DNA of 64,000 nucleotides, from the NCBI RefSeq assembly GCF_016405145.1, contig NZ_JAEKIA010000003.1, positions 1 through 64,000 on the forward strand, read 5' to 3'. The position numbers and the translations under genes were made by a program. The notes beneath the pieces were generated by a model. That model did no database searches. It saw only the letters and a program-made list of their open reading frames with translations, and was not told where the DNA came from. The stretch is from Schaalia cardiffensis. Its GTDB lineage: Bacteria; Actinomycetota; Actinomycetes; Actinomycetales; Actinomycetaceae. Of the stretch, positions 1 to 64,000 are shown piece by piece; positions within the stretch are counted from its first letter, which is position 1, and every line of letters begins with the position of its first letter.

Positions 1-35
1 CGTTCGCGTTCATCGGCGCTCGGCAGATCGGGCAC

Positions 36-749
36 TTGGGGCGCTTGTCAACACTCACCCGCTCATATAGGCCCCACCCCTATGGGGAACGCGACTTTAC
101 GCGGTCAGATCAACGAAAAGTCCGGGTCGATGCCACACTTCCTTGCCGGTATCCCTGGAATGTCGCTCTTGGTCAAGCACTCATGCACGACATCGCACAC
201 TTTGAAATCGCGCTGCGGAATGCCTACGACGCAGCTATAGGAACACGCTGGTCAGGCGGTGTTCATTGGTTGCTGGATTCTAATTCACCGGCGGTGATGC
301 CGATCTGGAGGATCAAGAAGGATAGATCGGGTCTCAAGCGCGGAAGCGACGTGAACTATCGGAATCGTCGTGCCGTTGACGACGCGATACGGAAGTGTGG
401 TGGTGCAAAGGCGACAGCAGGGAAGGTGATGGCAGAGTTGAGCTTCGGTTTTTGGAGACACCTAACTTCTGCATCACATGAGAAGACCGTATGGGTTCCG
501 TATCTCCATCACGCGTACCCACTGCGAACCGACCGTGCCACTATCGACATGATCATTGGCGACATCAATGATGTAAGAAACCGGATTGCTCACCATGAAC
601 CGATTTTCGATCGGTGGAAGAAACCTAGTCAGGAGCCGGACATTATTCATGAGAGCCTAATGGAAGTCTTCAAGATGATTGCTCCTGATGCGGCGGACTA
701 TGTCAAGCAATCATCAACCGTAACCAAGGTATTCGGACAGCGGCCTTGA
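36..749 (+). CDS. Abi-like / HEPN-domain protein, possibly 5'-truncated
   Basis: I read this as a member of the Abi-like (AbiD/F-type, Abi_2-related) family, which is associated with abortive phage infection. The N-terminal part has the family-typical WNVALGQ and HFEIALRNAYDAAIG stretches. The middle carries FGFWRHLTSAS, and near residue 185 there is RNRIAHHEPIF, which fits the Rx4-6H signature of HEPN ribonuclease domains. The visible start is TTG and the frame stays open to base 3, so the true start may lie outside the window. Residues 5-45 (about) match the family poorly, so a local frameshift is possible. Next to it lie a convergent orphan gene and several pseudogenes, which fits an accessory region. 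RNase activity is inferred from the motif only. Confidence 0.6.
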   Translation: MGRLSTLTRSYRPHPYGERDFTRSDQRKVRVDATLPCRYPWNVALGQALMHDIAHFEIALRNAYDAAIGTRWSGGVHWLLDSNSPAVMPIWRIKKDRSGLKRGSDVNYRNRRAVDDAIRKCGGAKATAGKVMAELSFGFWRHLTSASHEKTVWVPYLHHAYPLRTDRATIDMIIGDINDVRNRIAHHEPIFDRWKKPSQEPDIIHESLMEVFKMIAPDAADYVKQSSTVTKVFGQRP

Positions 750-785
750 TTTGAGTGTTGTTCCTCGGATTTGCTGTAGACCGTA

Positions 786-1202
786 CTACTCGGTTGGGGC
801 TTTGTAGCCACAGAATACGGCAAGCAGCGACGCACGGCTAAGTTCGGCACGCAGGAGTTTGTCCTTAACTTCGTTGAAGGTTACGACAGCGAGGTTCCCA
901 TCTGGGTAGCAACGGAGTTCATGACGATGGGCTGCCTGGTCAGTCTCCTGGATCTCGTGGCTCCTACGGACCAGCGCAGGATCGTTCGCGAGCTGAGCGT
1001 GAAAAACCAGGAGGTCCTCTGAGGGTGGCTGCGAGCCTTGAATGTGTTGCGCAATCACTGTGCCCATGGCGATCGCGTGTGGAATCGTAAGGCTGTCTTC
1101 CAGTCGGATCGACTCAACCTTGCCATGTTGGAGTTCCCAAATCTTCTTGCACACCTCCAAGCTTCCACGAAAGCGCCGGTGGACCACCGCGTGTGTTTCC
1201 AT
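786..1202 (-). CDS. hypothetical protein, 138 aa
   Basis: I do not recognise this soluble protein. It has no signal peptide, no membrane segment and no evident catalytic motif. Its ATG is preceded by GGAGG about seven bases upstream, which is a good ribosome binding site and the main reason to accept it as a gene. It is convergent with the Abi-like gene, with only about 35 bases between their stops. The stretch from 1203 to 1445 that separates it from the ATPase pseudogene shows no other coding signal. It could be an accessory gene of the decaying block, but nothing in the sequence gives a function. Confidence 0.5.
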   Translation of the reverse strand: METHAVVHRRFRGSLEVCKKIWELQHGKVESIRLEDSLTIPHAIAMGTVIAQHIQGSQPPSEDLLVFHAQLANDPALVRRSHEIQETDQAAHRHELRCYPDGNLAVVTFNEVKDKLLRAELSRASLLAVFCGYKAPTE

Positions 1203-1445
1203 GCGGCTACCTCCGCCTACCTTCTGAGAGCGTTTGACCCGAAGACTTCCTGACCTGCCCGCTTCGTTGATGGCATGGCAACCTTTCCTCAGTCGGTTGA
1301 AGCGCTTGGTCTGAGCGCGCAGAGCACGATGGGTTTCTCTAAAGACTGGCGCAGTCAGAATCTCTGGCGATAACGAACTCGCTTATGTTCATCGCTGTTT
1401 GAACAGCCCTACTTCTCTGGAGATGGCGAATCTTAGATTTCAAAT

Positions 1446-2658
1446 ATGGCGGATTATCGATCTCGCGTGGCAGACAGCGAGTTGCAGCAGCGGATGTCGG
1501 CAACTGGTGCCGTACTGATCAACGGACCGAAGGCCGGCGGATAGACGAGAACAGCGCAACGCGTAGCGAAGACCGTCCTTCGGATGGATATAGACCGTGC
1601 CGCCCGTGCCACCGCTCAGATCCAGCCCGAGCAACTGTTCATGGAGACTCCGCCGATTGTCTTCGATGAATGGCAGGAGGTCCCAGAGTTGTGGAATCTC
1701 GTGCGTCGTGCCGTGGATGACCATGAAGGAAAGGGGCTCTAGATCCTGACGGGCTCTGCGCGCCCACGGGACAACGCACGCATGCACTCAGGGGCCGACC
1801 GGATCGGGCGCCTCCGAATGCGGCCGATGAGTCTGTTCGAGACACGACACTCCAGTGGACAGATCAGCCTTAAGAGATTTCTGATTGGTGAGGATCCGAG
1901 TGGACGGGCAGAGCGGCTGACAATTCATAATCTGCTTGAACGAATCGTTATTGGTGGTTGGCCGGATCTTCTGGACGCTACTGAACGTGCAGCCCGAACT
2001 TGGTTGCGCGACTACCTTCGCAATGTCGCCGAGGTCGATGTGCCTGGAATGGGACTGCGTAGGAATCCCGCCAACATCGAAAGACTCCTGACCTCTCTGG
2101 GACGATCCGCGGCGACGCCGCTCAACCTTACGGCCCTAACCCGCGATGTGGGGAGGGCCACGGGGAGCGGTCGCATCAGAAACGCTGTCCAACTACCTCG
2201 ACGCTTTGGACAGACTGATGCTGGTCGAAGCGATTCCAGCCTGGCAGCCGCACATGAGATCTCGAACCCGACTCCGCACAACACCGGTCAATCACTTCGT
2301 GGATCCTTCGCTCGGGGCATCGGCACTCGGTCTGGGAGTTGACGAGTTGTCGAAAGACCTCGAAGCGGCGGGACTGCACTTCGAATCACTCGTCGCCCGA
2401 GACCTTCGGGTCTATTCACAACCGCTCGGAGCGGCGCTCTCATCTTGGCGTGACTCTCGGACCGGTGCGAAAGTCGATATCGTCCTCGAGCTTCCCGACG
2501 GTACGTGGGCTGGCATTGAGGTCAAACTGGGGGAGAACGCTGCAGATGAAGCCGCTGCCTCCCTGTTACGCATGGCCGCCAAGATCGACCATGACCGACA
2601 CGGCTACAAGCGAGCGGACGGCGTCTGCGTCGTTCCCATTACCGCATTGGGCCCATGA
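1446..2658 (+). pseudogene. AAA/DUF4143-type ATPase, inactivated
   Basis: Read through its lesions, this is a typical DUF4143-associated AAA ATPase of about 400 residues: an N-terminal P-loop region, a Walker-B-like IVFDEWQEVPELWN, the HSGADRIGRLRMRPMSLFET sensor region, FVDPSLGASALG, FESLVARDLRVY and a C-terminal WAGIEVKLG nuclease-like motif. It is broken three times. TAG at 1542 replaces the P-loop lysine (GPKAGG-stop-T where GKT is expected). TAG at 1740 interrupts the strand before LTGSA. Near 2150 the frame shifts by one base before the SNYLDALDRLMLVEAIPAW segment. Proteins of this family occur widely in accessory DNA, and their role is unclear. The 3' end abuts a MerR fragment on the other strand. 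Confidence 0.85.
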
Positions 2659-2693
2659 TCGGAGTGAATGACAGGGAAGGTTTCCATGCGGAT

Positions 2694-3074
2694 CATCCCG
2701 GACGCGCCTAAGAATGCTGAGACGCCCCGCTGAGACCCTCGTCGTGGTCGGGCATGGAGAATTCCGCTTTTCGACATGAGTGGGCCGATTTCCTGCCATA
2801 ACTCGCCCTCTTCGGCGTCAGACAGAAGGATGCGGCGAAGGGATGCGATGGTCATGACGGGCATGTGCATACGGCGGACGTTGATGATCATCGTGGAGTC
2901 CTGAAAGTAGGTGTTCATACGGTCGAACGCTGCGCTCATCTCATCCAGCCGTGCACGCTCGCAGGACAGGCGCTCGCGATGATTGGACGTGGTGATGCGC
3001 AGACCCTCAGGATCACCACGGTTCGCCATGATCTCTCCGATCTCATCGAGCGGAAGCCCCGACGCTTCGACACG
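2694..3074 (-). pseudogene. MerR-family regulator fragment
   Basis: The minus strand encodes a stretch resembling the second half of a MerR regulator: LPLDEIGEIM, then the dimerisation helix HRERLSCERARLDEMSAAFD, followed by what looks like a GyrI-type effector domain (MPVMTIASLRRILLSDAEEG, ELWQEIGPLM). The DNA-binding helix-turn-helix that should precede it is absent. Only about 110 bases separate the homology from the start of the ABC-F gene, and the frame there is not MerR-like. I read it as a 5'-truncated, non-functional gene. It could have regulated the divergent ABC-F gene before it decayed. Confidence 0.5.
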
Positions 3075-3182
3075 GGGCTGGGTTCGATGAGCACGCGTGC
3101 TACCGTGACGGCATGATCGCGTGAATCCCCTCGGCCCAGTCCGACACCTTCCCCGTCCGCATCGATGCACCCAGGAGCACCC

Positions 3183-4868
3183 GTGCCCGCGATCACCCTG
3201 ACTGACCTCACCTTCTCCTACACCGCTGACCCCCTTCTTGAGGCCGTGTCCTTTTCCGTCGTCAACGGGGAGCGCGCGTGTCTCATCGGGCCGAACGGCT
3301 GCGGCAAGTCGACTCTCCTCTCTCTCGTCACCGGCGACCTCGTCCCCAGGTGCGGCAGCGCTGAGATCACGGGAATCAAGGGCGGGGCCGCGGGCCTGCG
3401 ACGCGCCCCGGACGTCCACGCGATGACCGGTACCGTCGGAGACTGCCTCGATGCGGCGACCGCGCCGATCCGCGCGCTCTCCGCACGATTCGAGGAGGTG
3501 AACGCGGCGCTCGCCTCAGGTCCGTCCCCGGCCGAGGAACGGCGCCTCAGCCGTGAGTTCGACGAGCTCCTCGTTCACATGGAGACTGCCGAGGCGTGGA
3601 GCCTCGACGTTCGCATCGAAACGACCCTCGCCGGTCTCGGCCTTTCCATCATCGCCGGAAAAACGGGGCGAGCCCGTGATCTTGCGACCCTGTCCCCCGG
3701 CCAGCGAGGTCGACTCGAACTCGCCGCCACCCTCCTCGCCTCGCCCTCCGTCCTCGTCCTCGACGAGCCGACGAACCATCTCGACGCCGAAGCGGCCCGG
3801 TACCTGTCGGCCCTCCTCAAAGCCTTCGAGGGGCCGATCCTATTCGCGAGCCACGACCGCGCCTTCATCGATGAGACCGCGACCGTCCTCCTCGACCTCG
3901 ACACCGCACCCTGGCAGGCGCTCCTCACTGCGACCGGTCAGGCTCCGCTTGCGGGCGTGCACCGCTGCGCAGGAGGCTACGCCGACTACCTCGAGCGCAA
4001 GGCGAAGGCTCGCGCCGGACATGCCAAGCTCCACGCCGCCCAGCAGGAGGAGAAGAAGTTAATCCGCGTGCACCGGCGTTCCGCCGAGGACATTCAGAAG
4101 GGTGGGATCCGACTCAAAGAGGCAACACCCTCCCAAAGGAAATTCTTCGCAGACCGAGCCTCAAAGACGATGACGCGCAGGACCCGAAACGACGACAGGA
4201 AGATGGAGGCCCTGGAGTCGCGCGAGGTCCGCAAGCCCCGCGAATACCTCCTCTCAATGGACCTGCCGCCAGTCAGGGAGGCGAACGCTTCCGTCGCTGT
4301 CGCGATCCGACACGCAACCGTTCCCGGCAGACTCGCGCCCATCACTTTCGACGTGCGCACGGGCGAGCACCTGCTCCTCACCGGCCCGAACGGCGCCGGC
4401 AAATCGACGCTCCTGCGGTGGATCGCAAGAGGCACTGCTCCGACCGCCGATTCGACCGGCTCCATCGACCTCGACGGGCGACTCGCCCTCGTCCCCCAGC
4501 GGCTCCCCGAAATGGGTGACCCCGGCCTGGATGCCAAGACCTGGGAGTCGGGCATCGGCGAAATCGGTGCGGGAATCCTCCACCCCTCGATGTGGGCCCG
4601 CCCGGTCGGTGAGCTCTCGGCGGGGAATCAGCGGCGCGTTCAGCTCGCCCTTGCTGTGGCCGCAGCTCCCGAAATCCTTATTGTCGACGAGCCGACGAAC
4701 TACCTCGACCTCGATTCGATCGAAGCCCTGGAAAAGGCTCTCGCCGAATGGAACGGCACGCTCCTCGTCGCGAGCCACGACCGCTGGCTCCTCGAGCATT
4801 GGGCAAGGGAGAAGATCGAGTTGGAGCCTGCGGTGGGAACACGGAGTCCCAATCGTTCCGATTCGTGA
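3183..4868 (+). CDS. ABC-F family ATPase (ribosome-associated / antibiotic resistance type)
   Basis: This soluble protein has two ABC domains in one chain and no membrane domain, the hallmark of the ABC-F family. Members bind the ribosomal E site and either aid translation or displace antibiotics. Domain 1 has GPNGCGKST, LSPGQRGRLELA and VLDEPTNHLD with a following SHDR switch. Domain 2 has GPNGAGKST, LSAGNQRRVQLA and IVDEPTNYLD, also followed by SHDR. Between them lies a charged linker (about residues 270-370), the region that reaches the ribosome. I chose GTG at 3183 because AGGAG sits five bases upstream. An ATG at 3165 has no ribosome binding site. The layout resembles actinobacterial macrolide/lincosamide-type ABC-F proteins, but the drug, if any, cannot be told. 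Confidence 0.9.
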   Translation: MPAITLTDLTFSYTADPLLEAVSFSVVNGERACLIGPNGCGKSTLLSLVTGDLVPRCGSAEITGIKGGAAGLRRAPDVHAMTGTVGDCLDAATAPIRALSARFEEVNAALASGPSPAEERRLSREFDELLVHMETAEAWSLDVRIETTLAGLGLSIIAGKTGRARDLATLSPGQRGRLELAATLLASPSVLVLDEPTNHLDAEAARYLSALLKAFEGPILFASHDRAFIDETATVLLDLDTAPWQALLTATGQAPLAGVHRCAGGYADYLERKAKARAGHAKLHAAQQEEKKLIRVHRRSAEDIQKGGIRLKEATPSQRKFFADRASKTMTRRTRNDDRKMEALESREVRKPREYLLSMDLPPVREANASVAVAIRHATVPGRLAPITFDVRTGEHLLLTGPNGAGKSTLLRWIARGTAPTADSTGSIDLDGRLALVPQRLPEMGDPGLDAKTWESGIGEIGAGILHPSMWARPVGELSAGNQRRVQLALAVAAAPEILIVDEPTNYLDLDSIEALEKALAEWNGTLLVASHDRWLLEHWAREKIELEPAVGTRSPNRSDS

Positions 4869-4900
4869 GACGGCGGGTCGCCGATTTCAGGAATGATGGA

Positions 4901-4924
4901 TCGTCCACTTCGTGTAGTGGACGA
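4901..4924 (+). terminator. hairpin after ABC-F gene
   Basis: A perfect 9-bp stem (TCGTCCACT and AGTGGACGA) with a six-base loop begins 32 bases after the ABC-F stop. There is no T-tract, which is common in high-GC actinobacteria, so termination is plausible but not certain. Confidence 0.5.
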
Positions 4925-5031
4925 CACACCGCAGTAGCGCATGTCGTCCATTGGCTCTACTTCTTGTGACCGCACGACAGCTCTTTCAAATGTCAAGCGC
5001 TGAATCCACACTGTCGTACAAAGAGGAACCG

Positions 5032-5292
5032 ATGAGCACGGTGGACTGTACATGTGGATGATGAAACGAAGAAGCGTACTGCAACGATCGCTGAGGACTT
5101 CGGGTTCGATCTGTCTTCGGTCACTCGGGCGTTTTATCGGCAAATCGTGCGTGAAAACAGGATCCTTCACCTAGAGTTACGGCGAGCTAAATCGGGAATC
5201 GCGTGCTGCACTCGCGAAAGCCAGGAGAATCGCTGCGCGGCACATCTCGCTATGCCGACGCCGAGGAGAGGCTCGACGCGCTCGACATCTGA
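5032..5292 (+). pseudogene. RelB/DinJ-family antitoxin, multiply frameshifted
   Basis: The remains of a RelB/DinJ antitoxin are clear. ATG at 5032 is preceded by AGAGGA and gives MSTV. One extra G near 5043 shifts the frame, after which TVHVDDETKKRTATIAEDFG and FDLSSVTRAFYRQIVRENRI follow; this is the ribbon-helix-helix dimerisation region of the family. A second shift near 5175 leads to GELNRESRAALAKARRIAAR, and a third near 5247 gives YADAEERLDALDI and a stop. Three frame changes in about 90 codons show the gene is dead. It lies directly upstream of a degraded YafQ-like toxin, as in intact dinJ-yafQ modules. Confidence 0.75.
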
Positions 5293-5301
5293 AGTGCCCA
5301 C

Positions 5302-5420
5302 GTGTTGCGTCCGGAGCACGCCTCGCAGTTCGAACCTGACATCAAGCGATTGAAGAAGAAGTGCGTTGACCTCACCTGCTCAAGGGTGTTGTGCGTTTGC
5401 TCCTCCTATTCCCATTCTCT
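5302..5420 (+). pseudogene. YafQ/RelE-family toxin fragment
   Basis: Ten bases after the dead antitoxin, a GTG opens LRPEHASQFEPDIKRLKKKC followed by VDLT. This matches the start of YafQ-type RelE toxins (typically LRPEYTSQFERDIKRLKKKHVDLTPL). After this the frame is lost: the next frame gives LLKGVVRL and then nothing family-like. The catalytic C-terminal half is missing, so no active mRNA endonuclease can be made. 5420-5579 holds nothing I can assign. Confidence 0.55.
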
Positions 5421-5579
5421 TTTCGAAACAGGCGAGCCTACACCGCGACTACACCATCAAATTGGAGGAGCGAGTAGCCACAGGTCCACGGCAACTGCCT
5501 GAGAGTCCGAGTTTTCGTTTCTGTCCACAGCTTGTGGGAAGTGGTGGAGTTTCTCTGGTGGCTGCTTTAGCGTGTAAAG

Positions 5580-6230
5580 ATGACACGCTCATTCCACGCT
5601 GCCCGGCTGCTTGTGTTCGTCTTGGTGTTCTCGGGCCTCGCGATGCTCTCTGGCTGCTCGCTAGTCTCACCCAGCGGTGCTCAGTCAGAGTCTGCCGCAC
5701 AGTCCGCCGATGTCGTGATGTCGGGCGATTACATCCTCAACGAGGACGGCACCCTGAGGAAACCGCATGTCACTCCCTCAGTGCCGACGATGGACAAGGC
5801 GGCTTTGCAGTTCAACGAAATCGGAGCAGCTCAAGCCGCATACCAGTTCGTTGAACTCGTCGAATACGCGTGGACCACGGGGGACACACAACCACTAAGC
5901 GACTTTTCCGAAGAGCGCTGCACCTTCTGTCAGTCAACGATCGAGCAGATACAGACTCTCTACGAGCAAGGCGGATGGGTGAACGGAATGAGACTCACCG
6001 TCACAGAGAAGACACTCAACGCTCCCATTGACGAGAGCACTCCTAAGGGAAGTGAATACGCGAACTCATATGCCGTCTCTCAGGTCGTCGAGACCAGCGA
6101 ATTCGACTTCTTTGCTTCCGGACGCCTCAACCACAATCCTGCAGCTCGGAACACGATGGAGCTCTTCATTCATTGGACCGGCTCCGATTGGAAAGTGGCC
6201 GCAGGAAGAATCCTGGATGAATCTGAGTGA
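5580..6230 (+). CDS. DUF6318-like lipoprotein
   Basis: A lipid-anchored exported protein. The N-terminus has RSFHAARLLVFVLVFSGLAM followed by the lipobox LSGC, so Cys26 should be acylated. The mature part contains AAQAAYQFVELVEYAWTTGD and an ERCTFCQSTIEQI segment with a CxxC pair, which resembles the DUF6318 family of actinobacterial lipoproteins (function unknown). Its stop lies 4 bases before the ATG of the PKD-type exported protein, so the two were probably co-transcribed. The ATG at 5580 is the only start that gives an intact signal peptide; its ribosome binding site is weak. Confidence 0.72.
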   Translation: MTRSFHAARLLVFVLVFSGLAMLSGCSLVSPSGAQSESAAQSADVVMSGDYILNEDGTLRKPHVTPSVPTMDKAALQFNEIGAAQAAYQFVELVEYAWTTGDTQPLSDFSEERCTFCQSTIEQIQTLYEQGGWVNGMRLTVTEKTLNAPIDESTPKGSEYANSYAVSQVVETSEFDFFASGRLNHNPAARNTMELFIHWTGSDWKVAAGRILDESE

Positions 6231-6234
6231 CGCA

Positions 6235-7091
6235 ATGAGCAGAATCCCCAAGCCCCAGCATCTCGCGATAGTCGTGAGTCTCGCATGGATTGTTTTCTCA
6301 CCTTCAGTGGCATATGCAAACGACGGAATTAATCTCAACGTATGGGGACAAGGCGATGAAATCTCCGCCGAGGGAAACGTTCGACACTATCAAGCGACCC
6401 CTGTACCCGATTCCACCCCCGCTGTGCAGGGTCCTGTTTTCAGTGTGGGTGATGGCATTGAGGTGGATGTTTCTTCGGCGGATGAGTGGAATCGGGCTCT
6501 TGAAGAGTGCCTCGCCCACGCCGCAAACGGGCCGATCCTTCTTCAACAATGCCGAATCATCCTCGGACTCGAACACCCCCAAACAAGCGAAACCCCAGAC
6601 TCTGACCCTGCCACGAGTACTACTCCCAGCGTTGAATCCCTCTCCCCCCCCGCCAGATCATCAACTACGCGCACGCCCAACACACCATCAATGGTGCAGG
6701 GCTTGCCTGGCAACCCAAAACAAACGCCCTCGTCGGACTACCCACCCTCGTGCACGTCACCTCACCCACACAAAACACCACACTCAGCCTCTTTGGCCAA
6801 GCAATCTCCATCGCTTTGGAAGCCTCACACTTCTCCTACGACTTCGGAGATGGCTCCCCCACCCTAGAAACCACCGACCCGTCGGCTCCCTATCCTGTTC
6901 AAACCCTCAACCACGTCTACACCCAAACATCACCCGGGCGCATCATCACCCTGACAACAACATGGAATGCGACCATCACCTACCCTTCTGGGCGCAGCGC
7001 CTACCTCGCCAACGCCCTGACCAGTACGGAAGCCTCTACCCCCATCACAATCCTTAGAGCGACAATCAACCTCATCCCCTCCGACAAATAA
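6235..7091 (+). pseudogene. exported PKD-like protein, frameshifted at a C8 tract
   Basis: The first half encodes a secreted protein: signal peptide PKPQHLAIVVSLAWIVFSPS then VAYA, followed by an acidic region and a Ser/Thr/Pro-rich linker. At 6644-6651 there is a run of eight C. In the present frame the product runs into unrelated sequence and stops at 6867. Moving to the frame reached by one additional C gives RQIINYAHAQHTINGAGLAW, then HFSYDFGDGSPTLETTDPSA and LNHVYTQTSPGRIITLTTTW, a PKD-like beta-sandwich ending at 7091. So the full gene needs nine C. It is either a pseudogene, a phase-variable gene, or a sequencing error. ATG at 6217 is an alternative start in the same frame. It follows the lipoprotein gene directly. 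Confidence 0.7.
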
Positions 7092-7374
7092 CCACACCAC
7101 ACCACCACACCACCAGACACATACCCACACCACAAATAGTCGGGAAGCGCGCTTACTTCTGGAGGAAGGAAACACTTTCACCCGTGATCACCGGAGGCTT
7201 CGCGAAAGCACCAGGCACCCCGCGAGGCTGAAGCGACGCCCTCTTCATGGAGAAGGACAAGACCTTAGCGTCGCAAGAAACACCCGAGCGAGCAGAAGCA
7301 TTGGCTTCGGAAGAGACACTGACCTCAGGAGACGTATGAGCGGGTACATACCTCGGGTTCACCTCTCCACCCCG

Positions 7375-7557
7375 CACACCCACATTTCCGCTCTGCGCAC
7401 CCACGCTCTGCCTACCCTCACCACCGCCCAGCACACCCTCACCGCCACCCTGCACGCTCTCATTTCTGATCTGCACACCCCCACCGCTGAGCCACGCGTC
7501 CTCGTCTCTGCGCTGCGTGTCCTCGTTTCCGATCCGCGCACCCGTGCCTCCGCCCTG
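7375..7557. repeat. degenerate 21-bp tandem repeat array
   Basis: The interval 7092-7610 lacks a supportable gene. Its core is an array of imperfect 21-bp units with boundaries at 7375, 7396 (one irregular 36-bp unit), 7432, 7453, 7474, 7495, 7516 and 7537. The units share a C-A/G-C start, a CTC centre and a CTG/CCG end. On the plus strand each unit translates to a heptad such as HTLTATL, HALISDL, RVLVSAL or RVLVSDP. On the minus strand the reading is Gly/Glu-rich, extends open to 7153 and ends in VSFLQK, so a lost exported tail of the adjacent hydrolase cannot be excluded. Confidence 0.7.
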
Positions 7558-7610
7558 GGCAGCTTCACCGCTGCACTGCTCACTCGGTATCGCCCGACTC
7601 TATTCCCAGC

Positions 7611-8789
7611 TCAGGACTCATTAGATGCGTGTGAATGACTTTTCTCTTCGCGACCCTGGCGACGAGCTATCGCTAGCCCCTCGTGTGCCCGCTGTTCCTT
7701 CTTCCGCCCCGAGCCACGCAGGCCCGAGGTCGCAAGACTCTTCAGCATGTCGAGGATCGCGGCCCGCACCTCTGGATCGAGGGCGGCAATGCGATCCCGG
7801 ACTGCCGGGATGCTCTGCTGCCAGGACTCCACGAGATCGGTGACGGTTTCGACCTCGGGAAGCGTAATGATCGAATAGATCGCGTCGACGAGGAGCTCGC
7901 GCTGCTCGGGAGAATGGTCGAGGAGCCAGGACGAGAGGATCGCATCAATGCGGCGCGCATCGAAGCTCAGCCCGTTCGCCCTCGCAAAATCCTTCCCCTC
8001 CACGACCCAGGAGAAGGGATCATGCTGGAGAGGTCCCAGATTCGTGGACTTCACGACCGTGTACGCATAGGACTGGTCGAGGAACATCCCGACGATCGAA
8101 GACTGCGGAACGGTCCTGTCGACGCGCTCCTCGATCGCGCGAAACCCCGGTTCGGCGAGGATCTCCGGCACAAAGCCCGGTCCGTCGTGGGAGTAGACGC
8201 GAAGAAGTCGATCGCCCAGCAGCTCGGCATTGCGAGCTGCCGCATAGATTGCGAGATTCCCGCCCTTCGAATGACCTCCGACCAGGAGCTTCGCATCCGT
8301 CCTTGACGCGAGGGCCGTGAGGTAGTCGGCGGCGCATTCCTGGGCGGGCACGGGTGCCGCGAAAGTCATATTGAAGTCTTCCTTCCACCCGACCAGGGTC
8401 CGGTCGGTCCCACGGAAGGCGACATACAGAAGATCGGGGCCGAGGACGTAGGCGCAGGCGGCGAACTGCTTCTGCTCCGCATCGTCAATATCGTCAACGC
8501 AAAAGCATTGGCGGATCGAGCGGAAGCGTGGGCTCGCCGCCATTGCGAAGAGGAGCCGCTTGCACTTCTCCGGGTCCCACACGGTCCAGAAGAAACGGGG
8601 AAAGCACTCGGCGCGCAGGAGATCGCGAAGCTCGACGCCTCTTTCGGTGGCCGCTTCGGGAAGGTCGGGCAGGATGCGGAAGTAGGAAGCCCAGGACAGG
8701 ATCAGCGAATCCACGGGTGTGAAATCTTCGGCCGCGATGGGCGTGAGGGAGCGTTCCACGTAGTCGACGATGTCTTCGTTCGCAGCCAC
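7611..8789 (-). CDS. alpha/beta hydrolase, DUF2974 (Mbeg1-like) family
   Basis: A 392-residue predicted serine hydrolase of the lipase-like DUF2974/Mbeg1 type. The nucleophile elbow GGHSKGGNLAIYAA, with the catalytic Ser in GHSKG, lies near residue 170. It is preceded by the strand LLYVAFRGTD, and SHDGPGF follows about 35 residues later. There is no signal peptide, so it should act in the cytoplasm or at the membrane face. The C-terminal 35 residues are basic and low in complexity (GSGRKKEQRAHEGLAIARRQ). It stands alone, with degenerate repeat arrays on both sides. The substrate cannot be inferred. Confidence 0.8.
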   Translation of the reverse strand: MAANEDIVDYVERSLTPIAAEDFTPVDSLILSWASYFRILPDLPEAATERGVELRDLLRAECFPRFFWTVWDPEKCKRLLFAMAASPRFRSIRQCFCVDDIDDAEQKQFAACAYVLGPDLLYVAFRGTDRTLVGWKEDFNMTFAAPVPAQECAADYLTALASRTDAKLLVGGHSKGGNLAIYAAARNAELLGDRLLRVYSHDGPGFVPEILAEPGFRAIEERVDRTVPQSSIVGMFLDQSYAYTVVKSTNLGPLQHDPFSWVVEGKDFARANGLSFDARRIDAILSSWLLDHSPEQRELLVDAIYSIITLPEVETVTDLVESWQQSIPAVRDRIAALDPEVRAAILDMLKSLATSGLRGSGRKKEQRAHEGLAIARRQGREEKSHSHASNES

Positions 8790-8856
8790 GGTGTCTCCGA
8801 TCTTCCTCGGCCGGGTTGATTCTTCAGCCTATCGCCGAGGGCGGGCTGTGAGCGTG

Positions 8857-9069
8857 GTGAAAGGCCGAGGGCCGGGGGACGGGTGCGGTGAAAGGCCGGG
8901 GGTGTGGGTGCGGATGCGGGAAAAACCGAGGCTAGGGAACCGGTGTGGGTTTGGGGAAAGGCCGAAGCTGGGGTTCCGGGCTGCTGAAATGTCGAGGTCA
9001 GGATGCGGGGCGTTGAGAGGCTTGAGCCGGGGTGGGGGTAGTGAAAGGCTGGGGTGCGGAGGTGTGGCA
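8857..9069. repeat. degenerate ~30-bp tandem repeats, intergenic
   Basis: The 314 bases between the hydrolase start and the PAP2 stop contain about seven diverged copies of a roughly 30-bp unit with the core GTGAAAGGCCGAGG. Copies start near 8857, 8888, 8918, 8953, 8983, 9013 and 9041, and the rest of each unit is G-rich. No gene is supported here. A weaker version of the same core (GTGAAGGCCTG, GTGAAAGCCTG) appears in the gene-free stretch around 34,880-34,950. Confidence 0.6.
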
Positions 9070-9103
9070 AGGAGGAAAGAGCATGAGATTCGCTCCTCCC
9101 GAT

Positions 9104-9826
9104 TCAGGTGTTGCCCACAAGCAGTTCCGCGACGATAAGTGAGGACGCCGTCCCGACTAAGGCACCCGCGACCACATCGGAAAACCAATGCGCCCCCAGA
9201 TACAGGCGCGTGAAAGCAATGAGGACGATCAGAGCGATCGCGCCCGCAATGACGAAGCCTGTGATCACTCGGCCCTTGAGCCTGGGGACGGGCCCGCCCT
9301 CGTCGTTCGGAAGACGATTCCCAAGGTGACGAAGTATGAGGATCACCCCCGCAACACAGGCCGCAGCGACAGCAGTTGTATGCCCGGAAGGGAAGGAGTA
9401 GGAACCTTCCACAACGAGGCGCTCGGGAATGGCTGGGCGGATGCGTTCGATGAACTCCTTGATGAGCGCAGTGATCGCCGAGGAGGACACCATCGCCGCA
9501 GGAATGACGAATCCTTCCCGCCAAGAACCGCTGAGCACACGAATCACACAACCTAAGACGATCGTCCACGAAACCGCAAGCAGTGGTGCGAACACATTCG
9601 TCACAACCAGCATCACCTGTGTCAGTGCAGGAGTACGCACGGCGACCAGCGCATCCAGGATGCTCCGGTCGAGATGGGCGACTTGGGGAAAATGAACGAC
9701 GAAACCGAATAAGGGGACGGTCAGCAGCATGAGGATTCCCCAAAGGAAAAAGCGGGGAGTGGTCGTGCTCGCCGGGACAGCGAAGGACTCCGCAGAGTCC
9801 GGGCACTGCTCTTCTGTCTCGTTCAT
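9104..9826 (-). CDS. PAP2-superfamily membrane phosphatase
   Basis: An integral membrane phosphatase of the PAP2 type, which removes phosphate from lipid phosphates such as undecaprenyl pyrophosphate or phosphatidic acid. The three signature motifs are present: KEFIERIRPAIPE (KxxxxxxRP), SFPSGHT, and TRLYLGAHWFSDV (SR-x5-H-x3-D variant with Thr for Ser). About six hydrophobic segments surround them. I chose ATG at 9826 because it overlaps the stop of the upstream YchJ gene as ATGA, indicating translational coupling; the longer frame to 9853 would overlap more and has no better ribosome site. A role in recycling the lipid carrier of peptidoglycan is possible but not shown. Confidence 0.88.
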   Translation of the reverse strand: MNETEEQCPDSAESFAVPASTTTPRFFLWGILMLLTVPLFGFVVHFPQVAHLDRSILDALVAVRTPALTQVMLVVTNVFAPLLAVSWTIVLGCVIRVLSGSWREGFVIPAAMVSSSAITALIKEFIERIRPAIPERLVVEGSYSFPSGHTTAVAAACVAGVILILRHLGNRLPNDEGGPVPRLKGRVITGFVIAGAIALIVLIAFTRLYLGAHWFSDVVAGALVGTASSLIVAELLVGNT

Positions 9827-10398
9827 CGGACATCCCCATCGACGTAGACCCATCTGCCCGCGCGACGAAGGAAGCGCGAGCGCTCGCGCATCGACTCCAC
9901 AGCAAAGGAGGAGAAGACAGGATCGAACGGGGGCTCGTTATCTGAAGGTGAAGAGCCCTTTCCCGAAGCCGAGGAGTCGGATTCGGCGGGCGAAAAGGCA
10001 GCACCGGAAGCTGAGGATGCGGTCCCGGCGGTACCCTGCAAAGCCCCGGAAGCCGGCACAACCCGGGAAGAATCCACAGATTTGGCGAAAGAGCGCCACG
10101 AGGCGATGAACTCGACAATCCCCTCTGAATCGTTCTCGCCACCCCCGCTGAGGTCCACGATCTGCAAGCCGAGCCACTCAATCTTCGGATCACAAAAGGG
10201 CGGGGCCGGCCTCGTCTTCGGATGCCAGGAGCGGAACAGGTGATCCTCGTCGCCAAGCACATACGCCGAATACCGTGACCTCATGAGGGCGAGGGCGCTC
10301 GGCGCCGCCTCACCTGCGAGGATCGGAGAACAGCACCCTCCAAACGACGCGCCCGAGCAGCAGGGGCAAGGATCGCGCGGCGAAGGCAGAGTCGTCAT
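9823..10398 (-). CDS. YchJ family protein (SEC-C motif, NTF2-like) with insert
   Basis: The N-terminus has the zinc-binding SEC-C-like pattern DPCPCCSGASFGGCC, then LAGEAAPSALALMRSRYSAY and FRSWHPKTRP, which are the conserved YchJ/UPF0225 features. The last strand of the NTF2-like domain, RERSRFLRRAGRWVYVDGD, is at the very end. Unusually, about 70 residues rich in Ser, Ala and Gly (roughly 105-170) are inserted between the IVEFIASW strand and that last strand, where the family normally has a short turn. The family's function is unknown. The stop overlaps the start of the PAP2 gene by four bases. Confidence 0.83.
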   Translation of the reverse strand: MTTLPSPRDPCPCCSGASFGGCCSPILAGEAAPSALALMRSRYSAYVLGDEDHLFRSWHPKTRPAPPFCDPKIEWLGLQIVDLSGGGENDSEGIVEFIASWRSFAKSVDSSRVVPASGALQGTAGTASSASGAAFSPAESDSSASGKGSSPSDNEPPFDPVFSSFAVESMRERSRFLRRAGRWVYVDGDVR

Positions 10399-10483
10399 GC
10401 GTGCCAGGGTATCGCGCCGCTACGAAAGCGGCGGATTCCAGCTCATGACCAGTAATCCTCACAACCATTCGTCTGCACAACTA

Positions 10484-10541
10484 CTCGTCTTCGCAAGCAA
10501 TGGCCGTTTGCCCTCGTCTTCACAAGCCGTGGCCGTTGGCC
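10484..10541. repeat. 29-bp tandem duplication, intergenic
   Basis: Two adjacent 29-bp copies (10484-10512 and 10513-10541) starting CTCGTCTTC and containing TGGCCGTT differ at four positions. They lie in the 289-base gap between the YchJ start and the trxB stop, which has no other feature. Confidence 0.7.
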
Positions 10542-10687
10542 CTGCTTTCGCCTTTACCCTCCTCCTCGCCCGGAGCCACCGCCCTTCAAAAAATGCGGCG
10601 AGATGCAGCGCGACGCTTCGCGGGCACCTCCAAGGCACCCAAGAGGTCAAAGCCCTGAAGCCGACTCCCCGGTGGAGCCGAAAGAAC

Positions 10688-11722
10688 TCAATCGTTCAAA
10701 GCCGCCAGCCAACGCTCCGCATCAAGGGCCGCGCGGCAACCGGAACCCGCCGCCGTGATCGCCTGACGGTAGCTGTGATCAACGGCGTCACCACAGGCGA
10801 AAACACCTTCAACGCTCGTGCGGGTCGAAGGCTCCTCAACTGTGATGTACCCGGCCTCGTCCAAGGCGACATCCTCGGCGAGGAAACCCGTACGCGGCAG
10901 GTGGCCGATCGCGACGAACACGCCATCAACGCCGATCTCGCGCATCGACTCATCCACAGTCGACTGCAAACGCAGGCCCGTCACGGCCTCGTCACCGAGA
11001 ACCTCATCGACAACCGCGTTCCACTCGAACTCGATCTTCGGATTCGCCATCGCCCGATCCGCCATCGACTTCGAAGCGCGCAGCGCATCACGGCGGTGCA
11101 CAACAATGACCTTCGAGGCGAAATTCGTCAGGAAGGTCGCCTCCTCCATCGCAGAGTCGCCTCCGCCGATCACCGCGAGAACCTTGTCTTTGAAGAAGAA
11201 GCCATCGCAGGTCGCGCAATAGGAGACGCCGCGGCCAGACAGGCGATCCTCGCCCTCGACATTCATATGACGGTACTCGGAACCGGTCGCGAGGATCACG
11301 GAGCGCGCATACAGGAGCTCATCATCAAGGGCGAGGACCTTCACATCCCCCGAAAGGTTCACGGCGGTGACATCCTCGTAGCGGATCTCAGCACCGAACT
11401 TCTCGGCCTGCTCGCGCATCTTGTCCATGAGTTCGGGCCCCTGAACACCTTCGGGGAAGCCCGGGAAGTTCTCAACCTCAGTCGTGTTCATGAGGGCACC
11501 GCCCGCGCTAATAGCACCCGCGAGGACAAGCGGATTCAAGCCCGCACGCGCCGTGTAGATCGCAGCCGTGTAGCCCGCTGGGCCAGAGCCCACGATGATG
11601 ACATCGTGGACCTTCGCGCCCTCGGGGAGTTCGGAGGAGGGACGAGGCGCGGGAAGCGAGGCCTCTTCAGAGGGCTCAACGACGGGCGCGGTGACAAGAC
11701 CGGGAACGAGATTGAAGGACAT
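10688..11722 (-). CDS. trxB: thioredoxin-disulfide reductase
   Basis: A flavoprotein that passes electrons from NADPH to thioredoxin. FAD-binding [18 protein letters not shown] lies near the N-terminus, the redox-active CATCDG (CxxC) is central, the NADPH-binding [14 protein letters not shown] follows with [10 protein letters not shown], and the C-terminal FAD motif is [12 protein letters not shown] chose ATG at 11722, preceded by GAGAAAGGG, rather than the longer frame from 11770. About 35 residues precede the usual start of the domain. No thioredoxin gene adjoins it, unlike the trxB-trxA pair seen in many actinobacteria. It is the last gene of the minus-strand MurJ block, 75 bases after the membrane-anchored protein. 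Confidence 0.95.
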
Positions 11723-11797
11723 ATCAATCCCTTTCTCCGCCTGAAGGCGGACTACCTGAGGGGCGGGCACCTGAGAAAAAGTGCCTGCCTGCAGGGA

Positions 11798-13201
11798 CTA
11801 TTGGACGGACAGTTCAGAGACCCACGCCCACTCGTTCCCGTCGACCGAGGTCGGCATGGACCTGAAGGACAATGCGAGCATCGAGGTCTCAACGGGCTGG
11901 GGGAGCTTAATCTCCGTTGAAGGAGACAACGCTGAAGTCGTGAGTTGTGTTCCGTTCCGAGGATTCGAAGGGTCAGTGACATTGCGCACGACAAGTTGTC
12001 CGCCCGAAGTCGAAGGATCCATCTCAAGGGTCACGGATGAGACTGTCGCAGTGCGTTCAAGCTTCACAACAAGAGTCACAGCAGATTCGTCAAGGAACTG
12101 ATTGTTCTCGAACCAGCGCGAATGCCAAGAGGTCGAGGAGTCGCCGTCAATCATCGCGACGGCCTGCTCGGGGTGATCCCCCTGATCGTCCGACCAGGAC
12201 AGGACCGAAACGGAGCTGATCTTCGGAGCGAGTCCCTCTGCAGAATCGCCATCTTCCTCCGAGCCGTCCCCAGCGCCATGAGCCGCCGATTGAGCATCGG
12301 CGAGCGACTGTGCGAAATCAATACTGTTCACGGGTGCGAAGGCTGTGGTGAAGGACCAGAACGCGGCAAGGATGGTGAGAACAACGGCAAAAATGAGGGT
12401 CGGTTTCGTCGGGTCGATTAAATGTCCCTGCCCGGGAATCTTCGAAGAGCCACCCGACGCACCTGCGATGGTCGGGATGGCGCTCGTCTCTTCGAGGGCA
12501 CCGGAAATCAGCGTGGGGGTCGTGTTGTGGCGTTTCGAGGACTGCCCCTTCGAGGGATCCTTGCTGCCAGATTCTGTCTCGAAGACCATGGGCTCCTCGA
12601 ACTTCTCTTCTTGGACGGGCTCTTGCGCAATCGGAGCTGGGATACCAGTGCCCTTCGTTGTGGCGCCGCTGGAAGCGTTTTCCTCGTCTCCTCCGGCAGG
12701 GGCGCTGGCGGGGTGGGGAGGGGCAGTGGTGGGATGGGCAGGGGCAGTGTCGGGAGGGGAGAGCGGGTCTCCATCTGCGGTCCCAGCCTGCGAGTTCGCT
12801 CCTTGCATCTCAGCTCCCCCATCCTCGGGGGCGGGCGGCATCGGGGGAAGCGAGGAGTCGGGTGGAGGTGGAGGCTGGGGAAGATCCTCAGCAGGCTTGT
12901 CCAGTTGCGAGGAGCGAAGCGAGTCCTTCGCCGACACGATCTTCTCGCGCATCTTTGATGTCCAAGCAGAAGCGCTGGAGACCACTGTCGAGGCCCACGC
13001 CTCCTTCTTTGACGCAGGAGAAGCAGCCTCCTCAATCCCCTCGTGCACAGGAGAAGAAGACTCCTTCACTTCATCTTCTAAAGAGTGGAGGACCTGTTCA
13101 AAGCTCGGCAGGGGTTCTTCAGGGCAGGAGCCTTCCCCTGCGCTGTGCATCGCGTCCTCGTCCATGAATCCCCCAATGTCGTTGCGGTGGTCGTCAGCCA
13201 T
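11798..13201 (-). CDS. single-pass membrane protein with extracellular discoidin-like domain
   Basis: A 467-residue protein in three parts: a long Pro/Ser/Glu-rich cytoplasmic region (about 1-290), one membrane span (TLIFAVVLTILAAFWSFTTA), and an extracellular C-terminal domain with DGDSSTSWHSRWFENNQFLD and ISSVSVLSW, typical of discoidin (F5/8 type C)-like folds. In mycobacteria MurJ itself carries a cytoplasmic pseudokinase and an extracellular discoidin-like domain. Here a comparable outer domain is on a separate protein directly after MurJ, overlapping its stop by eight bases (ATGGCTGA). No kinase-like motif is visible in the N-terminal part. I chose ATG at 13201 for that overlap. A role as MurJ partner or envelope sensor is inference. 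Confidence 0.8.
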   Translation of the reverse strand: MADDHRNDIGGFMDEDAMHSAGEGSCPEEPLPSFEQVLHSLEDEVKESSSPVHEGIEEAASPASKKEAWASTVVSSASAWTSKMREKIVSAKDSLRSSQLDKPAEDLPQPPPPPDSSLPPMPPAPEDGGAEMQGANSQAGTADGDPLSPPDTAPAHPTTAPPHPASAPAGGDEENASSGATTKGTGIPAPIAQEPVQEEKFEEPMVFETESGSKDPSKGQSSKRHNTTPTLISGALEETSAIPTIAGASGGSSKIPGQGHLIDPTKPTLIFAVVLTILAAFWSFTTAFAPVNSIDFAQSLADAQSAAHGAGDGSEEDGDSAEGLAPKISSVSVLSWSDDQGDHPEQAVAMIDGDSSTSWHSRWFENNQFLDESAVTLVVKLERTATVSSVTLEMDPSTSGGQLVVRNVTDPSNPRNGTQLTTSALSPSTEIKLPQPVETSMLALSFRSMPTSVDGNEWAWVSELSVQ

Positions 13202-14945
13202 TATCCTCGACCTTCCTCGGACTCGTCTGAAGCGGCGCGGCGAGGAGGATGCGCACCCCGTTGGGAACCTTGAAGCGGGCGAGCAATGGGGCGATCGTGC
13301 GAGCCGACTCACCTGGGGCGATGAAGCGAAGCGCGATCAGATATCCGAAGGAGGCGATCAGGGTCACGAGAAGCATCTTCCCGCTCGCAATGCCGATGCG
13401 CGCCGAGGTCGATTCCACGATCGTGTGAACGCCCACAGCCCACAAAGCCCCAAACGCGAGCAAACCGGCGATAAGAGCGGAAGCGAAGAAGGAGGAGTAC
13501 GAGCGCAGCAGTGACGCCTTGTCGACGAATGCGTTGCGCTTCGACACCCAAGCCACGGCGATGACACCCTGCACGAGGCGGCATGCCGTTTCACCGAGGG
13601 CGGCGCCGACAACCCACCAGGTGGCGCCCGTCATGAAATACATGCCCCAGCCGACGATCACCTGAATGATCGTCGGACCGATGCCCATGAGGAACACAGG
13701 TTTCACATCCTCGTAGGCGAAGAAGACTCTCTGGCTCATGAGGACCATGCCCGTAGAGGCAACGCCCGGCATGAGTGCCGCAAGGATCCACGCATACCCG
13801 GCGATGATCTCCTGATTCGAATAGGAGGGCAAAACCATTTGCGTCATCGGAACCGAACCCGCGATAAGGATCGCGGCGGCCAGCAGAGTCAGCGAGGTGA
13901 TCGTGCGGACGCCCATCGTGTACTGTGCGGCAACACCCCGATCATCGCCATCGGCCACGGCCTCGGCCATTCGGGTGAATATCGCGGTCGTGAGGGACAC
14001 GGTGATGAGCGACTGGGGGAGCATGAAGATCATGAAAGCCGTCGCGTAGGCGCTGATCCCCGCGAATACTCCGTCATGGGTTTTCGCATAGGCATCCGCG
14101 AGGGCCGCCAGGTTATTCGTCGATAAGACACCGACCTGGCTGACCCCAAGAGTCGCGAAAGTCCATCCAGCGACCTTCGAGGTGGAGCCGAAGCGAGTGC
14201 CGCGGAAGTGGAAGTCCGGCGTGAAACGGATTCCCGCGCGTTTCATCGGCACGAGAAGGATCAGCGCCTGCGCGATCACGCCGAGAGTCGCCGAACCTCC
14301 CAAAAGCCAGAACTGTGCGGAGGTGAAGTCCGCGACCTCAATACGGTCCTCCGAACTGCCCCAGATCGCAAGGAAAGCGCCCAGGCCCGCAATCCCGACA
14401 AGGTTATTGACGACCGGCGCCCACATGTACGGGCCGAAGACGCGGCGAGCGTTGAGCAGCTCACCGAGCAGGTTGTACAAGCCGTAGAAGAACAACTGCG
14501 GCAGGCACAAAAGCGCGAAAAGGATCGCGAGGGTGCGGATCTCCGAGTCATAGCCCGCGGCCGTGATGACGACGAGAAGAGGCGCGGCGACCATCGACAG
14601 GATCGTCACAATGAAAAGCAGGGTCCCTGCGAGAGTGAGGAGACGGTTCACATAGGTTTCACCATCGTGCTTGCGCTTCAAGGCGCCCACGATCTGGGGG
14701 ACGAGGACGGCGTCGAAAACACCGGAGGCGAGGAGATTGAACACCGTGTTCGGCAAAGTGTTCGCCGTCTGGAACGCGGCTGACACGCCACCGCCAGCAG
14801 CGCCGATCGCGGCGAGCAGCATGATCGAACGGACGAACCCGAGGATGCGCGACACCATCGTGCCGGAGGCCATGATCGCACTGGCACGCAGAATCGACGA
14901 GCGCTTCGCAGAGGGGCTTCGCTCGGGGGCCGTTTCAGAGGTCAT
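13194..14945 (-). CDS. murJ: lipid II flippase MurJ (MviN)
   Basis: A 583-residue polytopic protein of the MOP superfamily that moves lipid II across the membrane for peptidoglycan synthesis. The N-terminus has ASGTMVSRILGFVRSIMLLA, typical of MurJ, followed by AFQTANTLPNTVFNLLASGV. About 14 hydrophobic helices follow, with QSLITVSLTTAIFTRMAE in the middle. It ends shortly after the last helix and lacks the extra cytoplasmic and extracellular domains of the mycobacterial protein; a separate downstream gene supplies a similar outer domain. The start shares one base with the DUF6049 stop (TGATG), so translation is coupled. Confidence 0.93.
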   Translation of the reverse strand: MTSETAPERSPSAKRSSILRASAIMASGTMVSRILGFVRSIMLLAAIGAAGGGVSAAFQTANTLPNTVFNLLASGVFDAVLVPQIVGALKRKHDGETYVNRLLTLAGTLLFIVTILSMVAAPLLVVITAAGYDSEIRTLAILFALLCLPQLFFYGLYNLLGELLNARRVFGPYMWAPVVNNLVGIAGLGAFLAIWGSSEDRIEVADFTSAQFWLLGGSATLGVIAQALILLVPMKRAGIRFTPDFHFRGTRFGSTSKVAGWTFATLGVSQVGVLSTNNLAALADAYAKTHDGVFAGISAYATAFMIFMLPQSLITVSLTTAIFTRMAEAVADGDDRGVAAQYTMGVRTITSLTLLAAAILIAGSVPMTQMVLPSYSNQEIIAGYAWILAALMPGVASTGMVLMSQRVFFAYEDVKPVFLMGIGPTIIQVIVGWGMYFMTGATWWVVGAALGETACRLVQGVIAVAWVSKRNAFVDKASLLRSYSSFFASALIAGLLAFGALWAVGVHTIVESTSARIGIASGKMLLVTLIASFGYLIALRFIAPGESARTIAPLLARFKVPNGVRILLAAPLQTSPRKVEDNG

Positions 14946-17317
14946 CAGCTTCCCATCTGCTGGTCGATTGTGTTGGAGTCCCCGTCGGGGGTGGAGTCGG
15001 TTTCCAGGGGATCATGCTCTTCGGTAGCTTGAGGCGAGCCCGGGCTCGCAGTACTCTCCTCGTTTCTCTTGTCGAGACGTTGACGAAGTGTTCTCACAAG
15101 GCCAAAGATGAAGAGGAGGGCGAAAGCTGCCGCTGCGCTGATCGTGATCGCATCCTCCCAGCCTGCGCGCAAACGCACGAGGACCTTCCGTGAATCCTCA
15201 AGGACCGAACCATCGGGAGTCGTAATCCGATACGTCACTTCCACATCGCCTGAACCGATAGCTTCAACGGGAACAGTGACGGTCGAGACTGCGCCTGCGA
15301 GGAGCGTCACTTCAGAGGAGTGGGCGATCCTCAGTCGCGCATCGGAGGGCAGGAGAGTCACCTTCACGGTGACATCCAAAGGCAGATCATTACGGACCCG
15401 CACGGGAAAATCCGCGGACTTGTTGATGAGGTTCACGGCCCCCGCAGGTTCTGTGGCGACACGTGAACGCAAACCCGAGACTCTCGCAGAGAACTGGGAG
15501 GCTGCGGTGAGCTGCTCGTCGGGTGAGAATCGTGCTGAGATGACTGGGAGGATCTCACCCTCGATCTCCGCAAGAGCTTCCTTCGGGTCGCTCGTCGCAT
15601 TCGCGAAAGAATACGCCGAGATGAGGGCGTCGCTCAGAGTGGAAACGGCTGTAGCTCCCTCCCAGGACAGTGCACCCGGCTCAACGATCATGCGTTCCAC
15701 GTCGGTCGGCTCAGACTCCGCGATATCTGAAAAGCTGATTCCCGTTACCCACGGCGAGTCGAAAAGAGCACGGACCCTGACCGCAAGATCCGCGTTCGGA
15801 GCGGTGGAACGATCGGAGGTGAGGAACACGGTTCGCGAAGAAGACGGACGATCATGGGCGATGATCGCGGTGATCGCCTGGAGGGCCTGTTCGGCATCAA
15901 GCTCATCGGCAGTGTTCGTCGTTTGCCAATCGAGGATCTGCGAGAGTGAAACGTTTGGGATGAGGACCCTCGCGCTCTGCTCACTCGCCCCTCTCATGGA
16001 GATTTCCCCTGTGGTCGTGTCCACTTCTGCGAGGGCAAGTGAGGTGAAGTCCAAGTCCTCATCGGGTTCGAGTCGCCCGAGTGGTGCGATGCTCACCCCA
16101 TTCTTCGCGGCTTCGAGTTGCCAGGTCCCGAAGGTGTAGGCAGAGGGCCAGGCGACATGACGAATGATTGAAGCCGGAGCCGCGTCCTCGTCCTCGGTGT
16201 CCTGCGAATCCTGTGAAGGAGAAGCGGGGGGCATCTGCTTGTCGTTGTGCACTCCGTTGCCCTGGCCGTTTGCGTTGACGTTGCCTCCTTGTGATTCGCT
16301 GGAATCAGAGGAAGAGGAGGATTGCGCCCCGGACTGAGAGCTTTGCGAGCCTTCGGGGGAGGCCTCGTCATCGGAGTTCTTGGCCGAAAGTTTGCGCAGC
16401 TCCGCGATAGATGCAGGGAAGCTTTCAATCGATTCTGTCAAGCGCGTGCTCAACTCTGAATTCCCCGCCAGAGTGACAGTTCCCGGGTCGGCGTCCCCCC
16501 TCGGCAGGGCAACGATCTCACGACCGGGGGTGAGAAGGGAGCGGAGGAAAGCCTCATCGGTTTTCACCTTCTCACGAGTCTTCTGCTCAGTTATCTCCTC
16601 ATCCTTTTGAGGAAGGGAGGGTAGGAGCGCAGCATCCATCGCGAGAGTCGCCCCCGGGATTGAGGCGATGGCAAGCGCTGCGCGGCGTTCCTCCTCCTCT
16701 CCCTCAGTGTTGACCGAAGTCCAAGGAATAAGAGCGCTGAGGCGCGAGGGAGCGAAATCAGCCCCGGAGTCCCAAAGTGCGATCGTTGCATCCCGGCCCG
16801 AAGCGCCATCTGAGAAGACCTCAACGGTGAGGGCCCGCGGACCCCACGCGGATTCGTCGTCGAAAGGCAAGTTCTCAGCGGAAATACGTAGTTCGAAACG
16901 ATGAGAAGCGTCCGCCTCAAGGTTCATTTCAAGATTCGTCGCACTGATCGTCGACCCGATCTGCGCATCCACATCGAGTTCCTCTTCGAGATCCATCACG
17001 GACGAGGGGGGTGTCGTCGACATGGATACGAGGATCGCGGGAGTTGTGAGGGTGCGTCCTGAAGTGTTTCTCAAGGCACCCGAGATGACCAGGTCCTCAT
17101 TGTTTTTCATCACTCTCGGCGAGAGTGAATTGATCGACACTTCAATGCCATGAGATGAGGAGGCTTTCGCAAAAAGTGAGGGGCGCGATTGAGGATCCGA
17201 GACCCCTGGCAGGGACGCCTCTTCATCGGCGAGGGCGGGCGCTGGAGCGAACACGCTGATGATGAGCAGGCTCATGGAGATCAGCACTGTGATGAGAGCA
17301 GGACGAGCGCGCCGCAT
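14945..17317 (-). CDS. DUF6049 family exported membrane protein
   Basis: A 790-residue envelope protein of the actinobacterial family encoded beside murJ. It begins with a signal peptide (LITVLISMSLLIISVFAPAP then ALA), continues with a large extracellular part containing beta-sandwich-like segments near residues 60-200 and 640-740, and a Ser/Gln/Asn-rich spacer around 325-385. One C-terminal span (AITISAAAAFALLFIFGLV) and a short charged cytoplasmic tail follow. Its start immediately follows the NUDIX stop, and its own stop overlaps murJ, so the three genes form a unit. The function is unknown; the position suggests a role in cell-wall assembly. Confidence 0.85.
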   Translation of the reverse strand: MRRARPALITVLISMSLLIISVFAPAPALADEEASLPGVSDPQSRPSLFAKASSSHGIEVSINSLSPRVMKNNEDLVISGALRNTSGRTLTTPAILVSMSTTPPSSVMDLEEELDVDAQIGSTISATNLEMNLEADASHRFELRISAENLPFDDESAWGPRALTVEVFSDGASGRDATIALWDSGADFAPSRLSALIPWTSVNTEGEEEERRAALAIASIPGATLAMDAALLPSLPQKDEEITEQKTREKVKTDEAFLRSLLTPGREIVALPRGDADPGTVTLAGNSELSTRLTESIESFPASIAELRKLSAKNSDDEASPEGSQSSQSGAQSSSSSDSSESQGGNVNANGQGNGVHNDKQMPPASPSQDSQDTEDEDAAPASIIRHVAWPSAYTFGTWQLEAAKNGVSIAPLGRLEPDEDLDFTSLALAEVDTTTGEISMRGASEQSARVLIPNVSLSQILDWQTTNTADELDAEQALQAITAIIAHDRPSSSRTVFLTSDRSTAPNADLAVRVRALFDSPWVTGISFSDIAESEPTDVERMIVEPGALSWEGATAVSTLSDALISAYSFANATSDPKEALAEIEGEILPVISARFSPDEQLTAASQFSARVSGLRSRVATEPAGAVNLINKSADFPVRVRNDLPLDVTVKVTLLPSDARLRIAHSSEVTLLAGAVSTVTVPVEAIGSGDVEVTYRITTPDGSVLEDSRKVLVRLRAGWEDAITISAAAAFALLFIFGLVRTLRQRLDKRNEESTASPGSPQATEEHDPLETDSTPDGDSNTIDQQMGS

Positions 17318-17854
17318 TTACAGTCCCCGATACAAAAGGTCGAGGGCGATCGCCACGATTCGCCTCTCATTGGGGTATGCGAGTCGATGGGAGCTGTCCT
17401 TCAAAGGAATCCAGGCGGCTTCCTCGGCCTCGTGATCCGGGTCGTGCTCAACGGTGATGAGACCGGACTCGTAGCCCATCAGATAGTGGTGGACAACCTT
17501 GTGGACGCGGTGGTCTGCTCCGGAGAACCAGTAGTCGATGCTCGCGAGGTGACGGATGATCCTTCCATGAATACCGGTCTCTTCGGCGACCTCGCGCAGG
17601 GCGGCCTGCTCGGGAGTTTCACCCGCTTCGAGGTGGCCTTTTGGCAAGCACCATTCAATCCGGCCTGCGCGGTTGCGCCGGGCGATCAAGGCGGCGTAGG
17701 GGATCCCGTCAACGACATCGACGACGATGCCTCCTGCTGAAGTCTCGGAAGAAACGGGAAGGTGAGGCGAATGAGAGTGGGATGCGTGCGAAGAGGGACG
17801 ACGACGCGGGGGGCTGGGAACCCCCTGTCGAAAGTTCGTCGGTCTGGCAGGCAT
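17318..17854 (-). CDS. NUDIX hydrolase
   Basis: A NUDIX pyrophosphohydrolase. The signature [20 protein letters not shown] followed by TG matches Gx5Ex7REUxEExGU exactly, with the catalytic Glu residues in REVAEE. It is preceded by IEWCLPKG and the strand [10 protein letters not shown]. The first 35 residues are Pro/Ser/Arg-rich and probably disordered. It is the first gene of the murJ-trxB block and diverges from pcnA, the usual arrangement in actinobacteria. Candidates for substrate are oxidised or capped nucleotides, but this is not determined by the sequence. Confidence 0.9.
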
Positions 17855-17902
17855 GAGTCCACTCTAGTCGGCGAGAGGCAGGGAGGCGCTTTGCCCACGC
17901 CA

Positions 17903-17982
17903 AGTCGGATTCGCCACGCCCGTTCGGAGCATTCCGTCACCTCAGCACGCTGTTCCTGCGCCGAGTCGGATTCGCCACGCCC
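17903..17982. repeat. 19-bp direct repeats in the NUDIX/pcnA divergent intergenic region
   Basis: The 425-base gap 17855-18282 must hold the promoters of both divergent units. AGTCGGATTCGCCACGCCC occurs exactly twice, at 17903-17921 and 17964-17982, 61 bases apart. Its first 14 bases recur at 27167-27180 in another gene-free stretch. Further downstream (18080-18180) there are loosely similar CTCCCACCTCG, CTCCCGCTTCG and ACTCCCACTTA segments. No promoter hexamers are clear enough to call. Confidence 0.65.
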
Positions 17983-18282
17983 CTGTGGGATGCTTCGATC
18001 AGGGAGACGCAGACGAGATGAGGCTTCGAGTGTGTCCTCGGGTGCGCGTCTCCTCAGGCGCCTCTCGCCCTCCTAGCTCATACTCCCACCTCGACCAGCG
18101 CTAAATGCTCCCGCTTCGAGTGGCGCCAGCTCTGGCCGTTGAGGCACTCTCTCGCCCTCGTTCCCGATACTCCCACTTAGGGGCAATTGAGGAATTCGTG
18201 TACGGGCAGTGGGTGACTTCATGCTCCATTCGCCCTCGAGCTCGTGGCCTGCGGGCATCAGGTCATGGCATCCTGAGAGGTG

Positions 18283-19887
18283 ATGAGCCCGAAAAACCAC
18301 GTTCCCCTCGACTTAGATATTCCGACACTGCTGGCGAATGCGCAGCGAACCTTTGGCGCATTGCCGGAGGAGATCTTCGACCTCGGCCGCGTTTTCGAGG
18401 CCGCAGGCGAAGAGATCGCCCTAGTCGGAGGTCCCGTTCGCGATGCCTTCCTCGGTGTTACGCCGAACGATTTCGACCTGACGACTTCAGCAAAGCCTGA
18501 ACGCACCGAGGAGCTCCTGGCGCAGTGGGGTGCGGCAGTATGGGACATCGGCAAAGAGTTCGGCACGATCGGCGGGCGAAAGAAAGACCTGGTCGTCGAG
18601 GTGACGACCTACCGCAGTGACTCCTACGAGGTCGGCTCGCGCAAGCCCGAGGTCGTTTTCGGAGACACCCTTGAAGGGGACCTCACGCGCCGCGATTTCA
18701 CGGTGAACGCCATGGCCATGCGCTTGCCGGGGATGGTCCTAGTGGATCCGCATCATGGTCTTGAGGACTTGGCTAAGGCTCGTCTGCGCACCCCCGTCAC
18801 CGCCGAGCAGTCCTTCGATGATGACCCCTTGCGCATCATGAGGGCTGCACGTTTCACGGCTCAGCTCGGCATTGATGTCGACCTCGATGTCATGGAGGCG
18901 ATGGAGGTGATGGCCCCGCGACTGCAGATCGTGTCAGCGGAGCGGATACGCACCGAATTGGAGCGTCTCATCGTCTCGCCCTACCCGCGTCGCGGCCTCG
19001 AACTCATGGTCCACACTGGTGTGTGTCAGATCGTTCTTCCCGAATTGTCTGAACTGGTGTCCACAGTCGATGAGCACAGGCGCCATAAGGATGTGTACGA
19101 GCACACGCTCACCGTCCTCGAGCAGGCCATGGATCTTGAGACAGACGAGGACGGGCCCGTCCCCGCCCCCGACTTCATCTTGCGTTTCGCGGCGATCATG
19201 CATGATGTGGGCAAGCCGATGACTCGGCGCTTCGAGCCGAACGGCACAGTGTCCTTCCACCATCATGAGATCGTCGGTGCGAAACTCACGCGCAAGCGCA
19301 TGAAGGCCCTCAAGTTCGATAAGGCCACGACTGAGGCCGTGTCGACTCTTGTCGCCCTGCATTTGCGTTTCCATGGGTACGGGGAATCCGCGTGGACGGA
19401 TTCAGCGGTGCGTCGTTATGTCGCTGACGCCGGTGAGCTCCTCGAACGTCTCCACCGCCTCACTCGCGCCGATTGCACGACCCGCAACCGACGTAAGGCG
19501 AATATGCTCTCCGCCGCTTACGACGACCTCGAATCCCGGATCGCGACCCTGCGCGAGCAAGAGGAGCTGGATGCGATCCGACCTGATCTTGACGGTCAGG
19601 AAGTCATGGAGATCCTGGGCCTTCGTCCCTCACGCGCGGTGAAGATGGCGCTTGAGTTCCTCATGGGCATGCGTATGGAGAAGGGGCCGATGGGGAAGGA
19701 AGCGGCCCGTGAGGCTCTCCTCGAGTGGTGGTCTTCGGAGGAGGTACGAGAGATTGCTCGCGAGTACGAGGAGCAGCAGGCGCACTGGGAGGCGATGGTC
19801 GCCCAGAAGCGCCAGAAGAAGGCTGCGGCGAAGGCGAAGCGCGCGGCTCAGGCTCCTGAACATGTGAAAAACGGCGCCCAAGACTGA
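18283..19887 (+). CDS. pcnA: CCA tRNA nucleotidyltransferase
   Basis: This enzyme adds or repairs the 3'-CCA of tRNA. The class II nucleotidyltransferase head is clear: LVGGPVRDAFLG, then the metal-binding DFDLTTSAKPE, and later DLTRRDFTVNAMAM and DDPLRIMRAARFTAQLG. An HD phosphohydrolase domain follows (HTLTVLEQAM, FAAIMHDVGKPMTR, FHHHEIVGAK), typical of the actinobacterial PcnA form. The last 60 residues are Lys/Ala/Gln-rich. GTG at 18280 precedes ATG at 18283 in the same frame, and GAGAGG lies just upstream, so either may serve. It diverges from the NUDIX gene. Confidence 0.93.
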   Translation: MSPKNHVPLDLDIPTLLANAQRTFGALPEEIFDLGRVFEAAGEEIALVGGPVRDAFLGVTPNDFDLTTSAKPERTEELLAQWGAAVWDIGKEFGTIGGRKKDLVVEVTTYRSDSYEVGSRKPEVVFGDTLEGDLTRRDFTVNAMAMRLPGMVLVDPHHGLEDLAKARLRTPVTAEQSFDDDPLRIMRAARFTAQLGIDVDLDVMEAMEVMAPRLQIVSAERIRTELERLIVSPYPRRGLELMVHTGVCQIVLPELSELVSTVDEHRRHKDVYEHTLTVLEQAMDLETDEDGPVPAPDFILRFAAIMHDVGKPMTRRFEPNGTVSFHHHEIVGAKLTRKRMKALKFDKATTEAVSTLVALHLRFHGYGESAWTDSAVRRYVADAGELLERLHRLTRADCTTRNRRKANMLSAAYDDLESRIATLREQEELDAIRPDLDGQEVMEILGLRPSRAVKMALEFLMGMRMEKGPMGKEAAREALLEWWSSEEVREIAREYEEQQAHWEAMVAQKRQKKAAAKAKRAAQAPEHVKNGAQD

Positions 19888-20016
19888 AACTCACAGTGTC
19901 AAATTTGCAGTGATATCTGCAGTCTGAGGGAAGAATTTTCAGTGATGCGTGAAATCTGAGGGGAAACACTTTCAGTCTTGCAGTGTCAGTGAGAGTCCGC
20001 CTCCACGAGGACCAGT

Positions 20017-20070
20017 GCACCTCGAGATAATGAGGACTACCGCACCTCGGGATAATGAGGACTACCGCAC
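20017..20070. repeat. 25-bp tandem duplication in pcnA-gnd gap
   Basis: The gap 19888-20375 holds no gene. Two copies of a 25-bp unit (20017-20041 and 20042-20066, containing GATAATGAGGACTACC) differ at one base, and a third copy begins at 20067 and breaks off after four bases. Upstream (19890-19995) several CAGTGTCA/GCAGTG/TTTCAGT segments make a comparatively AT-rich patch. Near 20090 and 20140 the word GCTCCCGCCAC occurs twice. Confidence 0.7.
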
Positions 20071-20375
20071 CTTTGCACGCTCACGATTCTCGCTCCCGCC
20101 ACTTCTCGGGCCACGGGCCAGGCAATGGGCCTAGTCCCACTTTTGCGCTCCCGCCACATTTTGAGTCGGGGTGGTCCAGGTGATGAAGGCTTACCCATCT
20201 TCGTCTTCCCACCGACTCTTGGGCCGTGGGGTATGTGACGGGGGAGAAGCAAGGAGGGTTGGCGAGAGAAGACCGTGGAAGATACAGGCGCGCGGACCAC
20301 AAGACCCGGGCCGTGCTGCGCGAGGGTGACCTCGGCCGTAGGGTGGTGACAAGCCGAAACCGAGGAGCAACACGC

Positions 20376-21839
20376 ATGAGCGCATTCACCCCACAACCAG
20401 CCTCAGCTGATATCGGAGTCTTCGGACTGGGAGTGATGGGAGCGAACCTCGCCCGCAATCTCGCTCGCAACGGCTACGCAACCGCGATCTTCAACAGAAC
20501 TCCCGCGCGAACCGAAAGGCTCATGGCCGCGCACGGCGACGGCTCAGAAGGCGTCTTCGTCCCTGCGAGCGAACTCGACGACTTCGTCGCCTCCCTTTCC
20601 CGCCCGCGCGTCGCGATCATCATGGTGAAGGCCGGCCCGGACACGGACATCGTCATGGAGCAGCTCGCCTTGCGCATGGAAGAAGGCGACATCATCGTCG
20701 ACTGCGGCAACTCCCTCTTCTCCGACACGATCCGACGCGAGCGCCGCGCCCGCGAACTCGGCCTCCACTTCGTTGGCGCAGGAGTCTCCGGAGGTGAAGA
20801 AGGTGCCCTATGGGGACCCTCGATCATGCCCGGAGGCACGATTGAGTCCTACACGCGCCTGGGCCCCATGTTCGAAAAGATCAGCGCCCACTACGAGGGC
20901 GAACCCTGCTGCGCCCACGTCGGAGCCGACGGCGCAGGCCACTTCGTGAAAATGGTCCACAACGGCATCGAATACGCCGACATGCAGGTCATCGCCGAAG
21001 CCTATGACCTTCTTCGCAAGGGACTGGGCCTGAGCCCCGCGCAAATCGCCGAGGTGTTCTCAACATGGAACGAGGGCGAACTCGACTCCTATCTCATCGA
21101 AATCACCGCCGAGGTCCTGCGTCAAAATGACTCTCATAGCGGCTGCGCCCTCGTCGATGTCATCGTCGACCAGGCCTCCCAGAAGGGCACAGGCAAGTGG
21201 ACGGTACAAACGGCACTGGATCTGGCCGTGCCCGTGACGGGAATCGGGGAGGCGACATTCGCGCGCGGAGCATCTTGCGCCACTCCTCAGCGTGAGGCTG
21301 CCCGCGGTCTTGACGCCGCAGCACTCCCACTGACGATCAGTGAGCCCGATACTTTCATCGACGATGTGCGCCGCGCCTTGTTCGCCTCGAAACTCGTGGC
21401 CTATTCGCAAGGATTCGACGAGATCACCGCTGGAGCCCAGGTTCATGAGTGGAGCATCGACAAGGCCGCGATCGCACGGATCTGGAGAGCAGGATGCATC
21501 ATCCGGGCGGGATTCCTCGACGACATCGCCTCCGCCTACGAGGCGGATCCTGAACTTCCCCTCCTACTCGCCGCCCCTCCTTTCGCACAGCGCTTCGAGC
21601 ACTGCCTGCCCTCTTTGCGTCGGATCGTTGCGCTCGCGGCCACATCCGGAGTGCCGATCCCCGTGTTTGCATCCTCCCTGTCGTACTTCGATCAGATTCG
21701 CGCTGAGCGTCTTCCGGCCGCGCTCATTCAAGGGCAGCGCGACTTCTTCGGCGCGCACACCTATCAGCGCATCGACAAGCCGGGAACCTTCCACACCCTG
21801 TGGGCTGAAGAAGGTCGTCCCGAGGAGCAATGGGACTGA
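20376..21839 (+). CDS. gnd: 6-phosphogluconate dehydrogenase (decarboxylating)
   Basis: It oxidises 6-phosphogluconate to ribulose 5-phosphate with NADP+ in the oxidative pentose phosphate pathway. The Rossmann motif GVFGLGVMGANLARNLARNG is at the N-terminus, followed by NRTPARTERL (cofactor 2'-phosphate loop), GAGVSGGEEGALWGPSIMPG (substrate loop), HFVKMVHNGIEYADMQVIAE with the catalytic Lys, and TGKWTVQTALDL. Length 487 residues is normal. ATG at 20376 has GAGGAG eight bases upstream; an in-frame extension to 20226 lacks one and is not conserved. It stands alone between two gene-free gaps. Confidence 0.95.
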   Translation: MSAFTPQPASADIGVFGLGVMGANLARNLARNGYATAIFNRTPARTERLMAAHGDGSEGVFVPASELDDFVASLSRPRVAIIMVKAGPDTDIVMEQLALRMEEGDIIVDCGNSLFSDTIRRERRARELGLHFVGAGVSGGEEGALWGPSIMPGGTIESYTRLGPMFEKISAHYEGEPCCAHVGADGAGHFVKMVHNGIEYADMQVIAEAYDLLRKGLGLSPAQIAEVFSTWNEGELDSYLIEITAEVLRQNDSHSGCALVDVIVDQASQKGTGKWTVQTALDLAVPVTGIGEATFARGASCATPQREAARGLDAAALPLTISEPDTFIDDVRRALFASKLVAYSQGFDEITAGAQVHEWSIDKAAIARIWRAGCIIRAGFLDDIASAYEADPELPLLLAAPPFAQRFEHCLPSLRRIVALAATSGVPIPVFASSLSYFDQIRAERLPAALIQGQRDFFGAHTYQRIDKPGTFHTLWAEEGRPEEQWD

Positions 21840-22127
21840 TCCCGAGGAAGAGGCTCCAGAGCGGGGCTGGGCCAGTGAGTGTGGATTCTGATGCTCCGCA
21901 CGGTCACAAGCAGGGGGGAGATGTCCAGGTCCCTCAGTGTGAGCCGGGATGCTCCGCTTGCAGTGTTTCGTTCTCTCAAGGCCAGACGATCCCGATTGCG
22001 AGCGTGGGTGAGCCGTCATTCATCTGCTGTGAATAACGATTCCTAACGTTGGAACTGTCACGAAATCGGCAGATTCACGGCTTCTGGCCCTACGCTGGAG
22101 TGCAGACCCAGCTGAAAGGTTGAATTC

Positions 22128-24599
22128 GTGGCGAGAAACGATGGGAAGAAGAACTGGGACGAGATCATGGGATCTGATCCTTCGAGCTCTCTCCCGCCTA
22201 AACCCTCCAATGTCCGGCGCTCAATCATCAATGGGGGCCAGACAGCCCCCTCAAGTGCTCTGCCCGGCGGCGTCCCCGAGTTGAGTCTTCCTCCTCTGCC
22301 CCCCGAATCATTCGGTGCATCCCAGGAACGGGGTGCCTCAGCTGTAGCGAACTCAGGGAAGGCTGCAGGCAGAACAGCGAAGAAGGCCCCGGCCTCGGCG
22401 AAGAAAAAGAGAGGTCTGGGCAAGAAGATCGGCCTCGGTCTTTCCTTCACTTTTCTTCTCGCTTTGATCTCAGCCCTGGCGGCGTTCCTCTACATGTACA
22501 CGAGCTTGACCGTTCCGGCGGCCTCGGACTTGGCGCTCGCTCAAAAGTCGACGCTGTACTATTCCGACGGCTCGACTGAGATGGGCTCACTCGGTGACGT
22601 CAACCGAGAAATCATCGACCCCTCGACTCTGCCCGACTACGTCGGCAAGGCGGTTGTCGCATCGGAGGACCGCACTTTCTACAAGAACTCTGGCATCGAC
22701 TTCAAGGGTATTTTCCGTGCACTCTTCACCAATGTGGTGACGGGGTCGCGTCAGGGCGGCTCGACCCTCACCCAGCAGTACGTCGAACGATATTACGTCG
22801 GTGAAACCACCTCTTCTTACAGGGGAAAAGCTGAAGAAGCGGTCCTCGCGATCAAAATCAACCGCGAACAGTCCAAGGATGAGATCCTCGGCAATTATCT
22901 CAATACGATCTACTTCGGTCGCGGCTCCTACGGCATCGAAGCCGCTTCTCAGGCATACTTCGGACACCCGGCCAGCGAACTGAGCCTCAGCGAAGCCGCG
23001 ATGCTTTCAGGAATCATCCCCGCGCCCTCGGCTTGGGATCCGGCTGAGGATCCGGACAAGGCGAAAGACAGGTGGGCGCGCGTCCTCAGCCTCATGGTCG
23101 AGGACGGGTGGATCAGCCAGTCGGAAGCGGATGCTGCTTCTTTCCCCGAGACGATTGATCCTCTTCAGGTGGAGAGTGAGACTTTCGCCGGTCCGAACGG
23201 TTACCTCATTGAGCAAGCTCGTTCGGAACTCATCGCCTCCGGAGCTATCGACGAGACTCAGATCGCCAATGGTGGCCTGAAGATCGTCACGACGATTGAC
23301 CGGGCGAAGCAGGATGCGGCAGTGGCGGCCGCTGAAAGCATGAAACAGGTCGAGGGCTGGAACCCCGACACCATGCATGTGGCATTGTCTTCAATCGATC
23401 CGAATACGGGGGAGATCGTCGCCGAATACGCGGGTTCGGATTACTTGGAGCGCCAGCAAAACGCCGTGACTCAGGACATCGCGATGGCGGGCTCGACTTT
23501 CAAGCCTTTCGCTCTGCTTGCGAATGCGCGTGCCGGCGGCTCAGTGAATGACACCTATTCGGGTCGTTCCCCTCAGCGTTTCGACGGTCTGTCGGAGCTT
23601 GTAGAGAATGACGGCGGATACTCCTTCGGGAATGTCGACCTCATCAAGGCGACGAGCTACTCGATCAACACCTCCTATGTCGCCTTGAACAAAGACATTG
23701 GACCAGCAGCGACCATGCAGGCGGCGATTGACGCGGGAATCCCGGAGGAGACCCTCGGCCTCGATCGAACTCTCCTCAACGTTCTCGGATACGCTTCGCC
23801 CCACAATATTGACCTCGCGACCGCCTATTCGACGATCGCGAACGGCGGTGAACGCGTCAACGCGCACATTATCCGCTCGGTAACCGGTCCAAGAGGCAAC
23901 GTCATCTACACGGCTCCCACGGACAAAAATCGAGTGTTCTCCGTCGAGGAGGTCTCTTCGATCATGCCTGCCCTTGAGGCGGTGACGAAGGGGGATGGCA
24001 CCGCATCATCGGTTTCGCAGGACCTTCGGGGCTTCACAACGGCAGGCAAGACCGGTACCGCACAAGAGCAGCGCGCCGCTCAATTCGTGGCTTTTGTCCC
24101 CGGCCTCGTGTCCGCCGTGTCGATGTACGGGTCCGACGAGGACGGGAACTCCGCCCCTCTGCCGAACATCGGGGGACTCGACCAATTCCACGGCGGCGAC
24201 TGGCCGGTTGATGTGTGGACCCAGTACATGCAGACAGCTGTTGAGGGAATGCCTACTGGTGGTTTCGACTGGTATGTGAAGACGAACAGGAACTCGAAGT
24301 CTCGTAACGATTCCCAAGATGATGCGCAGTCGGCAGCCTCCGCAGGAGATTCTTCTGGGCAGCGATCCTCAGAGCAGGGCTCCGATTCCGGCAGGCCGCA
24401 GGAAGGCCAACAGCCTTCACAAGGTTCGAATCAGGGGTCTCAGAACCCTGGTCAGAACGGCCCGAATAACCCAGGTGGGAACACTCAGCCTGGACATGAT
24501 GGGCACGGCGGGCATGACGGGCACGACGATGGCGCGGATAACCCTGGGCACAATGAGGGTGGTGGAAACGGCGGCGGAGGCGCAGCAGTCGAACCCTAG
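22128..24599 (+). CDS. class A penicillin-binding protein (bifunctional peptidoglycan synthase)
   Basis: A membrane-anchored enzyme with both glycan polymerising and cross-linking activity. A basic cytoplasmic tail of about 105 residues precedes one span (IGLGLSFTFLLALISALAAF). The GT51 domain has SEDRTFYKNSGID, RQGGSTLTQQYVERYY and KINREQSKDEILGNYLNTIY. The transpeptidase has SxxK in AGSTFKPF, SxN in SYSINTS, and KTGTA. After about residue 715 a Ser/Gln/Asn/Gly-rich tail ends in GHDGHGGHDGHDDG, a His/Asp-rich stretch that could bind metal. The start is GTG at 22128 with GAAAGG upstream. Confidence 0.95.
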   Translation: MARNDGKKNWDEIMGSDPSSSLPPKPSNVRRSIINGGQTAPSSALPGGVPELSLPPLPPESFGASQERGASAVANSGKAAGRTAKKAPASAKKKRGLGKKIGLGLSFTFLLALISALAAFLYMYTSLTVPAASDLALAQKSTLYYSDGSTEMGSLGDVNREIIDPSTLPDYVGKAVVASEDRTFYKNSGIDFKGIFRALFTNVVTGSRQGGSTLTQQYVERYYVGETTSSYRGKAEEAVLAIKINREQSKDEILGNYLNTIYFGRGSYGIEAASQAYFGHPASELSLSEAAMLSGIIPAPSAWDPAEDPDKAKDRWARVLSLMVEDGWISQSEADAASFPETIDPLQVESETFAGPNGYLIEQARSELIASGAIDETQIANGGLKIVTTIDRAKQDAAVAAAESMKQVEGWNPDTMHVALSSIDPNTGEIVAEYAGSDYLERQQNAVTQDIAMAGSTFKPFALLANARAGGSVNDTYSGRSPQRFDGLSELVENDGGYSFGNVDLIKATSYSINTSYVALNKDIGPAATMQAAIDAGIPEETLGLDRTLLNVLGYASPHNIDLATAYSTIANGGERVNAHIIRSVTGPRGNVIYTAPTDKNRVFSVEEVSSIMPALEAVTKGDGTASSVSQDLRGFTTAGKTGTAQEQRAAQFVAFVPGLVSAVSMYGSDEDGNSAPLPNIGGLDQFHGGDWPVDVWTQYMQTAVEGMPTGGFDWYVKTNRNSKSRNDSQDDAQSAASAGDSSGQRSSEQGSDSGRPQEGQQPSQGSNQGSQNPGQNGPNNPGGNTQPGHDGHGGHDGHDDGADNPGHNEGGGNGGGGAAVEP

Positions 24600-24616
24600 G
24601 GTGTGCACCGGGCAGA

Positions 24617-24646
24617 CCTGAGGCTTGTGTGCCTACGAGCCTCAGG
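24617..24646 (+). terminator. hairpin after penicillin-binding protein gene
   Basis: A perfect 9-bp stem (CCTGAGGCT and AGCCTCAGG) with a 12-base loop starts 18 bases after the stop. There is no T-tract. Confidence 0.55.
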
Positions 24647-24649
24647 AGC

Positions 24650-25908
24650 TGCTGGGCTCGGTTGATGCTGAGGGCCGGTTGAGGAGCCTTCTGTTCACGA
24701 GAACCCGGAGCTGTTGCGCTGTGCGGTCTGCACGTGTGTGCTCTTGAGCCTTGTGATGAGGAGGTTGTCGTTTGGTTTCAGTCGGTGTTTCGCCCAGGCT
24801 CCTGGTTTTTCGTCAGATTCCTGTCGCAGGGCATCTACTCGCACCTGGAAAAGTGGAGCTGATGCCGACCATGACTTTTCGTTTGGTTGCGGCGTTTGCT
24901 TGCACTCGGATAGGTGGAATCGGAGGCAGTTTTCGTGGCGCTCGCTTTGTCTGGTTTCAGGAGTGGCAGTGTCCATTCCTTGTGCTTCTAGCACCCTTGG
25001 GGTTCTGGCCTCTTTGCCCGCTGAGCATGTGGGGAAGCCTCTAAGGGTGTCGAAGGCTATTTGCGCGTGGTTCCTCAAGATCCTGACTGCCGAGACCAAG
25101 GACAGTGCTGCGTCGTTTTGCAAGCATGCAGCTGTGTTCTTTAGGTTCCTGGGTGCCTGCGTGCGGTGGTTGAGGAGAGGCAATGGTGTCTGCCACTTAC
25201 TGCTCGGGTCTCTTCGCACTAGTCCTGGACGAGGGTGTCAATCACAGGCGCACTGGCCGCTGCCGACCTTAGAGCAGTGGCACGGTTGATTGTTTCACCC
25301 CACCCCTTAATGGCGAGTAATTCCCGCTCCCGTAGACCAACGTTCGTCCGTGTTTTATCCCGACCCCTGCATGGTGAGCGGAGCTACGCGCGCACGTGGT
25401 CCAGCAAAAGCTGAACATGGTTGCCTAGGGGCTGCGGCTCCGGCACGAATCGTCGCGATCCCCCACGCAGCCTTCGAGGGCTAAATCCTCACCGACGGTG
25501 TTCACAATCGCACTGGCAGGTACGCGAATACCTGCCTGAGGGTGCTTTCATAGAGTTTTGGTGCAGAAACATGAGCGGAAGTGGAAGTCAAGGCACGCTT
25601 GTATGAGTGAAGGATCTTGAGAGTGAGGGATTCCTTAAGTTCTGCTTGCGTGGGCGAAGGGATCATGAGTGGAGGGTAGAGTCGCGGCAGCGTGAGTGGA
25701 GGGGATATAGCCCCTCCACACATCGCCAAAACCTCCTTTTATGGGTGAGTCCCGCTGTCAGGCGACCTTACTCCCTCCCCTTGCTCAGCTATTTAGAACA
25801 GCAAAGCCAGAAACAGCCCTCATCGGAAGATCCCTCCTCTGAGCAACAGACCACACCAGATTCTCTAGCGTCACACCCTGATCTGTTCCAGTCAGGCTCA
25901 TGAAAAGT
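24650..25908. other. 1.26-kb stretch without a recognisable gene
   Basis: No reading frame here has family motifs, actinobacterial codon bias or a good start. Open frames exist on both strands (for example minus 24695-25219 and plus 24714-25289), but they overlap each other and are rich in Cys, Ser, His and Trp, as chance frames are. Composition is less G+C-rich than neighbouring genes. A perfect 8-bp hairpin (GGCAGGTA, TACCTGCC) lies at 25515-25536 and a palindromic repeat at 25.7 kb. A plus-strand frame ends at 25903 with QQSQKQPSSEDPSSEQQ and could be the tail of something lost. The stretch ends at a poly-G run. Confidence 0.6.
25670..25737. repeat. nested palindrome family, copy A
   Basis: Inner arms GTGGAGGGG (25696-25704) and CCCCTCCAC (25711-25719) flank the loop ATATAG. 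Outer arms are degraded: GTGGAGGGT on the left and AAACCTCC on the right. It shares layout and core with copies at 29.6, 33.0 and 62.0 kb. Confidence 0.7.
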
Positions 25909-26006
<98 letters not shown>

Positions 26007-26021
26007 ACTGCGATCAGGGAA

Positions 26022-27068
26022 CTATGCTCGCACTCGTCGACGCACAAGCGCACCCAGACCAACGAGACTCATGAGACTTGCAGCAAAGAGGACGGGAAGA
26101 CTATCTGCGCCGGTCCTCGCAAGCTCTTTCGTGGCCTTTCCGGAGGCTGACGAGAAGGAGGCGTTGTCAGTGTTCGAAGAAGCGTCAGTGCCTGCGGGCG
26201 ATGACGAGCTCGCCTTCTCAGCTGTCGTTTTGTTCTTCACAGTGATGGGCGTTTGAGCGGTCTTCTTCGAGGTCGTCCCAATGAACTTCACCGTGTGGCT
26301 GCCAGCGGGTACATTATCGGGCACCACGAAAGTTCCGGAGGCGTTACCGGAGGCATCAGCTCTGATCGTGCCAAGTCTGATCGGGTCGGAGTGAAGCCAG
26401 ACTTCGACCTCTTCATCAGGATCGAAGCCGCTGGCGGAAAGCTCGAGGGGAGCCCCGATCTCAACATCAGACTGAGTGAGCGTGATTCTCGGTTCTGCAG
26501 GAGGATCCGAGGGTGTTTCCGGTGTGGGCGGTTCCTCTTGTGAGGTTTGAGGTGTAGACGGTTCCTCTTGTGAATTCGGAAGAACATTCACTCTGGAGTA
26601 CAGCCGCAGGCGACTGGAACTGCGGGCCTCAAAAAACGATTCGACAGATGAGCACGTGAAATGAAATGACACCGGAATCGTGCCGGGCTCATCAGGCAAA
26701 GTGAAGGTCGCGGTCCAAGAACCGGTATCGACATCATGCGTCACATGAGTGGGAGACGGGAGATCGCTTCGACGTGCGGGTTCTTCAAAGAGCATCCACG
26801 CTTCGAACTTTGTTGGGAAGTCGGCAATACATCCGGTTCCACTCAATGTCAGAGTTTCCCCTGGGTTCACTGCGTATTCTTCTTGAGGATCAGTGATGGC
26901 GAAATGTGGAATCTCGCATGGCCCCTCACTGAGGGAACCGGAGGAGCAGGATTGATCAATATGAGAAGAAATCGGGTCGATTGTGGCTGCGGAGGCGGCA
27001 CCTGAGAAGAGGAGGCCGAGCGTCAGCGCAGAACCGAGCATAAAACGTAAGGACGAAGCGAGTGGCAT
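26022..27068 (-). CDS. LAxTG-anchored surface protein with Ig-like domain
   Basis: A secreted, wall-anchored protein of 348 residues. The signal peptide is LASSLRFMLGSALTLGLLFS with a GAASAA cleavage region. A first domain (about 45-150) contains two Cys pairs. A Pro/Thr/Glu linker (TPQTSQEEPPTPETPSDPPA) leads to a bacterial Ig-like domain with LSASGFDPDEEVEVWLHSDP and GSHTVKFIG. The C-terminal sorting signal is LARTG, then a hydrophobic segment (PVLFAASLMSLVGLGALV) and RRRVRA. LAxTG is the motif preferred by class E sortases, and a sortase E gene lies at 50.4 kb. I take ATG at 27068; a TTG precedes it in frame. The 330 bases upstream show no gene. Confidence 0.82.
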   Translation of the reverse strand: MPLASSLRFMLGSALTLGLLFSGAASAATIDPISSHIDQSCSSGSLSEGPCEIPHFAITDPQEEYAVNPGETLTLSGTGCIADFPTKFEAWMLFEEPARRSDLPSPTHVTHDVDTGSWTATFTLPDEPGTIPVSFHFTCSSVESFFEARSSSRLRLYSRVNVLPNSQEEPSTPQTSQEEPPTPETPSDPPAEPRITLTQSDVEIGAPLELSASGFDPDEEVEVWLHSDPIRLGTIRADASGNASGTFVVPDNVPAGSHTVKFIGTTSKKTAQTPITVKNKTTAEKASSSSPAGTDASSNTDNASFSSASGKATKELARTGADSLPVLFAASLMSLVGLGALVRRRVRA

Positions 27069-27402
27069 CAAGACAATCTTTCAGAAAACGCGTACAAGAA
27101 TACTGTCAATCTACAATAAAGCAGGCCCTAAGGGAATGTGCTCAATGGTGAACCGCTCAAAGTATCAGTCGGATTCGCCAGCGGAGGTAGCTTGTGCTCG
27201 CGTGCCTTGCATCATGGTAAGAGTATTCGACCCCTGGGCCTGTGTGGCACGCTTCGAGTGGTGGTTGCAAGGGAGTTTTTGTGAAGGGGCGCAGCCCACT
27301 GCTCAGCAATGAGGATGAAAATATGACGTTTTCCGGCAGTCGGCTCGCTTTGAAATGGAAGAAGCGTGCGCTGTGGCATCGTGTAGATTTGAAAGGAATG
27401 TA

Positions 27403-27436
27403 AGGGGCCCTCGATCCTTGCGGATCGAGGGCCCCT
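27403..27436 (-). terminator. strong hairpin downstream of rplI
   Basis: A perfect 15-bp stem (AGGGGCCCTCGATCC and GGATCGAGGGCCCCT) with loop TTGC lies 100 bases beyond the rplI stop. It probably ends the rpsF-ssb-rpsR-rplI transcript. The interval 27072-27402 between it and the surface-protein start holds nothing else apart from a 14-base AGTCGGATTCGCCA copy at 27167. Confidence 0.75.
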
Positions 27437-27535
27437 CATAAGGTTCAGCGACTCGAGGTCATCCCCTTCAAGTCCAGCACGCAGCCTCGTCCTCGACCAC
27501 TGAGGCGCAGACGAGACTGTGACGCGGGCGAGGAA

Positions 27536-27994
27536 TCACTCGGCGATGACGCGAACCTTGAGCTTCGCAGTGACCTCCGGGTGGAGATTCACGACGACGG
27601 TGTGATCGCCGGTGGACTTGATCGGCGAAGCGATCATGACGCGACGACGATCAATGACCTTGTCGAGCTGAGCCTTGACGGCCTCGGCGATCTGGGCGCC
27701 GGAAACAGCGCCGAAGAGACGACCGGAGGTGCCGACCTTGCCGGAGATGACGACAGGAGCGGCGGCCTGGAGGGCGTCGCGCAACTCGCGGGCGTCATCA
27801 ATGGACTCGATCTCGTGACGACGACGGGCGGCAGCGATCTCGTCGATCTGCTTTTGCGCGCCCTTCGTCCACTTGGTCGCAAAACCGCGGGGCACGAGGT
27901 AGTTGCGGGCGTAGCCGGACTTGACCTCAACGACCTCGCCGGCGTTGCCGAGGTTGGCGACGTCGCGGGTGAGGATGAGCTTAGTGGTAGCCAT
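27536..27994 (-). CDS. rplI: 50S ribosomal protein bL9
   Basis: bL9 binds 23S rRNA and reaches between ribosomes through a long helix. The N-terminal RNA-binding domain is canonical (KLILTRDVANLGNAGEVVEV, KSGYARNYLVPRGFA). The connecting helix and a C-terminal domain with SGRLFGAVSGAQIAEAV follow. Length is 152 residues, which is normal. It is the last gene of the rpsF-ssb-rpsR-rplI operon, 18 bases after rpsR, with a strong hairpin downstream. Confidence 0.97.
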   Translation of the reverse strand: MATTKLILTRDVANLGNAGEVVEVKSGYARNYLVPRGFATKWTKGAQKQIDEIAAARRRHEIESIDDARELRDALQAAAPVVISGKVGTSGRLFGAVSGAQIAEAVKAQLDKVIDRRRVMIASPIKSTGDHTVVVNLHPEVTAKLKVRVIAE

Positions 27995-28012
27995 GCGAAT
28001 TTCCTTCCCCGA

Positions 28013-28255
28013 TCAGCGGCCGGTCGACGAGTAGGGCAGGAGCGCCATCTCGCGGGCGTTCTTCACCGCACGGGCAATGCGACGCTGCTCCTGGACGGAG
28101 ACGCCAGTGACGCGACGAGCACGGATCTTGCCGCGATCGGAAATGAACTTGCGCAGGAGCGCAGTGTCCTTGTAGTCGATGGTCTCAATCTTGGCCGACT
28201 TGAGGGGGTTGGCCTTCTTCTTGATGGGCTTGTTGCGAAGTTGAGGCTTCGCCAT
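28013..28255 (-). CDS. rpsR: 30S ribosomal protein bS18
   Basis: bS18 partners bS6 on the platform of the small subunit. The sequence [20 protein letters not shown] followed by [19 protein letters not shown] and [20 protein letters not shown] is canonical, and length is 80 residues. The start at 28255 is the conserved MAKP; a longer frame to 28297 is not family-like. It lies between ssb and rplI, the usual actinobacterial order. Confidence 0.97.
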
Positions 28256-28342
28256 GGTGGTCTCCTTGGATCCGGGTGGACTATTCATCCACCCCAAGAT
28301 GTGATGTCAGTACGTGCTCGGGTCGGCCGTGGCCGACACCGA

Positions 28343-28879
28343 TCAGAACGGCGGTTCGCCGAAGGCAGCGTCACCCTGTGAGGATGCGCGCCACGGATCG
28401 TCGACGGTGCCGCCGGCAGGAGCGCCGTAACCGGCATTCGAACCCCCGTAGGAGCCGCCCGCAGGGGCGCCTCCACGGTTTCCACCCTGATATCCGCCTC
28501 GGCCCTGGTCGGAACGCTCATTGCGTGAAACCTGGGCGCGCGCCCAACGGAGAGAAGGGCCGACCTCTTCGACGCGAAGTTCGATGACGGTGCGGTTCTG
28601 GCCGTCCTTGGTTTCGTAGGAGCGTTGGACAAGGTTGCCCTGCACGATCACGCGCATGCCTTTGCGGAGGGTTTCACTGATGTTCTCAGCGAAATCATTC
28701 CATGCACTGCAACGCATGAAGAGGGCGTTTCCGTCGCGCCACTGTCCGGACTTCGAGTCATACTGGCGAGGCGTCGAAGCGACGGTGAAGTCGACAACAG
28801 CCTGACCGCTCGGCGTGAAGCGAAGCTCAGGGTCAGCGGTGAGGTTACCGACGATCGTGATCTGGGTATCTCCGGCCAT
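28343..28879 (-). CDS. ssb: single-stranded DNA-binding protein
   Basis: SSB coats single-stranded DNA in replication, repair and recombination. The OB fold is clear: [20 protein letters not shown], then [37 protein letters not shown] and [20 protein letters not shown]. After residue 110 a Gly/Asn/Ala-rich linker leads to a C-terminal tip GEPPF. The tip is less acidic than the usual DDEPPF but keeps the terminal Pro-Phe that recruits partners. The start at 28879 (MAGDTQ) follows CGAGGAG. It is co-transcribed with rpsF and rpsR. Confidence 0.96.
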
Positions 28880-28922
28880 TTCAACTCCTCGGGCTAAAGG
28901 GTGGGTGGGTTTGAGTGAATGC

Positions 28923-29213
28923 TCAGTGGGCGTCGGGACGCAGGAGCTTGGTGCGCAAGATGGTCTCGTCGAGACCCATGCGACGGTTGAGCTCGAGCGC
29001 GACATCAGGGGTCGTCGTCATGTTGATGACAACGTAGATGCCTTCGGAGCGCTTGAGGATGTCGTAAGCGAGGCGACGCTTGCCCCAGATGTCAACCTTG
29101 TCGACCGAGCCGCCGTTGGCGGACACGGGCGCGAGGTACTTGTCCATCGTGGGGGCGACGGTGCGCTCATCGATCGAGGGATCGAGGATCACCATCAGTT
29201 CGTAGTTACGCAC
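28923..29213 (-). CDS. rpsF: 30S ribosomal protein bS6
   Basis: bS6 binds the small-subunit platform with bS18. The sequence [40 protein letters not shown] and [20 protein letters not shown] is canonical, and the product is 96 residues. GTG at 29213 gives the conserved start (VRNYELM). A GGAGG lies about 12 bases upstream, a slightly long spacing. The in-frame extension to 29273 is not family-like. It heads the rpsF-ssb-rpsR-rplI operon. Confidence 0.96.
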
Positions 29214-29243
29214 GGTGAGTACCCACCTCCTATGGTCTTTGCG

Positions 29244-29298
29244 GTCACGGACGGTCCGTGACAGGAGGGTCATGCGTTCACAGACGAGGGTTCGTCTG
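29244..29298 (-). promoter_or_regulatory. two hairpins in the rpsF leader
   Basis: Just upstream of rpsF two inverted repeats occur: CAGACGA/TCGTCTG (29281-29298, loop four bases) and GTCACGGAC/GTCCGTGAC (29244-29262). In many bacteria the rpsF leader binds the S6:S18 complex for autoregulation. Whether these stems form that motif cannot be decided by eye. Confidence 0.35.
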
Positions 29299-29562
29299 CG
29301 GTGGAATGCCCTTGCGGGAGCTTGGACAATCCAGGGATCCAGCTTAGTCGTCGCCCAGTGGAGTGCGCCACCCTGTCCGGAGAGTTCTGGGCCACGTCCT
29401 GTCGGGGAAGCTTCTGTTTCTCAGACTCGTGGAGTGCTCGAGGCGGGTCGGTGGCGTGTTGAAGGAGTTCTTGCTCGCGCGCTTTGAGGGTGCTCGTGCT
29501 TTTGGTGCACTAGTGGAGGGGGCGGCGGGGTCTTCTCGGTGTGCGGGTTCTGACTTTGCGTT

Positions 29563-29626
29563 AGTGGAGGCGATGGCGTGTTTTGGAGGGGTTATATCCC
29601 CTCCACTTGTCGCGAACCCCTCCACT
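29563..29626. repeat. nested palindrome family, copy B
   Basis: Inner arms GGAGGGG (29585-29591) and CCCCTCC (29598-29604) flank TTATAT. Outer arms are AGTGGAGG (29563-29570) and AACCCCTCCACT (29615-29626). It lies in the gap 29299-29750 between the rpsF leader and the MATE stop, which has no gene. Confidence 0.8.
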
Positions 29627-29750
29627 TGTCGCGAAGCCCTCGATCGAGAACGCACGACCCGGGGTTGGCGGTCGATGAAGGCAAGGTCGGACTCCCGGGC
29701 TTCATACAAGGCCTCGGGTTGGCGCTCAATGAACGCGAAGCCCAAGGCGA

Positions 29751-31187
29751 TCAGCCCTCCCTCAGGGATGAATCCATGGATCCGAGCAGGCCGGAGCGCG
29801 ACCACCAGGTCCTCCACATATTCGTCGCCAGGCGGGCACCCATGTAGACCAGGGCGTACGCGCCCCATGCTGCCGCGACCACTTCGATACTGCCCGCACC
29901 TTCGAGGCGCCACAGCTCGATGAGCCCGAGAACCGGCAAGAATACGAGAAGCTGCCCGATTCCTGCGATCGCGAAATAGCGGTTGTCGCCAGCGCCGAGA
30001 AGCACACCATCGAGCGTGAAGACGACGCCCCCCAAAGGCATGCCGACGCAGCAGGCGATGAGTCCCCATCTCGCGATCGGGCTTACCGAGGAACTCGCGT
30101 CGAAGAGGAAGGGGATCCACGGCGAAAGAACAGTGATGACAATGCCGAGTACGACCCCGGCTCCCGCACCCCAGATCGCCAGGACTCTTAAGAGTTCTCG
30201 GAGTTCGTTGAGCTTCCCGCGCCCGAGGGCGAGGCCCACCATTGACTGGGCGGCGATCGCCAGCGCATCCAAGACGAAGCAGATGAGAGTCCAGATGGCC
30301 AGAACGATCTGATAACCCGCAAGAGCCTCAGATCCGAGCTGCGATGCCGACCAGATCGTTGCAAGGCCTGCGAGGCGTAGTGCCAAGCCGCGCACGATCA
30401 GAGGCGCACCGTCGAGCGCGGAACGCGCGATGCCGCTGCCGCTCGGACGCAGGGGTGCGCCGACCGATACGGCTTCACGCCTAAGGATCGCCAGGTACAC
30501 GGCCGCCATGAGGAGTTGAACGATCGACGTGCCCAAGCCGGAGCCGATGACGCCGAGGCCGAGGCCGAACATCAAGACGGCGTTGAGCCCAATGTTGAGG
30601 ATGGCGCCGATGCCGGTGATGAGCAGGGGAGTGCGGGTGTCTTGCAGTCCGCGCAGTGTCCCGACAGTCGAATAGCCGATCAGCATGCCGATCAGGCCAG
30701 GTGCGCTCGCCCGCAGATAGGCGACGGCCTCGTGCGCGACGGAAGAATCTGTCGTCATGAGTTTGACGAGGGCGGGGGCGAGTGCGGCGAGAAGGACGGC
30801 GACGATGAGGCCGAGCAGTGCGGCGAGCCAGGAGGCGTCGATTCCGGCGCGGATCGCGCCTCGTCGGTCCTTGGCGCCGAGTGCTCGAGCTGTGAGCGAG
30901 GTTGTGGAATACGCGAGGAAGATGAACAGGATGGTGAGAGTTTGGAGGATCTGGGAGGCGAGGGACAGGCCTGCGAGTGAGGCTGTTCCCAGGTGGCCGA
31001 TCATCGCGGAGTCGATGAGAGTGAAGAGAGGTTCGGCGACGAGTGCACCGAGAGCTGGGACCGCCAGTGTGAGAATTTTCCTGGTCAACCCAGGTTTAGC
31101 TTGTGTGTTGGAGGTGCTCTCAGGAGCAGGAAGCGAAGCTTCAAGCTTCACTTGAGAGTTAGGGGATGGGCTATCGGTTCCGTCCAC
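29751..31187 (-). CDS. MATE family efflux transporter
   Basis: A 12-helix cation-coupled exporter of the MATE (DinF-like) group. It opens with TRKILTLAVPALGALVAEPL and FTLIDSAMIGHLGTASLAGL, the hallmark of the family; the second half repeats this with LALRLAGLATIWSASQLGSE and ALAIAAQSMVGLALGRGK. I chose GTG at 31187 because GGAGG lies eight bases upstream. A longer frame (ATG at 31247) lacks a ribosome site and would run through DnaA-box-like sequence. The substrate is unknown; relatives export drugs or metabolites. It diverges from dnaB. Confidence 0.87.
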   Translation of the reverse strand: MDGTDSPSPNSQVKLEASLPAPESTSNTQAKPGLTRKILTLAVPALGALVAEPLFTLIDSAMIGHLGTASLAGLSLASQILQTLTILFIFLAYSTTSLTARALGAKDRRGAIRAGIDASWLAALLGLIVAVLLAALAPALVKLMTTDSSVAHEAVAYLRASAPGLIGMLIGYSTVGTLRGLQDTRTPLLITGIGAILNIGLNAVLMFGLGLGVIGSGLGTSIVQLLMAAVYLAILRREAVSVGAPLRPSGSGIARSALDGAPLIVRGLALRLAGLATIWSASQLGSEALAGYQIVLAIWTLICFVLDALAIAAQSMVGLALGRGKLNELRELLRVLAIWGAGAGVVLGIVITVLSPWIPFLFDASSSVSPIARWGLIACCVGMPLGGVVFTLDGVLLGAGDNRYFAIAGIGQLLVFLPVLGLIELWRLEGAGSIEVVAAAWGAYALVYMGARLATNMWRTWWSRSGLLGSMDSSLREG

Positions 31188-31217
31188 GAATGTGGCCTCC
31201 AATTTCAATCCACAATC

Positions 31218-31380
31218 TGTGTACACACTTGTGGACAAGTCTGTCATCGGGGGAATGGCATGAATCTGCCGTGAAAAGTCCGAGGGGTTTTCACGGACGC
31301 AGCGCAACACACACCGAGCGTCCACAGGGGATGTGGACGACGCGCCATGTTATCCACACGCCATCCCCAGGTTATCCCCA
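31218..31380. promoter_or_regulatory. DnaA-box-like cluster upstream of dnaB
   Basis: The 371-base MATE/dnaB divergent gap contains TTATCCACA at 31350-31358 (the exact consensus), TTATCCCCA at 31372-31380 (one mismatch) and, on the minus strand, TTGTCCACA at 31230-31238, a form favoured in high-GC actinobacteria. Next to the last is the 10-bp palindrome TGTGTACACA (31218-31227). No dnaA or dnaN is nearby, so this is more likely a regulatory or DnaA-titrating site than oriC. Confidence 0.55.
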
Positions 31381-31475
31381 TTCGAGTTCAGATCGAGAGT
31401 GGGAGTTCTCGCGTCGAGACGATACCCTCGCGTGTGCGCGTGACCATGGATTCAGGGTCTGACGCGGACTCGCAC

Positions 31476-31510
31476 TGAGGAAAGGCGCTCAAGCCACGCC
31501 CCTTTCCTCA
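31476..31510 (+). promoter_or_regulatory. hairpin in the dnaB leader
   Basis: A perfect 10-bp stem (TGAGGAAAGG and CCTTTCCTCA) with a 15-base loop lies 49-83 bases upstream of the dnaB start. It may be part of the 5' leader; any function is inference. Confidence 0.4.
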
Positions 31511-31558
31511 AGGTGGTGAGCCGCATTCTCGCGTGCGTCGACTGTAGAGAGGATCATC

Positions 31559-32914
31559 GTGGCGGAAGATTTTGATCGCACACCACCACAGGACATCGAC
31601 GCGGAAATGTCGGTCCTCGGATCGATGATGCTCACCACTGATGCGATCGTTACTGTCACAGAGGAGATTCGCGGTTCCGACTTCTACATGCCGAATCACG
31701 AGATCATCTTCGATGCGATCGTGGACCTCTTCGGTCAAAACGAACCCGCCGACGCGATCACTGTTGCAGGGTATCTGCAGCGCGAAGGCACTTTGTCCAG
31801 GGTCGGTGGCGCCCCCTACTTGCATACCCTCATCGCTTCGGTGCCGACTGCGGCGAACGCTGGTTACTACGCGCGCATCGTTCGTGAGCGCGCGATCATG
31901 CGTCGCCTTGTCACTGCGGGCACGCGCATCGTCCAACTCGGTTACGCCGAGGCCGGTGGCGAGGTCGAAGAGATCGTCGAACAGGCGCAGTCCGAGATTT
32001 ATGCGGTCTCTTCGGAACGCACCGCAAGGGACTACGTCGCCGTAGGCTCTATGACTCATGAGCTGCTCGAACACCTTGAAGACATTGAGAAGTCCAAAGG
32101 CAAGCTGCAAGGTGTTCCCACGGGATTCAAGGAGCTTGACGACCTGACACAAGGGCTTCGTGGCGGTCAGATGATTATCGTTGCCGCCAGACCCGCTATG
32201 GGCAAGTCCACTCTCGCCCTCGACTTTTGCCGCTCGGCCTCGATCAAGCATGGGATCACATCCCTGGTCTTCTCCCTTGAGATGAGTCAGCAGGAGATTG
32301 CGATGCGAATGCTCGCTGCAGAATCAGGAGTGTTCCTGTCCAAGATGCAGGCGGGCTCGATGAATGACACCGACTGGAAGCGTGTCGCCAGAACGATGGA
32401 GAGAGTCTCCGACGCCCCCTTGTATATCGACGATTCACCGAATATGACGATTACGGAGATTCGTGCGAAGTGTCGACAGCTCAAGCAGCAGCACAACCTC
32501 GGCCTCGTGGTGATCGACTACCTGCAGCTCATGACGAGCGGCCGACAGGTCGAGTCTCGTCAGCAGGAAGTCTCAGCCATGTCGCGTAATCTCAAACTCC
32601 TCGCGAAGGATATTGGAGTTCCGGTGGTTGCCGTCGCGCAGCTCAACCGAAACTCCGAGTCGCGCAATGACCGCAAGCCGATGATGTCTGACCTGCGTGA
32701 ATCTGGTTCGCTGGAGCAGGATGCGGACATCATTATGCTGCTGCATCGTCCCGATTATTACGACAAGGAAGACCGTCCAGGAGAAGGCGACATCATTGTC
32801 GCGAAGCACCGTAATGGTGAGACTGCAGTAATCCGCACCCTCTTCCAGGGTCACCTCTCGCGTTTCGTCAACTACAGCGGTCGCGAAGAGCCGCACAATA
32901 CGCGACAAGACTGA
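31559..32914 (+). CDS. dnaB: replicative DNA helicase DnaB
   Basis: The hexameric helicase that unwinds the replication fork. The N-terminal domain starts RTPPQDIDAEMSVLGSMMLT, family-typical. The RecA-like C-terminal domain has AARPAMGKSTLALDFCRSAS (Walker A), VFSLEMSQQEIAMRMLAAES, VVIDYLQLMTS (Walker B), SAMSRNLKLLAKDIGVPVVA and SDLRESGSLEQDADIIMLLH. Length 451 residues is normal and there is no intein. GTG at 31559 has GAGAGG six bases upstream. In actinobacteria dnaB commonly follows rplI; here the MATE gene and repeat-bearing gaps separate them. Confidence 0.96.
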   Translation: MAEDFDRTPPQDIDAEMSVLGSMMLTTDAIVTVTEEIRGSDFYMPNHEIIFDAIVDLFGQNEPADAITVAGYLQREGTLSRVGGAPYLHTLIASVPTAANAGYYARIVRERAIMRRLVTAGTRIVQLGYAEAGGEVEEIVEQAQSEIYAVSSERTARDYVAVGSMTHELLEHLEDIEKSKGKLQGVPTGFKELDDLTQGLRGGQMIIVAARPAMGKSTLALDFCRSASIKHGITSLVFSLEMSQQEIAMRMLAAESGVFLSKMQAGSMNDTDWKRVARTMERVSDAPLYIDDSPNMTITEIRAKCRQLKQQHNLGLVVIDYLQLMTSGRQVESRQQEVSAMSRNLKLLAKDIGVPVVAVAQLNRNSESRNDRKPMMSDLRESGSLEQDADIIMLLHRPDYYDKEDRPGEGDIIVAKHRNGETAVIRTLFQGHLSRFVNYSGREEPHNTRQD

Positions 32915-32997
32915 GCGTCGCGCGCCTCTGCGTGTGCCGATCCGCTGAGGGGTAGGAGGGGCGTGAGGCTTGGCGTGCGATGGGGGCTGTGGTGCTG

Positions 32998-33061
32998 AGT
33001 GGAGGCTGTGACGACAAGTGGAGGGGTGATATCCCCTCCACAATTCGTCAACCCCTCCACT
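32998..33061. repeat. nested palindrome family, copy C
   Basis: The best-preserved copy. Inner arms GTGGAGGGG (33018-33026) and CCCCTCCAC (33033-33041) flank TGATAT. Outer arms AGTGGAGGCTGTGACGA and TCGTCAACCCCTCCACT can pair with a few mismatches. It lies in the 498-base gap after dnaB (32915-33412), which has no gene. Confidence 0.82.
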
Positions 33062-33343
33062 GATGAGACTATCCCCATCAGGGTTTTGGCTTGTGTGGAG
33101 AGAGTCGGATCGACTGTGTCGATTGAGGAGTCTTCTCTTCCGATGTCTTGCTTGAGGATTCTCCTGTTCCAATTTCGGGGCTGAGACCTGAAGGAGGATG
33201 AGGGTGGCACGGGTTCCACATCGATAGGAGAAAAATGGCAGAGCGAAAGGCTGCAATGGGACTAGCGGCAGAAATGTCTCTACAGGATCGACGTTTTGGG
33301 CGCAAATGGGGTGGATGTCATGGGGTGAAAAGGCAAAAGAAAA

Positions 33344-33368
33344 AGCGCGACGTCACAGGCGTCGCGCT
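33344..33368 (-). terminator. intrinsic terminator of small membrane protein gene
   Basis: Read on the minus strand, a 9-bp stem (AGCGCGACG / CGTCGCGCT, loop seven bases) is followed by TTTTTCTTTT. A second hairpin, GGGCGCGC/GCGCGCCC (33378-33400 approx.), sits between it and the gene stop. Confidence 0.8.
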
Positions 33369-33412
33369 CGTCATGCGGGGGCGCGCTGCGTGGCGCGCCC
33401 CGGATTATCGGT

Positions 33413-33631
33413 TCAGTTCTTCTCGTTGCGAATCGCGTAAGCGGCGGGAGCGAAGAGAACAGCGGTGAGGCCAACGAGAGCAGCGATGACAGCCGAAATG
33501 GTCGAGGAGGCGTTGACGGCGGCGAAAACACCGAGAACGGCGAGGAGGACAACGGCGATGATGACGCCCGCAGCGTTCGCCTCGCCTTGCCAGCTGGCGA
33601 CGGCGATTTCAGACTTCACGATGTTGTTCAT
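33413..33631 (-). CDS. small two-span membrane protein, 72 aa
   Basis: A short membrane protein I cannot assign to a family. After NNIVKSEIAVASWQGEANAA come two hydrophobic segments, GVIIAVVLLAVLGVFAAV and AVIAALVGLTAVLFAPAAYA, with a Ser/Thr turn between and a charged end (RNEKN). ATG at 33631 has GAAAGAAG upstream. The frame continues to 33664, but that part is basic and without a ribosome site. A clear intrinsic terminator follows. It is monocistronic. Confidence 0.7.
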   Translation of the reverse strand: MNNIVKSEIAVASWQGEANAAGVIIAVVLLAVLGVFAAVNASSTISAVIAALVGLTAVLFAPAAYAIRNEKN

Positions 33632-33898
33632 GGGGTTCTTCTTTCGAGTCAGTGCGCGAAGCACTGACTGTGCCCCGCACAGCAGTGTGTCAGTGTTGCA
33701 TCCCCGATTCCGGAAACGTTTCCATCCCCTCGGATCAGCGGTTATAACGTTACCAGCAGCACCAATTCCCTATCCATCTTTGCGCCTGATTTCACATGCT
33801 CACATTCACTGATCCGAGCCTGTGATGAGGCTCGTTACGGCTTTGGAGTTTCGAGGCCCATGATGCACCGTGATCCGAGTGCCTGGGTACCTCTTTGC

Positions 33899-33944
33899 GA
33901 GTCGCAATCGTCGCTCTGAATGGAGTCGCAATCGCCGCTCCGAA
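33899..33944. repeat. 24-bp period direct repeat
   Basis: GAGTCGCAATCGTCGCTCTGAA (22 bases, split by position: 33899-33920) recurs at 33923-33944 with two base changes. It lies in the gap 33632-34184 between the small membrane protein and the cold-shock gene, where I see no gene. Confidence 0.65.
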
Positions 33945-33951
33945 GAGGAAA

Positions 33952-33979
33952 ATCCCCTCGGCGCGCGGCGCGAGGGGAT
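33952..33979 (-). terminator. hairpin downstream of cold-shock gene
   Basis: Stem ATCCCCTCG / CGAGGGGAT with a GC-rich ten-base loop. On the minus strand it is followed by TTTTCC. It is about 200 bases beyond the cold-shock stop, so assignment is tentative. Confidence 0.45.
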
Positions 33980-34184
33980 GGTGATCCTGTTTTCTGCCGT
34001 CAAAAGGCCGATGAGACTAGGCCTTGGTCGGCACTGGGCCTTGGTCGACACGGAGCCTGTTTGACAGGGACCTTGATCGACACACATGCCTGCCAATGGG
34101 ATCTGACGCTTGTCAGCACAGGCGCGTGCAGCCTGGAGCCCTTGCCGAATCAGACGCGGACGGCATCAGAACTGGAAGAGATAC

Positions 34185-34394
34185 TCAGGCGAGACGCTGG
34201 ATGTTCTCCGCCTGAAGACCCTTGGGGCCCTGAGTGATGTCGAACTCGACCTGCTCGCCCTCGAAGAGGGTACGGCGGCCAGATTCTTGAACAATGTTGG
34301 AGAAGTGAGCGAAAACGTCGGCGGAGCCATCGCTGGGGGTGATGAAGCCGTAGCCCTTTTCGTCGTTGAACCATTTCACGACACCAGAAGTCAT
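34185..34394 (-). CDS. cold-shock protein (CspA family)
   Basis: A 69-residue nucleic-acid chaperone. It has the RNP1-like [11 protein letters not shown] and RNP2-like [10 protein letters not shown] motifs, the opening [11 protein letters not shown] and the closing [10 protein letters not shown] of the family. ATG at 34394 gives the normal length; the frame extends to 34478 without family similarity. It is monocistronic. The chaperone binds single-stranded RNA and prevents secondary structure; cold induction cannot be judged from the sequence. Confidence 0.93.
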
Positions 34395-35083
34395 GGTGTT
34401 TCCAATCTGCAGGCCCATTCGGGCGTTTCCCCGGCCCAAGTCGGGTTCCGGGATAGTGATCGAAGCTCCTGCAAACACCGACGAGCGAGTATCGCAATGA
34501 ATCCGAGTTACTACGGCGTCAACGCTACAGCATGGGGGAGACTCTCACGTCATCACTACGGGCCGATCAGGACACACTTGCACGACCTACCTGTGCTCCA
34601 CGTCGCGGATATCACCGAGGATGATCCGATCAACGAGGCCGGGGGTGGAATCTTTGACTCGTGTAGGGCTTGCTGAAAGAGATTACCGACGAATCCCAAA
34701 GGCTCTCTCGAGGGTCTTAAGCGAGGGATCGCTTGAACTGAGTCCATGCGCTGTTGAAAAGCTCGAGATTGTGGTGTTGGGGAGCGAGTGATCCGGAAAG
34801 AGACCGGAGGTGAATAAGACCGGTGCGAGCAAAGAATGGTGCGGGCTAGGCCCAGTGTGAACTGAGATGGAGACGGGTGAAGGCCTGTGTGAACTTGGGA
34901 CCGCGGGGACGAAGATCATTGCGAGTTGAGGGTGAGGTGGGTGAAAGCCTGTACCAAGGAGAGTCGAGGTAAAGGAAAGGGGAGTGGGCTCAGGCCATGT
35001 GAAAAAGGCGACCCACAGGTTCAACCATGAAGAATTATCATGAGTAGCTCAATGCCGCCGCTTCATCGCGCATAATGCACTGA
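34395..35083. other. gene-free stretch before tRNA-Leu
   Basis: No supportable gene. The first 100 bases hold the cold-shock leader. From about 34,780 to 35,000 the sequence is G-rich with loosely repeated GTGAAGGCCTG, GTGAACT and GTGAAAGCCTG words, similar to the degenerate array at 8.9 kb. Frames such as minus 34556-34747 and 34683-35024 lack motifs and starts. Confidence 0.55.
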
Positions 35084-35110
35084 GTTTCCCGCAGAATCTT
35101 GCGGGAAAAC
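35084..35110 (-). terminator. terminator of tRNA-Leu
   Basis: Stem TTTCCCGCA / TGCGGGAAA immediately 3' of the tRNA on the minus strand. Confidence 0.65.
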
Positions 35111-35197
35111 TGGTGCGCGAGGGGGGAGTTGAACCCCCACCCCATCACTGGGACACGGACCTGAACCGTGCGCGTCTGCCTATTCCGCCACTCGCGC
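35111..35197 (-). tRNA. tRNA-Leu (anticodon CAG)
   Basis: An 87-base class II tRNA with encoded CCA. Acceptor stem GCGCGAG pairs with CTCGCGC, followed by A and CCA. The anticodon stem-loop is CACGGTTCAGGTCCGTG with anticodon CAG. A long variable arm follows, and the T arm has GGGGGTTCAACTCCCCC. This reads CUG leucine codons. Confidence 0.95.
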
Positions 35198-35267
35198 GTG
35201 CGTTGAAAGGTTACGGGGGAGGAGGTGAGCACGTCAAATGAGAACGCGTTTTCGGACGGATCTGCGC

Positions 35268-36362
35268 TCAGGAGCCGCCAAGATCAACGAGGACGTGGGC
35301 GGCGATGATCCCGGCGAGTGCGAGGGCACTCAGCACGGCAGCGACCCCGTCATTGAGACCCAGACGCACAGGCTCCTGGGGTAGGGGATCAAGGCCTCCG
35401 CGCATCGACATTGCTCTACCGGTGTCGCGGGCAGAACGAGAAGCCGCTGAAAGGACCGCGGTCGTCACGTCAACACCAAGACGGAGGGAAGAACGAAAGC
35501 CCATGCGCGTCCATTCACCGCCCATGCGGAGTTTCGCCGCGTCAACGACTGCTTGTGACTGCTCTGCGAGGACGGGCATCGCCGTGAGTGCAAGCCCCAT
35601 GATGCGCGCCCATTCATCGACAGGAGCTCCCAAGAACCGCAAAGGTGAGATGAGGCGACGCAGAGCCTGAGCGATCCTCGCGGTCGAAAAAGTCCACAAG
35701 AGCAGGGCGCTTCCCCATAGGAGCACGAGTGAGAGCGCAATGAGACGAACGAAGATGAGGATCCCACCATCAATCGATGCGCCGATCATGCCGCCGATGA
35801 GCCCCGACCAGAACCATATGGGTGGAATCGGGACCGCCGAGAGGGGAACGCGCCCGAAGATGCTGGCAAGAAGGAGGAGGAGCGCAACGATCCCGAGGGT
35901 CGGCCATTTCGGCCACACCAGCACGAAGGTGGTGAGGAGTGTCCACGCGAGGATCAACACTTCGGGTTGGACCCTCGACAGGGGTGAGGACCAGGGCAGG
36001 AGGCGCGGCATGAAGAAGCCGATTCGGCGACGCTCCTTGGGTTTCGGGCGTTTTGCGAAGTCCCTGGCCCTTGTGGGTCGGCTCCCCCCACTCGCTCCTC
36101 CCTCGGTCCCGGCCTCAGCCTTGTTGGGCGCGACTTGGGCGCTTCCAGCCTCGGCCTGAGCCTTGTTGGGTGCGACTTGGGTGCTTCCAGCCCTGACCTG
36201 AGCCCTGTTGGGCGCGACTTGGGCCCCTCCAGCCCCGGCCTCGGCCCTGTCGGGTACGACCTGGAATCTGGAGCCGACGTTCTCGCCCTCGGATCGGCCT
36301 TCCCCTGTGACGCGGCTTCCCTTCCGACTCAGAGGCGATTCTTGAGGTTCCTCGTGGCTCAT
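35268..36362 (-). CDS. ECF transporter transmembrane component EcfT
   Basis: The scaffold membrane subunit of an energy-coupling factor importer. The last 235 residues form the T component: helices LILAWTLLTTFVLVW, LGIVALLLLLASIFG and GGILIFVRLIALSLVLLWGS, then ALRRLISPLRFLGAPVDEWA and the coupling-helix region RMGGEWTRMGF, and SMRGGLD. The first 120 residues are a hydrophilic Ala/Gln/Arg-rich extension containing three and a half 14-residue repeats (QVAPNKAQAEAGSA type). ATG at 36362 overlaps the stop of the upstream ATPase gene as ATGA, so they form one transporter. The longer frame to 36401 was not chosen. Confidence 0.85.
   Translation of the reverse strand: MSHEEPQESPLSRKGSRVTGEGRSEGENVGSRFQVVPDRAEAGAGGAQVAPNRAQVRAGSTQVAPNKAQAEAGSAQVAPNKAEAGTEGGASGGSRPTRARDFAKRPKPKERRRIGFFMPRLLPWSSPLSRVQPEVLILAWTLLTTFVLVWPKWPTLGIVALLLLLASIFGRVPLSAVPIPPIWFWSGLIGGMIGASIDGGILIFVRLIALSLVLLWGSALLLWTFSTARIAQALRRLISPLRFLGAPVDEWARIMGLALTAMPVLAEQSQAVVDAAKLRMGGEWTRMGFRSSLRLGVDVTTAVLSAASRSARDTGRAMSMRGGLDPLPQEPVRLGLNDGVAAVLSALALAGIIAAHVLVDLGGS
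36120..36266. repeat. 42-bp in-frame tandem repeat in ecfT
   Basis: Units at 36120-36161, 36162-36203, 36204-36245 and a partial one to about 36266. Each 42-bp unit encodes 14 residues around QVAPNKAQ, so copy-number changes keep the frame. Confidence 0.8.
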
Positions 36363-38869
36363 GAGAGAACCCCCTTGTCCAGGTGAAGCCTGCGATCGCA
36401 CAGGGCTTCCAAGCCTTCGGTGTCGTGTGAGATAACGACGATCCCAAGCCCCCGAGCTTTCCTCTGGTCCAACACGCGCACGAGAGTTTCCCGAGAATCC
36501 GCGTCCAGGCCGGCCATGGGCTCATCGAGGACGATCGCCTTCGGGCGAGCAGCGAGAAGACCCGCGAGGGCAACCCTGCGCTGTTGCCCACCGGAAAGCT
36601 CATCAACGCTCCTCGAAGACAAAGAAGGATCGAGGCCGACCTCCGCGAGAGCTGAAGCGAGGAGATACTCCGCTTCCACAGGATTGAGGAAAGCCCCTTT
36701 CCTTGCGCTTGCGCCTCGATGAGGATGTCCCGAAGGGCTCGTGCCGACCAAGGGGCCGAAGCCCGCGGCGGAGAGAATATCGAGGCCAACGCTCGGGCGT
36801 TGCAATTGGAGGCGGGCGAATTGGCGAGACAGGGCGACCTCGCCGACGCGCAAGTGCACCGGCTGTGAACCGAGAGTGCATCGGCCTCGAGACGGCCTCA
36901 TCAGGCCGGTGAGGATTCTCGCGAGGGTCGACTTGCCCGAACCATTCTCGCCGGTGATGAGGATCGATTGGCCGGGGGAGACGAAGAAGGAAACTTCGGA
37001 AAGGACCTCGCGCTCCCAGGGCGTGCCGGGGTTGTAGGCATGTCCGAGGCCGCGCGCCCACAGGTGCTCGACCTCCCCATGATCAGAGGGGGAACGAGGG
37101 CTGAGGCGAAGGCTTGGAGGTGCTTGAGTCTCTGGCATGTGTGCGCGCGAGGGCTCTTTCGCATCGCCCCTGCTCGCAGGATCACGGTGACCCTGTGTGT
37201 AGGCGCGCGCCGGCTCTTGAGAGGCAAGCGCTCCGAAACGAGGACGATGGGGAACGCTGGGAGATCCAGCTTTTGCGGCCTGCACATCTGCCATGGCATC
37301 GGCATCTACCGTGGCTTGCGCATCTGCGCCTCGCACTGAGGCCTCCCGCGCAGCCTCGGTTCTTGAGGCTGCTAGTGGCGCAGAAGGAAGGGGAAAGGCT
37401 GAGGGGAGCGGAGGCGCAGAAGGAAGCGAATCCGCAGAGACAAGTGAATCAACAGAGGCAAGCGAATTCGCAGAGACAAGTGAATCAACAGAAGCAAGCG
37501 AATCCGTTGACGGGAGCGGAGGCGCAGAAGGAACAGACGAGGCTGAAACAGGCGCAGAGGAATCCTCAACGACTCGTCCCCCTTCCAAACGGATCACACG
37601 CTCGGCACAAGCGGACTCAAGCGGATCGTGGGTGATGTGCACGACTGCGGTCCCCTCAGCTGCCAATCCCCGAAGAATCCCCAAAAGCTGGACCCGCCCG
37701 GCCGGGTCGATCATCGCGGTTGACTCATCGGAGATGAGGAGCTTCGGTCGTCTTGCGAGAGCACCCGCGAGAGCAAGACGCTGCAATTGCCCACCAGAAA
37801 GGCGACGCGTCTCCGAGTCTTCCAATCCCGATAAACCGACCCTGGCAAGAAGCCCGGGAAGATCAACAGAGCTGCGCTCTTCGGGACTCATCCCCCAGTA
37901 GATGTCCTCAACGACAGTGGTGCCCAGGAACTGCAACTCACTCCTTTGAGCGACGAGGGCGGTGCCGCCGAACTCCCCAAGCCCTGCCCGTCCCGGGCGA
38001 ATCACCCTTCCTGAACTCGGTTCTGCGCCTGCGAGCACCAGCGCCAGAGTCGACTTCCCGGAGCCGTTCGGCCCGAGGACGACGGTGAAACCCTCGTCGA
38101 TCTGCACGGAAAGATCAGTCAAGGCGGCTTTGTCGGCGCCCGGATAGGTGAAACCCACGCCCTCCAACTTCAAAGGAAGGGGCGCGATCTGTGAGGCTGT
38201 GGCCGTGGAGCCTGAGCCTTCGGGCGCGAAGAGAGGATCCCATTCTCGAACAATGTCAATGCGCCTCAAAACCCTCGTGAGAAGCCAATATGCGGCGAGC
38301 GCGAGCAGGAAGACCCACAGGCCCGAGGATGCGGGGATCCACGTCCACCAGTATTCGAGCATGAGCTCGACCCATGAGCGCGCCAATTCGACTGAGGGCG
38401 CGAGCGCGGGCACACCCTCCAGCACAGTGAAGTAGCCGTTCATTGAGGTGCGCGTCGAGTCAAGAAGGAGGGTGCGTGACTCTTCGAGGACGCTGAGCAC
38501 ACCCCAGGTGATTGCGGCGCCTATAACCCCGATGCCGAAAGCCGTGAGGAACACAAGGAAACTGCCCGCACCCTTGCGGTGAAGAAAACCGACGACCCAG
38601 CCGACGAGGACGGTCTTCGTCACCGCCCACGCCGTCGGCAATCCCCCCACGCCCGCTGACATGAGGATCGAAACGATGAGGGCTGCGAGGCTCGCCCTCG
38701 TACGCAAACGAGAGCTGATCATCGCGATCGGAATGGCAGCGGCGACCTGGAAGAGAAGAGTGAAGATGGGGAGCGCAGATCCGAGGAGCCCGAGGACGAC
38801 CGTCAAGCCTGAGAGGATGCCTGCGGTCGCGATCTCCACGGGCTCAAGGGGGGATCGTCGTTTCGCCAT
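36359..38869 (-). CDS. fused ECF S-like membrane domain plus two ATPases
   Basis: One 836-residue chain combines three ECF parts. Residues 1-215 (about) are a membrane domain with five or six helices (IATAGILSGLTVVLGLLGSA, LPTAWAVTKTVLVGWVVGFL) resembling S components. ATPase 1 (about 230-440) has GPNGSGKST, LSGGQLQRLALAGAL and LISDESTAMID, where DES replaces the usual DEP. A Ser/Pro/Ala-rich linker of about 160 residues follows, with DSLASVDSLVSANSL-type repeats. ATPase 2 (about 605-836) has GENGSGKST, LSGGQQRRVALAGLL and VLDEPMAGLD. With EcfT next door, the locus encodes a complete importer in two genes. The substrate (vitamin or metal) is not evident; no riboswitch is recognisable upstream. 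Confidence 0.85.
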   Translation of the reverse strand: MAKRRSPLEPVEIATAGILSGLTVVLGLLGSALPIFTLLFQVAAAIPIAMISSRLRTRASLAALIVSILMSAGVGGLPTAWAVTKTVLVGWVVGFLHRKGAGSFLVFLTAFGIGVIGAAITWGVLSVLEESRTLLLDSTRTSMNGYFTVLEGVPALAPSVELARSWVELMLEYWWTWIPASSGLWVFLLALAAYWLLTRVLRRIDIVREWDPLFAPEGSGSTATASQIAPLPLKLEGVGFTYPGADKAALTDLSVQIDEGFTVVLGPNGSGKSTLALVLAGAEPSSGRVIRPGRAGLGEFGGTALVAQRSELQFLGTTVVEDIYWGMSPEERSSVDLPGLLARVGLSGLEDSETRRLSGGQLQRLALAGALARRPKLLISDESTAMIDPAGRVQLLGILRGLAAEGTAVVHITHDPLESACAERVIRLEGGRVVEDSSAPVSASSVPSAPPLPSTDSLASVDSLVSANSLASVDSLVSADSLPSAPPLPSAFPLPSAPLAASRTEAAREASVRGADAQATVDADAMADVQAAKAGSPSVPHRPRFGALASQEPARAYTQGHRDPASRGDAKEPSRAHMPETQAPPSLRLSPRSPSDHGEVEHLWARGLGHAYNPGTPWEREVLSEVSFFVSPGQSILITGENGSGKSTLARILTGLMRPSRGRCTLGSQPVHLRVGEVALSRQFARLQLQRPSVGLDILSAAGFGPLVGTSPSGHPHRGASARKGAFLNPVEAEYLLASALAEVGLDPSLSSRSVDELSGGQQRRVALAGLLAARPKAIVLDEPMAGLDADSRETLVRVLDQRKARGLGIVVISHDTEGLEALCDRRLHLDKGVLS
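37380..37545. repeat. 36-bp in-frame repeats in the ATPase linker
   Basis: Inside the linker between the two ATPases, AGAGACAAGTGAATCAACAG plus 16 more bases is repeated twice with flanking variants. It encodes alternating DSLAS/VDSLVSA blocks and is framed by two PSAPPLPS copies. Confidence 0.7.
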
Positions 38870-39065
38870 ACTCCCAGTGTGCCGGGTCGACCCGGGATCG
38901 GCACATCCTCGCTCAGGAGCACACGGCCCCTCCTAGCAGATGAAGCAGAGCTGCGCCGTCCTCGCCGCCAAGTGGGCTGAGAAAGTTGAAGAAGCCCCCA
39001 AGCCTGTGAGGAGTGACATACCCTGGTGGGCGTCAGTGACAGAAGAGACAACGAGGTCTTGACCA

Positions 39066-40520
39066 GTGCCCCGCACCAAACGCTCGCACATTCAGGTGAA
39101 CCCGCGCTCCGCGCAGAACATGACGACTCGTCAGAAGAAGCCGCACGGGCCAAGCCCCGTGAAACTCTTCGGACAGATCGGCGCACTCGGCGCAATCATC
39201 ATCTTCCTCTTCGTTCAACTCCCCGGCCTGGGAGTCGAAGGTTCGAGGATGTTCGGAATCTTCATTGCCGCGATCCTCCTGTGGGTCACCGAAGCGGTCC
39301 CATTGGCCGCAACCGCGACCCTCGTGATCTTCCTCGAAGTTCTCTTCGTTTCCGACCATGCGATCCTCCATGTCGCTGAAGATGCCCCCAAGTACACGAG
39401 CTTCTTCGGAGCCCTCGCGAACCCGGTCATCATCTTGTTCCTCGGCGGCTTCATGGTGGCCGATGGTGCAGCGAAGTACAAGGTCGACCGGGCCCTGTCC
39501 GCCGTCCTGCTCCGCCCCTTCCTCGGCAAACCCCGATCAACGGTCATGGGAGTCATGCTCATCACCGCTGTCATGAGCATGTTCATGTCGAACACGGCAA
39601 CAACCGCGACCATGTTCGCCGTCATGATGCCCGTCATCATGGGCCTGCCCGAAGGGCGGGCCCGCACCGGCATCGCCCTGTCGATCCCCGTCGCCGCGAA
39701 CGTCGGCGGTATGGGCACGCCCGTCGGCACTCCGCCCAACGCGATCGCCCTCGGAGCTTTACAAAGCGCCGGAATCTCCGTCACCTTCCTCGACTGGATG
39801 CTCGCCGCCGTACCCCTCATGCTCATCACCCTCGCGATCTCTTGGGGATTCATCGCCTGGCGCTACATCCCCAAGGACGCCGTCTTCAGCATCGACACGA
39901 GCGCGAAGTTCGACACGAGCCGCAACGCGAAGATCTTCTACGCGACCGCACTCGTCACGATCCTCCTGTGGATGACCGAGGCCCTCCACGGGGTTTCGGC
40001 GAACATCATCGGCTTCCTTCCCGTCGTCGTCCTCATGCTCACGAAAGTCATGAGCGGCGACGACCTGCGCGCCCTCGACTGGCCGGTCCTCTGGCTCGTC
40101 GCCGGAGGCATCGCCCTCGGTTCGGGTGTCGGCGCGACCGGCCTCGACAAGTGGCTCCTCGGTTCAATCCAATGGGGCGCGATCCCGACGATCGTCCTCG
40201 TCCTCGTTCTCGCCCTCGTCGGCTGGGTGACCTCGAATGTCATCTCCCACTCCGCATCCGCGAACCTCCTCGTCCCCATGGGCATGGGCCTAGCCGCAAC
40301 GATCTCCACTCCCGCTGCGGAGATCGCGATCGTCCTCGCTCTGGGATGCTCACTCGGCATGTGCCTGCCGATCTCGACCCCGCCGAACGCGATCGCCTAC
40401 TCGACGGGCACGACCCCGACTCGTGAAATGGTCATCGTCGGCGTCATCGTCGGCATCATCGGCGTCCTGCTCCTCTCCTTCGTCGCACCCCTCACCTGGG
40501 GTCCGCTCGGGGTGATCTGA
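39066..40520 (+). CDS. DASS (SLC13) family sodium-coupled anion symporter
   Basis: A secondary transporter of the divalent anion:Na+ symporter family, which takes up dicarboxylates, sulfate or phosphate-like anions. About 11 helices are present. Two SNT-type substrate/sodium loops are visible: VMSMFMSNTATTATMFAVMM with GGMGTPVGTPPNAIALG after it, and VTSNVISHSASANLLVPMGM with LPISTPPNAIAYSTG. The second SNT is SHSAS, so the anion site deviates. GTG at 39066 has GAGG nine bases upstream; ATG at 39120 is an alternative. It diverges from the ECF unit and is followed after one base by a histidine kinase gene, so expression is linked. Confidence 0.88.
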   Translation: MPRTKRSHIQVNPRSAQNMTTRQKKPHGPSPVKLFGQIGALGAIIIFLFVQLPGLGVEGSRMFGIFIAAILLWVTEAVPLAATATLVIFLEVLFVSDHAILHVAEDAPKYTSFFGALANPVIILFLGGFMVADGAAKYKVDRALSAVLLRPFLGKPRSTVMGVMLITAVMSMFMSNTATTATMFAVMMPVIMGLPEGRARTGIALSIPVAANVGGMGTPVGTPPNAIALGALQSAGISVTFLDWMLAAVPLMLITLAISWGFIAWRYIPKDAVFSIDTSAKFDTSRNAKIFYATALVTILLWMTEALHGVSANIIGFLPVVVLMLTKVMSGDDLRALDWPVLWLVAGGIALGSGVGATGLDKWLLGSIQWGAIPTIVLVLVLALVGWVTSNVISHSASANLLVPMGMGLAATISTPAAEIAIVLALGCSLGMCLPISTPPNAIAYSTGTTPTREMVIVGVIVGIIGVLLLSFVAPLTWGPLGVI

Positions 40521-40521
40521 G

Positions 40522-42594
40522 ATGAACGAGGAACGGGGGCTCGCTCCCCCTGAGGATCGGCACGAGCGCGTGTGGGAGAAGACGAATGTCCGCCACGGCG
40601 GGCACCGGGTCGGCCACAGCCTCCACATCCTCGTGATGGGAGACGACTCGCGGGGCTTGGCCCGAGCGCTCAGCGAAGACATGGCACTCGCATTCCCGAA
40701 CCTGTGCCTCGACCGGATCGACGGACCCGAGGACCTCATCCACTACGACTCGACCCTCAAAGCCGACGACCACGTCGTCCTCGGGCTCGTCACCTCCGAG
40801 GTTGAAGACATTGACGCCGCCCTCGAACTCGTTGAGGAGCGGCCGATTCTTGCGCCGACGAATTGGCTCGTCGTCACCGATGAAACCACCCACTCCGATC
40901 TTGCGCGCTCAACGACCTCCGGTCGGCTCGCCTCCCTCGTGTCGGTCCCCTGGACGGTCGAACTGCTCATCGGCCAGTCCTATTCGGCGATGGTCAACCA
41001 CCTCAAAGGAGAGGGGCGCACGCCAGAAGAGATCCTCGAACTCATCGGTGAAGCCCCTGCGAACGCCATCCAAGGTCCGATCCTTGAAGGCCTCGATTTG
41101 AAGGAAGAACAGGTCGTGCGCCTCCTTTTGGAAGGTGTTGAACGGGTCTTAGGGCATCGCCCTCGACTTGTGATCCCTACGGGCACAGAACTTGCCGTCC
41201 AGGGTCAGCCCGTGCGCGCAGTTCACCTCGTTCTCGCTGGCGACGTGTCCTTGCACCGTGACGGGTTGCGAGGAGAGGTCCTCGCGCACCATGCGACATC
41301 CGGGCCGTTGATCGGTCTCGTGTCTCTGGCCCGCGGCGAAAACGCGTTCTTCACAGCTGTGACGACCTCGACCGCGAGAGTCGTTCGCCTGACGAACGAA
41401 CAATTGGAAATCGCGCTGCTCAGAGAGCCCGCGCTCGCAGCGCCCCTGGCGGCCCTCGCCATCCAATCCCTCACTCGCCGACTTATGCGCGCCGAAGACC
41501 TCCACTTGGAGAACGCCCTCCTCGCCGCCGATCTTGAAGCGCAACGCACAGCCTTGGAGAAGGCACTCGAGGACCTGCGGGCAACGCGCGAGCAACTCGT
41601 CGAGAAAACCCGATTCGCGATGCTCGGCGAACTGTCCGCAGGGATCGCACACGAACTCAACAACCCCGTGACCGCCCTCGCACGCGCAGCTGAACACTTA
41701 AGCGAGGACGTAGACAGGGTCCTTGCCGCCGTGGCCTCACTCTCACAGGCCCGCGAGGCCATGCATCGGGCACTCGAATCCTCGCCGCGACCCACCTCCG
41801 AGGAGCGCGAACTCGTGAAACTCCTCCTCCCCGAGGTCGGCGGCGACAGGCGCCTGGCCAGGCGGCTCGTCCTCGCGGGAGTCGTTGACCCTGTGCGCGC
41901 CCGAAGTTTAGCCCAAGTCGGCGAGTCCACCGTTGAGGTCCTCGAATCGGGGGCGAGGATCGGCTCCTCCCTCCGCTCCGTCCTCGCTGCCGCTGAGCGG
42001 GTCATCGACTTGACTCGTTCCCTGAAGGGATATGCGCGTCCAGATGCTGCAGATTTTGAAGCCGTTGACGTGTCCGCAGGTATTGACGATGTTCTGCGCC
42101 TGACCGACTACCGGCTCCGCGGGGTCGAGGTCATCCGAGAGGGCGGGCCCCTTCCCCCTGTTCTCGCTCACCCCTCGAAGCTTCAACAAGTGTGGACGAA
42201 CCTCATTGTGAATGCGGCAGAGGCGATTGAGGACGAATGCGAAGACCTGGAGAAGCGGAGAAAGGCCGGAGAAGAGGCGCTTTTCGCCCGTGGAACCGCC
42301 CCCGCGCAGATCCGGATCCTCCTTGAAGACGAAGGGACGTTCATCCGCGTCACCATTGAAGACAATGGCCCGGGAATCGCCCCCGAGATCGTTGAGAAGA
42401 TCTTCGAACCGCATTTCACGACGAAAGCCGGTCGAGTCCGCTACGGGCTCGGCATGGGAATGTCCATCGTCCACTCGATTATCTCCGACCACGGCGGCCG
42501 CCTCACGGTCGAATCCCAACCCGGGAGGACGCGCATGATCGTCCGCCTTCCCGCGATGAAGCACGAGAAAACGCCCAAGGAGGAAACACGATGA
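40522..42594 (+). CDS. sensor histidine kinase with cyclic-nucleotide-binding-like domain
   Basis: A 690-residue cytoplasmic kinase. Residues about 33-150 look like a degenerate receiver (HILVMGDDSRGLARALSEDM). Residues about 200-300 form a CNMP-binding-like beta barrel (VIPTGTELAVQGQPVRAVHL, VLAGDVSLHRDG, SGPLIGLVSLARGENAFFTA). After a coiled coil comes the HisKA motif GELSAGIAHELNNPVTALAR with His377, then HATPase boxes QQVWTNLIVNAAEAIEDE, DNGPGIAPEIVEKIFEPHF and YGLGMGMSIVHSI. No membrane span or signal peptide is present. It lies between the DASS transporter (one-base gap) and a receiver protein (ATGA overlap), so the three form a signalling-transport unit. The ligand of the barrel is unknown. 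Confidence 0.87.
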   Translation: MNEERGLAPPEDRHERVWEKTNVRHGGHRVGHSLHILVMGDDSRGLARALSEDMALAFPNLCLDRIDGPEDLIHYDSTLKADDHVVLGLVTSEVEDIDAALELVEERPILAPTNWLVVTDETTHSDLARSTTSGRLASLVSVPWTVELLIGQSYSAMVNHLKGEGRTPEEILELIGEAPANAIQGPILEGLDLKEEQVVRLLLEGVERVLGHRPRLVIPTGTELAVQGQPVRAVHLVLAGDVSLHRDGLRGEVLAHHATSGPLIGLVSLARGENAFFTAVTTSTARVVRLTNEQLEIALLREPALAAPLAALAIQSLTRRLMRAEDLHLENALLAADLEAQRTALEKALEDLRATREQLVEKTRFAMLGELSAGIAHELNNPVTALARAAEHLSEDVDRVLAAVASLSQAREAMHRALESSPRPTSEERELVKLLLPEVGGDRRLARRLVLAGVVDPVRARSLAQVGESTVEVLESGARIGSSLRSVLAAAERVIDLTRSLKGYARPDAADFEAVDVSAGIDDVLRLTDYRLRGVEVIREGGPLPPVLAHPSKLQQVWTNLIVNAAEAIEDECEDLEKRRKAGEEALFARGTAPAQIRILLEDEGTFIRVTIEDNGPGIAPEIVEKIFEPHFTTKAGRVRYGLGMGMSIVHSIISDHGGRLTVESQPGRTRMIVRLPAMKHEKTPKEETR

Positions 42595-43061
42595 CCCTTG
42601 CGATCCTGTCACTCGAAGACGAGGCGAACGTCCGCGAAGCCCTCGAACGCGACCTCGATGACTTCTGGAGACACGTGCGCCTCGAAGTTGCTGATGATGC
42701 TGATGATGCGTGGAGCGCCGTCGAGGACATTGTTGCCGACGGGGATGAGCTCGCCCTCGTCCTCTCTGACCATCGCCTGCCCGGAAAGTCCGGCGTCGAC
42801 TTCCTCGTAGAGCTTGTGAAGGACCCGCGTTTTTCCTCGACGAGGACGGTACTCGTCACGGGCCAGGCGGACCAGGATGACACGATCCGCGCACTCAACG
42901 AGGCGGGACTGGACCATTACATTGCCAAGCCCTGGGACCCGGTGAATCTGCAGGAGGTCGTTCGACACCAGCTCACGGATTTCGTCCTTGAAGCGGGGAT
43001 CAATCCGCTGCCCTACCTTCCGGTCCTTGACGGTGTGCGTGTCATGGAGGCGATCCGCTAG
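42591..43061 (+). CDS. single-domain response regulator
   Basis: A 156-residue receiver without output domain. The acidic pair is in LSLEDEANV (Glu9, Asp10), the phospho-acceptor is Asp60 in LALVLSDHRLPGKSG, the switch Thr lies in TVLVTGQ, and the Lys is in YIAKPWD. About 30 residues after the domain contain no DNA-binding motif. Its start overlaps the kinase stop as ATGA, so the pair is cognate. It should act by protein-protein contact or as a phosphate sink; the target cannot be told from sequence. The KPWD form is typical of receivers in RpfG- and HDOD-like systems. Confidence 0.88.
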   Translation: MTLAILSLEDEANVREALERDLDDFWRHVRLEVADDADDAWSAVEDIVADGDELALVLSDHRLPGKSGVDFLVELVKDPRFSSTRTVLVTGQADQDDTIRALNEAGLDHYIAKPWDPVNLQEVVRHQLTDFVLEAGINPLPYLPVLDGVRVMEAIR

Positions 43062-43126
43062 GCGCGACGCGGAGGCCTTGGGCGCGACGGGTGCGAAGAG
43101 CGAGGCGACCCGCCAGGCGGGACACA

Positions 43127-43768
43127 TCACTGTGCGTTTTGATCGAAACAGAAAGCCGGGCCCTCAAAACCAGAAGCACCGAGGATCGCGAAGATCTCAT
43201 CCATGAGCCTGACCGGGGTCGTCTGACCGGAGGCGACCTCCTCGTGGCGAACTTCGATCGCCGCCATCCCATTGAGATCGTGCACTGGCTCCGTGTCGAA
43301 ACGCGAACCCAGGAGGATGTTCGCCTCTTCCAGGTCCTCGGGCGAGCCGAAGAACCAGGTTGTTGCCGTGCGCCGACCCTCGACCTCGCCAACCCACATG
43401 TGCGTTAAAAGGATGCGCCGGCCTTCGCGGGGGAAAACCGAGCCGACGCGGGAGAATAAGGCGATTGAGCCCGAGCCCGGACCGAGGGAGTCCTCGAGCA
43501 GCGCATAAGCGTAGGCGCCGATGCCCCGCAGAGTGAGCGCGTCAGCGAGCCGGCCGAGAACCTCATCACCGAAGGGCTCGTCTTGAAAAAAGATGCCCTC
43601 ACCGCGAATCGGATCGCCAGAACCGAGGATGGAGATCTCGAATCCGGCGGCGGCGAGTGCCTCGCGCACCGCTTCAACATCGTGCTCGGGGAAGGGATGG
43701 AGCACAGCCGCGTTGGAGCTGTGACGCTCGATGAAGACGTAGGTGGGAAAGCCGGGGGAGCGAGGCAT
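43127..43768 (-). CDS. hypothetical protein, 213 aa
   Basis: I do not recognise the family. It begins PGFPTYVFIERHSSNAAVLH, has no signal peptide or span, and carries alternating helix/strand patterns with ILLTHMWVGEVEGRRTATTW and FFGSPEDLEEANILLGSRFD. Codon use matches neighbours, so it is very likely real. It is convergent with the response regulator gene (65-base gap) and precedes the nitroreductase stop on the same strand by about 95 bases. No cofactor motif is visible. Confidence 0.7.
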   Translation of the reverse strand: MPRSPGFPTYVFIERHSSNAAVLHPFPEHDVEAVREALAAAGFEISILGSGDPIRGEGIFFQDEPFGDEVLGRLADALTLRGIGAYAYALLEDSLGPGSGSIALFSRVGSVFPREGRRILLTHMWVGEVEGRRTATTWFFGSPEDLEEANILLGSRFDTEPVHDLNGMAAIEVRHEEVASGQTTPVRLMDEIFAILGASGFEGPAFCFDQNAQ

Positions 43769-43819
43769 GACTCCATCGTAAAGCGATGTCCGTCAAGCGA
43801 CGCTCCCCGGCCTCGAACT

Positions 43820-43846
43820 CCGGGGTGTCCCCTGTGAACACCCCGG
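43820..43846 (-). terminator. hairpin downstream of nitroreductase gene
   Basis: Stem CCGGGGTGT / ACACCCCGG with a nine-base loop, 18 bases beyond the nitroreductase stop on the minus strand. No T-tract. Confidence 0.55.
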
Positions 43847-43863
43847 GCTCATTGAGCTTCACT

Positions 43864-44649
43864 TCACTCCAATGCGAAACCCTGCTCATTGAGGACCTCA
43901 AGGATCGGGGAGACATGAGCGCCGGCCACACCGATCGTGGTGCGCACCAAAGTGGAGAAGGACTCGGTGCGCTTCGAGGTGTCGCGCATGTCGTAGTAGT
44001 CGGTGATGATCTCGTCATAGTCGGCGATCAGCTCCGAGTAGGAGTCGACCTTCGGGTAGGAGTTCTCAGCGACGATGACCGACAGCGGCAGACGCGGCTT
44101 GAACTGCGGCTCCTGATCCGGGTGCCCCACGAGGAGGCCGAGGACGGGGAAGGTGAGTTCGGGCAGGCCGAGGGCTTCGATTACGGCTCGCGGATCGGCG
44201 TGGATGGAGCCGAGATAGCAGGTGCCCAGGCCCATGGACTCTGCGGCGACGACGACGTTCTGCGCGGCGAGGAGCGCGTCATGCAGCGCGGTCAGCAGCA
44301 GGTTCGTGCGATGCAGGGGCGCATTGTCGACTCCGCCTTCTTCTCGGATGCGCGAGTTGCGGTACTGGTCGGCCACGAAAACGAGGAGTTCACCGCGGGT
44401 GCCGCCCACGTAGGGCTGTCCCGATGCGGCGTGCAGGCGCTCGCGGACGACGGGGTCGGTGACGCGGATGATTGTGGTCTGCTGCAAGAAAGAGGAGGAG
44501 GCGGTGTGTCGGGCGACCTCGTAGAGAGTCGTGAGCTCATCTTCGGTGAGGGGCTCATCCGTGAAGGCGCGGATCGTGCGGTGGCCCATCTGGGCTTCGA
44601 TCGTTGAGTTCTCGATAGGTGCGCTTTCGCGCTTGTTCAGGGAGTTCAC
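43864..44649 (-). CDS. nitroreductase family protein
   Basis: An FMN-dependent NAD(P)H oxidoreductase of the NfsA/FRP type. Family features are HRTIRAFTDEPLTEDELTTL (FMN-phosphate-binding HRSxRxF variant), SSSFLQQTTIIRVTDP, QNVVVAAESMGLGTCYLGSI (flavin-binding loop) and FPVLGLLVGHPDQEPQFKPR. The product is 261 residues. I chose GTG at 44649 (VNSLNKRE), preceded by GGAAAGGA; ATG at 44667 and 44733 are in frame but lack such a site. A perfect 32-bp palindrome lies about 200 bases upstream. Substrates are commonly quinones, flavins or nitroaromatics. Confidence 0.87.
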   Translation of the reverse strand: MNSLNKRESAPIENSTIEAQMGHRTIRAFTDEPLTEDELTTLYEVARHTASSSFLQQTTIIRVTDPVVRERLHAASGQPYVGGTRGELLVFVADQYRNSRIREEGGVDNAPLHRTNLLLTALHDALLAAQNVVVAAESMGLGTCYLGSIHADPRAVIEALGLPELTFPVLGLLVGHPDQEPQFKPRLPLSVIVAENSYPKVDSYSELIADYDEIITDYYDMRDTSKRTESFSTLVRTTIGVAGAHVSPILEVLNEQGFALE

Positions 44650-44827
44650 GCGTCTTGTCCTTTCCATCGGGCTGGCGCCCGATACGCAGTATGGGAGATG
44701 TGATGCGGGGTGTGTGGATGCGGGTGCGGCCACCCCTGGGTAGCTCCATTGTCACCCCCAGCATGGGCCTTTGGGGCCTCTCGGGCGAGATGGCTTCGAC
44801 ACGAAGGGGCTGAGCTCAGAGTCCGTC

Positions 44828-44879
44828 GTATCCACAAGGAGATGAAGTTATCCCCAGGTGTGTACACACCTGGGGATAA
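44828..44879. promoter_or_regulatory. perfect 32-bp palindrome with DnaA-box-like ends
   Basis: Bases 44848-44879 are an uninterrupted palindrome whose half-site is TTATCCCCAGGTGTGT. Both ends read TTATCCCCA inward, one mismatch from the DnaA box, and GTATCCACA (one mismatch) stands at 44828-44836. The centre contains TGTGTACACA, also found upstream of dnaB. It sits in the gap 44650-44940 between the rhomboid stop and the nitroreductase start. Confidence 0.7.
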
Positions 44880-44940
44880 ACAACAGACGTGTAATTCACA
44901 GCTTTCTCGCGCCATGAAAACCGCCTAAAACAACCGAAAA

Positions 44941-45795
44941 TTAGCTGAGCACACCGAACAGCACCTTGTAGATCAGTGTGATGAATGCACACATGCCAAG
45001 GAAAACTGCCCCGGTCATCAACATGGCCTGAGACTCTTGCTCCCTCGCCGTTATCCCCCCTTTCGCCCGACCCTGGCGGATCAAGAGGAAAGCGACGAAA
45101 GCACCGACGATCAGGCCGCCAAGGTGGGACTGCCAGGACACATTCGACGCAATGAAGCCATACGCCAGGTTGGCCGCCACGAGCACAAGGACCGCCCTCG
45201 TATCCATGCCCGCCTCACGCTGGACAACGAAAAGTGCGCCGAACAGGCCGAACACCGCGCCCGAAGCTCCGACCGTCGCCGTGTAAACCGTGGAGGGCTG
45301 GACCAACACCCACATGAGGACGAATGCGGAACCGCCGATCGCAGAGAGCAGATAGATCGCCGCGAAACGCCAATGCCCGAAGATCTTCTCAAGGGGAGAA
45401 CCCACCCAGTACAGGGCCAACATATTGAGGAGGAGATGGACGATTCCGCTGTGCAAGAAGGCCGTGGTGAGGAAACGCCAGGGCTGAATAGCTGCAAATG
45501 CCGGACTGAAGAGAAACAGACGTTCAACACTGGGGAGCATGAAGCCCACGAGCGCGAAGAAGGCGCACAGTCCGATCAGAGTCTTCGTCACGCCAGGAGT
45601 GGCCGAAGAGCGCGAAAAGGTCGGCGTACCTGCGCAGTCCACGCACAGGGCACGTACCTCCGTCGGAACCAGGCAGGCCACGCACATCGGTCGATTGCAC
45701 CTCTTGCAGTAATCGACCGATCTCACGCCGGGATGGCGCGGGCATTGAGGCGCGGAGGAGGGATCGGAACGTTGACCGTACTGGGGTACCGACAT
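44941..45795 (-). CDS. rhomboid family intramembrane serine protease
   Basis: A 284-residue membrane protease. The N-terminus is a zinc-binding module with paired Cys/His (CPRHPGVRSVDYCKRCNRPM, CVACL, CVDC), as in actinobacterial rhomboids. The catalytic core has PWRFLTTAFLHSGIVHLLLN (HxxxN region), the nucleophile in VGASGAVFGLFGALF and the His in SWQSHLGGLIVGAF. Six or seven helices are visible. ATG at 45795 has AAGGAGAA upstream; the frame to 45831 is longer without a site. Substrates are unknown. It follows the cyclophilin gene on the same strand. Confidence 0.92.
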   Translation of the reverse strand: MSVPQYGQRSDPSSAPQCPRHPGVRSVDYCKRCNRPMCVACLVPTEVRALCVDCAGTPTFSRSSATPGVTKTLIGLCAFFALVGFMLPSVERLFLFSPAFAAIQPWRFLTTAFLHSGIVHLLLNMLALYWVGSPLEKIFGHWRFAAIYLLSAIGGSAFVLMWVLVQPSTVYTATVGASGAVFGLFGALFVVQREAGMDTRAVLVLVAANLAYGFIASNVSWQSHLGGLIVGAFVAFLLIRQGRAKGGITAREQESQAMLMTGAVFLGMCAFITLIYKVLFGVLS

Positions 45796-45848
45796 GGCGT
45801 TCTCCTTGCGGGGAATGATTCGACACAACACATCGACGAGGACGATGC

Positions 45849-45874
45849 CGGGGCGAGGCGCAGGCCTCGCCCCG
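45849..45874 (-). terminator. hairpin between cyclophilin and rhomboid genes
   Basis: Stem CGGGGCGAGGC / GCCTCGCCCCG, four-base loop, 21 bases beyond the cyclophilin stop on the minus strand. Confidence 0.6.
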
Positions 45875-45895
45875 TGGATCGCGCTCTGCGAAAGA

Positions 45896-46417
45896 TCACT
45901 CGGAGATGGTCACCGATTCGATGACGACATCTTCGACAGGACGATCATTAGCGCCGGTCACAACTGCGGCAATCGTATCGACGACATCCTTCGAAGCCTG
46001 GTCGACAACCTTGCCGAAGATCGTGTGCTTGCCGAAAAGCCACTGAGTCGGGGCGACGGTGATGAAAAACTGAGAGCCGTTCGTACCGCGACCCATGCGC
46101 TTGCCCGCGTTCGCCATCGCGAGAACATAGGGGGAATCGAAGGTGAGCTCAGGGTGGATCTCATCATCGAACTGGTAGCCGGGGCCACCGGTGCCAGTGC
46201 CGAGGGGATCGCCGCCCTGGATCATGAAACCGGAGATCACGCGGTGGAAGATCGTGCCGTCGAAGAGCGGACGGGAGGTCTTCTGACGGGTGTTCGGATC
46301 AACCCATTCGCGTTCGCCACGGGCAAGGGTCACGAAATTATGGACCGTCTTGGGAGCGTGGTTCGGGAAAAGTTCGACGAGGATATCGCCCTTATTCGTA
46401 TGCAGTGTTGCTTCCAT
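45896..46417 (-). CDS. cyclophilin-type peptidyl-prolyl isomerase
   Basis: A cytoplasmic cyclophilin that speeds cis-trans isomerisation of X-Pro bonds. Family motifs are [37 protein letters not shown] (catalytic Arg in FHRV and Gln in IQGGD), [20 protein letters not shown] and [13 protein letters not shown]. Length is 173 residues. I take ATG at 46417 ([10 protein letters not shown]); ATG at 46426 is also possible. The longer frame to 46546 is not conserved. It diverges from the next gene, as ppiA does in many actinobacterial chromosomes near oriC. Confidence 0.93.
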
Positions 46418-46566
46418 GCCTCTCATCGTCCCAGATTCACTCTTATCGGGCACGAGCTCGGCGCACCGAGAGTGCTTCAGTGGGCTGCAGATCACACAGC
46501 TTCGTAGCACAATAGGACAAGACGGCGCATCCGCGCCGAACCCCATCTGACGGATTCGGAGACATC

Positions 46567-47172
46567 ATGGCCAATACGCCGAACTTCGATGCGGACAAGC
46601 TGCGCACCGAGGCGCTTCAGCTTCGCGACGCCGTTGCCGTTACGGCTGGTCGCATGGCCGTTAAGGCCGCCGACCTCGCTGAGCAGGGAGTCGACTGGGC
46701 GGCACCTCGCGCCCAGGCCGCCCTGGAGACCGCGATCGAAAAAGCCACACCCGTCGTCGAGGACGCAAGCGAGCGAGCTCAGGCCGCCGTTGAGCGCGCT
46801 CGTCCTGCTCTTGAGCACGCGCGCGCCGAGCTTGTTGACGACTATCTTCCGCGCATCAACCGTGCAGTCCACGAGGGCGCCGAAGCACTCAACACTGAGG
46901 GAGCACTCGTTGATCGCGCCCGTCGCGCCACGAAGGTTTCGCAGGCAGCGCTCCTTACCCCGACGAAGGCGCTTCGTCCGAAGAGGCGCTTCCTTCGCGC
47001 TATCGGATGGACTGCTCTCGCGGGCACTGTCGCCGGCGTCGGTTATGTCCTGTGGAAGCGCAGTCAGCCGATCGAGGACCCCTGGGCTGAAGAGTACTGG
47101 GCCGACCTTGAGACTGATTCCTTCGTCCCAGCTATTGAGGCTGAGGAGATCGGCGACTTCCCCAAGGAGTAG
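46567..47172 (+). CDS. membrane-associated coiled-coil protein (DUF5324-like)
   Basis: A 201-residue protein. Residues 1-135 are Ala/Glu/Arg-rich amphipathic helix (AAPRAQAALETAIEKATPVV, DASERAQAAVERARPALEHA). A basic segment and one span (AIGWTALAGTVAGVGYVLWK) follow, then an acidic tail (DPWAEEYWADLETDSF). The layout resembles the DUF5324-type proteins encoded beside ppiA in actinobacteria. No enzymatic motif is present. ATG at 46567 is preceded by GGAGACATC. A strong hairpin follows the gene. Confidence 0.75.
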   Translation: MANTPNFDADKLRTEALQLRDAVAVTAGRMAVKAADLAEQGVDWAAPRAQAALETAIEKATPVVEDASERAQAAVERARPALEHARAELVDDYLPRINRAVHEGAEALNTEGALVDRARRATKVSQAALLTPTKALRPKRRFLRAIGWTALAGTVAGVGYVLWKRSQPIEDPWAEEYWADLETDSFVPAIEAEEIGDFPKE

Positions 47173-47263
47173 GTCGAGGAGTATCACGACGAGCGTGAAT
47201 GCTGCGTTTGGTGAGCTCTCCCTCGTGTGAATCGCATCGTGCCCGGGCGTTGAGCCCGCAGAC

Positions 47264-47299
47264 GCTGGAGGCCCTGACGGTTCCGTCAGGGCCTCCAGC
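47264..47299 (+). terminator. very strong hairpin after coiled-coil gene
   Basis: Perfect 17-bp stem GCTGGAGGCCCTGACGG / CCGTCAGGGCCTCCAGC around TT. Confidence 0.8.
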
Positions 47300-47346
47300 A
47301 TGTGTTCAGCCATGTGAGGTGAAGACCCGATGTGACTCGGAACTCG

Positions 47347-47381
47347 GGGGAGGCTGCGCTGAAAACCAACGCAGCCTCCCC
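47347..47381 (-). terminator. hairpin after HAD gene
   Basis: Perfect 12-bp stem GGGGAGGCTGCG / CGCAGCCTCCCC with an 11-base loop, 32 bases beyond the HAD stop. Confidence 0.75.
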
Positions 47382-47412
47382 TCGAATCCTTTAGCCCTGA
47401 AGAATCGTCCGC

Positions 47413-48282
47413 TTAGCCGTTAAGGAGCGTCCGCAGGACCTGGCCGACGCCGTCCTCGTTATTCGAAGGAGCCACGAAACGCGCGGCCTCGATAACATCG
47501 GCGTGAGCGTTGGCCATCGCGAAAGACCACTCGGCCTGAGCCAACATTGAAAGATCATTGTGGAAGTCGCCGAAAGCGGCAGTCTGCGCGGGAGAAACGC
47601 CGATCGTTTCTTGCAAAGCCCTGAGGGCGCGCCCCTTGTCAACGCCGCGAAGCTGCAGATCCGCCCAGTTCAGACCCGAAATCGCGAACTGGTGAGTATC
47701 GGCGAAGAGCCCCAGAGTCTTCTCGGCGATCGGAGTGACTTCCTCAAGGTCGAGGACTGCGAGCTTGATGACATCGTCATCGATAGCGCCCGATTCCATC
47801 TTCGCCACGACCTCGTGCTGGTCTGAGACCTTGAGGACCCGGTGATAGTAGGGGTCGACCTGGGAGGTGAATGGCTCATCATGTCGTTCGATGTAGGCGA
47901 ATTGCTTGCCGCACAAAAGCAGGCCCGCATTGCGCCCAGCCTTGACCTCTGTGCGGACGAGATCGATTGCGCGACTCACGGTCTCATGATCGAGAGGGCT
48001 TGAGGAGACCTCAACTCCATCCTTCATGACGATCGCCCCATTCTCGGCGATGACTGTCATTCCGGGGCGGTTCGGGAACATGTCGAGAAGGGTCCACACC
48101 TGCCTGCCAGAGGCGGGCGCGAAGACGATGCCCCGCGAGTCGAGTTCATCGAGCAACTCATCGAGCTTGGGTGGGAATCGCTTCTGGTCGTCGAGGAGGG
48201 TTCCATCCATGTCGACACCCACGAGCCGAAGCTCGCAAAGCCCGGCGTAGGCGGACAAGTCGCTGGGAAATGGCTCGGTCAT
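47413..48282 (-). CDS. HAD-superfamily Cof-type sugar phosphatase
   Basis: A cytoplasmic IIB-type HAD hydrolase. Motif I is RLVGVDMDGTLLDDQKRFPP (nucleophile and acid Asp), motif II is FAPASGRQVWTL, motif III Lys lies in the RGVDKGRALRALQE segment, and motif IV is GDFHNDLSML. The cap domain with YYHRVLKVSDQHEVVAKMES lies between. Length is about 289 residues, normal for Cof proteins acting on sugar phosphates or FMN-like compounds. ATG at 48282 is one of several in frame (48306, 48357) without clear ribosome sites, so the start is uncertain. Confidence 0.88.
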   Translation of the reverse strand: MTEPFPSDLSAYAGLCELRLVGVDMDGTLLDDQKRFPPKLDELLDELDSRGIVFAPASGRQVWTLLDMFPNRPGMTVIAENGAIVMKDGVEVSSSPLDHETVSRAIDLVRTEVKAGRNAGLLLCGKQFAYIERHDEPFTSQVDPYYHRVLKVSDQHEVVAKMESGAIDDDVIKLAVLDLEEVTPIAEKTLGLFADTHQFAISGLNWADLQLRGVDKGRALRALQETIGVSPAQTAAFGDFHNDLSMLAQAEWSFAMANAHADVIEAARFVAPSNNEDGVGQVLRTLLNG

Positions 48283-48502
48283 GCCGTGATTCTCGCTGAT
48301 TCTCATATCGTGCGCGCAGCTTTGGCGCTCTAGATGTGCAGTGCCTTTTGAGAGCATCTCGGGCGCTGTGGCAAGGATTGCTGTGACGCCTGAGGTATGC
48401 GGCGCCTCTGGTCTCTCCGTCGAAAGAGTACAGGGACCCTTCGTGTGCTGGCATGCACGGAGAAGGCCCCCGCAGGTTCACAGAGAAGAAAAGGGGAAGA
48501 AG

Positions 48503-48685
48503 ATGCGAATCGTCGAATGGGTGAAGGTCCGCAGGTCGAAGCTTCAAGGCCCGGAGTGTCCGTGGTGTGAGGAGATCCCGCTCGAAGCGTGCCCATCGTG
48601 CAGCTCCAATCCGAAAGGGCTTCACTGTCCAAACTGCTTCCGCTCACTCATCTGCCCGGTCCATCGTCAGTACTGGTGGGTGTGA
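48503..48685 (+). CDS. small zinc-ribbon protein, 60 aa
   Basis: This short gene begins with ATG preceded by AAGGGGAAG at good distance. It encodes RIVEWVKVRRSKLQGPECPW followed by four paired motifs: CPWC, CPSC, CPNC and CPVH, with an extra Cys between. Such spacing indicates one or two structural zinc sites. It ends YWWV. I do not know the family. It is divergent from the HAD gene, with 220 bases between. The interval 48686-48877 after it holds no gene. Confidence 0.65.
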   Translation: MRIVEWVKVRRSKLQGPECPWCEEIPLEACPSCSSNPKGLHCPNCFRSLICPVHRQYWWV

Positions 48686-48877
48686 TCCCCAAGGGACTGG
48701 GCGAGCATGGTGCCACTCTCCACTGAGTAGTTGGTGATTCGCCTCGTGATCCCCGGCTGTGAAAGGAAGACAGGAACCGAGAGAGACAGGGGAGTGAGGC
48801 GAGTATCGGCCCCTCCTGTGGGAATTCTTCAGCGCGGGGCCAGCCGGAGACGAGGATGAGGCGCCCGGGTGTGAAAA

Positions 48878-48908
48878 GACCCGCCTGCGTAACAATCGCA
48901 GGCGGGTC
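48878..48908 (-). terminator. intrinsic terminator of crgA
   Basis: Perfect 12-bp stem GACCCGCCTGCG / CGCAGGCGGGTC with a seven-base loop. On the minus strand it is followed by TTTT, 33 bases beyond the crgA stop. Confidence 0.8.
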
Positions 48909-48940
48909 ATCGAAATCAATCCGAGAAGCCTAAGGGGCGA

Positions 48941-49204
48941 TCAGCGCCACTTCAGTGTCATGAGGAATCCGACCATCATGATGCCCAGGCCGATCACCAT
49001 GTTCCACCACGAGATATTCGGGATCGGATAAGCGCCTGAGGAGATGTAGTAGACCATCAGCCACACGAGGCCGAGCAATAGCAATGTCACGAAGGCCGGT
49101 GCCCACCAGCGGGGGCTCAGCGGAATGCCTTCGGTCCACGAGTGGATCTCGGTGTCGTCCGAGACCTCACGCCCATCCTTCTTGCGCTTCTTCGACTCGG
49201 CCAC
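48941..49204 (-). CDS. crgA: cell division protein CrgA
   Basis: A small two-span membrane protein that joins the actinobacterial divisome and helps recruit FtsZ-linked and peptidoglycan-synthesis proteins. The cytoplasmic N-terminus is basic (SKKRKKDGREVSDDT). Span 1 is WWAPAFVTLLLLGLVWLMVY, then ISSGAYPIPNISWWN, and span 2 is MVIGLGIMMVGFLMTLKWR, the family-typical end. GTG at 49204 has GAGGAG just upstream and gives 87 residues; the longer frame to 49279 is not conserved. It diverges from the DUF881/sortase unit, as in many relatives. Confidence 0.92.
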   Translation of the reverse strand: MAESKKRKKDGREVSDDTEIHSWTEGIPLSPRWWAPAFVTLLLLGLVWLMVYYISSGAYPIPNISWWNMVIGLGIMMVGFLMTLKWR

Positions 49205-49311
49205 GTCACTCCTCAATACTCGGGGCGTCCCTGTGATGCGTTGCGGGAACGACACTGCTCGTAGCGTAGTCTTCCCCATAAGACATGTGAAAGCGCGACA
49301 CGGGAGAGGCC

Positions 49312-50364
49312 ATGAGCGGCGAAGAGCACAGGGATGAAAATCTCCTCGGCTCTCCCGTGCCCTCCGGTGACAAAACCCCTCTCCAAATATCGCCTGAACA
49401 GGCTGAACAAGCGGATGCGCAGCATCTCAAGGCTGAAAACGACACCCGGGGAAACGCGGCCGTAGAAGAAACAGCTCGTGGGAAGACCCCCGTCCCAAAG
49501 TCGCAAAAGGCTTCTGCTCGCCACAACTCCGCCCCTCACTCATCTTCCCTCGCTCCACACAAGCCCTCCTCGGCTCGCCAGCATGGCGGCGCTCATTCGC
49601 GCCCCTCAGCCCGCCACAGCTCCTCTTCTGACGCGCGCACATTCCCTTTTTTCTCCAAGAGGCCCAAGCTTCTCACAAACCTCACCTCCTCTTCGCTGCG
49701 AAAAGGGATCTCCGTCCTCGTAGTGACACTCGCATCGGGACTCCTCTTCACGATTTCCGCTTCGCTTGCGAAGACAGCCCCCCACTCCGACTCGGACCTG
49801 ATCGGCCTCGTGCGAACCTCCCAAGCAGAGGTCGGGGCCCTCGAGGAGCAAGTCCTCGGGCTCAAAGCAGAAATCGATAGCTACACGAAAGCCTCCGAAC
49901 AGCCAGCAGCCACCGTCCCCGCCCTCGCATCCCAAGCGGTGCGCGGGCCCGGGGTCACGATCACACTGACCGACGCCCCACCCGACTCCCTCTCCAGAGG
50001 GGCTGCGCCAAACGACCTCGTCATCCACCAGCAGGACATCGAGGACGTCATGAACGCGCTGTGGAATGGTGGCGCGGAAGCGATGACTGTGCAGGACATC
50101 CGAGTAACCGGCAGGACCGTGATCCGCTGCATTGGGAATGTGATCCTCGTGGACGGCGACTCCTTCTCACCCCCGTATGTGATCAAAGCAATCGGTGACC
50201 CGGCACAACTGCGCAGGAAGGTTGACGAGAATCCCCGTATCGTCAACTACAAGACCTATGTGACGCTCTACGGCCTCGGTTGGGAAATGACGACCGAGGA
50301 CGAGCTGCGCCTCCCTGCGGCGAGCGCAGATTCGACGAACTCTTACGCACAGGTGGTGGATTGA
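49312..50364 (+). CDS. DUF881 family membrane protein
   Basis: A 350-residue protein with a long hydrophilic N-terminal region (1-130, Ser/His/Pro-rich), one span (GISVLVVTLASGLLFTISAS), a short coiled coil (VGALEEQVLGLKAEIDSYTK) and the extracellular DUF881 domain: GPGVTITLTDAP, NDLVIHQQDIEDVMNALWNG, GRTVIRCIGNVILVDGDSFS and PPYVIKAIGDPAQL. DUF881 proteins lie next to crgA and sortase genes in actinobacteria; the function is unknown but probably envelope-related. The sortase start follows the stop after one base, so they are co-transcribed. Confidence 0.9.
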   Translation: MSGEEHRDENLLGSPVPSGDKTPLQISPEQAEQADAQHLKAENDTRGNAAVEETARGKTPVPKSQKASARHNSAPHSSSLAPHKPSSARQHGGAHSRPSARHSSSSDARTFPFFSKRPKLLTNLTSSSLRKGISVLVVTLASGLLFTISASLAKTAPHSDSDLIGLVRTSQAEVGALEEQVLGLKAEIDSYTKASEQPAATVPALASQAVRGPGVTITLTDAPPDSLSRGAAPNDLVIHQQDIEDVMNALWNGGAEAMTVQDIRVTGRTVIRCIGNVILVDGDSFSPPYVIKAIGDPAQLRRKVDENPRIVNYKTYVTLYGLGWEMTTEDELRLPAASADSTNSYAQVVD

Positions 50365-50365
50365 T

Positions 50366-51127
50366 ATGACGGTACCGCAGCATGTCGCACGGCGGGTGAC
50401 TCGAGAAAGCTCCTCCCCCTCCATAACGCTCGTGGGAGTACTGGGGGAACTTTTCATCACCGCCGCTCTCGTGCTCGTCGGTTTCGTGTTCTGGCAGCTC
50501 TACTGGACGAGCTATCAGGTCGCTGGACCCGTCAATGAAGCGATTCACTCCTACTCTGAGGCGCACGCCCCCGCGACGAGTAACGTCGGTGAGCGTCGCA
50601 CGAGCGCCCCTCCGGCATTCACACAATCACCGGGAATGAACGAGGTGTACGGACTCGTGCATGTGCCCAGCTGGAATTGGATGCGGATCCCGCTCGCAGA
50701 GACGACTTCCCACGCGGTCCTCGACCAGGGATTCGCCGGCCACTACAAGGAAACCGCCCAGCCGGGAGAGATTGGTAATTTCTCCATCGCCGGTCACCGC
50801 CGGACCTACGGCAACAACTTCCGCTGGATCGACCGTCTACAGGACGAGGACAAGGTCGTCGTCGAATTGGACAACTACTACATTGTGTACTCCGTGAAAT
50901 CCCGGGAAATCGTTGAAGCCGATGATGAGACGAATACTCGTGTCATCGCGCCTGTCATTGGGGATGTCTCCTGGACGCAGGCCCCCACACAACGGTGGAT
51001 GACGATGACGACCTGCCACCCCGAATATGGCAATTCACAGCGCTTCATTGTCCATTTGAGTTTCGAGTCGTGGACCCCGAAGGACACTGGTGTGCCCGCC
51101 GAACTCGCCGAAGAGCCGGCCGCCTGA
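50366..51127 (+). CDS. srtE: class E sortase
   Basis: A membrane-anchored transpeptidase that joins secreted proteins to the cell wall. One N-terminal span (VGVLGELFITAALVLVGFVF) precedes the catalytic domain. The His lies in NFSIAGHRRTYGNNFRWIDR, the Cys in WMTMTTCHPEYGNSQRFIV and the Arg in QRFIVHL. TTCHP close to TLTTC is typical of class E, which prefers LAxTG instead of LPxTG. The surface protein at 26-27 kb ends with LARTG and is a likely substrate. ATG at 50366 is one base after the DUF881 stop. Confidence 0.92.
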   Translation: MTVPQHVARRVTRESSSPSITLVGVLGELFITAALVLVGFVFWQLYWTSYQVAGPVNEAIHSYSEAHAPATSNVGERRTSAPPAFTQSPGMNEVYGLVHVPSWNWMRIPLAETTSHAVLDQGFAGHYKETAQPGEIGNFSIAGHRRTYGNNFRWIDRLQDEDKVVVELDNYYIVYSVKSREIVEADDETNTRVIAPVIGDVSWTQAPTQRWMTMTTCHPEYGNSQRFIVHLSFESWTPKDTGVPAELAEEPAA

Positions 51128-51150
51128 TCGCCTAGGAGAGGAATCGAATC

Positions 51151-51303
51151 GTGTACGCGTGGATCTTCCGCCATCTGCCCGGTCCGAAGTGGCTGAAAGT
51201 ACTTGAGTCTGCTGCGCTGATTGCGCTGATCGTCTGGGTGCTCTTCACCTATGTGTACCCCTGGGTCCAGCTGTTCTTCGGCCTGGGTGGCGCCGACCTT
51301 TGA
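51151..51303 (+). CDS. small membrane protein encoded after sortase E, 50 aa
   Basis: A GTG start preceded by AGGAGAGG encodes YAWIFRHLPGPKWLKVLESA and then one hydrophobic helix (ALIALIVWVLFTYVYPWVQL), ending FFGLGGADL. The W-RxLPGP-W-K opening matches a short conserved protein that follows sortase E genes in other actinobacteria, as I recall it. It is 23 bases after the sortase stop and before a strong terminator, so it is the last gene of the DUF881-sortase unit. The role is unknown; it may assist or anchor the sortase. Confidence 0.78.
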   Translation: MYAWIFRHLPGPKWLKVLESAALIALIVWVLFTYVYPWVQLFFGLGGADL

Positions 51304-51321
51304 GTTCCCTCATGAGAGGTA

Positions 51322-51370
51322 CGCTCCTCCTTCGCCCTCGATCCTGATGACCGAGGGCGAAGGAGGAGCG
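51322..51370. terminator. bidirectional terminator between sortase unit and pknB
   Basis: A perfect 19-bp stem, CGCTCCTCCTTCGCCCTCG and its complement, with an 11-base loop. It lies 18 bases after the small gene and 96 bases past the pknB stop, so it can serve both strands. Confidence 0.85.
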
Positions 51371-51465
51371 AGTCGAGAGCACTGAACTCGAGGGGTGCGC
51401 CTCCGTGGCGGCGCACTTCGAGATCAGCCCTTCGGGCCTTTCATAGGTGGGAATTCATAGGTGAC

Positions 51466-53475
51466 CTAGCCGTTGTTGTTCTGTCCCGGCTGATTCTGGT
51501 TCTTCGGCTTGGGGCCCTTCGACACGGTGAGAGACACATTCGAGTTCTGAGCGACAGGGGAACCCTCCGCCGGGTTCACCGCGATGACAGTACCGGCGGG
51601 CTGATCCTCGGAGTACTCCTCGGTGACGGTGACGCTGAGTGTCAGCCCCTGGAGCGCTGCGATGACGGAGGACTTGTCGTAGCCGACGATGGTATCGGGG
51701 ATGGTGACCTTCCCGGAGGAAAGAGTGATGGACACGGACTCGCCCTTGTTCACGCTTGTCCCGGCCTCGGGTGAGCTGAAGAGGACGAGGCCCTCGCGCT
51801 GGGATGCGTCGTCGGAGGTGAGGACGGAACCGACTTTCAGGCCCTTCGCAGCCAATGCCTCACGCGCCTGATCCTGCGTCATACCCGTGAGATCAGGGAC
51901 CGCAACAGACTTCGTGCCGGAGGAAACGGTACCGGTGATCGTCTGCCCCTTCTTCACCTTGCTGCCGGGTGAAGGATTGACCTGTGCGATCTTGCCGTTT
52001 TCCACGGTGTCTGAAGCGACTTGGTCGGAGGAGAGCTGCCAGACTAGGCCAAGGGCTTCAACCGCTTGTTTCGCCTCTTCAGGACTCATGTTGATGAGGT
52101 TGTCGGGAACGATCACGGAATCGGAACCGCTGGAGATTTTCGCTTTGACCGTGGAACCGGGAGCAACCATCGTTCCAGAGGGCGGGTCGGTCTCGACCAC
52201 GGAGCCCTCCGCGACGGTGTCAGAGGGGACTTTCTTCGGATCGATGGTGAAAACAAGACCCACAGCTTCAACCGCTGCCTGAGCGTCCTGCTGGGTCATA
52301 TTCACGAGGTTGTCGGGAACTGCGACTGTCGCATTCGACTTCGTCGTTGATTGCAGGGCGTACCAGATGCCGCCGATCAGTGCGAGAGCGACGAGGATGA
52401 GAATGGCGAGGACAAGAACCTTCTTCTTCGACTTCTTCTCCTCGACCTCCTCGGGCTCTTCACTCACCGGGGCGATCGACGAGGTCGCCGTAGCGACGGG
52501 CTGGAAGGCGGTGGAGGGCAAGGTCTGCGTGGGGGTGCCCTGAGCGGAGCTGCCCTGTGTGGGAGTGAGAGTCTGAGTCTGCGCCCACACTGCTGTTTCA
52601 GGAGCGTTCACATTGCCCCCACGTGAAGCTCTCATGAGGTCAACGAGCATTGATCCGGCGGAGGAGTAACGCTGTTCACGGTCCTTCGCAAGGGCCTTCA
52701 TGACGACACGGTCGAGGGCTTCTGGGATGTCCGGGGTTACAGAGGAGGGGGTGGGTGGCAGCTGCTGAACGTGCTGATAGGCCACGGCCACTGCGGAATC
52801 CCCAGTGAAAGGCGGTCGGCCGGTGAGCAGTTCGAAGAGGACGACACCGGTTGAGTACAGGTCTGAGCGCGCATCGACTTGCTCGCCCCTGGCCTGTTCG
52901 GGCGAGAGATATTGCGCGGTTCCAACCACGGCGTTCGTCTGCGTCATTGTCGCCTGAGAGTCGGTCAGGGCTCGGGCGATGCCGAAGTCCATGACCTTCA
53001 CTTTGCCATCGCCGGTGAGCATGATATTGCCCGGTTTGATGTCACGGTGGACAAGGTTTTGGGAGTGAGAGTATTCGAGCGCTGAAAGGATGCCGGAGAC
53101 GATGGAGATCGCTTCGTTGATCGGGACGGGAGTGCCATCGGAGAGGAGTTCCTTGACGGTATGTCCTTCGACGTACTCCATGACGATGTAGGGCACCGAG
53201 ATGCTGCGTCCGTCCGGGCCGGTGACGGTTTCTTCACCGGTGTCGTACACGGACACGATATTCGGGTGATTGAGGGAAGCAGCAGACTGCGCCTCCCTGC
53301 GGAAGCGCGCCTGGAAAATGGAGTCCCTCGCCAGGTCCGAGCGGAGCATCTTGATCGCGACGATCCTCGACAAGCGCGTGTCGAATCCGAGATGCACCTC
53401 GGCCATTCCGCCGTGGCCGATAAGAGAACGCACCTCGTAGCGGCCTGCTAGACGGTGTGCCATGGGCTCAGCCAT
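51466..53475 (-). CDS. pknB: Ser/Thr protein kinase PknB with four PASTA domains
   Basis: The receptor kinase that senses peptidoglycan fragments or lipid II and phosphorylates division and wall-synthesis proteins. The kinase domain (about 10-280) has the P-loop LIGHGGMAEVHLG, VAIKML, HRDIKPGNIML, DFGIARALTD and the activation loop to APE-like SPEQ. A Pro/Thr linker precedes one span (LVLAILILVALALIGGIWYA), then four PASTA repeats (VPDNLVNMTQQDAQAAVEAV, VPDNLINMSPEEAKQAVEAL, VPDLTGMTQDQAREALAAKG, IPDTIVGYDKSSVIAALQG) and a Gln/Asn-rich tip. ATG at 53475 has GAGGAGG upstream and overlaps pknA by 28 bases. The longer frame to 53718 is a shadow. Confidence 0.95.
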   Translation of the reverse strand: MAEPMAHRLAGRYEVRSLIGHGGMAEVHLGFDTRLSRIVAIKMLRSDLARDSIFQARFRREAQSAASLNHPNIVSVYDTGEETVTGPDGRSISVPYIVMEYVEGHTVKELLSDGTPVPINEAISIVSGILSALEYSHSQNLVHRDIKPGNIMLTGDGKVKVMDFGIARALTDSQATMTQTNAVVGTAQYLSPEQARGEQVDARSDLYSTGVVLFELLTGRPPFTGDSAVAVAYQHVQQLPPTPSSVTPDIPEALDRVVMKALAKDREQRYSSAGSMLVDLMRASRGGNVNAPETAVWAQTQTLTPTQGSSAQGTPTQTLPSTAFQPVATATSSIAPVSEEPEEVEEKKSKKKVLVLAILILVALALIGGIWYALQSTTKSNATVAVPDNLVNMTQQDAQAAVEAVGLVFTIDPKKVPSDTVAEGSVVETDPPSGTMVAPGSTVKAKISSGSDSVIVPDNLINMSPEEAKQAVEALGLVWQLSSDQVASDTVENGKIAQVNPSPGSKVKKGQTITGTVSSGTKSVAVPDLTGMTQDQAREALAAKGLKVGSVLTSDDASQREGLVLFSSPEAGTSVNKGESVSITLSSGKVTIPDTIVGYDKSSVIAALQGLTLSVTVTEEYSEDQPAGTVIAVNPAEGSPVAQNSNVSLTVSKGPKPKNQNQPGQNNNG

Positions 53476-55172
53476 GTGGGAACCTCCTCGAGGGTGGGGG
53501 CTGTGGCGCCGATTATCGACGACAGGGAACCGAGCAAGTGGTAGAGCGCGAATCCGCCGAGGGCAAGAAGCGCGAGGACGAGAAGAAGGACGAGGGCGAG
53601 GCGCAGAAGTTTCCGCGTCAAAGGAAGCGGCGGTGCGACCTGTGAACGATTGTACGGCGTTGGCGCGATCGGCCTCGGCACGTGAGAGGCGATGCTGTTG
53701 CGGGACACAGAACGCCAAGGCGCGGCTGCGGCTCCTCCGGGCAAAGCCGATGGGTCGGGATAGGTTCTTCTCCTTGAACGTGAACGCCGCAGGGGCGGAA
53801 GAGTTGCCGGGTGCTTCTGCGCTTGTTGAGCGGGGGAATGGTGGGAGGAAGCTGGGCGAGCATCGCCCTGGTGCGGGAGACTGGGAGTAGCACCCTGCTG
53901 AAGGTAGGTGGGGTGAGCGGCGCCTTCTTCGGGGGAAGGCCTGCCATGAATATCTGCCATCTGGCGCGCACGGGCACGCTCATTCAAACGAGCCATGAGC
54001 ATGGCGCGGCGTTCCTGTGCAGAAGCCGACCCAGACTCTGAAGCATCCGCGTGGGCGGATGGGGACGAACCTGGAGGAACCTGGGCCGCACGCTCATTCG
54101 CAGCAAGCTCATTCGCAGGAAGCGGAGAGGGAACGGGAGCAGTATTACGACTGGTTGAGATCTCAGGGACAGGAGGGGTTGCCGGAGAATCCACAGGCTC
54201 ATCCAAAGCGGCAGGGACCCGGAGAAGATCCTCGGGAAGAGTCCTGCGCTGAGTGTGAACAACCGGTGACACCGCTGGGAAAGCGGCACGAGGAGTGGAT
54301 CCAGAAGGATCGGGCAGGGCATGTGGTTCAACGCTGATCCCCATGGCCTTCGCAGCACTCGACAATTCCCGAACCACGGCGAGACCCGAATCGGGGCGCT
54401 TTGCAGGGTCCTTTTCCAAAAGATGAAGGATCACATCGGCGAAGGGCCTGGGGACGTCGTTCGGTAGCGGCGGAACAGGATCATTCACATGCGAGAAGGC
54501 GATATCAACCTGAGTATCCCCGGTGAATGGCCGATGCCCCGCCGCAGCCTCATATGCGATGACCCCGAGGGCATACAGATCCCCAGAAGAGCTTGCCCTC
54601 TCACCCATCGCCTGCTCAGGAGGCAGGTACTGGGCGGTGCCCATCACCATCCCCGCGGCAGTCAGATCAATCTGATTCACGGCCCGTGAAATGCCGAAGT
54701 CCGTCAGCTTCACCATCCCATCAGGACGGACAATGATATTCGCCGGCTTGATATCACGATGAACAACCCCAGCTTTCGCTGCTGCCCCGAGGGCCATGGC
54801 GATCTGAATGAGAATCGGGAGCAGATCCACCGTCTGGATCCTCGAGCCGCCACGCAGGTAATGAGTGAGCGGCAGTCCCTCCACGAGCTCCATAATGATC
54901 CAACCGCGCCCGTTCTCCTCCCCGGAGTCTTGCACATTCGCAATATTCGGATGCTGAACGCTCATCGCGTTCAGAGCTTCAATACGCAGACGCGACAAAG
55001 ACAATTCCTCGCCGGCGAACTCAGAGCGCAAAACCTTCGCCGCAATGAGCCGACCAGTAACAGAATCGCGCGCCTTCCAGACCTCGCCCATACCACCTTG
55101 AGCGATCGGGGAGAGTAGCATGTACCGGCCGCCGAGCAGCTGGCCGACGCTTGCTGTGGGATGAGTGCTCAT
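53448..55172 (-). CDS. pknA: Ser/Thr protein kinase PknA
   Basis: A second Hanks-type kinase acting on division and cell-shape proteins. The P-loop is PIAQGGMGEVWKARD, the Lys is in IAAKVL, the catalytic loop HRDIKPANIIV and the metal loop TDFGISRAVNQ. A long Pro/Ser/Ala linker (about 290-530) and a single span near the end (LLRLALVLLLVLALLALGGF) follow, then only about 30 residues outside, so no PASTA domain. Its ATG overlaps the pbpA stop (ATGA). The order pstP-rodA-pbpA-pknA-pknB is the conserved actinobacterial one. Confidence 0.94.
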   Translation of the reverse strand: MSTHPTASVGQLLGGRYMLLSPIAQGGMGEVWKARDSVTGRLIAAKVLRSEFAGEELSLSRLRIEALNAMSVQHPNIANVQDSGEENGRGWIIMELVEGLPLTHYLRGGSRIQTVDLLPILIQIAMALGAAAKAGVVHRDIKPANIIVRPDGMVKLTDFGISRAVNQIDLTAAGMVMGTAQYLPPEQAMGERASSSGDLYALGVIAYEAAAGHRPFTGDTQVDIAFSHVNDPVPPLPNDVPRPFADVILHLLEKDPAKRPDSGLAVVRELSSAAKAMGISVEPHALPDPSGSTPRAAFPAVSPVVHTQRRTLPEDLLRVPAALDEPVDSPATPPVPEISTSRNTAPVPSPLPANELAANERAAQVPPGSSPSAHADASESGSASAQERRAMLMARLNERARARQMADIHGRPSPEEGAAHPTYLQQGATPSLPHQGDARPASSHHSPAQQAQKHPATLPPLRRSRSRRRTYPDPSALPGGAAAAPWRSVSRNSIASHVPRPIAPTPYNRSQVAPPLPLTRKLLRLALVLLLVLALLALGGFALYHLLGSLSSIIGATAPTLEEVPTWLSPWHTV

Positions 55173-56623
55173 CGCAGCCCCGCTTCCAAAAGGGAACGGG
55201 CGATCGGGCCAGCGACATCGCCGCCATGAGGTGCAGGATCCGCGTCATCGCCCTCGACGATGACCGCGAAAGCGATCTGTGGATCATCAGCGGGCGCAAA
55301 ACCCACGGCCCAGGCGTTCGCTTTGCCGTCGATCCCGGTTTCTGCAGTGCCGGTCTTCGCGGCGACCTGAATATTCCCCATCGCCATTGACTGGCCGGTA
55401 CCGTAGGGCGCAGAGACGACACCCTTCATCATTTCAGTGATCGACTGTGCAATCTCCGGCGTCACCGCCTGTCCAGCGGAAACCGGGGAAGTCTGAGAAC
55501 GGACCACCAGGTCCGCGTCGACGACCTGGGAAATGAGGTAAGGGCGCATCAGCGTCCCCTTATTCGCAATCGCCTGGGCGACGCGCGCCATCTGCATGGG
55601 CGTCACCTGAACGGAGAACTGGCCGATCGAGGACATTGCGAGTTGTGCGGCATCGGTCTGCTCGGGGAATACCGAGGGCGTGACCGGCAGGGGGATCGAC
55701 TCAGCACTGCCGAAGCCGAAACGGGTGGCAACATCCGCGAGTTGCTCATGGGTCAGGCTTTGGGAAGCGATGACGAAGCTCGTGTTGCACGAACGGGCGA
55801 AAGCTTCCGACAGGGTCGGCTGCCCATCCCCACAGGTCTGCGACTCAATGTTCGACACGCTTGTCTCCGTGTTCGGCAAGAGCGTCGAAACCGGGGAATC
55901 CAAGGGGGTGTCAGGGTTTGCGACGCCGTTTTCCAGGAGCGCTACCGAGGTGAGGATCTTGAAAGCTGAACCCGGAGCGTAACGATTCCCACCGATCGCG
56001 CGGTTCACGAGTGGATCATTCGCATCTTCGAGGAGCGCCCTGTGTGCTTCCTCAACGACTGCGGTGTCGAAAGCCGCCAGAGCATTCGGATCGTAGGAAG
56101 GTGAAGAATACAGCGCGAGAACGGCTCCGGTCTTCGCGTCGAGGGCGACAACTGCGCCCTTGCGTTCTCCGAGCCCCGCTGCCCCTGCCTCTTGGATCGC
56201 AGGATCAATCGTGAGGACAAGGCCTCCGCCCTGACGGTTCGCCCCGCTGAACAGGTTGCGCAGGCGCTGGGCGAGGAGGGCTTGGGCCTGCCCGTCGAGG
56301 ACGGACTCAGCGGCGGCCTCAAGCCCCGTGGCCTGGGAGAAGGCAGGGGAGAAGTAACCAGTGATGGGCGCATACAGCGGACCATTCGCATAGGAGCGTT
56401 GGAAACGCTGAGAGTCCTCCATTTTTGAAGAAGAGGCGATCGCGGTGCCATTGACAATGATGGGGCCGCGATCGGTTTCCGCTGCGTGAAGGATCGTGCG
56501 TTCATTACGCCCATCGGCATTGAGACTCGGAGCCTGGAAGAAGTGCGAGTTTGTCGCAGCTAAACCCAAGAAGGCGAACATGACGAGGATGACGATGAAG
56601 AGTCTTCGCAGCTGCTGGTTCAT
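55169..56623 (-). CDS. pbpA: class B penicillin-binding protein PbpA
   Basis: A monofunctional transpeptidase for cell elongation or division, paired with the SEDS polymerase encoded upstream. One N-terminal span (LFIVILVMFAFLGLAATNSH) precedes the dimerisation domain with GYFSPAFSQATGLEAAAESV. The transpeptidase motifs are YAPGSAFKILTSVALLENG (SxxK), FARSCNTSF (SxN) and AKTGTAETG (KTG). Length 484 residues is normal. It overlaps rodA and pknA by four bases each, so translation is coupled throughout. Confidence 0.95.
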   Translation of the reverse strand: MNQQLRRLFIVILVMFAFLGLAATNSHFFQAPSLNADGRNERTILHAAETDRGPIIVNGTAIASSSKMEDSQRFQRSYANGPLYAPITGYFSPAFSQATGLEAAAESVLDGQAQALLAQRLRNLFSGANRQGGGLVLTIDPAIQEAGAAGLGERKGAVVALDAKTGAVLALYSSPSYDPNALAAFDTAVVEEAHRALLEDANDPLVNRAIGGNRYAPGSAFKILTSVALLENGVANPDTPLDSPVSTLLPNTETSVSNIESQTCGDGQPTLSEAFARSCNTSFVIASQSLTHEQLADVATRFGFGSAESIPLPVTPSVFPEQTDAAQLAMSSIGQFSVQVTPMQMARVAQAIANKGTLMRPYLISQVVDADLVVRSQTSPVSAGQAVTPEIAQSITEMMKGVVSAPYGTGQSMAMGNIQVAAKTGTAETGIDGKANAWAVGFAPADDPQIAFAVIVEGDDADPAPHGGDVAGPIARSLLEAGLR

Positions 56624-58017
56624 TCGCTCGCCTCCGCTGCTTCAAGGGACGGGTGAATACCGGAGTTCCACGGTGCGGGGGATGCGGCGCTTGGACGGCG
56701 AGCTGCATCAGACAGGCGGAGTAAAAGGGCGATGGTCAGCCACGATGACACCATCGAAGAACCGCCGGCCGCGAGGAAGGGAGCGGTCAGACCCGTCAAG
56801 GGGATGAGGCGCGTGATTCCTCCAAGGACGACGAACACCTGGATCGCCAGGGAGAACGACAAACCTGTTGCGAGCAGTTTTCCAAAGCCGTCACGAACAG
56901 AGATCGCTGTGCGCAAGCCGCGTTCAATGAGGATCAAGTAGAGGACGAGGATTGCGAGGAGTCCTGTGAGGCCAAGTTCTTCGGCCAGGGAGGACAGGAT
57001 GAAATCTGAGTTCGCCAGGGGGACGAGCTGCGGGTAGCCCCGCCCCCACCCGGTTCCCATCAGACCGCCGGAGGCCTGTCCGAAGAGTGATTGCACGAGC
57101 TGATAGGAGCCGCCGACCTGCGTATATACATCCTCGTCGAGGGCGTGCAGCCACACGTGGAAGCGGTTCGCAACATGGGGGAAGACCTGGACCGCGACAA
57201 GGACTGCAGGGGCGAACATCGCGAAGCCAATGACGAGCCAGGATACGCGATTCGTCGCCACGTACAAGATCGCGACGAAAAGTCCGAAGAAGAGAAGAGA
57301 AGTGCCCAGGTCCCGCTGAAGGACGAGGATCAAAATACCGATCAGCCACACCACAAGAATCGGCCCCAGGTCGCGCGCCCTCGGCAATCGCATTCCGAGG
57401 AACTTTCGCCCCCCGATCGCAAGATTGTCCCTATTCCTCACCAGGTATCCGGCGAAGAAGATCGCCAAAGTGATCTTCACAAGCTCACCGGGCTGGAAAG
57501 ACACTCCGGCAATGCGGATCCACACTCGCGCCCCGTAGGTCTCCACTCCCAAGCCGGGGACCATGGGCAAAAGCAGGAGAAGCAGCGACAAAAAACCGAA
57601 GGTGTAGGTGAAGCTGCGCAGCCTGCGGTGATCCTTCACGAGGACGAGCACGATCGCAGCGAGGATGATCGCGACTCCCACGAACATCAGCTGACGCATC
57701 CCCACAACCGCTTGATCGAGTTGTTGGTAGGACTGGTCAAGGCGGTAGATCATCGCCAGGCCCAGACCCGTGAGCGCGACCGCGATGGGCAGAATCACGG
57801 GGTCGGAATAGGGCGCGAGGAAACGGATCCCAAGTTTCGCGATGAGGGAGATGGCGAGGAGGATTCCGATGTGTTGCAGGAGATTCGCTGGAAGCGCTCC
57901 CGTCCTGTTGATACTGGTCAGTGCATACCCGCCAATGCCGACCGCAAGGGCGAGCAGCAGGAGGAGGAGTTCGAAGAATCGACGCGGGCGCGTCGGGGCG
58001 ATCGTCACGGTTGCCAT
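56620..58017 (-). CDS. rodA: SEDS family peptidoglycan polymerase (RodA/FtsW)
   Basis: A polytopic membrane glycosyltransferase that polymerises lipid II, with about 11-12 helices. Family features are GLAMIYRLDQSYQQLDQAVV, VWIRIAGVSFQPGELVKITL, VLQRDLGTSLLFFGLFVAIL, GLMGTGWGRGYPQLVPLANS with DFILSSLAEELGLTGLLAIL, and VLGGITRLIPLTGLTAPFLA. The partner transpeptidase PbpA is encoded next. Its start shares one base with the pstP stop. Confidence 0.94.
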   Translation of the reverse strand: MATVTIAPTRPRRFFELLLLLLALAVGIGGYALTSINRTGALPANLLQHIGILLAISLIAKLGIRFLAPYSDPVILPIAVALTGLGLAMIYRLDQSYQQLDQAVVGMRQLMFVGVAIILAAIVLVLVKDHRRLRSFTYTFGFLSLLLLLLPMVPGLGVETYGARVWIRIAGVSFQPGELVKITLAIFFAGYLVRNRDNLAIGGRKFLGMRLPRARDLGPILVVWLIGILILVLQRDLGTSLLFFGLFVAILYVATNRVSWLVIGFAMFAPAVLVAVQVFPHVANRFHVWLHALDEDVYTQVGGSYQLVQSLFGQASGGLMGTGWGRGYPQLVPLANSDFILSSLAEELGLTGLLAILVLYLILIERGLRTAISVRDGFGKLLATGLSFSLAIQVFVVLGGITRLIPLTGLTAPFLAAGGSSMVSSWLTIALLLRLSDAARRPSAASPAPWNSGIHPSLEAAEASE

Positions 58018-59333
58018 CAGACCTTCACCGTGCTTCCCGACAGTCCGCTGTCAATCCTTGAATGCACAGACTGCACTCTATCGGGGGAAGTACTCGTCCC
58101 GGACTGTGAGTTTTCAGTGCCCTCCCCGCTCGTCTTCAATGATGAGCGCAACTGCGCGAGGTACTCGTCGATCTGTTCACGAGAAGACCTCATGACGGGA
58201 TCTTGGAGACGTTGACGGTCCACGGGGGACAAGTCTTTCAAAGCAATATCCGTCACTTCGATCGAATGTGAGAACTCCCAGGGGCCCAAGGACTGGGGGA
58301 TCCCCTGGTGGACGACGACGTATCCGTCCTGGCCGATCACGTAATACTGGCTCTGAGTCCACGCCCATCCGCCCCAGCCCGCGACGGCGAGCACGAGGGC
58401 CACCAACGCGGTGATAAGGAAAGGGAGCCAGGGCCTTCGCTTCTCTTCAAGATCGAGGTCGTCCTCGTCAAGGTCGCTGTCCTTCTCTTTCCCGAGGGCT
58501 GCGGCGCGGGCGGCCGCACTCGAGCCTCCGCGCGAAGCGGCGTTGCGGTCGAGGGCTGCGGCTCCAACGATCTGTGGGGGCGCAGGGGGGAAGGCACCGG
58601 AATTGACGACGTCTGCGACGACGCAGGTGACGTTATCAGGGCCGCCGGCGCGTAAGGCCAGGCGGATGAGTTCTTCAGCGCACTCTCCCGGATCCTTGAT
58701 CTCGGCGAGGACCGAGCCGATTGTTTCTGGGGAAACGACTCCGGATAAACCATCGGAGCACAGGAGCCAGCGGTCGCCGAGAACGGCTTCGCGCATCGTC
58801 TCATCAGGAGTGACATCCGCCTGCGAATCACCGAGGATACGCAAGACGACATTACGATTCGGATGATGCTCGGCCTCTTCAAGGGTGATCTGCCCGGTTT
58901 CGACGAGGTATTGGACGAAGGAGTGGTCCGTCGTCACTTGCGTGAGGGCCGCACCTCGTAGGACGTAGGCGCGAGAGTCCCCGATATGCACCATCGCCAG
59001 TTTGTTCCCTGAGCGCATGATCGCAATGCACGTCGTGCCTAGGCCTTCGAGGTCGGGGTCGCGTCTGGAACGTTCCGAGAGCTCATCGTGCGCATCCATG
59101 AGGGCATCGCGCAAGAGGGCCAGCATTGAGTCTGCAGTGTGGGTGTCGGTGTCGAGGGGGACGAGGTGGGCGAGGGCGACGGAGGAGGCGATATCCCCAC
59201 CCGCAGGTCCTCCCATACCATCGGCGAGGACCAGCAGGTTCGTACCGGCATAACCCGAATCCTGATTGTTCGAACGGACAAGGCCCACATCGGAGCGGGC
59301 CGCTGCGTGGAATTCGACCGCTGGCGTCGCCAT
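58017..59333 (-). CDS. pstP: PP2C-family Ser/Thr phosphatase PstP
   Basis: The phosphatase that opposes PknA and PknB. The PPM fold is clear: ARSDVGLVRSNNQDSGYAGT, LLVLADGMGGPAGGDIASSV (metal-binding Asp), GTTCIAIMRSGNKLAMVHIG, DSRAYVLRG, DHSFVQYLVETGQITLEEAE, LLCSDGLSGVV and AGGPDNVTCVVADV. After a charged linker comes one span (PFLITALVALVLAVAGWGGW) and an extracellular part of about 110 residues. It starts one base before the fhaB stop region and is coupled to rodA. Confidence 0.94.
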   Translation of the reverse strand: MATPAVEFHAAARSDVGLVRSNNQDSGYAGTNLLVLADGMGGPAGGDIASSVALAHLVPLDTDTHTADSMLALLRDALMDAHDELSERSRRDPDLEGLGTTCIAIMRSGNKLAMVHIGDSRAYVLRGAALTQVTTDHSFVQYLVETGQITLEEAEHHPNRNVVLRILGDSQADVTPDETMREAVLGDRWLLCSDGLSGVVSPETIGSVLAEIKDPGECAEELIRLALRAGGPDNVTCVVADVVNSGAFPPAPPQIVGAAALDRNAASRGGSSAAARAAALGKEKDSDLDEDDLDLEEKRRPWLPFLITALVALVLAVAGWGGWAWTQSQYYVIGQDGYVVVHQGIPQSLGPWEFSHSIEVTDIALKDLSPVDRQRLQDPVMRSSREQIDEYLAQLRSSLKTSGEGTENSQSGTSTSPDRVQSVHSRIDSGLSGSTVKV

Positions 59334-59334
59334 G

Positions 59335-59826
59335 TCACTTCACCAGTTCGAGGGTCGTTTGCCCGATGCGAATAATGTCCCCTGCTGTGAGGAGTCTCGG
59401 TTCAACGAGCCTTTCATCGTCGACATAGGTCCCATTACGGGAACCAAGGTCTTCGATCCACCATCCGCGCTCAGAGGGTTGGAGGCGCGCATGACGACTG
59501 GAGGCGTACTCGTCTTCGAGCACGAGAGTGCAGGCGGGGCTCCGCCCGATCACGACGGGCGCGCCGCTCAGGGGCAGCATCGTTCCCACGAGGGGGCCGC
59601 CGGTCAGGAGGATGTGATGAGGGGTTTCGCTCACGCCCGGTTCCTGACGTCGGCGCTTACGCGAGTCTCGACGACGCTGATCAGCTTCTTTGCGTCCTTT
59701 CCCTCGCGGAGTGACCACTGTGCCGAAGATGTCCCGGCGTAGTGTGTGTACAGCGCCGAGGACGAGGAGCCACAGGAGGATCAGAAAAGCGAATCTGAAA
59801 ACGGTGAATGCAAGATCTGTAGTCAT
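59335..59826 (-). CDS. FHA domain protein FhaB
   Basis: A 163-residue protein with an N-terminal hydrophobic segment (TVFRFAFLILLWLLVLGAVH), a basic linker (KGRKEADQRRRDSRKRRRQE) and a C-terminal FHA domain binding phosphothreonine: VVIGRSPACTLVLEDEYASS, RHARLQP and DLGSRNGTYVDDERL. The FhaB of mycobacteria (FipA partner) has the same layout. It should connect kinase activity with wall synthesis proteins. The start overlaps the fhaA stop by four bases. Confidence 0.92.
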   Translation of the reverse strand: MTTDLAFTVFRFAFLILLWLLVLGAVHTLRRDIFGTVVTPRGKGRKEADQRRRDSRKRRRQEPGVSETPHHILLTGGPLVGTMLPLSGAPVVIGRSPACTLVLEDEYASSRHARLQPSERGWWIEDLGSRNGTYVDDERLVEPRLLTAGDIIRIGQTTLELVK

Positions 59827-60527
59827 TGATCACCGTCCGAGTCCGGGTGGGTCCAGAAGTCGATGGGGGTCCGACCGATCACGATTCGATTCCCATCGAG
59901 CAGGGTCGCAGCGTCGATCTTATGGCCTTCGACGAAGGTGCCGTTCGTCGAACCGAGATCAGTGGCGATCACGCCGGTCGGCGTGATGCGCAATTCAAGA
60001 TGGCGACGTGAAACACCCGAGTCGTTGACGACAATGTCGGCTTCGGTGCCACGGCCGATAACCGTGACGGGTTCGGTGAGGAGCCACTTCTCACCGTCAA
60101 CGTCAATGATCGGGTGAGCGGGGGAGGGTGAGGACGCGGTCGCCGGAGCTGCGGGGCCCCGACGGTTCGAAGACTCGACGCGAAGCTGGCCGGTCTGCTC
60201 GGTGTCATCCACCGCGAAGTCGATGTGCACGGGGCCCAGGAGCGCATACCCATTCGCCGTGGCATGCTCGGTGGCTTGGAGCGCGAACTCGTCGGCGAGA
60301 ATCTCCAGATCCGCTTCGAGTGAAGCGAAGTCGGAGCGTGCCGCGTAGACGACGAAGTGGTTGGCCGCGATCGTGCGTTCAGGCGAGAGCTCCTTCGCGG
60401 AGTCGTCCATTGAACGACGGATCGCAGAGTTGACGTCAACGGGTTTGATCCCCGACCGGAACACGCGCGAGAAGGCGCTGTTGACGCCTCTCTCTACGGC
60501 GTTCTCGAAGCGGTCGAAGATGCTCAT
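59823..60527 (-). CDS. FhaA (DUF3662 plus FHA domain)
   Basis: The first gene of the kinase operon. Residues 1-125 form the DUF3662 domain: FDRFENAVERGVNSAFSRVF, IKPVDVNSAIRRSMDDSAKE and RTIAANHFVVYAARSDFASL. After a short linker comes an FHA domain, VTVIGRGTEADIVVNDSGVS, RRHLELRITP and DLGSTNGTFVEGHKI. In mycobacteria FhaA binds the phosphorylated pseudokinase region of MviN/MurJ. Here MurJ lacks that region, so the target may differ. ATG at 60527 has AGGAG nine bases upstream; the frame to 60665 is not conserved. 60528-60735 upstream should hold the operon promoter. Confidence 0.93.
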   Translation of the reverse strand: MSIFDRFENAVERGVNSAFSRVFRSGIKPVDVNSAIRRSMDDSAKELSPERTIAANHFVVYAARSDFASLEADLEILADEFALQATEHATANGYALLGPVHIDFAVDDTEQTGQLRVESSNRRGPAAPATASSPSPAHPIIDVDGEKWLLTEPVTVIGRGTEADIVVNDSGVSRRHLELRITPTGVIATDLGSTNGTFVEGHKIDAATLLDGNRIVIGRTPIDFWTHPDSDGDQ

Positions 60528-60735
60528 GGTGGTACTCCTCTTTTCTTCCCGCGCCGTGATGGTTGCGCAGAGCGTTCCTTCGCATGAAGCGAAGGCGCGG
60601 ATCAGAAGCAGGACGCACCCGATCAGGGACAGTTTAACCGTCAAGGTGACCTTGAGGGGATTCACAACGAGTGCGCTGTCGGGAAATCGGTGCTTCTTCG
60701 CGTGAGAACACGGGCTGTTAAGGGGTGGAACTGGA

Positions 60736-60764
60736 CGGAGGCCCGCAGACAGGCCGGGCCTCCG
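60736..60764 (-). terminator. hairpin after nrdF
   Basis: Stem CGGAGGCCCG / CGGGCCTCCG with a nine-base loop, 16 bases beyond the nrdF stop. Confidence 0.65.
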
Positions 60765-60780
60765 TTTCGTTCGAAGAGGA

Positions 60781-61839
<1,059 letters not shown>

Positions 61840-61942
61840 TCACCTTCTCCTCGCAGTGCGAGTGGAGGGGGTTGCGAGTGGGCGAGTGTCGTGTCGGTGG
61901 CACTCTTCTTCCCGTGCGTGTTCGTGGCTTCCCCGAATCGTG

Positions 61943-62006
61943 AGTGGAGGGGTTTGCGGTAAAAGGAGGGGTTGTATCCCCTCCACATGTCGTCAACCCC
62001 TCCACT
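61943..62006. repeat. nested palindrome family, copy D
   Basis: Inner arms GGAGGGG (61965-61971) and CCCCTCC (61978-61984) flank TTGTAT. Outer arms are AGTGGAGGGGTT (from 61943) and AACCCCTCCACT (to about 62006). The gap 61744-62142 also holds partial GTGGAGGGGGTT (61861) and CCCTCCACTCAGG/GCTCCACTCAGG (62065-62097) pieces. No gene is seen there. Confidence 0.8.
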
Positions 62007-62142
62007 TGGTTGGGGCACCCCCTCCGCTTGGTTAGAGGCTATGTGTCTACTTGCGCGGGAGACCCTCCACTCAGGTGGGGGAATGGCTCCACTCAGGCGG
62101 GATCCCGCTCAGCCAGTGAACGCCTCCAAGGAAGTGGGGGAC

Positions 62143-63456
62143 TCAGTCGCGAAGGAGCTCGAGAAGATGGGCGAAGACCTTCCCAGAAGAGGCGCGAAGG
62201 CCGTCATGCTGGTATTCGTTCGTGATCCAGGTCCGGGTGTTGCGAACCGTCTGGGCGGTCGCAAGGGAGAGCTCGCGCGGGACGAACATATCCTCCTCGT
62301 AGACCGCGGCGGCGATCGGAACCTCGTTGGCGGCGAGGCGCTCGGGCGAATACACCGCAGGCCAGTCCGTGCGCGCAGCGAGGATATCGCTCGTACCCGC
62401 CAGAGGGACGAGGGCGAGGTCCTCATCGAAAATGCGGCGCATCATATGCTCCCCGGTCAGGTAATACGGTTCGGAGGCATCCAAAGGATCGGCATCCTTG
62501 GCGAATCCGGGCACTTCCTCGGCAAGACGATCAGCCGACCAAGCGGTCGCCGTTCCCGCAAGCTCCGGAGTCGCACACGCGTAGATCGCCTCCTGGAGCA
62601 CGCCGTACATGGGGTTCATCGCGACCTCCGCGGCCACGCCCTCGAGAAACTCTAAGGAGAGGCGCCGCTCGCCGCGAAGCGTGACGAAGGGGCCTTCGAG
62701 CAGATAGTGCAACATGTCCGTTCGGCTTTGCATCCCCAGGCTCATACCGATCATGCGCAAGCGCTCGCTCGAGAGGCGCTCACCCGTGGGCAGCAGCTCC
62801 TCCGTGTCCCGCACATGGGCTGCGACCTCGCGGATCTTCTGCTCGTCACCCGGGTAGCGCGAGAAGTAGAAGCGGTTGCGCGCCGCAGTCTTCTCATAGC
62901 TCAGACGGTAGATGTCATCGACATGGACGAGGCCGGGAAGGCCGCCGGTCACGAGGGAGGCCTCGACGGCCTCCGGCGCGGTCGACAGGTAGGCGAGAGT
63001 GAGGAAACCGCCGTAAGACTGCCCGAGGGTCGTCCACTTCGCGCCATCGGTGATCTCAGCGCGGAAAGCCTCGGCATCTTTGATGATCTGATCTTGACGG
63101 AAGAGCATGAGATGGTCGGCGCGAGCCTGATCATCGGTCAACTCCTGGAGGGCTTGCCAGTCCATACGAGTGGACTGGCCCGTGCCTCGTTGATCGAGGA
63201 GCACGACGCGGAACTCCTTGAGCGCCTCGCCGATCCACCCATCGCGGAAGTCTCCTTGACGCGGCCCCTTGCCGCCCGGACCTCCTTGGAGGAATACGAG
63301 GTGCGGGAGCTTTTCCCCGCCCGGGCGGATGATCTCGCGGGCGAAGATCTCGATCTTGGGGTTCGTTGGGCTGAGCGGCTTCGAATGATCGAGGGGGACC
63401 TCAAGACGATGCTCGTGGACGGTGCAGGAATGCTGAACGTAGGTCGTCGTGCGCAT
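62143..63456 (-). CDS. alpha/beta hydrolase, S33 prolyl-aminopeptidase-like
   Basis: A 437-residue peptidase of the proline iminopeptidase group. The oxyanion-hole strand is LVFLQGGPGGKGPR, the DQRGTGQST motif follows, and the nucleophile elbow is LGQSYGGFLTLAYLSTAPEA. The catalytic Asp/His should lie in the C-terminal third, near the YEEDMFV and NEYQHDGLRASSG segments. There is no signal peptide, so it is cytoplasmic and probably releases N-terminal proline from short peptides. It is monocistronic; the azlD gene lies about 180 bases upstream on the same strand. Confidence 0.9.
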   Translation of the reverse strand: MRTTTYVQHSCTVHEHRLEVPLDHSKPLSPTNPKIEIFAREIIRPGGEKLPHLVFLQGGPGGKGPRQGDFRDGWIGEALKEFRVVLLDQRGTGQSTRMDWQALQELTDDQARADHLMLFRQDQIIKDAEAFRAEITDGAKWTTLGQSYGGFLTLAYLSTAPEAVEASLVTGGLPGLVHVDDIYRLSYEKTAARNRFYFSRYPGDEQKIREVAAHVRDTEELLPTGERLSSERLRMIGMSLGMQSRTDMLHYLLEGPFVTLRGERRLSLEFLEGVAAEVAMNPMYGVLQEAIYACATPELAGTATAWSADRLAEEVPGFAKDADPLDASEPYYLTGEHMMRRIFDEDLALVPLAGTSDILAARTDWPAVYSPERLAANEVPIAAAVYEEDMFVPRELSLATAQTVRNTRTWITNEYQHDGLRASSGKVFAHLLELLRD

Positions 63457-63633
63457 GGGGGAAGCCTAGCCGTACTCTTCACGGAGCTTGGGTGCGGCGC
63501 GCATCGCTTCGGGTGCTGTGCATCGCTTCAGGTGCTGTGTATCGCTTCAGGCAGCGCCCAATTGTTCAACAGGGTGGCGCCCAGTTGTTCAAGAGGGCGG
63601 TGTCCAATCATGCAAGAGACAAGGGTGGTCCTC

Positions 63634-63960
63634 TTAGAGGTTGATGAAGAGCACGTAAGACAAGGTCCCCGCCGCAATGCTCACCATCATGCGGCGCCCG
63701 CCCAGCAGATGCGCCGCCACTGTGATGGCGCTCGCCGCGATGGTCGCCCAAGCTTTGCCCGGTGCAGAAACGAGGCTGGACTGGACGGAGACAATGGCGA
63801 GGACGAAGAGGATCCCCGCGGGCATCCACACTCCCATCGTCCGTACGAAACGAGACTCGCGTAGCGGCTCCAGAATAAGGAAGGGAATGGCGCGCAAGCC
63901 GAGGTCGACGAGGAAGACCACGAGGAGCACCGCGAGGATGTATCCGAGCGTCGGAGTCAT
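63634..63960 (-). CDS. azlD: AzlD-type branched-chain amino acid exporter subunit
   Basis: A 108-residue membrane protein with four hydrophobic segments (LGYILAVLLVVFLVDLGLRA, GVWMPAGILFVLAIVSVQSS, ATIAASAITVAAHLLGG, IAAGTLSYVLFINL). RAIPFLILEPLRESRFVRTM is the family-typical AzlD motif. AzlD works with AzlC as a two-part exporter of branched-chain amino acids. Its ATG overlaps the stop of an upstream frame as ATGA; that frame, cut by the window end, is probably azlC. Confidence 0.85.
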   Translation of the reverse strand: MTPTLGYILAVLLVVFLVDLGLRAIPFLILEPLRESRFVRTMGVWMPAGILFVLAIVSVQSSLVSAPGKAWATIAASAITVAAHLLGGRRMMVSIAAGTLSYVLFINL

Positions 63961-64000
63961 GAGCGCACCTCCGGCTCACCCTCCACTGATTCGACGCCGT
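63957..64000 (-). CDS. C-terminal end of the gene upstream of azlD (probably azlC), partial
   Basis: Only the last 13 codons are in the window (GVESVEGEPEVRS and stop). The stop overlaps the azlD start by four bases, as expected for azlC-azlD. The identity is inferred from position alone. Confidence 0.5.
   Translation of the reverse strand, partial: GVESVEGEPEVRS

Follow-up and report, generated by a model that had tools for sequence, protein, structure and literature searches.

Dispersed nested palindromes of Schaalia cardiffensis as candidate sites of a repeat-enzyme pair with a PD-(D/E)XK-type nuclease-like protein

The 64,000-nucleotide stretch of Schaalia cardiffensis DNA analyzed here (contig NZ_JAEKIA010000003.1, positions 1 to 64,000; hereafter the window) contains a short nested palindrome at 32998..33061, and the question this locus raises is what such a repeat is and what could have spread it. 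A reading made from the sequence alone had listed it as one of four intergenic sites, each a nested palindrome with an inner hairpin. We located nested palindromes at all four sites; in each, 19-bp units surround the core GGAGGGG-N6-CCCCTCC. The copy under study is on the plus strand, downstream of ORF 31559-32914 (dnaB-like by eye). A second plus-strand copy at 29563..29626 has the outer arms AGTGGAGG and CCCCTCCACT plus an additional degenerate right-hand unit that extends to about 29645, and the copy at 25663..25744 has five extra bases in one arm and is of minus orientation relative to the family (its loop being read as TTATAT). The remaining plus-strand copy, at 61943..62006, lies between two minus-strand ORFs, 60781-61743 (nrdF-like by eye) and 62143-63456. 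Degenerate GTGGAGG and CCTCCACT units are found on either side of it (about 61860-62100), as if they were an older decayed array.

Three copies have the core, TGGAGGGG-N6-CCCCTCCA, without mismatch (25697-25718, 29584-29605, and 33019-33040), and the fourth (61964-61985) differs from it by a single change. At the loose setting of three or fewer mismatches the window gave four core matches versus 0.75 expected, a number also reached by one of 100 shuffles, and CCCCTCCA occurs 16 times versus 3.0 expected (0 of 100 shuffles gave as many). When folded as single-stranded DNA the four copies had z-scores of -3.2 to -6.7, with 1, 0, 0, and 0 of 200 shuffles folding equally well. A covariance model trained on 17 of the genome's 18 exact-core copies gave E values of 4e-18 to 4e-17 for three window copies, which were part of its training set, and 2e-8 for the copy at 25663..25744, which had been left out (5-base insertion). 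A weak match of the model at 47259-47304 reads as a G+C-rich terminator-like hairpin and was rejected. No known Rfam family reached its gathering score, a comparison of 8 kb of window DNA with plasmids confirmed no relative, and one exact 31-base pattern found no match among viral contigs.

The consensus of the 18 exact-core copies (R and N denote mixed positions) is AGTGGAGGGG-TTGRCGNNN-TGTGGAGGGG-TTATAT-CCCCTCCACTTGTCGTCAACCCCTCCACT. The sequence-only reading held that inner and outer arms have the same sequence; the nesting stands, the arms are better described as direct repeats of a 19-bp unit, and the element has a preferred polarity. The TGTCG/CGTC word said to lie between the right arms is clear in three of the four copies. 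It sits between the inner and outer right arms rather than at the element end; the consensus ends are AGTGGAGG...CCTCCACT, with no GTAG or CGTC tetranucleotide at the palindrome foot. A lack of compensatory changes, leaving the arms unmaintained, had been named as an outcome that would count against the reading. The core is invariant because the copies were selected by that core, and in the arms 80.3% of the cells were paired compared with 83.9% after within-column shuffling (500 of 500 shuffles at least equal), with 5 pairs changed on both sides versus 7.9 in the shuffles. For the outer arms the outcome is thus the one that counts against the reading, and an RNA structure preserved by covariation was rejected. 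As the copies are related to one another, we take the result as an absence of covariation and read nothing more into it.

The repeats are a dispersed and diverged multi-copy family, as had been supposed, and the further copies looked for in the genome were found. The covariance model detected at least 27 places in the S. cardiffensis genome (54 rows, both strands) and at least 35 in Actinomyces culturomici Marseille-P3561 (70 rows, both strands). Among the other 33 genomes of the genus there was at least one row in G017, at least one weak row in G015, and at least two weak rows in G024, and the remaining 30 of the 35 genomes gave no match at E 0.001 among the candidates scored. These copy numbers and counts of positive genomes are lower bounds, the candidates scored per genome being at most 140 in the genus, 12 in the order, and 5 in the phylum. 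In a pattern scan of a genome contig collection, which may omit the window genome, A. culturomici was the only organism matched. An order sample of 396 genomes (with no A. culturomici row) gave at 1e-6, among the matches listed, only S. cardiffensis and a genome of another family, G322. The G322 copies are a GGAGCGG variant with a core spacer that looks like five bases by eye, and they were missed when we scanned with the spacer of the core fixed at 6 bases.

None of the 27 S. cardiffensis copies overlaps a called gene, in agreement with the intergenic location first reported, although our simple codon-usage gene caller is approximate and misses genes (coding fraction 0.72), for example around the 25.7 kb copy. 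Fifteen copies lie between co-directional genes, ten between convergent genes, and two between divergent genes, such spacers totaling 45, 20, and 20 kb, respectively. Convergent spacers hold 10 of the 27 copies versus about 6.4 expected by spacer length. This excess, together with the stability of the hairpins in single-strand folding, favors an explanation in which the repeats are transcription terminators or RNA hairpins that ordinary recombination has multiplied and that have no tie to a nuclease. However, the lack of compensatory changes in the arms argues against this explanation, which also leaves unaccounted for the two-sided clade-specific bracketing of nuclease-like genes and the recurring 19-bp spacing given below, and we consider it improbable.

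That the family is REP/REPIN-like was the interpretation first given, and the repeats have that look, being palindromic, intergenic, dispersed, and doublet-like, as would be those of an ordinary REP/REPIN family that relies on a RAYT transposase. Membership in REP/RAYT did not hold up. A search for Y1_Tnp (PF01797) at E 0.001 was positive in 0 of the 35 genus genomes and in 5 of 14 control genomes, on which a RAYT was rejected as the partner enzyme. The lack of compensatory change in the arms also counts against membership, and the gene that the repeats bracket is an unrelated one. An ordinary RAYT-served family thus has hardly any likelihood left.

The bracketed gene (140198-141232) is on the contig of the window but beyond the window itself, flanked by one copy at 140114-140187 and another at 141380-141453. 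It encodes a stand-alone nuclease-like protein of 344 residues. The route to it was through G322, where the repeat copies (one on each side) bracket a single gene, the product of which matched the S. cardiffensis gene, among others, in a tblastn search. In A. culturomici the ortholog, which is 60% identical and has one neighbor in common, is flanked by two copies on one side and four on the other. In both species one neighbor of the nuclease gene is substrate-binding-lipoprotein-like; the other side holds a sugar-kinase-like ORF in S. cardiffensis and, in A. culturomici, a transporter-like ORF and more repeats followed by a kinase-like ORF (all from translations judged by eye). Three of the four copies on the one side of the A. 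culturomici gene lie in near-identical 161-bp units, each with a palindrome, that stand in tandem beside the gene (L095:11340-11780). A second bracketed S. cardiffensis paralog (L112, about 16.5-17.5 kb; G000:C12:128470-129495) has its own TTCCAGGTTTCCCGGC repeats beside the gene; a scan of 409 kb of the genome found no such repeats away from it.

What kind of protein is encoded? The Pfam matches of three proteins of the family (P0001-P0003) were all below the curated cut-offs: in the C-terminal part of P0003, REase MTES_1575 scored 22.5 bits (cut-off 38.2) and DUF559 scored 14.0 (cut-off 20.6). Other genes in nine genus genomes do pass the DUF559 cut-off (22 of 31 rows). Residues E220, D251, E262, D264, and K268, which follow the E, D, E-x-D, K order of the PD-(D/E)XK core, are invariant in all nine aligned members, and the corresponding E/D/E-x-D/K positions are conserved in four of four members of a separate alignment. 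Judged from these residues the bracketed gene encodes a PD-(D/E)XK-type nuclease-like protein, with catalysis predicted. A RAP domain matched two of the nine aligned members. A PDB profile search gave three matches (E 0.19 to 1.1) that we read as chance, and a single-sequence fold model had a mean pLDDT of 40.7, too poor to use. With the A. culturomici nuclease as query, no relative was confirmed among plasmids, phages, or viral contigs, and with the nine-row alignment none was confirmed among viral contigs; a plasmid or phage origin was rejected.

The G322 protein gave weak AbiEi matches in PADLOC (E 1e-4 and 3e-3). AbiE is a type IV system of which AbiEi is the antitoxin, and AbiEi is autoregulated by binding to inverted repeats. 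The palindromes could be operators at which the protein, through an N-terminal part resembling AbiEi, represses its own promoter, the solo copies being regulatory sites or decayed operators with no mobility. The copy upstream of the nuclease gene and the tracking of repeat type with protein, shown below, would suit an operator. However, copies of the same family are also found downstream of the gene, many copies per genome are distant from it, convergent spacers hold ten of the 27 copies whereas only two lie in divergent ones, and the AbiEi match was limited to one of the three proteins (the other two had none) and then to 0 of nine members at E 0.01. We regard the operator explanation as unlikely, though the strongest of the rivals.

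The association of repeats with genes of this family was seen well beyond the GGAGGGG repeats. The nuclease family has 126 rows in 33 of the 35 genus genomes, and the locus set totals 124 (122 genus rows plus the two of G322; four of the 126 rows have no locus of their own). Many flanks carry repeats of their own that are unrelated in sequence between loci. At least 20 ten-mers were common to both 800-bp flanks of 62 of 121 family genes (119 from the genus and two from G322) compared with 21 of 371 control ORFs taken from the longer of the same regions (Fisher p 4e-27); the first batch had given 36 of 64. When the upstream flank of one gene was paired with the downstream flank of a same-genome paralog only 1 of 382 swapped pairs was positive compared with 62 of 121 own pairs, and therefore the repeats are specific to each gene. 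The 59 of 121 genes without a strong two-sided repeat count against enzyme-repeat pairing, although the test misses diverged pairs (the bracketed S. cardiffensis gene itself scores 1). The flanks begin at the edge of the tblastn match rather than at the gene end, so that partial matches include coding DNA, and three of the 124 loci (L321, L336, and L351) lacked full flanks and were left out. Orthologs inherit repeats by descent, and thus the bracketing counts are not independent.

Relatives are also found in the phylum, where a four-row profile detected them in at least 33 of 396 genomes at 1e-10, S. cardiffensis included. Outside S. cardiffensis at least ten common ten-mers were present in 11 of the 25 loci with usable 500-bp flanks (of 29) versus 6 of 600 swapped pairs, and 12 of the 29 loci exceeded the largest of 30 shuffles of their own flanks. 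Seven of the 29, chosen as the clearest, have by eye matching palindromes on both sides, each with its own sequence. The association of repeats with nuclease genes thus extends into the phylum. Five loci outside the genus (L389, L374, L383, L388, and L396) appear to have one palindrome per side rather than long arrays, as with AGACACAAACTCGGGCGA in G775.

Repeat words go with clades in two nuclease trees, one of 63 rows (64 less L227, which was read to a stop) and one of 122 rows (124 less L358 and L359). All nine rows of one clade have GGATAGG, and outside this clade no row reaches three copies of it (in the 122-row tree it was confined there at two or more). CGGCGTGTC was in nine of nine rows of another clade and confined to it, CATTGGGGC in a pair of tree rows, and ACTTCGTGTG in a trio. 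GGAGGGG is a commoner word that occurs in low numbers at other loci and 12 times in L267, a locus of G031, where it is part of a different array. That array is a 42-bp tandem repeat that flanks the nuclease hit on either side, in a single direction and, as far as seen, without the nested-palindrome layout.

The spacing of the words is often the same. At 17 chosen loci, neighboring same-strand words within 60 bp were 19 bp apart in 87 of 87 GGATAGG pairs, 7 of 7 GGAGGGG pairs, 10 of 12 GCTGCACC pairs (the other two at 38), and 2 of 2 AGTTAGGGAGC pairs. CATTGGGGC is an exception to this register, with a spacing of 20 in 6 of 8 pairs. When neither loci nor words were chosen, exact repeats at a distance of 19 were found at 43 of 124 loci, each represented by two 800-bp flanks, versus 4 of 228 control 800-bp pieces, and 19 was the strongest distance between 10 and 45 both by count and by loci. 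A second peak at 42 (918 versus 95 by count; 23 loci versus 18 control pieces) includes a contribution from L267. A sequence that varies together with a register that is often constant is the best hint that one protein family could be recognizing these repeats.

Two other repeat types are also dispersed. At two or fewer mismatches the GGATAGG core gave 7-39 forward matches in ten of the 35 genomes, single matches in two, and none in 23, and the reversed control pattern gave no match in any of the 35. Nine of the ten GGATAGG-rich genomes carry the bracketed clade gene, and among the rows read none was found in the other 25 genomes. These ten genomes also contain the CGGCGTGTC sites, and the corresponding clade gene is present in nine of them; the ten are probably related, and thus the two tests are not independent. 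In the six genomes with copies listed on both sides (G010, G019, G022, G023, G025, and G028) the CGGCGTGTC copies and the gene are co-directional. G023 has 24 forward GGATAGG-type matches, yet none of its four nuclease paralogs is bracketed by GGATAGG. The tenth CGGCGTGTC genome, G009, has 35 repeat matches and an N-terminal nuclease remnant beside one copy. This remnant (L418:5539-5886; G009:C8, about 181.5 kb) has about 114 residues and is 97% identical over 105 to the G010 gene; from it, repeats seem to outlive the nuclease gene.

G028 and G034, the GGATAGG-clade nucleases of which are nearly identical, allowed nine pairs of regions to be aligned, three of which we compared base by base. 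At one of these sites about 257 bp including the repeat are missing from G034, at another a GGATAGG element in G028 is matched by a AGTTAGGGAGC-type element in G034, and at the third both genomes have GGATAGG units, but different ones. The differences suggest fast turnover. No clean insertion with target duplication was seen in this comparison, and the ends were not clean.

The position of the genes between copies of the same repeat could also arise by homing without dispersal, in which the nuclease would cut pre-existing palindromes and its gene be copied into them, the palindromes having spread by another route. Homing endonucleases of the Vsr-like (EDxHD) kind, which are small, have the PD-(D/E)XK fold, and play a part in mobility, do exist. 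However, in the genomes read there is one bracketed gene per repeat type and many solo sites, and repeat type and nuclease clade co-occur. Homing without dispersal is therefore unlikely, marginally more so than the operator explanation.

We favor, with a probability of roughly 0.6, the reading that the window repeats are dispersed sites of a repeat-enzyme pair in which a protein multimer would bind, cut or nick the core, and spread the element. From the observed pairing, architecture, clade specificity, and register we infer recognition, binding, cutting, mobilization, and spread along the following lines. The nuclease-like protein would bind the 19-bp units as a multimer and would cut or nick DNA at the palindromic core, and the ensuing repair or copying would move and multiply the element and its units. 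The autonomous form would be the nuclease gene with its flanking arrays and the non-autonomous copies would be the solo palindromes, the gene standing to the palindromes as RAYT genes stand to REPINs, but with an unrelated enzyme. The broader proposal, which we hold more tentatively and at somewhat less than even odds, is that of a widespread, unnamed actinobacterial selfish element consisting of a PD-(D/E)XK-type nuclease gene and its own palindromic array, often with a 19-bp period, with solo palindromes as non-autonomous copies. Such an element would be the counterpart of RAYT/REPIN by convergence, and its specificity would be diversifying.

How does the proposed repeat-enzyme pair compare with known systems? 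In REP/REPIN systems the same repeats bracket the RAYT (TnpA-REP) gene ('REPtrons') and genomes with several families can have repeat-specific enzymes (PMC3733652, PMC3116915). The present system is similar in that short, dispersed, intergenic palindromes in many copies (27 places) also bracket an enzyme gene. It differs in having a PD-(D/E)XK-type nuclease-like protein where no Y1 (HUH) enzyme was found, in its arrays of 19-bp units, the sequence of which changes between clades with the spacing often kept, and in lacking the GTAG (or CGTC) tetranucleotide at the palindrome foot. The best reading is that of an enzyme-repeat system that resembles REP/RAYT and probably works in a similar way, but whose enzyme is unrelated and which does not itself belong to REP/RAYT. 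TIRtrons carry tyrosine transposases, and at least one class of REP-like repeats, the CGTC-tagged REPs, is described as apparently without a dedicated transposase (PMC3733652). The likeness to both is that of repeat families beside, or without, a transposase; however, in CGTC-tagged REPs the CGTC is an end tag, whereas here it lies inside the element, and we claim no membership. Unlike Vsr-like homing endonucleases, no intron or intein was seen, and the palindromic repeats both bracket the gene and occur alone. The likeness to AbiEi is an N-terminus that may form a winged helix and could thereby bind inverted repeats, whereas the nuclease-type C-terminal domain and the dispersed sites set the system apart from AbiE. 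By title and abstract, none of the matches listed in a literature search linked DUF559/Vsr/AbiEi-type nucleases with palindromic repeats; that search covered open-access PMC with few subscription papers or preprints, so absence from print is unproven. The finding is larger than that first noted, and the bracketing of related genes by repeats of their own, commonly with the 19-bp spacing, points to an enzyme-repeat partnership that appears unrecognized.

Several observations weaken the enzyme-repeat pairing: the unbracketed G023 paralogs, the confinement of the repeats of the second S. cardiffensis paralog to the vicinity of its gene, the L267 layout, and the 20-bp spacing of CATTGGGGC. It is weakened also by the lack of clean insertions between G028 and G034, arms without covariation, Pfam matches below threshold, and the poor fold model.

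A clade-tied nuclease-like family with a 19-bp register would offer a testable enzyme for REP-like repeats that lack a dedicated transposase. Its clades may serve as a natural series in which the DNA partner of the protein changes. The proposed pairing also gives a testable function to a family that is currently filed near DUF559/MTES_1575.
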